Source: a virus | Virus record (IMG/VR): IMGVR_UViG_3300046804_004893 | Coordinates: 1-39,936 of that record | Direction: 5' to 3' (one strand) | Length of the DNA: 39,936 nt | Part shown: positions 1 through 39,936 of the stretch, piece after piece | Numbering within the stretch: position 1 is the first letter of the stretch | How the letters are laid out: each line of letters opens with the position of its first letter | The notes under the pieces: generated by a model | Told to the model about the DNA's origin: nothing | The model's input: the letters and a program-made list of their open reading frames with translations, nothing else | The model's database searches: none | Program-made: the position numbers and the translations under genes

Positions 1-113
1 GTTATATTGAGAGCTAATTCACCAGTATCAATAAATGTCGTATTTGCGGAATTAGTTGTATTTGGTGTACGACCAGACACGGTCGTTCTCTTAATCTGAA
101 ATTTGTTTGGCAT
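1..113 (-). CDS. Tail-fibre-like structural protein, N-terminal fragment (cut by window edge)
   Basis: Only the first 37 codons lie in the window, and the reading frame is still open at base 1. The protein starts MPNKFQIKRTTVSGR and soon reaches TGELALNI. The 844-residue fibre gene at 528-3062 starts MPNLIQIKRS and has AGELAYS at a similar place, so the two look like paralogues sharing an N-terminal virion-attachment segment. The start at 113-111 is preceded by TAGGAATATC, a fair ribosome binding site. It follows the 123-residue coiled-coil gene with a gap of about 27 bases and is probably co-transcribed with it. That it is another fibre is inferred from this N-terminal match and the neighbourhood. 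Confidence 0.7.
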   Translation of the reverse strand, partial: MPNKFQIKRTTVSGRTPNTTNSANTTFIDTGELALNI

Positions 114-140
114 GATATTCCTATCTAGGAGTTACAAATC

Positions 141-512
141 TTATTTAAGATTCGGCGGTGTTGCTGTATCTGCTTTTGTTTTTAAAATCTCAATTTGTAC
201 ATTTAATCCATTAATAACTTTTTGCAAGCGTTTGTTTTCTCCGTCAGCATTTTCCAACTCATCAGCGCGTCCTTTCAGTTCCATAAAAGACTGCTCAGCA
301 TCCTTCCGAGCTTGCATTTCAGCTGTTAAAGCTGTCCGTGTCCGTTCATATTCATCACAAATTTGCTTATGAGTTTCTATCAACTGCTGGAGTTTTGTCT
401 CGCTAAGTGATAGTCTTGTTTCGACCATCAAGCAACGAGACATTGTCTCGCTTAACGCTTCTTTCTGCTTTTGTAAAAACAGATTAATAAATTCACCATC
501 CATATTTGCCAT
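141..512 (-). CDS. Small coiled-coil protein between two fibre genes
   Basis: A 123-residue protein that I do not recognise as a named family. From about residue 10 to 115 it is highly charged and rich in Glu, Lys, Gln and Leu in heptad-like spacing (for example LSLSETKLQQLIETHKQI), which predicts one long coiled coil. It has no Cys-rich, membrane or catalytic motif. The start at 512 is preceded by AAAAAGG about eight bases upstream. It lies 15 bases after the 844-residue fibre gene and just before another fibre-like gene. That position suggests a fibre assembly or trimerisation helper, or a structural linker; this is inference from context only. Confidence 0.6.
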   Translation of the reverse strand: MANMDGEFINLFLQKQKEALSETMSRCLMVETRLSLSETKLQQLIETHKQICDEYERTRTALTAEMQARKDAEQSFMELKGRADELENADGENKRLQKVINGLNVQIEILKTKADTATPPNLK

Positions 513-527
513 AATAAACCTTTTTAT

Positions 528-3062
528 TTAATAGGTACCACCATCCAGCGTACTGTAAGCGACAACCCCACCTGAAATCTGCAGTATAGTACCCTCCGCA
601 CCAGCACCTAGTTTACGGAAGCCGTTTGAACTGTTTGCAACGAGAATATCTTCCGCTGTAAACGTATTCAACCCAGTGCCACCAGAAGTACCAGGTAGCG
701 GCGTTGATAAAGATAACGTATTAGCAACAAGCGCGACTGCAAGAGTACTATTTGCTGTTATTGCAATGTTTGTAGCGTTGGCAATAAAACCTGTAAGACC
801 AGCACCACCTGTTTTAATAAACGCTTGCAGGGTTGCGAATTCAAATGATGTGTTACCTGTATCAACAGTACCAGCAGGCGAAGGATCAAGTTTGTGGAAC
901 AGTTTATAAACACCACTGTCACTTGCATCACGGAAAAGACCCGTATGTTCATGGGGACCACCATCACCAACTTCATAGCTGCCAAAGAAGCCAATGTCAA
1001 CAACGTCACCTAGTGTGTTATCAGACGCCAACTGAATCATCGAATCAGTAACAGTTAAGTTATTAGCGTTGATGGTTGTTAGCGTACCAGTAACGTTTAG
1101 GTTACCAGAAACTGTCAAGTCGTTAACTGCAATTGTGTTTGCTGTTAGTTTATTTGTAACAGCTACGTTTGCACCAAATGAAGCATTTGCTGCAACTTGA
1201 AGAGTCGTTGCTACGTTTGCCCAACCGTTTATTGTTGTATTACCGAACGTCGCTGTAGCGTTAGATGTTGTAAATCCTGCCGATGTAATCTGAACGTTAA
1301 CCGTGCTGTTACCGACAGAGATCGTTGAAGTATTAACAACAACGTTAGCACCAACAGCAATGTTTGTTGTATTAACAACAGAATTGCCCGAGGTTAAACC
1401 AACACTGGTGATTACCGTATTAACCGTCGAGTTACCAACAAACAAAGCAGTTGCATTAGCAATGACATTAGCACCAACGGATACAACCGAGTTATTGACA
1501 ACAACGGTTTGTGTCGCAGTTTGATACGATGTGCCTGTTTGTGTCGTGACCGCATTGACTGTCGAATTACCAACATACATTGATGTAGCGTTGACAATTG
1601 CATTAGCACCAACAGATACTTGCAGAGTGTTTGCTGTCGTCGTGGCTGTTGAGTTTGCTATCGAAATACTTGTTTGGTTGTGTACGGCGTTGACGGTTGA
1701 GTTACCAACGTATACAGCTGTCGTGTTAGCAATGACGTTTGCACCTGCTGCAACCACTGTTGTGTTAACGACGGATGTACCAACCAAGACAGCGTTAGGG
1801 TTAACGTTTGCTGATGCGGTGCTGTTTGCTACTCTAACTTGTGTGGATGTAATTGAGGCGTTGACAGTTGTGTTACCAACAAGGATAGTTGTTGCGTTAG
1901 CAACAACGTTGGCACCTACAGAAACAACCGTATTATTTGCTACAACTGTTTGTGTTGCTGATGTCCATGACGTGCCAGTTTGTGTAGTAACAGCATTGAC
2001 AGTAGAGTTACCAACATACAATGCGGTTGCGTTAGCAATGACGTTAGCACCGACAGACACCTGTGCGTTGTTTACTGTTACAGAAAGAGTCGAGGTAGCA
2101 ATTACAAGGCCAGTTTGGCTGTGTATTGCATTGACCGTAGAGTTACCAACATATAATGCGGTTGCGTTAGCAATGACGTTGGCACCAACAGAAACTTGAG
2201 CCGTATTGACTGTTGTTGTGACAGTCGAGTTTGCTACGACAACGCCAGTCTGTGATGTTATCGCGTTTACTGTTGAGTTGCCAACAAACAACGCAGTTGA
2301 GTTGGCGATAACGTTAGCACCGACTGATACAACAGTGTTGTTAGCAACTACAGTTTGTGTTGCTGTCGCATACGTTGTACCAACTTGCGTAGTAACAGCA
2401 TTGACCGTAGAGTTACCAATGTACACAGCTGTCGTGTTAGCATAAACTGTACTGGTGCCGTCTGTGATTACGACGTCATTATAATCAACAGTTGTTGATT
2501 GTGTTGAATTACCAACTTTCAACGCGGAGGTATTAACTGTAACATTGGAGCCAACAAGCACGCTACCGGCAACCGTAAGAGCATCAGTGGCTGCATCATA
2601 AGTTAAACCAGCATCGCTAGTTAAACCACCTGTTGAATTACCAAAAGCAACCTGTGTAGCTGTTACAACACCAGTTCTCGTATCAATATAGTTCTTGATT
2701 GCCCAAGAAGTAACAAGTTCGTTATTAGAACCAGTTGCTGTTGCACCAAGCTGAGAAGTATTTGCTGATGTGGATATTGATGTGACGTTGACAGTTGTAC
2801 CGCCAGCACCAACAATCAACTTTGCTGTTTGAACGCTGTCTATCCATGATGTTGAGTTTGCAACGAGAGCTTGGTTAGCCGTCAAAACACCAGGATAACG
2901 TGCACCCGCAATTGCAACTACGTTAGCTGAGTTTGCAGCACCGTTAACACTACCAATATAAAGAATTTGGCCATTACCCGAGTAAGCAAGCTCACCAGCA
3001 ACAACGTTGCTGCTTGGTACAGCTACCGTGCTGCTTCTCTTAATTTGTATCAGATTTGGCAT
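528..3062 (-). CDS. Large repeat-containing tail fibre / virion structural protein (844 aa)
   Basis: The protein is Asn/Thr/Val/Ala-rich. It starts with MPNLIQIKRS and a GELAYSGNGQILYIG segment, typical of T4-like marine phage fibre proteins. Residues about 205-610 hold roughly nine copies of a unit near 45 residues containing VGNSTVNA and VSVGANVIANATALY, as expected of a beta-structured shaft. After about residue 640 comes GNLNVTGTLTTINANNLTV and then SMIQLASDN, VVDIGFFGSYE and GLFRDASDSGVYKLFHKL, a C-terminal module familiar from cyanophage fibres. It ends in LDGGTY. No S74 peptidase chaperone domain is visible. Its start codon abuts the stop of the 73-residue gene upstream. The role is host contact at the baseplate periphery; the receptor is unknown. 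Confidence 0.85.
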   Translation of the reverse strand: MPNLIQIKRSSTVAVPSSNVVAGELAYSGNGQILYIGSVNGAANSANVVAIAGARYPGVLTANQALVANSTSWIDSVQTAKLIVGAGGTTVNVTSISTSANTSQLGATATGSNNELVTSWAIKNYIDTRTGVVTATQVAFGNSTGGLTSDAGLTYDAATDALTVAGSVLVGSNVTVNTSALKVGNSTQSTTVDYNDVVITDGTSTVYANTTAVYIGNSTVNAVTTQVGTTYATATQTVVANNTVVSVGANVIANSTALFVGNSTVNAITSQTGVVVANSTVTTTVNTAQVSVGANVIANATALYVGNSTVNAIHSQTGLVIATSTLSVTVNNAQVSVGANVIANATALYVGNSTVNAVTTQTGTSWTSATQTVVANNTVVSVGANVVANATTILVGNTTVNASITSTQVRVANSTASANVNPNAVLVGTSVVNTTVVAAGANVIANTTAVYVGNSTVNAVHNQTSISIANSTATTTANTLQVSVGANAIVNATSMYVGNSTVNAVTTQTGTSYQTATQTVVVNNSVVSVGANVIANATALFVGNSTVNTVITSVGLTSGNSVVNTTNIAVGANVVVNTSTISVGNSTVNVQITSAGFTTSNATATFGNTTINGWANVATTLQVAANASFGANVAVTNKLTANTIAVNDLTVSGNLNVTGTLTTINANNLTVTDSMIQLASDNTLGDVVDIGFFGSYEVGDGGPHEHTGLFRDASDSGVYKLFHKLDPSPAGTVDTGNTSFEFATLQAFIKTGGAGLTGFIANATNIAITANSTLAVALVANTLSLSTPLPGTSGGTGLNTFTAEDILVANSSNGFRKLGAGAEGTILQISGGVVAYSTLDGGTY

Positions 3063-3284
3063 TTAAAAGGTACCCCCGTCTAGGTCTAGTAATCTTACGA
3101 TGTATTTGTCTGTCGTCGGATCATAAACGAGGGTGCTGCCTGCCACAGTATTGGCGTTATCAGCTGTCACATCCAACATTTTATCTAATCGTCTGTTGGC
3201 ATCCGCTTGAATTGTGTTCTTGAGCGTAATTGGCGAGGTTGTCTGGATGTATCCGTTATCTATTTTTACAACAATGCCTGTCAT
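3063..3284 (-). CDS. Small structural protein ending in LDGGTF
   Basis: A 73-residue protein with no named family that I recognise. Its start overlaps the stop of the 108-residue gene as ATGA, and its stop sits directly against the start of the 844-residue fibre, so the three are translationally linked. The middle contains ADANRRLDKMLDVTADN and then STLVYDPTTDKYIVRLLDL, and it ends in LDGGTF. The neighbouring 844-residue fibre ends LDGGTY. A matching terminal hexapeptide on two adjacent proteins suggests a shared binding or docking end. It is probably a virion protein accompanying the fibre. Confidence 0.65.
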   Translation of the reverse strand: MTGIVVKIDNGYIQTTSPITLKNTIQADANRRLDKMLDVTADNANTVAGSTLVYDPTTDKYIVRLLDLDGGTF

Positions 3285-3607
3285 CTTGTCACCCTTGGCG
3301 TAACGGTCACAATACCCTCAACAATACGTGAAGTAATACCAGAATTTGTTATAAACACATCGTAAACGTAACGACCAGCAGCAATATTGGCTGTTTGAGC
3401 ATCCGTCAACGAAAGATTTATTTCTCCAAGACCCTCGTTTATACTAGCCGTAAACGATACAGAGTTTGAAGAAGAGTACGTCTTTCGCATTTGTGCTGAA
3501 ACCGTGTAATCATTAAGTGCAACGATATTTCCATCCACGTCTGTCAAAGACACGGAAGTGGAATAATCAGCACCTTGATCGATGACTAAATTTGCCTTTA
3601 CCGCCAT
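3281..3607 (-). CDS. Small beta-rich virion protein (Ig-like / BppU-N-like)
   Basis: A 108-residue all-beta protein starting MAVKANLVIDQGADYST. It continues with VSLTDVDGNIVALNDYTVSAQ and ends with the strand-rich AAGRYVYDVFITNSG and IVEGIVTVTPRVTR. The pattern of a GADYS-type opening, a polymer of short strands and a YDVFI segment resembles the small Ig-like, BppU-N-like domains found beside tail fibres. This is a fold-level guess, not a firm family call. It is the first gene after an exact minus-strand late promoter at 3637-3644, so it probably heads a fibre operon that continues through the 73-residue gene and the 844-residue fibre. Confidence 0.65.
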   Translation of the reverse strand: MAVKANLVIDQGADYSTSVSLTDVDGNIVALNDYTVSAQMRKTYSSSNSVSFTASINEGLGEINLSLTDAQTANIAAGRYVYDVFITNSGITSRIVEGIVTVTPRVTR

Positions 3608-3636
3608 ACACTAATCCGCTTTTATTGTTATTGTTG

Positions 3637-3644
3637 TATTTATA
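3637..3644 (-). promoter_or_regulatory. T4-type late promoter
   Basis: The plus strand reads TATTTATA, so the minus strand carries an exact TATAAATA, followed by CAACAATAAC. T4 late promoters use this octamer as their only core element, read by gp55 with gp33 and the gp45 clamp. It lies in the 47-base gap between the methyltransferase-like gene and the 108-residue gene. With T4 spacing the start point would fall near 3631, giving a leader of about 24 bases. Confidence 0.65.
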
Positions 3645-3654
3645 TTTACGGAAA

Positions 3655-4266
3655 TTAATGCTTTTGACCAATCACCATAAACCTGGATTTGTGCCCTAAG
3701 TCATAGCGGCCCGCGTACAAAATCTTGTTTATACCCGCTTGTCCTACCAGTTGTTGTGTTGAGGAAGCTGGATTTATATGTCCAGGATCTGTACCCTTAT
3801 CGCATGATTGAAAAGCATACACGGTTTGTTTGGAGGGTGTCTTTATCTTATCCAGATTAAACATATGCTCACAAGACGTGTTGATAACCAAATCGTAATC
3901 CATTGTTTGAAGGATATCAATATCCTTTTCCACATCTATAACGGCTGTTCGCACGTTGCTGTTAGTTTGATATACGCAATTGTGGAGGTATTCCGCGACT
4001 GAAAGTACATTTGGATCCTTGTCCGAAAGGAGTATGTACTTGGGTGTAAGCGATTCATTTAACAGTGGTATGGTGTAACTGCCATACCACCCGCCTAAAA
4101 TTAATACGCGCTCAGGTTTCACTTGTAGCTGAACAAGCGTGTCAACCAACCATTTTTTTGATTGATATTGAGTATTACTTAAAGAATCAGCAAAATCATC
4201 TACTCGTCTTGGATCATTTTTTATAAACCGTAACACCTCCGACACATTACGAAAAATATCAATCAT
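3655..4266 (-). CDS. Class I SAM-dependent methyltransferase-like protein
   Basis: A 203-residue protein with a Rossmann-type pattern. VLILGGWYGSYTIPLL (about residues 54-69) fits the glycine-rich motif I, ILLSDKDPN (78-86) supplies the acidic residue after strand 2, and YDLVINTSCEHMFNLD (124-139) fits the motif IV region. The substrate cannot be read from the sequence. The C-terminal part (VYAFQSCDKGTDPGHINP) shows no nucleic-acid binding motif. Its start overlaps the stop of the sulfotransferase-like gene as ATGA. It belongs to an accessory island with glycosyltransferases, so the likely acceptor is a small molecule or glycan rather than DNA; that is inference. Confidence 0.6.
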   Translation of the reverse strand: MIDIFRNVSEVLRFIKNDPRRVDDFADSLSNTQYQSKKWLVDTLVQLQVKPERVLILGGWYGSYTIPLLNESLTPKYILLSDKDPNVLSVAEYLHNCVYQTNSNVRTAVIDVEKDIDILQTMDYDLVINTSCEHMFNLDKIKTPSKQTVYAFQSCDKGTDPGHINPASSTQQLVGQAGINKILYAGRYDLGHKSRFMVIGQKH

Positions 4267-4865
4267 GTCAAAACAATGTTAGGATTTATTTGTTGAAAGT
4301 TTACCTCGGAAAGAAACTTATCAATTAATGGATCTATCTGTGCAAAGTAAGGACTTTCGTTGTAATCCTTGTATTCAGTACTGACGTCAAACACATCTTC
4401 ATACCATGTTACGGGCTTATTCCTCTGCTTACAATATTCCAGCAAACATGCCGCGCCCATCAAAGCACGCATTATTGCAGGAAACATCTCACCTTGAAAA
4501 ACAATCCGCTTGTCTTTGTTAACCTTTGTTGTATAACAATAGACAGAACGTGCAATATTCTTTATATTGCGTCTACACACATATGCTTGTGCCTTGTCCC
4601 AGTCGGCAATATTATACACGTTAGCTGGAACAAGATACATAAAAGCGGGCGTATCCAGGTTCAAGTGAATATTGACGTATTCTGAAGGAGTGAAAGTGTG
4701 ACCTATCCCCGTTTCGTGATAAAGAGCTTTAATATTTGGCTGCGTAGAGGAAGCTGCGGCAATTTGCGTATAGTTCAAATCTCCTCCAAATGGAATTCCC
4801 ATTTCTGCCGCCTTTGCAATGGCATACGCAGTGCCACCTGATCTAACTGCGCTTACAATGAACAT
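4263..4865 (-). CDS. Sulfotransferase-like P-loop protein
   Basis: A 200-residue protein. I chose the ATG at 4865-4863 because AAGGAG lies seven bases upstream and because the product then opens directly with the fold signature MFIVSAVRSGGTAYAIAKA. That resembles the 5'-phosphosulfate-binding loop (PRSGTT type) of PAPS-dependent sulfotransferases. Near residues 152-157 VTWYEDVF resembles the YED motif that often follows in this superfamily, and an internal RRNIKNIARS could give the 3'-phosphate-binding Arg/Ser. A longer reading upstream to 4919 would run across the start of the divergent plus-strand gene and is unlikely. Substrate unknown; a kinase-like P-loop protein is the main alternative. 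Confidence 0.55.
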   Translation of the reverse strand: MFIVSAVRSGGTAYAIAKAAEMGIPFGGDLNYTQIAAASSTQPNIKALYHETGIGHTFTPSEYVNIHLNLDTPAFMYLVPANVYNIADWDKAQAYVCRRNIKNIARSVYCYTTKVNKDKRIVFQGEMFPAIMRALMGAACLLEYCKQRNKPVTWYEDVFDVSTEYKDYNESPYFAQIDPLIDKFLSEVNFQQINPNIVLT

Positions 4866-4878
4866 CTGATTGCTCCTT

Positions 4879-5703
4879 ATGATTAATATTATTACAGTGA
4901 AAATTGGTACAAAATACAATTCTACTTATGTGAATCGCGTGTTTGATATGTGTAGCAAACACGTTACTTACCCGTTCACATTCTTTTGCTACACCGATGA
5001 AAAAGAAGGATTAAATTCAAATATTGAGGTGATCCCTTTTGTCGACAATAAACTAAGACCAATTGTTCACAACAAACTTTTTCTATTTAGTAAGGAAATA
5101 GAAGATCAAATATGTTCTTCTTTTCCGCGACTCTTTTTTGATATTGACATAGTGATCAAAGACAACATTGATAAGTTGTGTGAGCATGCTTTTTTCACTA
5201 CCGATCCTCTCGGTGTTATAAACGCTTCATGGAAGCAGCACACGAAAAAAGAAATAGAAAACGTTAATTTACATCAAATAAACTCTAGCTGTATGATATG
5301 GAAACCATATGCTAACATGAACATCTGGAAGAAGTACGTCAATAATAAACATTATTATATGTCAAAATACGACAAAGGCATGGACTCCTATCTTGTACAT
5401 GAGCACGACGTAAGGGGTACCCTTCCGGAAAACTTATTCAGATCTTATATTTTTGGCATCCCAAAAAAATATACTAGACCCATAACAGCGTTTGATCATT
5501 ACAAGCGCGTAGAAAAATCTTTTCCAATCGTGTTGTTTAATGGTCCTTGCACAGAAGAGGACGTTGTATCTTTTATAGGTAGCAATTATGAAACATCATT
5601 CTTTGACATGAGCTTAATGTTTACTTCCGATAAAGAAAAAAACAAACAAGCTGCAAAAGAAGCTGAGTTGCTTCTTATTGAGCGGCTGTCTAGTGTGAAG
5701 TAA
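4879..5703 (+). CDS. GT-A-type glycosyltransferase, sole plus-strand gene in the fibre region
   Basis: A 274-residue protein starting MINIITVKIGTKYNSTYVN. The PFTFFCYTDEKEG segment (about 32-44) and LFFDIDIVIKDNIDKL (85-100), with D88-I-D90 as the metal and nucleotide-sugar DXD motif, are typical of small phage and bacterial GT-A enzymes. INSSCMIWKP and the later ENLFRSYIFG match the acceptor half of that family. An in-frame TTG at 4870 exists, but ATG 4879 fits the family's N-terminus better. It has no clear Shine-Dalgarno. It diverges from the sulfotransferase-like gene with only 13 bases between start codons, and its 3' end overlaps the convergent oxygenase gene by 14 bases. Donor and acceptor sugars are not predictable. 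Confidence 0.65.
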   Translation: MINIITVKIGTKYNSTYVNRVFDMCSKHVTYPFTFFCYTDEKEGLNSNIEVIPFVDNKLRPIVHNKLFLFSKEIEDQICSSFPRLFFDIDIVIKDNIDKLCEHAFFTTDPLGVINASWKQHTKKEIENVNLHQINSSCMIWKPYANMNIWKKYVNNKHYYMSKYDKGMDSYLVHEHDVRGTLPENLFRSYIFGIPKKYTRPITAFDHYKRVEKSFPIVLFNGPCTEEDVVSFIGSNYETSFFDMSLMFTSDKEKNKQAAKEAELLLIERLSSVK

Positions 5704-6304
5704 TATCATCAATCATATCGTTCCACATCCCCTCATGGGGAATAATATAACCAAGCGTTAATCTTTCTTCGTGCTCAGCGCTTGCACAATGCCAATATAT
5801 TCTATCCTTTTCATGAAAAGGACCATAATACCCAACCTTGCATGTCCAGCCTGGTGTATCTTGCATTGTAACAATTTCTTTTGTAGCAGGATCTTGATAG
5901 CGGAAGTATCCTAATCCTTGTTTTGACCAAGAAAGAAGAATGTTATAGCCCGGCGCGTTTGCGTTGTGGTGCCAACCCATAAATCCACCTTTTGGATATA
6001 GCATTTTAACAGCATTGTTTCGAGATCCTGACCAGGCCAGCAAATCTTCATCCAGTCGCTTAAGAGGTTGTGACATTGTTGGTGGTGTGAAACGAGCCAT
6101 ATCTACACCTCGTGTAACTTCGGGGAACCCATCAACTGGCTTACTTTGCATGTACTGCAAATATTCTATACCACAAGCGCGCTCCGGTGTAAAATCCTTT
6201 CCATGGTCATAAGGAAAATCAGACCGGTCTACCTTTAACAATGATGTCAAAAAGGTGTCAAGAATTTGCTGTAGATCGGGATTGTTTAGTTCAACGTTTT
6301 TCAT
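5690..6304 (-). CDS. 2-oxoglutarate/Fe(II)-dependent oxygenase-like protein
   Basis: A 204-residue protein. The segment GGFMGWHHNANAPGYNILL (about 106-124) and the later IYWHCASAEHEERLTLGYII (169-188) fit the two halves of a double-stranded beta-helix oxygenase. H112 would be the proximal ligand, H172 the distal ligand, and R181 would bind 2-oxoglutarate. The usual HxD is replaced by H-x-N (H112-H-N114), so metal binding may differ from the norm or the acidic ligand may lie elsewhere. Similar proteins are common in marine T4-like phages. It overlaps the glycosyltransferase upstream as ATGA, so the two are coupled. The hydroxylation target is unknown; candidates are fibre residues, sugars or nucleic acid. 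Confidence 0.6.
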   Translation of the reverse strand: MKNVELNNPDLQQILDTFLTSLLKVDRSDFPYDHGKDFTPERACGIEYLQYMQSKPVDGFPEVTRGVDMARFTPPTMSQPLKRLDEDLLAWSGSRNNAVKMLYPKGGFMGWHHNANAPGYNILLSWSKQGLGYFRYQDPATKEIVTMQDTPGWTCKVGYYGPFHEKDRIYWHCASAEHEERLTLGYIIPHEGMWNDMIDDITSH

Positions 6305-7023
6305 GTTTTCATTAGCTCCTCATTTTCGCGCTCAGAACGATGTGGTAATGTATGGTGATAAAAGACAATCGGATCTTTATTCTCCGTCAAATAGTAACCA
6401 TTCACAAAATTCCAACGCGCATCATCTTTAAAAAAGCGAACATCAACGGGCATTTTATCAACGTTGAGAAGCTTCCAAAACGTAAATTGATCCCACTGTG
6501 CGAAAGACTTAGGAACAACATCTTCCTCATATGGCCACGGTTCCGCTCTCTGTTTAACATAATCGTCCCACCACCGCTGCATGAATTCTAGCGTATGAGG
6601 ATTGCTTCGATAAACAAAAAAACCACCATGATGAATCATTTGACCAATTTTAAACTTGTGCTCCTTACCATTATAAGGACGAATCTTTGTGATCATAATA
6701 TCGCACTTCTCTGGTACTTCATCCCACACCTTACTCACATCCTCATGAACACACTCCATGTCTGCATCAACATAGCATGTCATTTCTGTATACGGGGTTC
6801 GCGACAGCGCATATAATTTAGTGCGCACGTGAGAAGGAACATCCTCACTAATAACCGAATCAAAACTTGAATCATCAACGAAACGACGTAAACGAGGCTC
6901 TACAAATAACGTAATATGAGCTTCCGGATAAAAATCTTTTATTGAAGCTGCGGCAAAGTTGGCGCCTTGGACATAACCCACCTCTTGAGATGCAACAATC
7001 AAAAATCCATTACGAACTGACAT
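6301..7023 (-). CDS. GT-A-type glycosyltransferase
   Basis: A 240-residue protein. The N-terminus NGFLIVASQEVGYVQGANFA begins a nucleotide-sugar Rossmann half. TCYVDADMECVHEDV (about 82-96) contains the D86-A-D88 metal motif. HHGGFFVYRSNP and WDQFTFWKLLNVD follow in the order expected of GT8/GT32-like small glycosyltransferases, and a C-terminal YHHTLPHRSE supplies the late metal-binding His seen in the group. It starts three bases after the 150-residue coiled-coil gene ends and overlaps the oxygenase gene as ATGA. It probably glycosylates a host or virion surface component; the acceptor cannot be inferred from sequence. Confidence 0.65.
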   Translation of the reverse strand: MSVRNGFLIVASQEVGYVQGANFAAASIKDFYPEAHITLFVEPRLRRFVDDSSFDSVISEDVPSHVRTKLYALSRTPYTEMTCYVDADMECVHEDVSKVWDEVPEKCDIMITKIRPYNGKEHKFKIGQMIHHGGFFVYRSNPHTLEFMQRWWDDYVKQRAEPWPYEEDVVPKSFAQWDQFTFWKLLNVDKMPVDVRFFKDDARWNFVNGYYLTENKDPIVFYHHTLPHRSERENEELMKT

Positions 7024-7026
7024 TGG

Positions 7027-7479
7027 TTATTCCTCTGTTGTTTCCTGTGTGTCTTGTGTCTGTGCCTTTTCATGTTCTTTCAGAATAATAGCGGAAGCAA
7101 AAGCATAAACTTCCATATCACTTTTTGCTCTACGAAGAGCAGACTTAAGTTTTTTTTCCGTCGTTTGTTTAATTACTTCCACGTCAAAAGCTTGAAGTTT
7201 CAGGTTGAACAGCCGCTCTTGTCTTTCTTTATCTTTTTGAGCTGCTTCTTTTTTTTCTTGCATCTCACGGTCGCGAGCTTGCTTTGTTATTGCTTTACGC
7301 GTATTTTCTTCTATTTGTTCTGGCGAAAATTCAGCTTGCACTTGCAACAAGTCTGTGTTATTTTGATCATCACCATTAATGACAGCGGACATAACTCTAC
7401 CATCATCATAGTGAAATTCAACAGATAATACTGTTCGCGCATTATTAATCCAATGAGGATTTTTGATAGTTCTTTTCAT
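7027..7479 (-). CDS. Fibre-associated coiled-coil protein
   Basis: A 150-residue protein. The ATG at 7479 overlaps the TGA of the 1382-residue fibre as ATGA and has AAGGA four bases upstream, so I prefer it to the in-frame ATG at 7494 inside the fibre. Residues 1-45 (MKRTIKNPHWINNA, then VLSVEFHYDDGRVMSAVI) form a small beta unit like those in short proteins encoded after fibre genes. Residues about 55-115 are a charged helix (EMQEKKEAAQKDKERQERL), and the tail is acidic and Gln/Thr-rich. By position it could be a fibre assembly chaperone analogous to tail-fibre-assembly proteins, but no direct family match is claimed. Confidence 0.6.
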   Translation of the reverse strand: MKRTIKNPHWINNARTVLSVEFHYDDGRVMSAVINGDDQNNTDLLQVQAEFSPEQIEENTRKAITKQARDREMQEKKEAAQKDKERQERLFNLKLQAFDVEVIKQTTEKKLKSALRRAKSDMEVYAFASAIILKEHEKAQTQDTQETTEE

Positions 7480-10400
7480 GCTGTCCTTACCCAAAGTTTA
7501 ATTGTTGAAACTGTTTCCGGAGTTGAAATAATTGTTAGGCCTGTGTACGCACCAGTAAATGCTTGTGTATACACCCCGGTATATACTGCAGTGTATGCTC
7601 CTGTAAACGTACCTGTAAACGAGCCAACATATACGCCAGTAAAAGTGCCGGTGAAAGCTTGACTATAGGTACCAGTGTAGGCAGCAGAGTACGTTCCAGT
7701 ATATAGTCCTGAGTAGCTTCCCGTGAATACACCTGTAAAACTATTTGCATAGTTACCCGTAAATGACTGATTATACACTCCAGTAAACGCACCGGTAAAC
7801 GCTTGATTGTACAAACCGGTGAATGTACCGGTGAATCCTCGGTTGTAAATCCCCGTAAACGCTTGGTTAAACGCACCAGTGTAAGATCCAGCATATGCGC
7901 CACTGAATGCACCAGTATACGTTCCGGAATAACTTCCCGTAAACGCTCCAGTGAATTGTTGATTAAACAACCCTGTGAATGCACCAGAAAACGCTTGGTT
8001 GTACGTACCGCTGTAGTTACCAACATACCCACCTGAATAAGCACCGGTGAAAGTTTGTGAGTAGTTACCGGTATATGGACCCGTAAACGCTTGTGCATAA
8101 TTACCAATGTAAGCACCAGAGTAGGATCCACTGTAAGAACCCGAGTATGTTCCCGTATAGGCCCCTGTAAACGTTTGACTGTAGATACCAGTATAAGCAC
8201 CCGTGAACAGTTGACTGTATGTGCCTGCGTAAGCACCAGTAAATGTTTGCGAATAGCTACCGGAGTACGATCCTGTGAATACTCGACTGTAAACACCCGT
8301 GTAGGTACCAGTAAATGTCTGCTGATAATTGCCAGTATAAGAGCCTGTAAACGTTTGGTTGTATATGCCAGTGAACGCACCTGTAAACACTTGCGAATAG
8401 TTGCCCGTATATGCACCTGTAAATGTCTGCTGGTAGTTTCCTACATACGCGCCAGTAAACGCTTGGTTGTAAGAACCGGAATAGGAACCGGAGTACGTGC
8501 CTGTAAAAGTTTGTTGGTAGTTACCTGAATAGGCACCGGTGAATGCTTGGTTATAAGAACCAGAATAGGAACCGGAATATGTCCCGGTAAACGTTTGTTG
8601 ATAGCTACCTGAATAGGCACCAGTAAACGCTTGGTTATAAGAACCAGAATAGGAACCGGAATATGTCCCGGTAAACGTTTGTTGGTAATTACCTGAATAG
8701 GCACCGGTGAATGCTTGATTGTACGTGCCGGAATATGCACCACTGTACGATCCAGTAAAATATCCCGTATACCCGCCACTATACGCACCAGTAAACGTTT
8801 GCTGATAGTTGCCTGAATAGACACCTGTAAATGCTTGGTTATATGAGCCGCTATATGTTCCACCATAGGCTCCGCTGTAGAGACCCGTATAGTATCCCGT
8901 GTATGCGCCAGTGAATGCTCGTGTGTAAGCACCGGAATACAGGCCTGTATAGTATCCAGTGTAATAACCAGTGTATGCACCAGCATACGAACCAGCGTAT
9001 GTACCGGCAAACCGTGCATACACACCAAATGTTCTATTATTAAGTTTTGCGCCGGTCCAATACCCTCTGTAAATACCTGCATATGCTAGGTATGCTGGGG
9101 ACCCAGCATAGTATATAGTACTACTAAAATACTTAAGAAGCCCTGCAGCTCTGTAAACTTCTGTACCATAACCAATAGGACCTGTTACATACAATCCGGT
9201 GTAGTAGCCCGTATAAGTTGTCCACGCCCCACTCCCAGCATAGTATACAATACCAGCTGTTGTCTGACCGTACGCGCCCGCCCACACAGCACCAAGACCT
9301 GCCAAATAGTTACCTGTATAATATCCCGTAAAGTATCCGGATATTGAGCCAGCATAATATAAAACGTACGTGCCTGCATAACCACCTGAATATACTATAC
9401 CTGTGTATAATCCGGTGTAGTATCCCGTATAGTATCCCGTATAATACCCTATGTAAGTACCCGCATAAGCTCCTGAGTATGCACCAGTAAACGCCTGGTT
9501 GTATGATCCCGAATATGTGCCGGCATAAGCTCCAGCATATGCTCCTGTATATGATCCTGTATATGCTCCTGTAAATGCTCTCGTATAAGCTCCCGAATAA
9601 GATCCGGTGAACGTGCCGATATAACCACCGGCATATGATCCTGTGAATACACTAGCATAAGTACCTGCATATGCACCTGTATATGCACCCGTAAACGCTC
9701 TCGTATAAGCTCCCGAATAAGATCCGGTGAACGTGCCGATATAGCCACCGGAGTATATGCCCGTGTAAGAACCAGTAAACGCTCTCGTGTAAGCTCCCGA
9801 ATAAGATCCGGTAAACGTGCCAATGTAACCACCGGAGTATATGCCCGTGTAAGAACCAGTGAACGCGCTTGTATAGGCACCAGAAAATACTCCCGTAAAC
9901 GTGCCGATATAGCCACCGGAGTATATGCCCGTGTAAGAACCAGTAAACGCTCCCGTGTAAGCTCCCGAATAAGATCCAGTAAACGTGCCGATATAACCAC
10001 CGGAATAAACACCAGTAAATGTACCTGTGAATCCCTGATTGTAAATCCCTGTAAACGCTCCCGTGTATCCACCAGAATAAACACCGGTGAATGTACCAAC
10101 ATACCCACCTGAAAATAAGCCAGTAAACGATCCTGTATACCCGCCTGAGTATGCACCGGTAAACGTACCTACATAACCACCCGAATACGAGCCGGTGAAC
10201 GACCCCAGGTAGCTACCGGAAAATAAGCCAGTAAACGATCCTACATATCCACCACTATATGTGCCTGTATACACACCCGTATAGAGGCCCGTGTACAACC
10301 CTGTATATGAGCCTGAAAATACCTGTGTGTATGCTCCGGAATATATTCCTGTAAATGTCCCTGTGTATCCACCACTGTATACGCCCGTATATGTGCCAGA

Positions 10401-11624
10401 ATATACCCCTGTAAACTGACCAGTGAACGCTTGGCTGTAAACACCCGTGAATGTGCCAGTGAACGCTTGACTGTACACACCAACATATGCACCAGTGAAC
10501 GCTTGGCTATACGTTCCAGCGTATAGTCCACTATAAATGCCTGTGAACGTTCCTGTATACACGCCTGTAAATTGACCTGTGAACGCTTGATTATATGCAC
10601 CAGTGAACGTACCAGTAAATCCTTGATTATAGACGCCCGTGAACGCTCCCGTGTAGGATCCAGCGTATAGCGTAGCAAACGCTTGAGCATAGTTACCAAC
10701 AAAAGCACCGGTATATGCACCAGTCCACACACTACCATAAGCACCAGTGAAAGTGCCAGTAAAGTTACTCGAATAAGCGCCGGTAAAGTTGCGACTAAAT
10801 GCTTGATTGAACGTGCCAGTATACGATGTTGAATACGAGCCCGTATAAGCTGAAGTGTACGAACCCGAATAACTTGTATCTTGCGTTTGATACCTTGTAT
10901 CATCAAAACCCGATCCAACCTGCACCCACGTGCCAGGATCAACAGGCGTTGTCGTGGACAACTTATACAAGCCCACACCACTTGTCAGAATATAATTACG
11001 AACCTTGTGTGTAAGTGTCTTGATTTCAGCATCAGACATTTGTCTGAAACCGGCGGCAAATTTGATTGGCCGGGTTTCAGTAGTGCTTGAGTCTGCAGTG
11101 CGTTGCCATAGTGTCGTTGTATTAGTAGTGCCGTTTGTCAGCGTGTTGGTTAATGTGCCACGTGACACCCAAGTTCCCGTTGCCGGCGCCGTCGGTTGAA
11201 GCACATAACCACCAGCACCTCCACTGTTCATATAAGATGTGATGACGGGCAAGACAGTCGACGAGAGATCACTGTCTGTTAGTTGCTGAAATCTGCTATT
11301 GGTGGTATCCCAACCAAACGGCCGAATAAAATTTGTATCCGTGAGTGTGCTATTAGAAACGTCTTGATAAACGGTCGTGCTGTTTGTCGTGATGGATGAA
11401 GGACTAACAGGATGAGTTCCTAATGCATCTGTTCGGTAAGTATCAACCCATGTACCGATAGACGTACCATTTGACATTGATCCAACAGCGAGCGATCCAA
11501 CACTTGAATTTGAAGCAAAATCTTCACCCACCTTAATAGCAAGGTAGTTTAAGATGTCCGTATTGGACATCACTTGAAGAGATTTTGTTGAACTATTAAA
11601 TTTAAGAGGTGCAATTGCTGGCAT
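7476..11624 (-). CDS. Giant aromatic-Ser/Thr-Gly-X tetrapeptide repeat fibre (1382 aa)
   Basis: Residues 1-245 are non-repetitive and include two copies of a module with a T/SDxE/DL helix, a GxGxY turn and GTWV (such as TGTWVSRG). From about residue 250 nearly everything is a four-residue repeat, Tyr/Phe-Ser/Thr-Gly-X, written as YTGAFTGVYSGGYTG or YNQAFTGAYSGNYQQ, well over 200 tetrads. A less regular island near residues 740-880 (about 9000-9420) contains IVYYAGS, GPIGYGTEVYR and TGAKLNNRTFGVYARF. The protein ends LWVRTA. Synonymous codons vary widely between tetrads, which indicates selection on protein rather than simple DNA slippage. The paralogue at 11643-14255 has the same architecture. 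The fold is unknown; a regular beta shaft with an aromatic ladder is plausible. No catalytic motif is seen. Confidence 0.85.
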   Translation of the reverse strand: MPAIAPLKFNSSTKSLQVMSNTDILNYLAIKVGEDFASNSSVGSLAVGSMSNGTSIGTWVDTYRTDALGTHPVSPSSITTNSTTVYQDVSNSTLTDTNFIRPFGWDTTNSRFQQLTDSDLSSTVLPVITSYMNSGGAGGYVLQPTAPATGTWVSRGTLTNTLTNGTTNTTTLWQRTADSSTTETRPIKFAAGFRQMSDAEIKTLTHKVRNYILTSGVGLYKLSTTTPVDPGTWVQVGSGFDDTRYQTQDTSYSGSYTSAYTGSYSTSYTGTFNQAFSRNFTGAYSSNFTGTFTGAYGSVWTGAYTGAFVGNYAQAFATLYAGSYTGAFTGVYNQGFTGTFTGAYNQAFTGQFTGVYTGTFTGIYSGLYAGTYSQAFTGAYVGVYSQAFTGTFTGVYSQAFTGQFTGVYSGTYTGVYSGGYTGTFTGIYSGAYTQVFSGSYTGLYTGLYTGVYTGTYSGGYVGSFTGLFSGSYLGSFTGSYSGGYVGTFTGAYSGGYTGSFTGLFSGGYVGTFTGVYSGGYTGAFTGIYNQGFTGTFTGVYSGGYIGTFTGSYSGAYTGAFTGSYTGIYSGGYIGTFTGVFSGAYTSAFTGSYTGIYSGGYIGTFTGSYSGAYTRAFTGSYTGIYSGGYIGTFTGSYSGAYTRAFTGAYTGAYAGTYASVFTGSYAGGYIGTFTGSYSGAYTRAFTGAYTGSYTGAYAGAYAGTYSGSYNQAFTGAYSGAYAGTYIGYYTGYYTGYYTGLYTGIVYSGGYAGTYVLYYAGSISGYFTGYYTGNYLAGLGAVWAGAYGQTTAGIVYYAGSGAWTTYTGYYTGLYVTGPIGYGTEVYRAAGLLKYFSSTIYYAGSPAYLAYAGIYRGYWTGAKLNNRTFGVYARFAGTYAGSYAGAYTGYYTGYYTGLYSGAYTRAFTGAYTGYYTGLYSGAYGGTYSGSYNQAFTGVYSGNYQQTFTGAYSGGYTGYFTGSYSGAYSGTYNQAFTGAYSGNYQQTFTGTYSGSYSGSYNQAFTGAYSGSYQQTFTGTYSGSYSGSYNQAFTGAYSGNYQQTFTGTYSGSYSGSYNQAFTGAYVGNYQQTFTGAYTGNYSQVFTGAFTGIYNQTFTGSYTGNYQQTFTGTYTGVYSRVFTGSYSGSYSQTFTGAYAGTYSQLFTGAYTGIYSQTFTGAYTGTYSGSYSGSYSGAYIGNYAQAFTGPYTGNYSQTFTGAYSGGYVGNYSGTYNQAFSGAFTGLFNQQFTGAFTGSYSGTYTGAFSGAYAGSYTGAFNQAFTGIYNRGFTGTFTGLYNQAFTGAFTGVYNQSFTGNYANSFTGVFTGSYSGLYTGTYSAAYTGTYSQAFTGTFTGVYVGSFTGTFTGAYTAVYTGVYTQAFTGAYTGLTIISTPETVSTIKLWVRTA
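8455..8810 (-). repeat. 84-bp tandem superrepeats in the giant fibre gene (array 1)
   Basis: Equivalent points recur at 8467, 8551, 8635 and 8719, exactly 84 bases apart, and the copies at 8551 and 8635 are nearly identical. The unit encodes 28 residues, seven tetrads, covering YSGSYSGSYNQAFTG and AYSGNYQQTFTG. Outside the array the spacing remains a multiple of 12 bases. Confidence 0.85.
9580..10000 (-). repeat. 84-bp tandem superrepeats in the giant fibre gene (array 2)
   Basis: The marker GCTCCCGAATAAGATCC and its variants occurs at 9589, 9709, 9793, 9877 (diverged) and 9961. Spacings are 120, then three times 84 bases. The unit encodes a different seven-tetrad block containing YSGGYIGTFTG and SYSGAYTRAFTG. 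Array 2 is independent in sequence from array 1 but has the same 28-residue length. Confidence 0.85.
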
Positions 11625-11642
11625 GACGATCGCTATACAACA

Positions 11643-14255
11643 TTAAGCCGTACGAATCCACAACGTTGTGGTGTTACTTGATGTTGTATTTATGACTGCC
11701 AAACCTGTGTATACACCTGAGAACGCTCCGGTGAACGCTTGGTTATATATTCCCGTAAACGACTGAGCATAGACACCTGTGAACCCAGCACTGAAAGCCT
11801 GTGAATATGCTCCTGTAAACAACGATGTAAATGATCGATTGTATGCACCAGTAAACGCGCCGGTATATGCTGATGAGTACGCACCGGTGTAAGCGCCAGA
11901 GAAAAATCTAGAGAATGAACTTGAATATAAGCCCGTGTAAGAACCAGTGAACGCGCCGGTGTAAGAGCCGGAATAGGAACCAGTGAAAACACGAGAGTAC
12001 ACTCCTGTAAATGTGTTGCCATATGCTCCGACAAAAAGACCGGTGAACGTTCCTGCGTAACTTCCACTGTAAGTGGATGTGAATGCACCTGTAAAGCTGC
12101 TGGCAAATTTCGCATAAACGCCAAATAACCTATTATCAAGTTTAGCGCCTGTAAAAAATGCCTGATATGTTCCGACATAGTTGACGCCCGCTGGTGTACC
12201 ATTGTAATAAACAGTGCCTGTATACGTACCGCCCCATGTGCCGGGAGTGTAGTTGTCTAGACCATATCCCACAGCTCCTGCTGCAAACAGTCCAGTAAAA
12301 TAACCAGTATAATTGGTAATTTGTGTAACTGGTCTTCCGCCGTAATAAATTGTTGTTGTTGCAAAGAAATTAGCATAACTTCCAGCATATGCACGTGGCT
12401 TACCAAGACCCGTGTAAGCAGGGTTACTGTAAAGCCCAACATAGTTGACGCTCGCCGCTCTACCACTATAATAAACAGTGCCCGCATAGGTTCCTGCATA
12501 GGTCCCGGTTATCTGATAAGATTCTGTACCCGATCCTGGTGAAGAAAGGAACGTTCCAGCATATGTTCCTGCATAACCAGCGTATCCGGCAAGTCTTCCG
12601 CCATAATAGATAACCAAAGAATATAGACCAGTGTATGAACCACCATACGCTGTTGCACTATACATGCCAACGTACGCTCCGGCAAACGAAGAGTTGTACA
12701 ACCCGGTGAACAATCGACTGTAACTGCCGCTATATGCACCTGTAAATCCACTTGCGTACAATCCCGTAAAGGCATTCGTGTACCCACCGGCGTATGCGCC
12801 AGTAAATGCTTGATTGTACGTGCCAGAATATGATCCACTGTATTGAGTTGTAAAACTGTTTACATACGATCCAGAATAGTTGCCGCTGAATGCTCCAGTA
12901 AACTGCTGACTATAACTTCCCGAGAACGCTCCGGTAAATGATCCAGCATATGGACCAGTAAAAGCTCCGGTAAATGCGTTACCATATTGTCCCGTGAACG
13001 CGCCCGTGTATATTCCTGTAAACGCGCCTGTAAAATTACTTGCAAAAAAACCGGTGTAATTTGTTGCTGATGTATTATTGCGCTTATCAACAAATTGACC
13101 ACGCGACACCCACGTTCCAACACCGGGAGCACTTGTTCCAAACGAGTACTGCCCAATGCCTGTACTCATCATAAATTCGTAAAAATACAACGAAAGAGTC
13201 TGGAGCTGAGAATCTGTCATCTCCACTAATCCTCTTACGTTTGCATCGTAATACAAAGGACGAATATGAAATAGTGACGAGTCGTAGGAATACGTGTCTG
13301 TTCGGCGTGCAAGATAATACAGATCATACGTGAGACTAGGCGATGCATAATAATCTTGCATTACGCCTGCAGTTGACCACGTCCCAGTGGCAGGAATCTG
13401 TGATGAGGTACCAACAACATAACTACCGCGGCCGCTACTGTCTAGATCAGCTGCTGAGAAAAATGCGGGCCAAAAATGATCATTTAAATCATTGTTGTCC
13501 ATTGTTTTTATTTCAGTCCTATCACCATTTTGACTATAAAAAACAGGACGAATGATACTTGGGTTAGTGAGCATACTCACTGATCTTAGTGCACCAGCTT
13601 GACCAATACTTGCAGCTGTTGTTTGAGATTGATATATCGTATATTCACTCTTAATAGCCGTAGACACGGGATGTGATCCAACACCCAATTGATCAGCCGT
13701 ATACGTCACTGTAGTACCTGGAACACCAGAAAAATACGGAGTTGAAGTAAAGGAACCCACATATCCATTATACACGCCAACTTCACTATCGGAAATATTA
13801 ATAGTGTCAGTTGCTGAGCCGCGACTAATATTATTTGTTGAAGGGTTGTTTACAGAGAGAACCGTGCCAGGTACGGACCCTGGATATGTAAGCCAATAAT
13901 TGATCATTACCGGAATTACACAGTCCTGTAACTCAGCATCGGTCATTTCCTGAACACCATCCACGACAACACGTGTCAGGGTGTGCGTACCGGTGCCCTC
14001 CGAACCAATATCGAGCGGTAGACCTCCGGAGCTTTGTGTTAGCTGAATCGTTGTCGGAGTTGTATTTGTAACATAGTATGGCGCGCTATTAACTAACGGA
14101 CTCATTGCTGTACCGACTGTTGTGTATACAACAAGAGCGTTATTTACAAACGCATGCCCACTGCTGAAAAGAATGGTGTCAGAAACTTTATTTACAGCTG
14201 TATTTGCAAATGTTACAGCAACGTTTGCATACCTTGCTCTAAGAGGTCTTGCCAT
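11643..14255 (-). CDS. Aromatic tetrapeptide-repeat fibre, shorter paralogue (870 aa)
   Basis: This is the paralogue of the 1382-residue neighbour. Residues about 23-95 hold a diverged copy of the HGF-type module seen in three other structural genes here (SSGHAFVNNALVVY, then PYYVTNTTPTTIQLTQSSGG and GTHTL). Residues about 100-400 contain about three copies of the MTDxxL...GxGxY...GTW module (EMTDAELQD, EMTDSQLQTL, VGTWVSRGQ). From about 405 the Tyr/Phe-Ser/Thr-Gly-X tetrads begin, interrupted at about 550-720 by an island with repeated YYxGRxA units and TGAKLDNRLFGVYAKF. It ends LWIRTA, matching LWVRTA of the paralogue. The function is presumably receptor binding or a fibre shaft at the baseplate; the fold is unknown. 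Confidence 0.85.
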   Translation of the reverse strand: MARPLRARYANVAVTFANTAVNKVSDTILFSSGHAFVNNALVVYTTVGTAMSPLVNSAPYYVTNTTPTTIQLTQSSGGLPLDIGSEGTGTHTLTRVVVDGVQEMTDAELQDCVIPVMINYWLTYPGSVPGTVLSVNNPSTNNISRGSATDTINISDSEVGVYNGYVGSFTSTPYFSGVPGTTVTYTADQLGVGSHPVSTAIKSEYTIYQSQTTAASIGQAGALRSVSMLTNPSIIRPVFYSQNGDRTEIKTMDNNDLNDHFWPAFFSAADLDSSGRGSYVVGTSSQIPATGTWSTAGVMQDYYASPSLTYDLYYLARRTDTYSYDSSLFHIRPLYYDANVRGLVEMTDSQLQTLSLYFYEFMMSTGIGQYSFGTSAPGVGTWVSRGQFVDKRNNTSATNYTGFFASNFTGAFTGIYTGAFTGQYGNAFTGAFTGPYAGSFTGAFSGSYSQQFTGAFSGNYSGSYVNSFTTQYSGSYSGTYNQAFTGAYAGGYTNAFTGLYASGFTGAYSGSYSRLFTGLYNSSFAGAYVGMYSATAYGGSYTGLYSLVIYYGGRLAGYAGYAGTYAGTFLSSPGSGTESYQITGTYAGTYAGTVYYSGRAASVNYVGLYSNPAYTGLGKPRAYAGSYANFFATTTIYYGGRPVTQITNYTGYFTGLFAAGAVGYGLDNYTPGTWGGTYTGTVYYNGTPAGVNYVGTYQAFFTGAKLDNRLFGVYAKFASSFTGAFTSTYSGSYAGTFTGLFVGAYGNTFTGVYSRVFTGSYSGSYTGAFTGSYTGLYSSSFSRFFSGAYTGAYSSAYTGAFTGAYNRSFTSLFTGAYSQAFSAGFTGVYAQSFTGIYNQAFTGAFSGVYTGLAVINTTSSNTTTLWIRTA
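11687..11694 (-). promoter_or_regulatory. Possible late promoter variant (CATAAATA)
   Basis: The minus strand reads TCATAAATACAACA inside the last codons of the 870-residue fibre, about 63 bases before the start of the 1382-residue fibre. It differs from TATAAATA only at the first base and shares the 12-mer TCATAAATACAA with the site at 31561-31568. The octamer is inside coding sequence, so chance is a real alternative. Confidence 0.3.
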
Positions 14256-14256
14256 T

Positions 14257-15465
14257 TCATGGTCCTACTCTTGTACCAGATACATTATAAATTCCAAAAT
14301 TGCCTGCGTGAGCAACGTTGCCTGTTTTATATGTAAACGAATTTGAAGTAAATTGAACTAGCTGTGCTGTGGCTGTTGAGTTGACGGACTGAAATAAAAA
14401 TCCACCATCGAATACAGTTGAGTTTGAGTTATCATAAGTGGTAAATGTTAAACGACTGTTTGATGTGTTTGCTGTATTAAAAATAATTGAAGCGTTTTGG
14501 CTTGCGTTTGCTGTACTTCCAAAGCGAACACCGGTGTTTGCTGTGTTGAAAAACACGTTACCAGTTACTGTTACAAGATCGACAGTAGACGGTGCATTGT
14601 TTTTCAAACCAATCAGATTGTTGAAGGCATCGGCAAATATCAAATCGGTGTCTATTACGACGTTTGCGTTGAACGTAGCAATGCCGTTAACTGTTGCTGC
14701 ACCGGTTAATGATGTTGCGCCGAGTACACGCAATGTGCCGACGTTTGCTATACCAGCCGGCGCCAATACAGATCCGTTTGACGATAAGGTGATCTTTACA
14801 GGAGTGAGTGTGTGACCTGTCTCGGAGGTTGCACTTGCTGTGATGTTTACGTTTGAGCCACCATACGTTGTAGAGAGCTGAAATGCTGTCGAGTTTGCAC
14901 CTACGACAAAATAATAACTGGCGTTTGATAGACCAGAAAGAGCTGTGTTACCTGCAGCTACAGTATACTGAACAAATTCACCATTTGTGAACCCGTGAGC
15001 TGATAACGTTGTGATGTAATCTGTTGTACCATTAACGCCTGTGTTTGCGTTGAAGCTGGCAGCTGTACCTAATACAACACTATTGCCCGTTACGTTCGAA
15101 GTGACAGCTGTAACGCCGTTTGCTGTTAGGTTCCAAAGACGCGTTGCACTGCCCAGTGATGCATTTGTGTTTGATGTAGGTACAATTGTGTTCGAGGTTA
15201 GCTGGCTTGTTGTTAATGTATTTAATACAGTTGCTGTATTAGCGTAAAAGTTAACAACGTTTGCACCTGCCCAACGAAAAGTAGCATTACCAATATTGTA
15301 TTGGTTGTCGACAGTGGGGTTTACATCCCCCGCGAAAACAGCAGTGAAACTGAGATTACCGACAACAATGAGGTCTTGTTCAACGCGCAGAGATCCGCTA
15401 ACGTTTGCAGTACCTACAACGTCTAATCCGTTCTCTACTTTGAATTTGGTATTACTCGCAGCCAT
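14257..15465 (-). CDS. Tail fibre / virion structural protein (402 aa)
   Basis: It starts MAASNTKFKVENGLDVVGTA followed by NVSGSLRVEQDLIVVGNLSF, the common fibre opening in which short strands alternate with NVSG/VVGN turns. NQYNIGNATFRWAGANV (about 54-70) is a motif widespread in phage fibre proteins of the tail-spike-like shaft type. Residues 143-222 carry the HGFTNGE...AFQLSTTYGGSN...GHTLTPV module found in three other genes of the window. The C-terminus (NSNSTVFDGGFLFQSVNSTA, ending SGTRVGP) looks like a trimeric fibre tip. It starts 12 bases after the 690-residue fibre ends and has AAGG nine bases upstream. No S74 chaperone domain is seen. Confidence 0.8.
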   Translation of the reverse strand: MAASNTKFKVENGLDVVGTANVSGSLRVEQDLIVVGNLSFTAVFAGDVNPTVDNQYNIGNATFRWAGANVVNFYANTATVLNTLTTSQLTSNTIVPTSNTNASLGSATRLWNLTANGVTAVTSNVTGNSVVLGTAASFNANTGVNGTTDYITTLSAHGFTNGEFVQYTVAAGNTALSGLSNASYYFVVGANSTAFQLSTTYGGSNVNITASATSETGHTLTPVKITLSSNGSVLAPAGIANVGTLRVLGATSLTGAATVNGIATFNANVVIDTDLIFADAFNNLIGLKNNAPSTVDLVTVTGNVFFNTANTGVRFGSTANASQNASIIFNTANTSNSRLTFTTYDNSNSTVFDGGFLFQSVNSTATAQLVQFTSNSFTYKTGNVAHAGNFGIYNVSGTRVGP

Positions 15466-15477
15466 TAATTTACCTTA

Positions 15478-17550
15478 TTATTTTATGAACTGCACAAACA
15501 GCTTTGCACTTGAGTTTGCACTTGTTTGTTGGAATTTAACTGAAACAGCTGTAGTATTTATTGTGGCTGAATACACGCCAAGATTAGATCCTGCTGGCGA
15601 CGATACCGTAGCATAAGACGTTAAAATAACATCCGTCCCATTTTGTGCTATAACGATTTCTTGTACTTGTGTGTTAGCACCGGTAAGATTCGAAACACGT
15701 GAAAGAATCTTTGCACCAATATAAGGCGTCAAAGGAAAATTAAAAACTTCAACGGGTGTCGCTGTTGTTGTGCCAAAGTTAGCATTTGAAACAACCGTTT
15801 GTAAAACCGTATCTTGAATTAAAACGTTACCACCAAACTGACCGGTTGTGGTAACGTTCATAAATCCTGTTATTGTTGTATTACCGACTGCTGCTGTATT
15901 ATTGACAGTCAGTGTACCGTTAACTGTCGCATTGCCAACCACGTTGAGAGTTGACGATACGTTGGCAAACCCTGTAATAGTGGTATTACCAATACTAGCA
16001 GTATTATTTACCGTTAGTGCGCCATTGACTGTTGCTGCACCAACGACGTTTATTGTTGAAGTTACGTTTGCTGTAGATAATGTTGTTAGGCCAGTGACAT
16101 TTAATGTATTGGAGAACGTGGCAGCGCCAGTAACTCCAATCGTGTTTGAAAGTGTAGCTGCACCGGTTACTGCTACTGTGTTTGAAAGTGTAGCTGCACC
16201 GGTTAATGTTGTTGCGCCAAGGACACGCAATGAACCAACGTTTGCTAATCCGATTGGTGACTCAATATTACCAGCAAGAGTCAAACCGACTCTCTGAGGG
16301 GTTAGTGTATGACCTGTTTCACTTACTGCTGTAGCCGTCAGATTGATTGCTGCACCACCATATGTTGTGGCAAGTTGGAAAGCTGTTGAGTTTGCACCAA
16401 CAACATAATAGTTTGTAGCATTGGCAAGCCCTGTTAGTACCGTGTTACCCGTCGACACAATATAACGAACAAGATCGCCATTACTAAAACCGTGTGCTGA
16501 TGATGTTGTAATGTATTCAGTAGTGCTGTTTACGCCTGTATTCGGATTAAAAGTAGCTGATGTACCAACAACGTTTGCAAACCCTGCTATTGTCGTGTTT
16601 CCAACAGCAGCTGTGTTATTAACAACAAACGCTCCGTTGACGGTAACGTTTGCTGAGGCAACAAGAGAAGAAAGAGTTGTTGCACCTGTAATACTCAACG
16701 TGTTGGAGAAAGAAGCTGCATTTGTTACAGTTGCATTTCCCGTCAGTGTAAGTGTGTTTGCCGTTAAAGCAACATTACTTGCTGTAGAATTTCCTGATGT
16801 GGCAAACACCGTTATTGTTGAGTTTGCCTTTATACTGGTGTCTCCAGTAAAGATTGTAGTGCCGTTTACGTTTAATCCACTAACGGTTACTTGCAAATTA
16901 CTTGCGGTGGAGTTTGTAGTGAGTGCAACACTTGTTAGTGTTGAGTTTGCTTTAAGTGTTACGTTACCAGTTGCTGTGAAGTTCGCCGTGTTAACAGTAA
17001 CGTTGGCAGAGTTCAGGAAAGTGTTAGAGGTTACAGTAGCTGTCCCACCTTGTACCGTCGTGGATGTAGAATTAACAAATACGTTTGCTGAATTTAGATA
17101 TGCGTTAGATGTTAAAGTAGCTGTCCCACCTTGCATCGTCGTGGATGTAGAATTAACAAATACGTTTGCTGAATTTAAATAGGTATTTGATGAAACTGTC
17201 GCTTGCCCACCCTGGATAACTGCACTCGTCGAGTTAACAAATACGTTAGCAGCGTTTAGGTAAACGTTGGCCGTGCTGGTGACGTTTGCGCCAGTAAAGT
17301 TTGTGTTAGAGCTGATTGCAAGATTGGCTGCTGTTGCAACACTACCTCCACGTAGTGCGGTACCAATCGCAACTGTGTTTGCTCCAAAAATACCAACAAG
17401 TTGTGAGTTACCCGTGACAGTCGCACCAGCAGCTGCGGAGTTTGCTGTCAGTGCATAATTTGTAAACGTATCGGCCATCTGATTGGTAATACCAACCCAT
17501 GATGCAAACGAGTCTGTTGCAATTTGTACATTAGCTATCGCGCGTGCCAT
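15478..17550 (-). CDS. Tail fibre / virion structural protein (690 aa)
   Basis: It opens MARAIANVQIATDSFASWV and NQMADTFTNYALTAN. Residues about 92-190 carry four 27-residue repeats around YLNSANVFVNSTSTTMQGG, and residues about 435-560 contain 12-residue ATLSNTVAVTGA-like repeats and GALTVNNTA(S/A)(I/V)GNTTI(T)GFANV blocks. Residues 339-418 are the shared HGFSNGDLVRY...AFQLATTYGGAA...GHTLTP module. The last 105 residues (GTTTATPVEVFNFPLTPYIG, then SVKFQQTSANSSAKLFVQFI) match a conserved beta-sandwich end seen in marine T4-like structural proteins. It overlaps the 76-residue coiled-coil gene by 20 bases. The likely role is a fibre or baseplate-attached spike. Confidence 0.8.
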   Translation of the reverse strand: MARAIANVQIATDSFASWVGITNQMADTFTNYALTANSAAAGATVTGNSQLVGIFGANTVAIGTALRGGSVATAANLAISSNTNFTGANVTSTANVYLNAANVFVNSTSAVIQGGQATVSSNTYLNSANVFVNSTSTTMQGGTATLTSNAYLNSANVFVNSTSTTVQGGTATVTSNTFLNSANVTVNTANFTATGNVTLKANSTLTSVALTTNSTASNLQVTVSGLNVNGTTIFTGDTSIKANSTITVFATSGNSTASNVALTANTLTLTGNATVTNAASFSNTLSITGATTLSSLVASANVTVNGAFVVNNTAAVGNTTIAGFANVVGTSATFNPNTGVNSTTEYITTSSAHGFSNGDLVRYIVSTGNTVLTGLANATNYYVVGANSTAFQLATTYGGAAINLTATAVSETGHTLTPQRVGLTLAGNIESPIGLANVGSLRVLGATTLTGAATLSNTVAVTGAATLSNTIGVTGAATFSNTLNVTGLTTLSTANVTSTINVVGAATVNGALTVNNTASIGNTTITGFANVSSTLNVVGNATVNGTLTVNNTAAVGNTTITGFMNVTTTGQFGGNVLIQDTVLQTVVSNANFGTTTATPVEVFNFPLTPYIGAKILSRVSNLTGANTQVQEIVIAQNGTDVILTSYATVSSPAGSNLGVYSATINTTAVSVKFQQTSANSSAKLFVQFIK
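17040..17290 (-). repeat. 81-bp tandem repeats in the 690-residue fibre
   Basis: The marker ATTAACAAATACGTT recurs at 17071, 17152 and 17233 (GTTAACAAATACGTT), a period of 81 bases, or 27 residues. The copies at 17071 and 17152 are almost identical over most of the unit, so at least one duplication is recent. Confidence 0.8.
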
Positions 17551-17761
17551 GTGTTCTTCCGGTTATTAATTGTTGTAATAGTTGTTTGATATCAGAAAGT
17601 TCTCCACGAAGACCATCTACATCGGCAACAAGCTGTTGTTGTTGTAATAGTTGCTGTCTTTCAAGTAAAAATTGGTGATACCCATTCCTATCATTATTTA
17701 GGACAGCGGTACTATGCATATCTCTGACAAAACGTTCGTCGTCGGTTTTTTCTAGCTTCAT
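17531..17761 (-). CDS. Small coiled-coil protein before the fibre genes
   Basis: A 76-residue protein starting MKLEKTDDERFVRDMHSTAV, with NNDRNGYHQFLLERQQLLQQ in the middle and a Gln/Leu-rich amphipathic stretch to about residue 68. One coiled coil of roughly 40 residues is likely. The start lies three bases past the stop of the 680-residue gene, and the 3' end overlaps the next fibre gene by 20 bases in another frame, so it is embedded in the structural operon. Similar short proteins occur at this place in T4-like marine phages without a known function. It may trimerise or link fibre proteins. Confidence 0.65.
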   Translation of the reverse strand: MKLEKTDDERFVRDMHSTAVLNNDRNGYHQFLLERQQLLQQQQLVADVDGLRGELSDIKQLLQQLITGRTHGTRDS

Positions 17762-17763
17762 TA

Positions 17764-19806
17764 TTATGCAGAAACGGCAATTGCACGAAGATCATCAACA
17801 AAAGGAATGCTAACACTGTTATCTGATAGCAAGACAATCTTCATTGAGAAGCTGTCATACCCTTTGAATTTTGCTGAGTTACCGTTAAAATAAGTCAGCG
17901 TGTTTTGATTTTGGATGTCAATGAACGCACTATTCTTATCTTTAAGAACATCAACCTTTAACCCTGTTGCAACCATTGATACGTTTGTCACTGTCTCACT
18001 AACAGTAAATGTTGTGGTATTAGCATCAACAATACGTTCAATAAAATAGTTTGTATCTGGGAACAAAGGTGAATAAACTTTGACAAGCTGGCCGATACTG
18101 ATATCAGTATTGACGGTGCCAGACGTACCTGTGACAACTGCACTACTCGAGGTTGTTGTGAATGTTCCCGTCGCTGTTGAGTTAACGGTCGGTTGATAAG
18201 GAACAGCATATTCGAGCTCAATTAAATCATAAATGTTTGTCGGGTTACTAACAACAGCAGCATCACTGATCAACGTCAACGCTGTCCACGGTTTGACACT
18301 CAATTGCTCGTTGTCATTGGAGTTTCGGAACTTACCATACACAAGAATAGAAGTGTTTGATGGTTTATAAACACGCAGATACGATTTTAAATCTTCAGCA
18401 AACTGATCATCGGTCAGTGTAATTGTTTTACTAACGTATTTCGACAGTGCGTTACCCCTGCCTGCTTCTTCGTTAGTTGAATCGTTGTTAATTGAGAAGC
18501 GCTCTCCGAACATATCGAGGTTTTCCTCACGTACATACGGTGATGCGTAAGGGTTGTTTGTTTGAAACACAAGATCAGCAGCAAAAGAAGCAAACGCACT
18601 ACCCATTGTTACCTCATGGGTACGTGATGCTAGTACTGCAGGATATTTGTTGAGTAGTTTGCGCTCAGCAAGCGCGACGTCTTCTTTAAAACTGGAAGTG
18701 AAAGCGTAGGTAGTGTTTGCAATATTTGTTCTATATTGAACGGTGGTGCCACCAGGTGTTTGCACAGAGAAGTTTGGAACAATAGCGTTCAATGTGTAAT
18801 CTGTCACGCTCGTAACGTTTGCATATGCACCTGAATCAACACCATATACGATGTCAGACGCTGCTATTGATATCGAAGTGTTTGTGTTGACATCTTGCAA
18901 TACAACATAATCAGCAACTTTATCTTGGAAGTACACTTTTCCGACAACTGTTTTGTAATAGTGTCCAACAGCGTTAGAAAACGATGGTGGTATATCGATA
19001 GTAAGAAGAGTGTTGTTTGTAATTCCTGTAACGGTACGTACGATTGTATTACCTGGTGTACCATCTGTAATTACGAACTGATCGTTTATAACGAGAGAAC
19101 TTACAAAAGAAGTACCCGTGCCAGTAATTGTTGTCAGAGAAGAATTAACACTGATTGTACCAGCTGCATTTGCTGCTTTGACGTAAGCATCTTCACCACC
19201 AATAAAATTGCCAGTGATTGTGCTTGTCTTCAAAATTTCAAAACTACGGTTTTTAATTTTGAATGTTTGTTCAGTAGAAGTGAATTTTGCAACGTAGAGT
19301 TTGAATGCTAGATCAGCATCACGTTGAGGTGTCAAAACAGTACCGTTGGTAATTGTATAGAAGAAACCATCAACTTTACCAGACGATGTTTGTGTTGTTG
19401 TGGTTGTTCCAAGTTTTAAATCTCCCGCTTTGTTGTACCAAAGCTTGAAGTCTGGATCACTACCATCAAATTTTATTAAGATACCGTAGCTTTTATCTGT
19501 CTCAATAACGACCGGTTGACGGAGTGTGAATGTGGTAGCCGTTGAACCAGTGGTGCTCGTATTAATATCGTCGTATTCAACACGGCTGGCGTATTGGTGA
19601 AAAACCAAACTCAAATCTGGTGATCCATCATCTTTAACATTACAGAGGTAAACAGAAGCGCCGGGCTTTGGCAGTCCACTCTTTGTCTTGTCTTGTACGG
19701 GCTTTCCGTAAAAGTACAAGTCAACTTTTGTCACAGCTGCCGTGGGAGACTTCTGTACAGCATCTCTGTCAAGAAAGAACGTTTGAGCTAAATCAAAACC
19801 TAACAT
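17764..19806 (-). CDS. Baseplate-periphery virion structural protein (680 aa)
   Basis: The protein opens MLGFDLAQTFFLDRDAVQKS followed by AVTKVDLYFYGKPVQDKT, a beta-sandwich opening conserved in T4-like marine virion proteins that flank the DUF4815 protein. Residues about 100-115 (VVIETDKSYGILIKFDGSD) continue that domain. Residues about 210-285 and 545-610 are two copies of a GTGTxF...IGQLV/INDQF...NTTTFTV module that also occurs in the 1540-residue protein. No T4 family name can be given firmly; its position after gp8 is where T4 has gp9-gp10, so it could play the fibre-connector role. An AGGA six bases before the ATG gives a good ribosome site. Confidence 0.7.
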   Translation of the reverse strand: MLGFDLAQTFFLDRDAVQKSPTAAVTKVDLYFYGKPVQDKTKSGLPKPGASVYLCNVKDDGSPDLSLVFHQYASRVEYDDINTSTTGSTATTFTLRQPVVIETDKSYGILIKFDGSDPDFKLWYNKAGDLKLGTTTTTQTSSGKVDGFFYTITNGTVLTPQRDADLAFKLYVAKFTSTEQTFKIKNRSFEILKTSTITGNFIGGEDAYVKAANAAGTISVNSSLTTITGTGTSFVSSLVINDQFVITDGTPGNTIVRTVTGITNNTLLTIDIPPSFSNAVGHYYKTVVGKVYFQDKVADYVVLQDVNTNTSISIAASDIVYGVDSGAYANVTSVTDYTLNAIVPNFSVQTPGGTTVQYRTNIANTTYAFTSSFKEDVALAERKLLNKYPAVLASRTHEVTMGSAFASFAADLVFQTNNPYASPYVREENLDMFGERFSINNDSTNEEAGRGNALSKYVSKTITLTDDQFAEDLKSYLRVYKPSNTSILVYGKFRNSNDNEQLSVKPWTALTLISDAAVVSNPTNIYDLIELEYAVPYQPTVNSTATGTFTTTSSSAVVTGTSGTVNTDISIGQLVKVYSPLFPDTNYFIERIVDANTTTFTVSETVTNVSMVATGLKVDVLKDKNSAFIDIQNQNTLTYFNGNSAKFKGYDSFSMKIVLLSDNSVSIPFVDDLRAIAVSA

Positions 19807-19833
19807 TTATTTTCCTAAAATTTAGTATGGCAA

Positions 19834-20388
19834 TCATGCCATGTTACTAACATCTGCTGTACCAGCACTGTTGTTTATATCGCCCATTGCGCCGATGGTA
19901 CTCGATCCTGCGCCAGGACCTTCACTACCTCCACCATAAGCTGCAGCGGCGGACGTTTGTGGGCCAGAGCTTGTTCTACGTTCAAATTCATTGTCTGATG
20001 GGAAAACGACGTCAATGATAATATGTGATGTCCAGTAAGAAAGTGATGTGTCTTTGTAATTATCCGGACACTTACTTGCATTTATATTTGTTAAAATAAT
20101 ATCACGTACGTTCGCGACTTGGCCTGCTCGACGCTGAGCATCTTCAATTCCAATTTCAACATTTGTTTCGAGATTTGCATCAAAGTAGTACGTGAAAGCC
20201 AGTCTTCCGTTAGTATCACTTTGCAACTGTTCACCTATCTTCTTACCTTCAGGTTTCAGATTAGAAGCATCAACTTTTTGCTTTTCAACATAAAAGTAAT
20301 GATATGTTAAAGGCAAAAGACCATTAACTTCTATTTTAAACGCCTGCTCACGAGCCAAAAAGATAATTTGTTTTTTTATTGTCGGCAT
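19834..20388 (-). CDS. Virion structural protein (184 aa), DUF4815-associated
   Basis: I start it at the ATG at 20388 (MPTIKKQIIFLAREQAFKIE). It has AAAGG upstream and lies right after the 1540-residue gene, which ends at 20391. An open frame to 20478 would overlap that gene by 88 bases without reason. The segment AFKIEVNGLLPLTYHYFYVE resembles the 'GLxPxTxxxFYxD' beta unit that commonly follows DUF4815-type proteins in phage virions. Residues 60-75 (GEQLQSDTNGRLAFTYYF) continue it. The C-terminal 45 residues are a Gly/Ser/Ala-rich low-complexity tail. It probably binds the 1540-residue protein at the baseplate edge. Confidence 0.65.
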   Translation of the reverse strand: MPTIKKQIIFLAREQAFKIEVNGLLPLTYHYFYVEKQKVDASNLKPEGKKIGEQLQSDTNGRLAFTYYFDANLETNVEIGIEDAQRRAGQVANVRDIILTNINASKCPDNYKDTSLSYWTSHIIIDVVFPSDNEFERRTSSGPQTSAAAAYGGGSEGPGAGSSTIGAMGDINNSAGTADVSNMA

Positions 20389-20390
20389 TT

Positions 20391-23300
20391 TTAAACCTTT
20401 AATGCTTTTGCAATTTGACCCACCACGCCTGCTACTCCGCTGAATATAGAGCGACGTACCGTACCACGCGGGGCACATGCAAAATATGCTAGCGGTTTTG
20501 TTACAATTGTTGTGTCAAACATACCAAAGAATTTATTAATCAAATATGATCCGTACAACGTCGTTTGTGAAGCATCGACCATATCTGCTACAGTCTTATT
20601 TACATCATCTTCAGACAACACTCCATGGATAAAGCCTTTTGTTAGGGCACCGCCATCACCTAGAATAGAAGTCGTACCATAACCGTTTACTCTGTAAGTA
20701 CCATCACCCTCGACCCACAAATTATACACAAACTTTTCTTCATTCTTAACAACGTCACACTCTTCAAGTTTTTCAACATCGAGCCACAAATACAAATCTG
20801 ATTGTGGTGCTTTCAAAACACCATCGATCATCAGAGGGTGGTTAGTTGTTGCAAACGGAACCAATTTACCAACTGGCGTGTACAAGAAAGGTAGTGTTTC
20901 TTTTGTTGCGCGTTCGATAAACACAACCTTGTTAGTGGTACTACCGTCAGCACTCTTAACAAGATCACCAATTTGAACCTCAACAATACGCTTGGTTGTT
21001 CCATCAGCCATTTCAATAAGTGTATCAGCAATAAAGCAACCACCGCCACATCCACCACCGCTTTGGTTTGTTCTGGAACCTGTACCGTCATAATTTACAG
21101 GATCAGGAATTTCTTCAACAATACCTCTCGTCTTAATAGAGAACGTCGGTGGTGCTACGGTACCTTCACCAACAAACTGAGTACGTACGCCAGCTGATGA
21201 TACAACAGCACTTTTAATTGTTTGATCAATCAAAGTTTCATCTGCAAATGGTAACATCAACGTCGTGTTATTAACAACAGCCACAGATGTGTTTGCATCT
21301 GTCAAATCAAATGCACACTCAAAGTTAATTTGCTTAGTGGCTGGTTTCAACAAACCAATTTCGCCATCGATAGATGCGTTAAATTCAAGATGATTTGCAT
21401 CTACTTTGGTGTAATCCTCAAAGGGTTCTACAAAGAAGCCGTGCTTAAAGCGACTTGTTGTTGGTGTAATAGAACTTGGAATTACCTTTTCCTTGACTGA
21501 TTTTTCTACCTGATTCAAGTTCGAAATATACTCGACGTTTTGTAGGCGACGCTCAAGTTTGCTAATGTCCGCCATTGAATAACGGCGAGGTTGTGAAAGA
21601 GCAACACCCTTCTGCGTGTATGGGCCAATCGAAAATATCTTTGTGCGTCGATCCGTCACACCCAATGCATTACCAACTTTCTTCGAAGCTATTTCTAAAG
21701 TTGTTGTACCCATCATTGTTGGAATTGATGGATATTGAGGCACGTTGAGTAGGGATAGTGTAATCTCACCAGCTTGAGCAGCTGGTGGTCGCACATTCAA
21801 AATACCAGGTGTACCTTGAACAATCTTAAACTGCCCATCCTTGTTAACAGAAACACGATCGATACGTTTGTTATAGTAACGCGCATCAAAAGCAACCGTG
21901 CTATCAGGTGCTGGCCACAGCTGATCTGATCCACTCAGAGCAAATGTGTTAGCTGGGTTAACGTTTGCGGACGCGGCTGACGTTGCAAGTGCAGCTGTGT
22001 TTGATGCGTACGGACGGAAGTCAATAATATCTCTATGATCGTAATATTCACCCGTCGATGTAATTACTTCCGGAATCTCTAGCGTGTTAACTTGGTTAGA
22101 AGTTAGACTTGCAAGATTGGCTGAGTCATTGATTGTATATGAACCAACAGTAAAGAAACCTTCTGCTGAAGAACGGAAAGCATCAAACTGGACCAGCATG
22201 TATGAGTTTGTGTCCAATGCCAACGTGGCACCACGACGCATTACAAGCTGCGCTGTTCTGTAAGCGTTCTCATCTTCACCAGCGTCGATGAAGAAGTACT
22301 TTGTTATATCCGTGCTCGATGTACTAACTGTTGATGAGTTGCCCAGATAAACGTTCTTTAAACGCAGAGCACCAGGAACACCAAGAGCCCAAGGACCAGT
22401 GTTGCTGCCAGCGTTATTGCTTGTGTGTATCTTTACGAATGCATCACGCGTTACGCTCTTTGTTACCGGCGATTGGTTAGTTAGTGTTTTATTAAAAATA
22501 ACAGCGACGTTGACGACTGATGACAACGTTTTGTTCATTGTAATTGTAAGTGTCTTTGATGTCCCCGATACAGCAGCAGAACGATCTGATCGATCGGCTA
22601 GAGCGATTGGGTAAAGAGCTGGATAGAAGTTTGCTGCATTGCCCGTCATAGCAACGCCGCTTGTTGTCAAATACATCTTTGTATTGTTTGCAACAGTCGC
22701 AACCTGTCTGTATATTGTTGCGGTTGAATTAGCAATTGCAACAAAGTCACCAGCAATGAAGGATGATGTAAAGGTAGTGCCAGAACCGTCTAATGTGGTA
22801 TTTGCGTAGGCAGTGATGCCACCCGTCACGTTAGCTGTTTGTGCGTTCGCAATAGGAATGACAATAATATCACGCTTCTGTGTAGTACCAAGAGTACCAT
22901 CGCTGTAGGGGAATGTTTCACCCGTACCAAGCGGACCTACTGTAATTTGACCGCCAGTGGTTAGCTGATAGTTAGTATCTGAGTTTGTTCTAATAGTATA
23001 CGTTACACTTGTGACGTTGCTAAGAGCAACTTGTCCCAAATTAAACAACATCTTGTTACGAGTTATGTCTTTTACAATAGCAACATCTTCATTTGTTGTC
23101 GCGTCTTTTGTAAGCACAACGTCAGCAATACCATCTTGAACACCATCATAATACACAGCACGTACGTCACGGAAAGACTTACCAGCTGACATTGTAATGT
23201 CAAACAGATATAGACGATACACAGCATTAGCTGTGCCTGGTAAGCCACTATCTAGCACAAGCGAGCGGATTCGTGCTGTACCAATTTGATTACCGGGTGC

Positions 23301-25013
23301 TGTAATCGATGCAGTATTAATTGTTGCGTTTGTAATATACTGCTTTGCAGTATCGCGCAAACTAATCTGATCGCCAGTCTTAAAGTTGAAAATACCAGCA
23401 AGCTCTTTTATTTCAAGGTAATTACCATAATTAATAGAAATTGTTTGGTTGCTTGTATTTGATGTTGTGGTTGATCTTTCTAGATCAAGCAAGCCGTTGT
23501 TGAGCGTCTGTACACGATAACCGGAAATGTATCCTGTGCCCGGATCAATCACAGCATCAACAAAAGAAGTATTCGTTGATGTCTTTTCGCGTGATGAAAC
23601 GTAGAACGGATCAACAACAAAGTCACCTTGTGCCTCACGTGTGCGTCTAGCAAATTCGTTAGCTAAAGTATTATAAACGGTGACACGGTTTTCTTTATAA
23701 GGAACACCCTCTTTCCATTCAGCTAAAGCAAAAAAGTCAACGTTGGCAGCAGCTTCTTCAATAGAAAGTTTGCTTAAAACTGGCGTTAGCTTTAAGCGGT
23801 CTGCGCCTGGAGCTGAATAGTTTGTTGTGTTTGATGCGTTGTCATACAACGTATCGTCTTCATCAGCATCGACAAAAGTTTCAACAGTCTTGAAACCAAC
23901 AACGACGTTGTTTGGAGACGTATTGTATTTGTCAACGACAATAACAGAGTTGTTAACTGTTAGGAACAATCCTTTTTGATAGATTACACCTTCCGATACA
24001 CTGAAAGCGTAACCAGCACCGACAGAGTTAATCGAAGAATTTCCGATCGTGACTGTTGTCAGGTAGTTTTGTGAAACTAGATCTAGATCATTAACTGTAG
24101 CGGAAGAGTTTGCCGTCTGAACAGTAATGTGAGGAAGGAATGTGTAGTCTTTCCCTTTCTCCGTCATTGTAATGGTTTGGATAATACCAAGAGAGTCTGT
24201 GGTTATCAAACCAACAGCACCTTCACCAATAACAGAACTTACTGTTGATGTCTCTACCGTTGTGTTACTTACAATATTATAACCTGGCACAAACGTCCAC
24301 GCTGCAGAAGTGACGGCTGTGTTTTTCAGGTCAACGGTGCGAGGTTTAATACTCAGAATAATTGTATTTGAAATTGCTGTAGTGTTTACAGACTTAATGA
24401 TAGCCTTTGCACCAGTCGTTGCTTGTGTAATCTCCTCACCGACAGCATATGTACCTGTATTATCAGTAATAACCAAAGCACCCGACACAATAACAGTATC
24501 GGAGTTGGAGAAACCAGAACCACCATTGTTAACTGTAATTTTAAAGAGGTCGTTGTTTTTGCTAAAGACAGTTAGTTGCTGATCAGCAGCAAACGTAGTG
24601 CATGCAGATAGAGAAGCCGATACGTATTGGACGTAGAGAGTTTTTAGATCGGGAGTCTGAGACTCAAGACCGTCTTGATAATTGACAACACGTGCAGTAA
24701 GATTGTTGCTATCCTTGACAAAGTATCCCACATAGCTAGAAGGCAACGAAGGTTGACCGTCGACTTGGATATCAAGAATTTTTACATAGCTGTAGTTGGG
24801 AAGATACGTAAAGTTTACACCACTTACGATTGTACCAGACTTAAAAACGTGATTACCAAATCGCTCGATCTGGTTTTGAAGAATCGTTTGGAGCTGATTC
24901 AACTCGCGCGTCTGTACAGCGACTCCTGGTTTAAAAAGAATGCGATAATATTCTTTTTCGGGATCAAAGTCGTCAAAGTACGGACTGACGTTGAGGGTGT
25001 TCTCTAATGGCAT
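20391..25013 (-). CDS. DUF4815-type virion protein with C-terminal Hint (intein/hedgehog-like) domain, 1540 aa
   Basis: Residues 1-100 (NVSPYFDDFDPEKEYYRILF, PGVAVQTRELNQLQTILQNQ, FGNHVFKSGTIVSG) are the characteristic start of DUF4815 virion proteins. The middle is beta-rich and includes RRYSMADISKLERRLQNVEY, a coiled-coil segment also typical of this family. After a GGGCGGG linker, Cys1326 begins CFIADTLIEMADGTTKRIVE and IGDLV, a Hint block A. FATTNHPLM (His1392) fits block B, and VYNLWVEGDGTYRVNG (about 1429-1444) fits the last strands. The usual terminal His-Asn is absent (GYGTTSILGDG instead), and about 90 residues follow. Autocleavage at Cys1326 rather than splicing is therefore likely. 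It sits between gp8 and the fibre genes, so it may bridge wedge and fibres. Confidence 0.8.
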   Translation of the reverse strand: MPLENTLNVSPYFDDFDPEKEYYRILFKPGVAVQTRELNQLQTILQNQIERFGNHVFKSGTIVSGVNFTYLPNYSYVKILDIQVDGQPSLPSSYVGYFVKDSNNLTARVVNYQDGLESQTPDLKTLYVQYVSASLSACTTFAADQQLTVFSKNNDLFKITVNNGGSGFSNSDTVIVSGALVITDNTGTYAVGEEITQATTGAKAIIKSVNTTAISNTIILSIKPRTVDLKNTAVTSAAWTFVPGYNIVSNTTVETSTVSSVIGEGAVGLITTDSLGIIQTITMTEKGKDYTFLPHITVQTANSSATVNDLDLVSQNYLTTVTIGNSSINSVGAGYAFSVSEGVIYQKGLFLTVNNSVIVVDKYNTSPNNVVVGFKTVETFVDADEDDTLYDNASNTTNYSAPGADRLKLTPVLSKLSIEEAAANVDFFALAEWKEGVPYKENRVTVYNTLANEFARRTREAQGDFVVDPFYVSSREKTSTNTSFVDAVIDPGTGYISGYRVQTLNNGLLDLERSTTTSNTSNQTISINYGNYLEIKELAGIFNFKTGDQISLRDTAKQYITNATINTASITAPGNQIGTARIRSLVLDSGLPGTANAVYRLYLFDITMSAGKSFRDVRAVYYDGVQDGIADVVLTKDATTNEDVAIVKDITRNKMLFNLGQVALSNVTSVTYTIRTNSDTNYQLTTGGQITVGPLGTGETFPYSDGTLGTTQKRDIIVIPIANAQTANVTGGITAYANTTLDGSGTTFTSSFIAGDFVAIANSTATIYRQVATVANNTKMYLTTSGVAMTGNAANFYPALYPIALADRSDRSAAVSGTSKTLTITMNKTLSSVVNVAVIFNKTLTNQSPVTKSVTRDAFVKIHTSNNAGSNTGPWALGVPGALRLKNVYLGNSSTVSTSSTDITKYFFIDAGEDENAYRTAQLVMRRGATLALDTNSYMLVQFDAFRSSAEGFFTVGSYTINDSANLASLTSNQVNTLEIPEVITSTGEYYDHRDIIDFRPYASNTAALATSAASANVNPANTFALSGSDQLWPAPDSTVAFDARYYNKRIDRVSVNKDGQFKIVQGTPGILNVRPPAAQAGEITLSLLNVPQYPSIPTMMGTTTLEIASKKVGNALGVTDRRTKIFSIGPYTQKGVALSQPRRYSMADISKLERRLQNVEYISNLNQVEKSVKEKVIPSSITPTTSRFKHGFFVEPFEDYTKVDANHLEFNASIDGEIGLLKPATKQINFECAFDLTDANTSVAVVNNTTLMLPFADETLIDQTIKSAVVSSAGVRTQFVGEGTVAPPTFSIKTRGIVEEIPDPVNYDGTGSRTNQSGGGCGGGCFIADTLIEMADGTTKRIVEVQIGDLVKSADGSTTNKVVFIERATKETLPFLYTPVGKLVPFATTNHPLMIDGVLKAPQSDLYLWLDVEKLEECDVVKNEEKFVYNLWVEGDGTYRVNGYGTTSILGDGGALTKGFIHGVLSEDDVNKTVADMVDASQTTLYGSYLINKFFGMFDTTIVTKPLAYFACAPRGTVRRSIFSGVAGVVGQIAKALKV

Positions 25014-25022
25014 ATTTGTCTC

Positions 25023-26783
25023 TTAAAACTTCAAAATAATTTTGATGGTTTCTTTTTGCGTTAGTGATCGTGAGATTGGATTTTCATTTTCAATGTAAAT
25101 GATTTCGCCTGAACCAATAACAAGATCTGGCCTGTATCCGTATATCAATTGACCAATCGCGCCGCTATTTGTACCAACAATTGTGTTACTTGTATTTAGC
25201 ACACCTTTCACATGCGTCAGATAAACATTTCCTGACGTGTTAGAGTGAAAAATTGCATTAGTAAGCTGTATGTCTGTCTGATATACAGATTCGTTTTGTG
25301 TAAAGGTACCTGATACTGGCGTAAATGTATAACGATATCGCTGATCGAATGTATCAAACCCTTTTGTGTCGCCGTTGATTGCAAGTGCTGTCACATTACC
25401 TGTTGCGGAAGATCCTGAACCTGTAACAACGTTTGCTAGATTAAAAACGCCAGCAACATTTGTTAGCGTAAGAGTACCAGACGTAAAGTCTGTTACATAA
25501 CCGGTTGCTGAAGTACATGCTTGAGTTACAATCTCGCCAACATCAAACGATCCTGTAACGCTTCCGACTGTTAGTGTTACATTACTGAACAACGGATCCT
25601 TAAGAATTCCAACAGAGCGATATTTGTTTGCAACAGGAATAGTTCCGTTCTCGTTGTTTGCAAAATCTACACTGAAGCAAAGGTAGCGAGCACCGAGCTC
25701 ATACTCAGGATTAGATCCATGACCACCCTTAGGACCCAACGTAATAGAAAGAACAGCTGAGTTTTGTACGCCATCCGTATTTCCTGCTACAACTGCTGTT
25801 GCGTATGTGTACCCTCTTCCACGATCAATTATTTCAACCTGATAAATGCTATTTGAGGATGACGCATTGACAAGTGCGCGTGCAATTGCGTTTGAACCAT
25901 CACCTGTAATAACAACTGAAGGAGTAATTTCATATCCAGACGTTACATCTGGGTTTGTTGAAAACGGTGATTCTATTTCAACTGTCTTTGTTGAACCTAC
26001 AACCGTATATCCAACGATTCGGCGCCCTTGTCCGCTTCCTGTACCTGAGTTAATGTAAAGGAAACTGCCAACATAATAGCCAGCCTGTGATACAGCATCC
26101 GTAGCAATATTGTACTTAACAGCACTACCACCTACGCGAAGATCTGTAGAAGTGAAAGTACCCGCTATATACGTGTTATAATTTGATCCTTTAAACGAAA
26201 CAGTAATAACATCGATAGCACCAGGAACAGCGTTGCCAGCAACGGCATTGTTTGCACGTACCGGCATATAATCAGCAGTAGCAAATTTATCAAACGTTGT
26301 GGAATCAAACGTGTACATATACTTCCACACATAACCATCTGATGTGCTATAGAATGCATCATTAGGAGATGTTTGTGTAACGTCGGGCACAACCGTAGAA
26401 GGTGTATTGCTGTTATTGTCTAGACACTTGAAAATGTGATATGAAGACGATGCATTAACACAAACGTAATAGGCTTTTTCACTCAGATCCGCATCATCTT
26501 TGTAAGAAGTGTATACGGTGTTTGATGTCCAGTTATATCGTTTTGTTAAAGGCATAACATCATTAACACCCGCACGTTTACCAAAAACAATGTTCTGATG
26601 TGGGTTGTAAAATGTGTCATTAACATTATTTGTCAAATCTTCGATAACATCATCACCATCAACATAGGGTGTATGACGAGCTGCAAACACGTAGTAAACA
26701 CTGTTTGCAGTCTCGTTGATAGATTCGCGGAACTGATTAAGAGCGTGTACTCTAAAGTAATTTGTAATTAGTTGTGTCGACAT
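25023..26783 (-). CDS. gp8: Baseplate wedge protein gp8
   Basis: A 586-residue homologue of T4 gp8 (334 residues), enlarged as in marine T4-like phages. Family features are the N-terminal LITNYFRVHALNQFRESI, VYYVFAARHTPY, HQNIVFGKRAGVNDVMPLTKR and the conserved YVWKYMYTFD (about 170-180). The C-terminal half carries FDVGEIVTQACTSATGYV (about 410-428), a module repeated in other baseplate proteins here, and the end PISRSLTQKETIKIILKF is the family's C-terminal strand. gp8 dimers join the baseplate wedge with gp7 and gp10 in T4. It follows gp7 by a 10-base gap and precedes the DUF4815 gene by 9 bases. Confidence 0.85.
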   Translation of the reverse strand: MSTQLITNYFRVHALNQFRESINETANSVYYVFAARHTPYVDGDDVIEDLTNNVNDTFYNPHQNIVFGKRAGVNDVMPLTKRYNWTSNTVYTSYKDDADLSEKAYYVCVNASSSYHIFKCLDNNSNTPSTVVPDVTQTSPNDAFYSTSDGYVWKYMYTFDSTTFDKFATADYMPVRANNAVAGNAVPGAIDVITVSFKGSNYNTYIAGTFTSTDLRVGGSAVKYNIATDAVSQAGYYVGSFLYINSGTGSGQGRRIVGYTVVGSTKTVEIESPFSTNPDVTSGYEITPSVVITGDGSNAIARALVNASSSNSIYQVEIIDRGRGYTYATAVVAGNTDGVQNSAVLSITLGPKGGHGSNPEYELGARYLCFSVDFANNENGTIPVANKYRSVGILKDPLFSNVTLTVGSVTGSFDVGEIVTQACTSATGYVTDFTSGTLTLTNVAGVFNLANVVTGSGSSATGNVTALAINGDTKGFDTFDQRYRYTFTPVSGTFTQNESVYQTDIQLTNAIFHSNTSGNVYLTHVKGVLNTSNTIVGTNSGAIGQLIYGYRPDLVIGSGEIIYIENENPISRSLTQKETIKIILKF

Positions 26784-26793
26784 ATCTTCAGCT

Positions 26794-29727
26794 TCAAGAG
26801 GTTTCTATGCTATTTATTATGGTTATTTCAGTGTTAGCATCTGACACCGATACCACGCGACCAAATGGTTTTGTACCAGCGACGTGAGTAAGTTGTTTAA
26901 GAACATCGATGTACTGTTCAAACGGTATCTTTGTTTGAACTTCGTAACTATACTCCTGGTAATAATCATTATCATGTAACCTCTTATCACTATCGAGGAA
27001 ACCACGCGTTGTAGAGAAGAAGCCTTCACCGTATCCTTGCTTCTGCAAATTGACAAGGGCAGTGACGGAGTAATTACTGTCTTCTTTTGTCAATGTTACC
27101 ACTTCATTATTGACATAACCAAACCCAGAATCTTTTACAGATAGCTGCGTAACAACACCATTTGCTGTTTGCACATTTGCTGTTACGTTTGCATTGAAAC
27201 CGATTTGACGTGTTGTTGAATCTTCTTCTACAGTAGCAACAGTCGCCGATGCACCAGATGTACGACCTGTTATCGTACTTCCCACTTTGAATGTGTTCTC
27301 GAGGTTGATTCGTTTAATCAACAATGTTTCTGTCGTTGAGTTGGGTTTAACCAAACCACGAGCAGTTGTAGACAACGAAACGGCTGTAACAGTTGTAGCA
27401 TTTGCAACACTATTAGATGTTTGTGAGTATATCTTTGTTGAGCTGTTTGACGTTGGTATAAACGTACCGGTAACATTCTGCAGTTTTACACTACCAGCAC
27501 CAGCAGCGATGTTAATGTTGCCTGGTACAGCAAATCCATATGCGCGAACTGAACCGTTTGCGTATTTTTGATAGATGTATTCGTCTTGAATGTACGAGGT
27601 CGTCGTAGCACCGTTAGCAGCTGTTCCCGTAAACGCAACGACGTCTAGCTGTATACCGGATGTGCTGTAAGATTGTTGAATCTCCTCACCTTCAGTAAAC
27701 GGTGAGGTAGTTGAAGTAATATTCAACGCTAGATCACGTCTGTTGTATGCAACAGTACGTGGCTCGACAATTGCAATGAATGGATCAACGTTATAATCGT
27801 TACCCGTATCAATACCAACTAGTGATGCAATAGAACCAATTGTCTCTGCATCAAAACGTAATACATCATAAAGCACCGCATCTATTCCACCACCAGGCCA
27901 CTTTGTAAATCCAAAGCTGCCATATGCCGTATTACCAGTAGAATCAATCGCCGGAGTCACATACTGTAATGCAGCTCCAGTATTGTTTCCATTTAGATTA
28001 ATTGACTGAAGAGTGTTGTTACCATAGACAGTTACAAACTTATGACCTGTTTCTGAAGATCCAGCTGTTACGTTTATTGCAGCGCCGTTGTTTGTTGTGG
28101 AAACTTTGAAAGCAGTACTGTTAGCGTTTCGAATGTAATAATAACCACCGTTGTTAAGACCAGTGATTGCATTATTGCCTGTCGACACATCATAACGAAC
28201 ATAATCACCATTACTAAAACCGTGAGCGGCCGCTGTAGTAATAAAGTCTGTCGAGTTTGCAACACCTGTCAACGCGTTGAAGCTGGTTTGTATCTTACCA
28301 TAACCAGCAAATGGCACCAATTGTGTGTTGTTACTTGATATAAAGTCCGGAGTCAGGTAAACTGTTTCTGAATTTGTTAAGTAACCAATGCTGAATCCAG
28401 CATCCGTACCTGTTCCTGTGTTTGCAATTGTAGCTGTCGTGAGACTCTCTAAACCATATAAAGGTGAATAAGGTGTAATGTAAAAATTACCACCTGTTAT
28501 AGAATGTACACCGACATATGTTGCATTTGTGCCCGTTACGTTTGCTGTGACAGTTCTATTATAGTATCCTGTTACAACGCCCGTAACAGTATTACCTTTT
28601 TTGGCAAACGTCGTATCAACGTCTGGAATAGTACCCGTACCTGGACATACAATTAAGTATCCTGCTGTTGAGTTTATTATACCAGCGTCAACGATTGTTG
28701 CGTTGGCAGCAACCATGCCGTTACCGTAATAGTTTTCTATTACCGATCCAACAGTGAACAATGCACTGTTTGATGCTGTATCATATGCAACGTTTGCAAG
28801 ATATTGTCGAACTAATTCAAACGTTTTGAAGTTGGTAATTTGTGTGTTAGCGTTTGTTATGTTGGTAACATTCAACATCTTCTTTGCTACAACAACTTCT
28901 GACGTGTCGCTAAATCCCCATCCACCATCAGCAAAAGAATTTGCAAAGTAGAAGGTGACTTTACCTGTTTGATCAGATACTTCTTTTACACGAGCTTTTC
29001 CTTGTTTGCCGTTGGAAGAACTAATGTTAAAAACATCACCGACAGCGAACAGTGCTCCGCCGGTTTTTACTGTTAACTCTGTCAAAGAGCCAGTCGTACG
29101 AGGTGCTTCTACAAAGACGGTGTTAGAGGTCTCTGTGACGTACTCATCTAGTTGAAAATCTCCTCTTACATCGCTCAGGTAAGCAATATCAATGTACCGA
29201 CCACCAATGCGACGTCTAACAACACCCTCAACAAACGCCTTTGCTCCACTAGCACTGCCCGTAACTTCTTTGCCAACAAACCCTTTTGTTCTATCCGTTG
29301 TTGTTAACTCTAGATAAACTGGCTTGACCCACGTACCATCAGAAGATTTAAAGATATCATCACCTGGAAGATATACACTAGCTTCCTGGTTATACATTCC
29401 CTGCAAAACAAGCTGCACCCCACGCTCTGTCCCTTTAACGCGATAAAGATCAATTGCATGTTTTGTAAGTAATTTTTGATTTCCCTTTGTCGTTAGAGGA
29501 AGACCCTTCATGTACTTTTGATTAAAATAGGTGACAAACTCATCACTTGTTTTATCAATATCACGTAAATCAAAAAGCGTACGCGACATACCGAGTGCTT
29601 GGTTTTGTTGCTCCATCCATGCGTAATATTGCTGAATGAAATTAATAAAGCGCGGACCTTCCTCCTGATAAAACTCAGGGAACTGCGACTGTATTAAAGG
29701 AGAAACAATACGTTCAATATCTCTCAT
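26794..29727 (-). CDS. gp7: Baseplate wedge protein gp7-like
   Basis: A 977-residue protein placed between gp6 and gp8 as in T4 (gp7, 1032 residues). The N-terminus (MRDIERIVSPLIQSQFPEFY, then EEGPRFINFIQQYYAWMEQ) and KHAIDLYRVKGTERGVQLVL (about 90-109) are highly conserved in wedge proteins of marine T4-like phages. The middle is a string of beta modules: HGFSNGDYVRY with GHKF (about 480-565), FTEGEEIQQSYSTSG and FKVGSTITGRTSGASATVA. The C-terminal EYSYEVQTKIPFEQYIDVLK and HVAGTKPFGRVVSV are again conserved. Its start overlaps the gp6 stop as ATGA. It is the long scaffold of the wedge that holds gp8 and peripheral proteins. Confidence 0.75.
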   Translation of the reverse strand: MRDIERIVSPLIQSQFPEFYQEEGPRFINFIQQYYAWMEQQNQALGMSRTLFDLRDIDKTSDEFVTYFNQKYMKGLPLTTKGNQKLLTKHAIDLYRVKGTERGVQLVLQGMYNQEASVYLPGDDIFKSSDGTWVKPVYLELTTTDRTKGFVGKEVTGSASGAKAFVEGVVRRRIGGRYIDIAYLSDVRGDFQLDEYVTETSNTVFVEAPRTTGSLTELTVKTGGALFAVGDVFNISSSNGKQGKARVKEVSDQTGKVTFYFANSFADGGWGFSDTSEVVVAKKMLNVTNITNANTQITNFKTFELVRQYLANVAYDTASNSALFTVGSVIENYYGNGMVAANATIVDAGIINSTAGYLIVCPGTGTIPDVDTTFAKKGNTVTGVVTGYYNRTVTANVTGTNATYVGVHSITGGNFYITPYSPLYGLESLTTATIANTGTGTDAGFSIGYLTNSETVYLTPDFISSNNTQLVPFAGYGKIQTSFNALTGVANSTDFITTAAAHGFSNGDYVRYDVSTGNNAITGLNNGGYYYIRNANSTAFKVSTTNNGAAINVTAGSSETGHKFVTVYGNNTLQSINLNGNNTGAALQYVTPAIDSTGNTAYGSFGFTKWPGGGIDAVLYDVLRFDAETIGSIASLVGIDTGNDYNVDPFIAIVEPRTVAYNRRDLALNITSTTSPFTEGEEIQQSYSTSGIQLDVVAFTGTAANGATTTSYIQDEYIYQKYANGSVRAYGFAVPGNINIAAGAGSVKLQNVTGTFIPTSNSSTKIYSQTSNSVANATTVTAVSLSTTARGLVKPNSTTETLLIKRINLENTFKVGSTITGRTSGASATVATVEEDSTTRQIGFNANVTANVQTANGVVTQLSVKDSGFGYVNNEVVTLTKEDSNYSVTALVNLQKQGYGEGFFSTTRGFLDSDKRLHDNDYYQEYSYEVQTKIPFEQYIDVLKQLTHVAGTKPFGRVVSVSDANTEITIINSIETS

Positions 29728-31514
29728 TGTTTAACGCCGGTAACATTAACAGTGACGTCTTTTGCAACGTCTATTTGAAGAATAGTGTTACGATACACAC
29801 CAATGTTTTGCGAAAGTGTTTTTGCTTTGATTTTTAAATAGTTACCTTCGTACGAAGTCATGCTCAGCCCAGCAAATGTTAAGAATCCTGTTGTATAATT
29901 CACCGTTCCAACCTTTTTAAGGATTGTTATACCACCAGCTTCTTGAGCAGCAACGTACAAATTACCCAGTGAATCATCAACGATCAAACAACTTGTATTA
30001 TTATAAGTAAACGAAGATGTTGTTATGGTATGACCATAATGTGTTTCGTTGAAAGAAGTTTTTAATCCCGTTTCTGTCTGTAACGCATTTTCGAAATCAA
30101 CTGTAAAAATTAGATCTGTATTCAGCGTTGGTATTACTCTACGAATTGCTCTTACAGACGTGTCGTTTGATATAATACTTGTGTCAGCGTTAGTAATGGT
30201 AGCAAGTAGTTCACTGTGATGCATAGTGGTTTTAAAGTCTTCAAGACTGTTAAAACTATAGTTTGTTACGGCTGATTGAACGAGAGATTTAATATCCGCT
30301 GTTGTTTTTGTTGTCTTGTTTACGTTGTAAAATACATTTGACGTAACTTCAAGGTACATAAAATCTGGCTTGATAAAATCAACGTTGATTGATACCGGTG
30401 TCTTATCACGGATGTAATCCAAGAAGGCCTTCTGTCTCACTTCTGACACACCATCAGCGTCAGCAACATCAACGCTAACAATCACGCGACCAAACCGTGG
30501 TGGGTTTGCTTCTTCACCACCATATACACTAATTGCTTTAATATCGGAGAATCTACTTTTTAGTAAAGTTTCGTAATCAGAGACAGTGACAGCTCTATCT
30601 TGCGCTTTGAAGCTTCTTGGCGCATTAAATTTTATCGAGGTGATACTTTCTGCTACGTCACCACCCGTTGCTCCGGATACCGTTTTTACGGTTATGTTAG
30701 AGTGTCCGTCAATTGTACTATCCGGACTGAACTTTAATGCACCATTTGGTAGCTGACCAGACCCAGCGCGGTATTTGACAACAACGTACGATCCTGATTT
30801 TGGAGTGCGTCCATACACACCGTCACCAAATACAAGTTCATATTGCTGGTTTTCTGCTGCTTGAACAAAGAATACAGTCGAGCTCGACTTAACACCAACA
30901 ATTGATTCGCTTTGTGTGTATGTTAGTGCTGTTGTGCCACCATCCTCATATACTGTAACATCGAGAGACATTACATCAACGGTTGGATTGGATACAACAT
31001 ATCTCTGAGACGTGTTAGACGCATCGACAACAAACGTTTCTGTAAGAACGTTCCCCTCATACACATCCGTCGTCAGAGAATACACACCGTTGTTTGATGT
31101 TGTAATTACTGTTGCTTCGTTTGTAGAGAATGTAAATGTGTTTGAACCTACCCGAGCTGTAAAGGAAGTATATTTTGGGACGACAATGGACGATACGGCA
31201 GTTGATGGAGTAATGTCAACAGTTATTGTTGCTTTTGAGGAAACAAAAGATCGAGGCGTGTAGTTAAGTTCTTTTGCATGCGATACAACGCTATCACGGA
31301 GCTGCGCCGTGTCAAGAAACATCTCACTGGCCACCATATTGGTGTAAAACGCATTAAGATAGGTATTATAGGCCAACACATCAAGCAAAACGTTAATGTT
31401 TGACCCCTCATAGTCAATGTCTTTGAACTGGGTGTTGTTTTTAAGAAATGTTTTTAGATTGCTCTTTAGACTTGAAAAATCTAAACCAACTAAATCAATG
31501 CTCGTGTTGGCCAT
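29724..31514 (-). CDS. gp6: Baseplate wedge protein gp6
   Basis: A 596-residue homologue of T4 gp6 (660 residues), the baseplate J-like protein whose dimers form the ring around the hub. Conserved features are the N-terminal DFSSLKSNLKTFLKNNTQF, YEGSNINVLLDVLAYNTYLN and MFLDTAQLRDSVVSHAKELNY. These are followed by YELVFGDGVYGRTPKSG (about 225-241) and FKAQDRAVTVSDYETLLKSR, the J-protein core. The start overlaps the last base of the gp25 stop (TAATG). The C-terminal 160 residues (TSFNETHYGHTIT onwards) form an extra beta domain with no T4 name that I can assign. Confidence 0.88.
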   Translation of the reverse strand: MANTSIDLVGLDFSSLKSNLKTFLKNNTQFKDIDYEGSNINVLLDVLAYNTYLNAFYTNMVASEMFLDTAQLRDSVVSHAKELNYTPRSFVSSKATITVDITPSTAVSSIVVPKYTSFTARVGSNTFTFSTNEATVITTSNNGVYSLTTDVYEGNVLTETFVVDASNTSQRYVVSNPTVDVMSLDVTVYEDGGTTALTYTQSESIVGVKSSSTVFFVQAAENQQYELVFGDGVYGRTPKSGSYVVVKYRAGSGQLPNGALKFSPDSTIDGHSNITVKTVSGATGGDVAESITSIKFNAPRSFKAQDRAVTVSDYETLLKSRFSDIKAISVYGGEEANPPRFGRVIVSVDVADADGVSEVRQKAFLDYIRDKTPVSINVDFIKPDFMYLEVTSNVFYNVNKTTKTTADIKSLVQSAVTNYSFNSLEDFKTTMHHSELLATITNADTSIISNDTSVRAIRRVIPTLNTDLIFTVDFENALQTETGLKTSFNETHYGHTITTSSFTYNNTSCLIVDDSLGNLYVAAQEAGGITILKKVGTVNYTTGFLTFAGLSMTSYEGNYLKIKAKTLSQNIGVYRNTILQIDVAKDVTVNVTGVKQ

Positions 31515-31942
31515 TAGCGGATCCTGTTAAGTAAAAGTTCTAATACAATAGGCTCTTTTGTATTTATGATGGAGAAAATAATTGTCACGTTTGCTGTGTT
31601 GGTATCATTATCGACGAGAACACGGATTTTATGTAACAAAGCACGAGGCTCGTAATTTTCTATTGTCTTTGTAATGTATCCCTCAAGTACCTGTTCAGTT
31701 GATGGATCTGTTGGTTCAAAAAGTATATTGCGAACATCAGAACCAAGCTCAACGTTAAACAAACGCTCACCTCTACCAGTTAGCAATAGATTCTTAATAG
31801 ACCGCTTAACAGCTTCCTCGTTTATGTTTCGCACAACATCTTTTTTTATTGGATGTAAGTCTAAGTTTGTGAGGAAGTCAGAAAATACTTCTGGTTGTGA
31901 TAGTTGTGGTGTGGTTGTTGTTCTTCTTTGTACCAACGCCAT
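31514..31942 (-). CDS. gp25: Baseplate wedge protein gp25
   Basis: A 142-residue member of the GPW/gp25 family (T4 gp25, 132 residues). The core LLLTGRGERLFNVELGSDVR and ILFEPTDPSTEQVLEGYI (about 51-92) contain the conserved Gly-Arg-GERLF pattern and the negatively charged patch. ENYEPRALLHKIRVLVDND follows as in the family. gp25 in T4 primes sheath polymerisation onto the wedge. It lies three bases downstream of gp5 and overlaps gp6 by one base (TAATG), giving a tight co-translated set gp5-gp25-gp6-gp7. No anomaly seen. Confidence 0.93.
   Translation of the reverse strand: MALVQRRTTTTPQLSQPEVFSDFLTNLDLHPIKKDVVRNINEEAVKRSIKNLLLTGRGERLFNVELGSDVRNILFEPTDPSTEQVLEGYITKTIENYEPRALLHKIRVLVDNDTNTANVTIIFSIINTKEPIVLELLLNRIR
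31561..31568 (-). promoter_or_regulatory. Possible late promoter variant (CATAAATA)
   Basis: On the minus strand the sequence is TCATAAATACAAAAG, within the last codons of gp25 and about 47 bases before gp6. It is one base from the T4 late octamer and shares TCATAAATACAA with the site near 11690. It could boost gp6 onwards, but it also encodes I-I-N-T of gp25, so it may be chance. Confidence 0.3.
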
Positions 31943-31945
31943 CTG

Positions 31946-32725
31946 TTAATCTCCAATAAACACAGTTGAGGAACCTTCACCTATACCTTGTGGACCATCA
32001 ACCTCTGTATCCGGAACACTATCGCCAATACGTGCAGCTCCCATCGATCCGTTGTTGATGTTTACGGTTTTACCATTTATAGTTACATTACCCGTTACAT
32101 TTAACTTGTAGTTGCCTTTTACTTCTATATCAACGTCACCTACAATGTATATCTTTTGATTTTTCTGTACGATTTCATAATCATTACCAACAATTCTGTT
32201 TACTCTGTTGCCTTCAAAATTAACTTCTTGATACGTTCCTGATCGATGAGATGTGTGTATTCTTTCGTTGTCTGGTGTATCATCAACCTCAAATAAATGA
32301 CCTGACTCTGTCTGAACAACTTTATTGTATGGGTACTTTGCTCTGTATGCAGAGGGCGGTTCGGGCCCAAGTGGCTCTCTATTTAGTGCGTTACGTTCTA
32401 TTGCAAACAGAGAAAGATCGCCAACGCCCGGAATAACACCAACTATAACAGGCATTGTGGTTTCATTACCGTCCATAAAAAAACCAAACACCGTACTGCC
32501 GACTTGAATACCTGTTGGTGATATACCAACACCCTTTAAGCTAGCACTTGTTACTGGTAGAAGTACCGTGGCCCAGGGCAACGTGGAAGTCGGAGCTTCG
32601 GTATCATCGCCGTGGACGTTAAACGCACGCACTCTTATTCTACCAATTTTTTCCGGATCGTTCCTATCCTCTACGCGACCAATAAACCACCGAAATCCTT
32701 CTTCACCTACGCTTTTTGTTGTCAT
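31946..32725 (-). CDS. gp5: Baseplate hub spike protein gp5-like, without lysozyme domain
   Basis: A 259-residue protein. Residues about 10-100 form the OB-fold start of gp5/VgrG (FRWFIGRVEDRNDPEKIGRI, VRAFNVHGDD, STLPWATVLLPVTSA, GSTVFGFFMDG). T4 gp5 (575 residues) then has a lysozyme domain, absent here: the chain passes directly to a beta-helix (about 135-225) of the type YEIVQKNQKIYIVGDVDIEV and YKLNVTGNVTINGKTV. The last 32 residues (MGAARIGDSVPDTEVDG, then GEGSSTVFIGD) resemble a PAAR-like tip sequence. Loss of the lysozyme is usual in marine T4-like phages. It follows gp27 with a one-base gap. It forms the membrane-piercing spike under the hub. Confidence 0.85.
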   Translation of the reverse strand: MTTKSVGEEGFRWFIGRVEDRNDPEKIGRIRVRAFNVHGDDTEAPTSTLPWATVLLPVTSASLKGVGISPTGIQVGSTVFGFFMDGNETTMPVIVGVIPGVGDLSLFAIERNALNREPLGPEPPSAYRAKYPYNKVVQTESGHLFEVDDTPDNERIHTSHRSGTYQEVNFEGNRVNRIVGNDYEIVQKNQKIYIVGDVDIEVKGNYKLNVTGNVTINGKTVNINNGSMGAARIGDSVPDTEVDGPQGIGEGSSTVFIGD

Positions 32726-32726
32726 A

Positions 32727-33968
32727 TCATAATCCTACACTTGCGCAATCAAACACGATTTGATGTTTTGACTTTGTACTTGGCGTAATCATGTGTCGCA
32801 AACGAACAATGATGTAGTTTCCCGACAACGCCTGATCTTCCTTTTTTTTACCAGTCGTTCCTGTCATAGCAGGCAAATTCAATGTTATAACATCACCCAC
32901 TTTGAGGCCTGAATCACCATGTATCAAAACTCTTACAATATTAGAATTTAGTAACACGGCAAAAGAGTTACGTATAGCAACAGCTGTGTCAATGAAATTG
33001 TCCGGTCGAAGTGTATCTACAGGAACAAAAAAAGACTTTGGTACACCGGATGCAAACTTATCGATAAATTCATCCGTATTAGGCATTTGAGATGTCTTAT
33101 CAAATTTTTGAATGGCACCAAACACATTCTTTAAATCAAACTTACCTTCGCTAAACTCTTTTGTTGAAATATTAAACGAGCGTGTAACAGCCTTAAAAAC
33201 ACCTTCAGCAGCTTTTTTGTTCGAGTCCATGGCAGCAATATTTTCAAACCCAAGCATTGTTCTAAACGAGTTTGCTTGTGTCTCTGCGCTTGCCATAACA
33301 TTTTGCGCAGCATTAAACACGCGTGACCCAATACTTGATTTACCATCTTTTAGTAAGCCTTCAATTGTTTTGAAGTTGAAACCTGCCTGATTTTCAAAGA
33401 ACACATAAGATGATGTTGGAAATTGCTTACTAACTGCACGCTTGCGACACATATCTATTGTTTGAAGTGGGTTAAGACGTGGAACAGCAAGCGTCTGTAT
33501 TCCTTTTGTCTCATCAATAATCACTTCTTTTTTTGTTTTGAGATATTTTGTCAAAACAATCGGCACGATGTTACTTAGTGTATCTTGAAATGATTGCGTT
33601 ATCAAATCAGACGCATTGTATAAATGTTCTTCACTAACGCAACGTAACGTATAAGTTGCTCCCTTACCGTTTACATTCTTTGATACGTTTGTCAGTTCAA
33701 ATGAACGAAACTTATACTTTGTCGTACTGCTTTGTCCCGGTGTTTTAAATTCGATCTCGATCTCTTCTTCGCCAACTATTGGAAAATCTTCAATCAAGCC
33801 AATATTATCATTAAAAAATACCGTTGCATACAAAGTTGGTTTTGCCATGTCCTCGAAGATATCAAACCCAGAAATTTGTTCAATTGGATTAATTGATGCA
33901 CCAATCTTAGGGTTTTTGAGAGTAATGTACTTGATTTCAACATCACCTGGTTCAAATATTTGCTTCAT
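32727..33968 (-). CDS. gp27: Baseplate hub protein gp27-like
   Basis: A 413-residue protein next to gp5 and close in length to T4 gp27 (391). The N-terminus IKYITLKNPKIGASINPIEQ and GFDIFEDMAKPTLYATVFFND match the tube-like beta domain of hub proteins. KYKFRSFELTNVSKN and YTLRCVSEEHLYNASDLITQ (to about 125) fit the same family. The middle has a helical insert (about 205-300) including FNAAQNVMASAETQANSFR. The C-terminal ALSGNYIIVRLRHMITPSTK ends the second tube-like domain. The start overlaps the gp53 stop as ATGA. gp27 trimers join the gp5 spike to the tail tube. Confidence 0.8.
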   Translation of the reverse strand: MKQIFEPGDVEIKYITLKNPKIGASINPIEQISGFDIFEDMAKPTLYATVFFNDNIGLIEDFPIVGEEEIEIEFKTPGQSSTTKYKFRSFELTNVSKNVNGKGATYTLRCVSEEHLYNASDLITQSFQDTLSNIVPIVLTKYLKTKKEVIIDETKGIQTLAVPRLNPLQTIDMCRKRAVSKQFPTSSYVFFENQAGFNFKTIEGLLKDGKSSIGSRVFNAAQNVMASAETQANSFRTMLGFENIAAMDSNKKAAEGVFKAVTRSFNISTKEFSEGKFDLKNVFGAIQKFDKTSQMPNTDEFIDKFASGVPKSFFVPVDTLRPDNFIDTAVAIRNSFAVLLNSNIVRVLIHGDSGLKVGDVITLNLPAMTGTTGKKKEDQALSGNYIIVRLRHMITPSTKSKHQIVFDCASVGL

Positions 33969-34810
33969 GTTGTCAGCAGCTCTTTCATATCTCGTTCAAC
34001 AAGATCGAGGTAATCAGCACTCAACAAACGTATGTGCTTCTTTTTTTCATTCTCTTCGTGCTCATGATCGTAGAAACTAACTGGCGTCCAATAATTTAAC
34101 ACGCCGCTATCAAGAGGTGTGTGTAAAGTTGTTACGGAAGAAATTGTGGCGTTAGCAGTTGTGTTATCTAGCGCTTTGTAAACAGTTGTTCCCGTATTCC
34201 ACGTACCGCTTGTGTGTCTAATAACAACATAACTTGTATTTGCGAATGAAACAGTTCCTCGCACAGTAGATGATTGCTTTATTACATCACCAACACTAAT
34301 ATTTGCAAAAGTTCCACCTAATGCAATAATGTTGTTTGTCTCCGCTATCATGTTAAGAACTTTCCGTTCGTAATTTAATACAACTTCATTCTCGTTAATG
34401 ATAGGAGACCAGTAAGGTTTTTGATTGCCGGCTAGTGCTTCATACGCAGCTGGTGATATCACACTATCGTCAGTCTCAAAATTAACTTTATAGTATGCTG
34501 TTTGAAGCTGAGCGTTAGCCAGCGATCCATACTTTGCTTTAATCATGTTATCCATGTCGTATTGAGACTTGGGCCATTCATGATGTGGATCTACAATGTC
34601 ATTACTCATGTAAACAACCCAATCATATCGTTCATCTTCATAGTAATGTGCTGCTATTTGATCTGCTCGCTCACCTTCGTTAATAACATAAGGATAATAT
34701 ACGGCCAAATTTTTTGCTACACTATCAATAAACTTAACTTTAGCAATAATGTTTGTTGTAGCTGTGTTTGCATACAATAAAGATGGAAAGTAATTAAAAA
34801 ACCCAGACAT
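33965..34810 (-). CDS. gp53: Baseplate wedge protein gp53
   Basis: A 281-residue homologue of T4 gp53 (about 196 residues). The family hallmark is FFNYFPSLLYANTATTNIIA (about 4-23), followed by ADQIAAHYYEDERYDWVVYM and DPHHEWPKSQYD. T4 gp53 clamps the wedge gp6-gp7-gp25 together. The extra length is explained by an insertion at about residues 163-240 (FANISVGDVIKQSSTVRG, then TSGTWNTGTTVYKALD), which is the beta module also found in gp7, gp8 and the DUF4815 protein. After it the gp53 C-terminus resumes (YWTPVSFYDHEHEENEKKKH). It is preceded by gp48 with a two-base gap. Confidence 0.88.
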   Translation of the reverse strand: MSGFFNYFPSLLYANTATTNIIAKVKFIDSVAKNLAVYYPYVINEGERADQIAAHYYEDERYDWVVYMSNDIVDPHHEWPKSQYDMDNMIKAKYGSLANAQLQTAYYKVNFETDDSVISPAAYEALAGNQKPYWSPIINENEVVLNYERKVLNMIAETNNIIALGGTFANISVGDVIKQSSTVRGTVSFANTSYVVIRHTSGTWNTGTTVYKALDNTTANATISSVTTLHTPLDSGVLNYWTPVSFYDHEHEENEKKKHIRLLSADYLDLVERDMKELLTT

Positions 34811-34812
34811 GC

Positions 34813-35895
34813 TTAACCTCCTGTACCGTTACTAGCATTGCCTTGGGGAGCTGGTGTATTAGTTCCCGGCGTGGCTGGCGTCTCTGGTTGGAAGATATCT
34901 GCCTCACCAAAATCACGACGAGTAACAGGTGACATTTCCATAAACGTCATACTTATTTCTACAACAACCGGATCACCGGTTTTGAAAAATGCAGGACCGT
35001 TTGGTGCATAGTTAACCGATAAATTTTTAAGCACACAGCGTTTTAATTTGAACGATTCAATTGCACCGGGCGTGAAGCTAATGTCACACATATCAGGAAA
35101 CGTGTAAAGAGCGCCGGCTGCTGATGCGTATCCAGGCAGCATTCTTGTTTTCAGCTGTTTAATAATTTCTTTAAGGGTTTTTAGTTCTCGCTCACTGTGT
35201 GGTGAAAATCGGTAACTGAACTGATGTTCACGTAGTCCAATATTGCGAAACAATACGGCTAAGTTTGGGTTAGGAGCTGTTCCGGAAGCAATTTGAGCAA
35301 CCGCTTTAGCAGTATCACCCGCACTTTCTGATAGCTTCAATCCAGCAGCAGCAAGTATATCTTTACCAACCGATGTTAAACGCTTATCTGCTTCTTCTGG
35401 ATCAAAATCACCACCCGCCTGTGCAGCTCGCTGGCCAGCCAGCACGCTGTTAACTATTGAACCAGCAATTGGACCAAGAGCTGGTGTATCATAATCAACT
35501 GAAAACGCCTCATTCAAGTTTGCAGGTATAGGCAGCACAATGCTTCCAACGGGAATAACTTTTACCGGCTCTAAAGCCACGCCGCGTTTATATTTTACAA
35601 AAGAAAACAGCGTGTAGTACTTCATTGATGCAGGGTATACTAAACTTGAAGCTGGTATTTGTGATTTAATAAATTCGTAACGTGTACTTTGTGGAGTATT
35701 AGGGCTCGGTCTTCTTGTTGCTTGATACGGCAGATCTTTAGCAGCAAAAGCACTTTTAATCTTTGCGCCGGCGGCTTTAGCAGAATTGCTAATAGAGTCG
35801 GACAGCTTTCCTAGTCCGGTTGTTAATGCGTTGGTTCCTTTAGTTGCTAAGTCACCGAGTGATGACGAACTAAAAGCACTATTAATGTCTGGCAT
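34813..35895 (-). CDS. gp48: Baseplate tail-tube protein gp48
   Basis: A 360-residue protein, the same length as T4 gp48 (364). LVYPASMKYYTLFSFVKYKR (about 86-105) and PVGSIVLPIPANLNEAFSVD are conserved in the tail-tube-cap family. Residues 220-330 (REHQFSYRFSPHSERELKTL, FPDMCDISFTPG, FKLKRCVLKNLSVNYAPNGP, VVEISMTFMEMSPVTRRDF) form the tube-like beta domain shared with gp54 and gp19. The last 25 residues are a Pro/Thr/Asn-rich tail. It begins the minus-strand structural block and is divergent from gp4, with only 13 bases between start codons. gp48 sits on the hub as the platform for tube growth. Confidence 0.82.
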   Translation of the reverse strand: MPDINSAFSSSSLGDLATKGTNALTTGLGKLSDSISNSAKAAGAKIKSAFAAKDLPYQATRRPSPNTPQSTRYEFIKSQIPASSLVYPASMKYYTLFSFVKYKRGVALEPVKVIPVGSIVLPIPANLNEAFSVDYDTPALGPIAGSIVNSVLAGQRAAQAGGDFDPEEADKRLTSVGKDILAAAGLKLSESAGDTAKAVAQIASGTAPNPNLAVLFRNIGLREHQFSYRFSPHSERELKTLKEIIKQLKTRMLPGYASAAGALYTFPDMCDISFTPGAIESFKLKRCVLKNLSVNYAPNGPAFFKTGDPVVVEISMTFMEMSPVTRRDFGEADIFQPETPATPGTNTPAPQGNASNGTGG

Positions 35896-35902
35896 ATAAA
35901 TA
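35895..35902 (+). promoter_or_regulatory. T4-type late promoter for the gp4 operon
   Basis: An exact TATAAATA on the plus strand, in the 13-base gap between the divergent gp48 and gp4 genes; its first T is the complement of the A in the gp48 ATG. With T4 late spacing the start point would be near 35908, one base before the gp4 ATG at 35909. No Shine-Dalgarno is present between them (ATTTCCT), which suggests a leaderless message. Confidence 0.7.
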
Positions 35903-35908
35903 TTTCCT

Positions 35909-36349
35909 ATGAGTTACAAAGGCTTTTTCAAACCACGTAATCCTTCCAAATACAAAGGGAATACACAGAACATTGTGTACCGCAGTGGATGGGAGTTGAA
36001 GTTTATGGGGTATTTAGATGCACACAAGGACGTTATTTCTTGGTCCAGTGAAGAGTTCTGTATACCGTACCGCTCTCCGATAGATAATCGCATACATCGA
36101 TACTTCCCTGACTTTTGGTTGAAAAAAGTTAACGCCGACGGTGTTACAGAAACTATTGTGGTTGAAATTAAGCCTGCCAAGGAAACTAAACCTCCTGCTG
36201 TACAATCCAAACAAACAAAAAGATATCTTCGTGAGGTATATACCTGGGGTATAAACAGTGCTAAATGGGAAGCGGCAAAAAACTATTGTGCTGATCGCAA
36301 GTGGAAGTTTATAATTATGACTGAGCACGAACTAGGAATTAAATTTTAA
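35909..36349 (+). CDS. gp4: Head-completion protein gp4 (nuclease-fold)
   Basis: A 146-residue homologue of T4 gp4 (also called 50/4). GFFKPRNPSKYKGNTQNIVY and SGWELKFMGYLDAHKDVISW (about 26-45) are the family start; EEFCIPYRSPID and HRYFPDFWLKK follow. The residues form a PD-(D/E)xK-like order, E29, D68, E86-x-K88 (IVVEIKPAKE), as noted for this family. gp4 acts in finishing the DNA-filled head before tail joining. It opens the plus-strand operon and overlaps the next gene as TAATG. The start at 35909 keeps the conserved MSYKGFF terminus but has no Shine-Dalgarno; see the late promoter at 35895. Confidence 0.87.
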   Translation: MSYKGFFKPRNPSKYKGNTQNIVYRSGWELKFMGYLDAHKDVISWSSEEFCIPYRSPIDNRIHRYFPDFWLKKVNADGVTETIVVEIKPAKETKPPAVQSKQTKRYLREVYTWGINSAKWEAAKNYCADRKWKFIIMTEHELGIKF

Positions 36350-36945
36350 TGGCTACACAAATTTTTGAAAAATACTTGACTGAGGTTCCAAACCCTCAAC
36401 AAGCAACCGCCAATGCTTCTAACTGGTTACGCGAACAAGCAAAGCGCGTCACGTCGCCAATCGATGCGCGCCGTGTATTAAACAACACAAAAACATCTGA
36501 CCGGCTTGTAACAAGTCTGACAGTTGGGCGCATGTATTTGTTTATGTATGATCCAAAACTAAAACAAGAACTGCCTTATTATGACAAATTTCCGCTTGTA
36601 TTTCCCTTCAGACGTGTGAAAGGTGGATTCTACGGTATTAACATGCACTACTTACCTCCCCTGATGCGTGCTAAGCTAATGGATGCGTTGTACACGATTG
36701 TTAATAACCAAGCACAAGACGACACAACAAAACTACGAATATCTTATCAAATTCTTTCTCGTGCTTCGCGTTTTCGTTATTTTCAACCATGTGTAAAACA
36801 CTATCTAAATAGTCACGTTCGAACACGCTTTCTTTGGGTGCCCGCTGATCAATGGGAAACAGCACTCTTCCTGCCTCTAGAAAGATTCGTTGGAGCTACA
36901 AAACAACAAGTATGGCGAGAAAGTAAACGAATGGTACCACGATAA
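36349..36945 (+). CDS. Conserved T4-like phage protein of unknown function (198 aa)
   Basis: I do not recognise a named family with certainty. The protein has a helical N-terminus (FEKYLTEVPNPQQATANASN, WLREQAKRV), then a compact beta segment VGRMYLFMYDPK, ELPYYDKFPLVFPF and GGFYGINMHYLPPLMRAKLM (about 90-125). After that come RFRYFQPCVKHYLNSHVRTR and a Trp-rich WVPADQWETALFLPLERF. The FPLVFP...GFxGINxHYLPP pattern is strongly constrained and recurs in T4-like phages, so this is a real virion or packaging protein. It overlaps both gp4 and the tail-tube protein as TAATG, implying coupled translation. A head-completion, DNA-end or tail-assembly factor are the candidates. Confidence 0.6.
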   Translation: MATQIFEKYLTEVPNPQQATANASNWLREQAKRVTSPIDARRVLNNTKTSDRLVTSLTVGRMYLFMYDPKLKQELPYYDKFPLVFPFRRVKGGFYGINMHYLPPLMRAKLMDALYTIVNNQAQDDTTKLRISYQILSRASRFRYFQPCVKHYLNSHVRTRFLWVPADQWETALFLPLERFVGATKQQVWRESKRMVPR

Positions 36946-37772
36946 TGGCAAAACTCATCAACACAGCAATGAATGCGATTGGTACAATCGCAGCGTTGAA
37001 GTCACTAACTGGTAAAGCAAAACCTGCACGCCCAAGTAAGTTGAACAACTTTATGGCGGAACTGCGGGAAAGTGGTGTTGCGCGTACTAATTTGTTTGAG
37101 GTACAGTTGTCTGCTCCTTTGATGATGGTAGGGTTTGCTAAGGAGGTACTCCCAAAGATATCCTTGCTTGCAGAAAGCACTCAACTGCCCGGAATAAACA
37201 TCCAGACGGAAGACTCCGTCAAGCGTTATGGTGTAGGTTTACAAGATCACATTGCGTATGGTGCAGGATTCAATGATATTACCGTTGGTATAATTGGAGA
37301 TGGTCGCGGCGAGATTTATAAATTCTTCTACCGCTGGATGCATGGTATCGTTAAATCGGATTTTGATGGACCAGCAAACGTTGTTGGATATAACGGCATT
37401 GCTCCTCATGAGGTGGAGTTTAAATCTGACTATCAAACAACAATTGACATAATAACTTATAACGAATCAAACGACACAATACTTCAATATCAATTGTTTG
37501 GTGCATTTCCAAAAAATTTACCCGACATCAGCTTGAGCTGGTCGGATTCTGATATGATGAAATTCAATGTATCGTTTACATATAACTATGCACGCCTTGT
37601 AAATATTGATCAAGCTGCGACATTAACGCCTAACGGTATTAAAGGTCTCAGTACACTACAAAAATTGGTTAAAATTGGTACTGCAGTACAGGCAATTGCT
37701 TCGCTCAAACGTCCTCGTAGTATCCAAGATGCGCTGGCCAGCACATCAACTATCAAAAACATTTTTAATTGA
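36945..37772 (+). CDS. gp54: Tail-tube-family protein, gp54/gp19-like baseplate tube initiator
   Basis: A 275-residue protein. After a basic helical N-terminus (about 1-35) the tube-fold segments appear in order: RTNLFEVQLSAP, ISLLAESTQLPGINIQTED (about 72-90), FNDITVGIIGDGRGEIYKFF, WMHGIVKSD, then YQTTIDIITYNES, QLFGAFPKNLPDISLSWSDS and MKFNVSFTYNYARL (to about 222). This is the pattern of the gp19/gp48/gp54 tail-tube family. Length (T4 gp54 320, gp19 163) and its place beside gp48 and gp26 favour gp54, the initiator on which the tube polymerises; tail tube gp19 is the alternative. Confidence 0.65.
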   Translation: MAKLINTAMNAIGTIAALKSLTGKAKPARPSKLNNFMAELRESGVARTNLFEVQLSAPLMMVGFAKEVLPKISLLAESTQLPGINIQTEDSVKRYGVGLQDHIAYGAGFNDITVGIIGDGRGEIYKFFYRWMHGIVKSDFDGPANVVGYNGIAPHEVEFKSDYQTTIDIITYNESNDTILQYQLFGAFPKNLPDISLSWSDSDMMKFNVSFTYNYARLVNIDQAATLTPNGIKGLSTLQKLVKIGTAVQAIASLKRPRSIQDALASTSTIKNIFN

Positions 37773-37791
37773 ATTAGGTTAGGAATATATT

Positions 37792-38502
37792 ATGAAATTG
37801 CCAACAGTTTCGCATCCCACATTTACCTTAAATCTTCCTTCCACAGGTCAGACTATAACGTATCGGCCTTTCCTTGTCAAAGAGGAAAAGATTTTACTTA
37901 TAGCTCAGTCCAGTGAAGACCAAGCAGACATTGTCCGCGCAATTAAACAGGTTATCACAAACTGTATAATTGAGCCACGTATTAGCGTAGAAGACTTTAC
38001 GACGTTTGATCTTGAATATTTCTTTATCAAATTAAGAGCAAAGTCCGTTCAAAATGTAATTAGGCTGCAGTACCGCGACAACGAAGACAAACAGGTGTAC
38101 GATGTTGAAGTTGATCTTGAAAGCATCGAGGTGACAAAGACGGAAGAAGTTGATAACAACGTTCAAATTACTCCCGATAGTGGTCTTGTATTGAAGTTTC
38201 CAACAATGAAAATTATGAACGACGTGGAAAACATTACCAACCCTGTCGATTTCAACTTCGCAATTATGCAAGCATGCATTGACTGCTACTACGAAGGTGA
38301 TCGCGTGTATAAATTTAGTGAATTCACTCGTGAAGATATACAAGAGTTTATTGAAGGGTTTGATATTGCCACATATCAAAAAATGCAAGCGTTTATTGAC
38401 AGTATGCCACGAATTGAACACACCACGAGTTATACAAACAGTAATGGAAAAGTTGTTGAAATTAAGTTACGGACACTAAATGATTTTTTTTCATTGGGCT
38501 GA
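37792..38502 (+). CDS. gp26: Baseplate hub assembly protein gp26
   Basis: A 236-residue member of the T4 gp26 family (T4 gp26, 208 residues). Family features are the N-terminal LPTVSHPTFTLNLPSTGQTI, YRPFLVKEEKILLIAQSSED (about 24-43) and VRAIKQVITNCIIEP. DLEYFFIKLRAKSVQNVI follows at about 73-90, then the C-terminal FREDxxEFIEGFD-type helix. GGAAT lies a few bases before the start, after a 19-base gap. In T4 gp26 acts in hub assembly with gp51 and gp28. The gene ends in a run of eight T (38484-38491) followed by the stop at 38500, a probable -1 frameshift site leading into the gp51-like frame. Confidence 0.8.
   Translation: MKLPTVSHPTFTLNLPSTGQTITYRPFLVKEEKILLIAQSSEDQADIVRAIKQVITNCIIEPRISVEDFTTFDLEYFFIKLRAKSVQNVIRLQYRDNEDKQVYDVEVDLESIEVTKTEEVDNNVQITPDSGLVLKFPTMKIMNDVENITNPVDFNFAIMQACIDCYYEGDRVYKFSEFTREDIQEFIEGFDIATYQKMQAFIDSMPRIEHTTSYTNSNGKVVEIKLRTLNDFFSLG
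38484..38490 (+). other. Probable -1 programmed frameshift site (T TTT TTT)
   Basis: In the gp26 frame the bases are gaT TTT TTT, an ideal X XXY YYZ slippery heptamer. The -1 frame has a TGA immediately before it (38481-38483) and is then open to 38672. The zero-frame stop is only 10 bases after the heptamer. The layout leaves the T run as the point where a -1 switch could occur. No downstream stem or pseudoknot was identified by eye. Confidence 0.6.
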
Positions 38503-38672
38503 GCCATAACTCCTTAGCCAATTACTACTCGTTGCTGTTTAGTATGGTTCAGCATCATAAATATTCATTAACAGAATTAGAAGAGATGTACCCTTTCGAA
38601 CGTGATTTGTATGTTGATATGCTAAAGGACTACCTCAAAGAAGAACAACAACGTCTAACACAGAAATCATAA
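38484..38672 (+). CDS. gp51: gp51-like hub assembly reading frame, probably translated as a gp26-fusion by -1 frameshift
   Basis: In the -1 frame the sequence after the T run encodes FIGLSHNSLANYYSLLFSMV, then YSLTELEEMYPFERDLYV and DMLKDYLKEEQQRLTQKS before TAA at 38670-38672. The ELEEMYPFERDLYVDMLKDY helix resembles short gp51-like hub-assembly proteins of marine T4-like phages and, more loosely, the T domain of tail-assembly GT chaperones. Coding-like sequence begins well before the first ATG (38544), with no clear ribosome site, so a fusion is favoured. A slip at 38484-38490 gives a product of about 293 residues. Initiation at TTG 38532 or ATG 38544 is the alternative and would give about 43-46 residues. 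Confidence 0.6.
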   Translation, partial: FFFIGLSHNSLANYYSLLFSMVQHHKYSLTELEEMYPFERDLYVDMLKDYLKEEQQRLTQKS

Positions 38673-38675
38673 TAA

Positions 38676-39936
38676 ATGGCAGAGCGTTCTTTCAAAGACG
38701 ATTTAAAATCAACAATCAAAGCCAAGGCCGTAAAAGGGATCACAGGATCCCTTTTTGGTTCTGGCATTGTTGGGACTGCGTTAAAAAGAACGTTCCAGCG
38801 TAAATTTGCTGATAAAAACGAAGATCAAGAAAAAGAAGTTGTAGGTGCTTTAGAAGAACAGCGTCAAGTCATTACAGACAATGACATGACGCTGTTGCGC
38901 ATCGAACGTATTGTAATGAACATTGCTGATAATGTGTATAACATTGCCGGCATCATGAATGCACAGGTCGTGTCGATGCGTGAGGCAGAGCGTCAACGCC
39001 AGCAGGCGCGTTCTCGCGATCTAGCTGCACGTGAAGAGGCCATGGCAGAAGCAACGAGAGAACAAGCTCCTGGCATTGCTGGAACGGAGATTGTAAAGGA
39101 GGGAGAAGAGGGTAAGAAAGGCATTCTTTCTTCAATCCTCGGCACCGTTGGAAAAACCAAACGAATGTTTGGTATGTTCTTGCGTAAATTTGGTGTCGCA
39201 GCTCTTGCTGTCACGGGCACATTGGCGGCCGCCACCGCTGCAATAGCAACCATGCGCAACGGTAATACAGATGATGGTGATGGGGAAGAGGTTGATGTTG
39301 AAGATGGAGAGAGTCAAGATACCACGACACCACCAAGTCAAAGCTATTTGAATGAAACATCTCTACTCGGTGGAGACATAGCTGCAGGAATGGCAGGGGA
39401 CATTCCAGATCTTTCTCAATCAACTACACAAGCTACTGTTGTTACGGAGCCACCTTCTCCACCACCTCCACCTCCTCCTACTCCTGTACAACAAGAATCA
39501 CCTTTTGGTCAGATGATGTCTCAATTTTCTCAAATGACATCATCACTACCGGGCGGTGCAGCGGCAAGAGATCAAATGCAGCCTTTCATGGCTTCGATGG
39601 GTAGTTCGGATCCGATTGGCGGTTTTATAGCAGCTGCTCAAGCACACTCGGCTCGCTACCCACAGCAGCAAGCGCAACCGGCGCCTTCACCACCAGCATC
39701 ACCACCAGCTCCCACTCCCAGTGTCGTTGAACAACCATCGCTTTCTGCCAATGAGCCTCCACGCAAAACACCTGAAGAGCAAATAGAAACCACAAAAGGT
39801 TATATTGCGGATAACAACAAAAGATTAGCTCAACGGGAACGTGCTTATGGAATGAGAACAGCACGAATCCGTGAACAATATGCTGATGATCTGGGTACAA
39901 TGAAGCAAATGCTCGATGATGAAGCAAGAGAAATAG
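38676..39936 (+). CDS. Candidate hub / tape-measure-type virion protein, N-terminal 420 residues (cut by window edge)
   Basis: The frame opens at ATG 38676, three bases after the gp51-like stop, and is still open at the right edge. Residues 1-45 are basic (MAERSFKDDLKSTIKAKAVK). Residues about 68-128 form a helical, charged segment (TLLRIERIVMNIADNVYNIA, then MREAERQRQQARSRDL). A hydrophobic Ala-rich stretch lies at 172-193 (FGVAALAVTGTLAAATAAIA). An acidic linker and polyproline (about 259-271, PPSPPPPPPPTP) follow, then Gln/Met/Pro-rich sequence and another helix from about 366. Place (after gp26-gp51), a membrane-like segment and low complexity suit a tape-measure or hub protein as with T4 gp29, but no sequence signature confirms it. 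Confidence 0.6.
   Translation, partial: MAERSFKDDLKSTIKAKAVKGITGSLFGSGIVGTALKRTFQRKFADKNEDQEKEVVGALEEQRQVITDNDMTLLRIERIVMNIADNVYNIAGIMNAQVVSMREAERQRQQARSRDLAAREEAMAEATREQAPGIAGTEIVKEGEEGKKGILSSILGTVGKTKRMFGMFLRKFGVAALAVTGTLAAATAAIATMRNGNTDDGDGEEVDVEDGESQDTTTPPSQSYLNETSLLGGDIAAGMAGDIPDLSQSTTQATVVTEPPSPPPPPPPTPVQQESPFGQMMSQFSQMTSSLPGGAAARDQMQPFMASMGSSDPIGGFIAAAQAHSARYPQQQAQPAPSPPASPPAPTPSVVEQPSLSANEPPRKTPEEQIETTKGYIADNNKRLAQRERAYGMRTARIREQYADDLGTMKQMLDDEAREI

Follow-up and report, generated by a model that had tools for sequence, protein, structure and literature searches.

In phage lambda, gpG and gpGT were reportedly described by Xu, Hendrix and Duda in 2004 as a frameshift pair, in which a short form is accompanied by a long form made by −1 frameshifting at the slippery site G GGA AAG, and which adjoins the tail tube gene ahead of the tape measure region. 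For Escherichia coli dnaX, the slippery site is A AAA AAG, and the stimulators are a Shine-Dalgarno (SD)-like element upstream and a stem downstream. Among T4-like phages, frameshifting is said to have been found conserved in several groups by Vladimirov, Gautam and Davidson in 2022, T4 itself using genes 26 and 51.

That paper (Virology 566:9–15, cited in PMC10885494 and PMC12846349) deals with tail assembly chaperone (TAC) genes in T4-like phages. Poly-T slippery sequences in T4-like TAC-N genes are credited to Vladimirov et al. 2022 in PMC12846349, and according to the citing articles some T4-like phages dispense with frameshifting by having a short gene and a long, fused one. Since T4-like TAC genes were reported in 2022, the frameshift considered here belongs to an already known phenomenon.

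The window analysed here, a 39,936-nucleotide stretch of viral DNA, very probably contains, judging by sequence, the TAC locus of an uncultivated T4-like phage, in which a −1 slip aided by an RNA stem would yield the fusion protein TAC-NC (Table 1). A covarying downstream stem is documented here for this T4-like TAC locus, and its gp26 is at most 39% identical to those of the nearest named phages. The locus carries the PF12322 domain and the phrog_634 C-domain of the T4-like gp26/gp51 family. In T4, too, PF12322 is shared by gp26 and gp51, while the phrog_634 domain is confined to gp51, which is equivalent to TAC-N plus the C-domain; unlike in the window phage, the two T4 genes lie apart in divergent orientation, and gene 26 reads GAG TTC TTT GAG, without the heptamer. 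The predicted arrangement resembles lambda in its short and −1 frameshifted long forms and in its place next to the tail tube gene, ahead of a candidate tape measure region. Unlike lambda, the window phage has the slippery site T TTT TTY and is T4-like, contractile-tailed by its baseplate genes.

Table 1. Features of the predicted TAC locus, in window coordinates
Feature	Position	Strand	Evidence or remark
Tail tube gene, directly upstream of gp26	36945..37772	+	phrog_45, 1.1e-36
gp26-like ORF, predicted short form TAC-N, 236 aa	37792..38502	+	PF12322, phrog_150, AF2 model
Slippery heptamer T TTT TTT, in gp26 phase	38484..38490	+	TTTTTT[T/C] in relatives
−1 frame, gp51-like C-terminal domain (putative TAC-C)	38484..38672	+	phrog_634, tblastn to 572 phage records
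Stem 5' arm GCTGAGCCA	38498..38506	+	Fold z, pair counts; spacer of 7 nt from the heptamer, includes the TGA that ends gp26
Stem 3' arm TGGTTCAGC	38545..38553	+	Fold, pair counts, codon choice
Following ORF, truncated at the window end	38676..39935	+	Candidate tape-measure/hub gene

The slippery heptamer and the −1 frame

The gp26-like product matches PF12322 (T4_baseplate, 1.4e-49) and phrog_150 (2.2e-54), and the 3' end of its gene reads CTA AAT GAT (38482–38484) TTT TTT TCA TTG GGC TGA (38500–38502). The T run comprises eight T's (38484–38491), one beyond the heptamer. In the −1 frame, a TGA (38481–38483) is followed by an open stretch (38484–38669) that ends at TAA (38670–38672) and matches phrog_634 ('baseplate hub assembly catalyst', 2.8e-23), starting at its second residue. 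The TGA arises because a T-ending codon precedes GAT, as a by-product, and is not conserved among relatives. A sequence-only reading of this DNA had proposed a programmed −1 frameshift from gp26 into this frame; its position and phase for the heptamer, the opening of the −1 frame at the slippery site after the TGA, the end of that frame at 38672 and the fusion length of about 293 residues (293 aa, 233 + 60) all agree with the sequence. It had also seen coding-like sequence ahead of the first ATG of the −1 frame, which is indeed present, over 60 nt rather than the roughly 40 it gave: the ATG lies at 38544, 60 nt past the start of the family-like sequence, and a TTG lies at 38532. We infer that the −1 frame is translated as part of the 293-aa TAC-NC. 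Because TTTTTTY is no more frequent in the window than in shuffles (29 found, about 37 expected, at least 29 in 90 of 100 shuffles), the heptamer alone is not beyond chance, and the evidence therefore comes from the conjunction of features across relatives.

Two sets of IMG/VR loci were fetched, 80 by gp26 and 80 by the −1 frame, with a few contigs common to both; 80 of the 81 rows of the gp26-found set were long enough to show the junction. NNT TTT TTY stands in phase at the gp26 end in all 80 of these, and all 80 loci found by the −1 frame have TTTTTT[T/C] preceded by an open gp26 frame. The X XXY YYZ pattern of −1 frameshifting, as T TTT TTY in the zero-frame phase, is hence present in 160/160 loci, and the comparison with T4-like relatives proposed in the earlier reading comes out in favour of a conserved run and phase. 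Among 58 loci (dereplicated at 80% for entropy and stop counts), entropy is zero at each of the first six T's, although two are synonymous gp26 sites and neighbouring third positions average 1.79 bits. The first Phe codon is always TTT, for which codon use in these genes gives p ~2e-16 when the relatedness of loci is ignored.

A T run may also act on RNA polymerase, which would add one U so that the fusion would be made from an altered mRNA, and the window's eight T's are enough for some polymerase slippage. However, among 100 loci dereplicated at 85% (75 TTTTTTT-type and 25 TTTTTTC-type), the run stops at six T's, with a C next, in 25 and reaches eight in only 12, the tandem-slip phase is always kept, and the stem at the usual distance and the SD-like elements upstream, both described below, are hallmarks of ribosomal frameshifting. 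We therefore consider transcriptional slippage improbable.

The −1 frame contains stops in 0/58 loci, while both other frames are stopped in 58/58. In the stretch from the gp26 stop to the earliest possible starts, its third position has an entropy of 1.53 bits versus 1.07 and 0.96, and this variation is a coding pattern. The gp51-like alignment begins at the heptamer, ahead of any start codon. A separate gp51-like gene with its own start codon, for which one can point to the distinct gp26 and 'baseplate hub assembly catalyst' coding sequences of most records and to genes 26 and 51 lying apart in T4, is very unlikely against these observations. In the window, the first ATG and the first TTG of the −1 frame are codons 20 and 16 of the conserved domain, no purine-rich ribosome site precedes either, and residues that are conserved, as well as variation of a codon-like kind, already occur ahead of both. 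The position of the first start codon varies widely among relatives, which leaves the conserved N-terminal part unaccounted for by a separate start, and a separate gene would leave the invariant heptamer and the stem unexplained. A consistent separate start, which the earlier reading had named as contrary evidence, is absent among the IMG/VR relatives, and its proposed frameshift is strongly supported by the conserved run, its phase and the coding character of the −1 frame. The pair would share its N-terminus, with the long form produced by frameshifting near the 3' end, as in known TAC pairs. An assembly error or a decaying gene, for all that homopolymer runs are error-prone, is refuted by about 160 contigs and many isolate genomes that share the break and its phase, and its likelihood is practically nil.

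The NNT TTT TTY junction is present in 15 of the 17 named phages examined, including the Kyanoviridae S-PM2, S-WAM1, S-BM3, S-PRM1, Melnitz and Mosig, Schizotequatrovirus and Ceceduovirus members of the Straboviridae, and Cr30, phiM7, Astolliot, ACP17, PhiW-14 and DLP6. The exceptions are Vibrio phage K413, which has no heptamer, and Listeria phage LIS04. In K413 (locus L097, 3142–3345), the stop codon of gp26 and a −1 frame ATG overlap (TAATG), and re-initiation could take the place of frameshifting. In LIS04 (locus L100, 2483–3425), a PF12322-like gene lies between tail tube and tape measure and the gp51-like C-domain follows a T run in the +1 (= −2) frame, which hints at a different shift in Thornevirus. 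A frameshift is annotated in none of the database records examined; these divide what would be a single product between two genes, under the names 'baseplate hub' and 'hub assembly catalyst'. Because of this, the gp51-like ORF is given internal starts (e.g. KR052480 phiM7, MT647606 Mosig and MZ577098 Melnitz-3) or is missed (S-WAM1, S-BM3 and S-PRM1).

RNA elements around the heptamer

Downstream of the heptamer, the window (38491–38570) folds at −22.5 kcal/mol, with a z of −4.23. Single-sequence folds of about half of the loci, in which the structure was detected before being tested further, contain a nine-pair stem joining offsets 14–22 with 61–69, counted from the first T. At least eight of the nine pairs are kept in 58 of the 75 TTTTTTT-type loci and in 4 of the 25 TTTTTTC-type loci. 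In a 75-sequence alignment (A1), 89.2% of stem cells are paired, versus 21–40% (at most 39.7%) when the arms are slid, and six pairs have changed on both sides, in 26 cells versus 3.9 in shuffles (0/500); these shuffle values, like the other p values, ignore the relatedness of loci. Mean folding z 3' of the heptamer is −3.4 in TTTTTTT-type loci, versus 0.15 and −0.3 in control stretches.

Codon choice within the stem is constrained more tightly than the protein requires. Leu is encoded by CTG in 59/61 stem-positive loci versus a background of 8% in the same genes, Ser by AGY in 54/54 versus 29%, and Gln by CAG in 59/61 versus 28%; these loci were picked by pairing, from which part of the codon contrast follows, but the contrast with the background does not. 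Stimulators of −1 frameshifting are structures 5–9 nt downstream or SD elements upstream, and this long-loop stem, at 7 nt, is likely the stimulator of the slip. The earlier reading had suggested a search for a downstream pseudoknot. Pairing of the stem loop with downstream sequence was no better than in shuffles (mean z 0.31, 62 loci), and a simple stem with a long loop is the likely stimulator. RNAalifold predicted no common structure for the 75 aligned sequences, probably owing to rows without the stem, and Rfam has no family near the frameshift site. The covarying 9-bp stem is newly documented here and may be undescribed. Three loci (L150, L158 and L159) have a compact local hairpin of about 9–11 bp, at offsets 11–37 after the heptamer, in its place.

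An SD-like 4-mer lies 5–18 nt upstream of the heptamer in 15 of the 25 TTTTTTC-type loci, which belong mainly to the cyanophage side of the tree, versus 2.2% in control stretches. No such element was found as a stimulator in the window. Some TTTTTTC-type loci, such as those of S-PM2 and S-WAM1, combine an SD-like element with a strong stem, the two stimulators of dnaX; unlike dnaX, these sites have a T run, and the window's clade mostly lacks the SD-like element. As an alternative to the stem, the element is possibly undescribed. We lean towards the view that the T4-like TAC frameshift is kept by exchangeable stimulators, namely the stem in a large, mostly uncultivated clade, the compact hairpin, and the SD-like element mostly in cyanophages; the relation between the stem and the lack of an SD-like element offers too few independent contrasts to stand beyond clade membership. 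If so, the window's clade would use an undescribed stem whose arms, 38 nt from each other, both lie in the sequence coding for TAC-C, where synonymous codons would be fixed to build it, L150, L158 and L159 would have swapped it for the compact hairpin at the same place, and the cyanophage side would mostly rely on the SD-like element before T TTT TTC.

Predicted chaperone fold and gene neighbourhood

The AF2 model of gp26 (pLDDT 84, 44-row alignment) gave a weak result with Foldseek alone, the most probable match being the HK97 TAC 2OB9 (0.57, E 1.3). When it was realigned against the PDB, the best matches were 3FGX (Z 8.3), HK97 2OB9 (Z 7.3) and YqbN 3KLU (Z 7.0), followed by one at 4.0, all within the N-terminal ~90 residues (about 1–95) of gp26. 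Because the best Z for unrelated models is typically 7–8, what counts for the fold is that each of the three leading matches is a phage tail assembly chaperone (PMC9603447). The gp26 N-domain is thus predicted to have the TAC fold known from HK97 gp13, YqbN and RBSTP2171.

The ORF that follows the junction has no significant Pfam or PHROG match. An ORF 42% identical to it follows the junction in locus L001, and downstream genes of S-PM2 and Cr30 have tape-measure/lysin matches; the window ORF and the first S-PM2 downstream protein show no similarity. It is a candidate for the tape measure role by synteny only. Given the predicted TAC fold and the tail tube gene upstream, gp26/gp51 are best read as TAC-N/TAC-C, that is, as a TAC-N/TAC-NC pair rather than a hub-assembly pair. 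The likeness to G/GT logic drawn in the earlier reading hence fits a TAC-type pair, while the 'hub-assembly' label it kept is historical.

Elsewhere in the window, the minus strand encodes a 1540-aa structural protein (20391–25013, DUF4815), the C-terminal part of which is weakly Hint/intein-like (PF01079, 2.7e-5), and two very long GSYTGAYTGTFTG-type repeat proteins of 1382 aa (7476–11624) and 870 aa (11643–14255), the former with a match to a Gly-zipper family.

Proposed production of two chaperone forms

We hypothesize that most ribosomes would read gp26 to its TGA and release the 236-aa TAC-N, whereas a minority, helped by the stem 7 nt downstream, would slip one base back with two tRNA-Phe on T TTT TTT, and would then translate the gp51-like domain in the −1 frame to give TAC-NC. 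The analogy of lambda gpG/gpGT suggests that both proteins, present at a fixed ratio, would bring in the tape measure protein and coat it as the tail assembles. The slippage itself, its rate and the ratio of the two proteins are deduced from sequence features, and binding of TAC-NC to the tape measure is presumed from that analogy.

The findings support a single explanation for the production of TAC pairs in a widespread group of aquatic phages. In addition, the conserved stem, its codon signature and the SD variants provide natural variants with which the determinants of frameshift rate could be measured over deep evolution.
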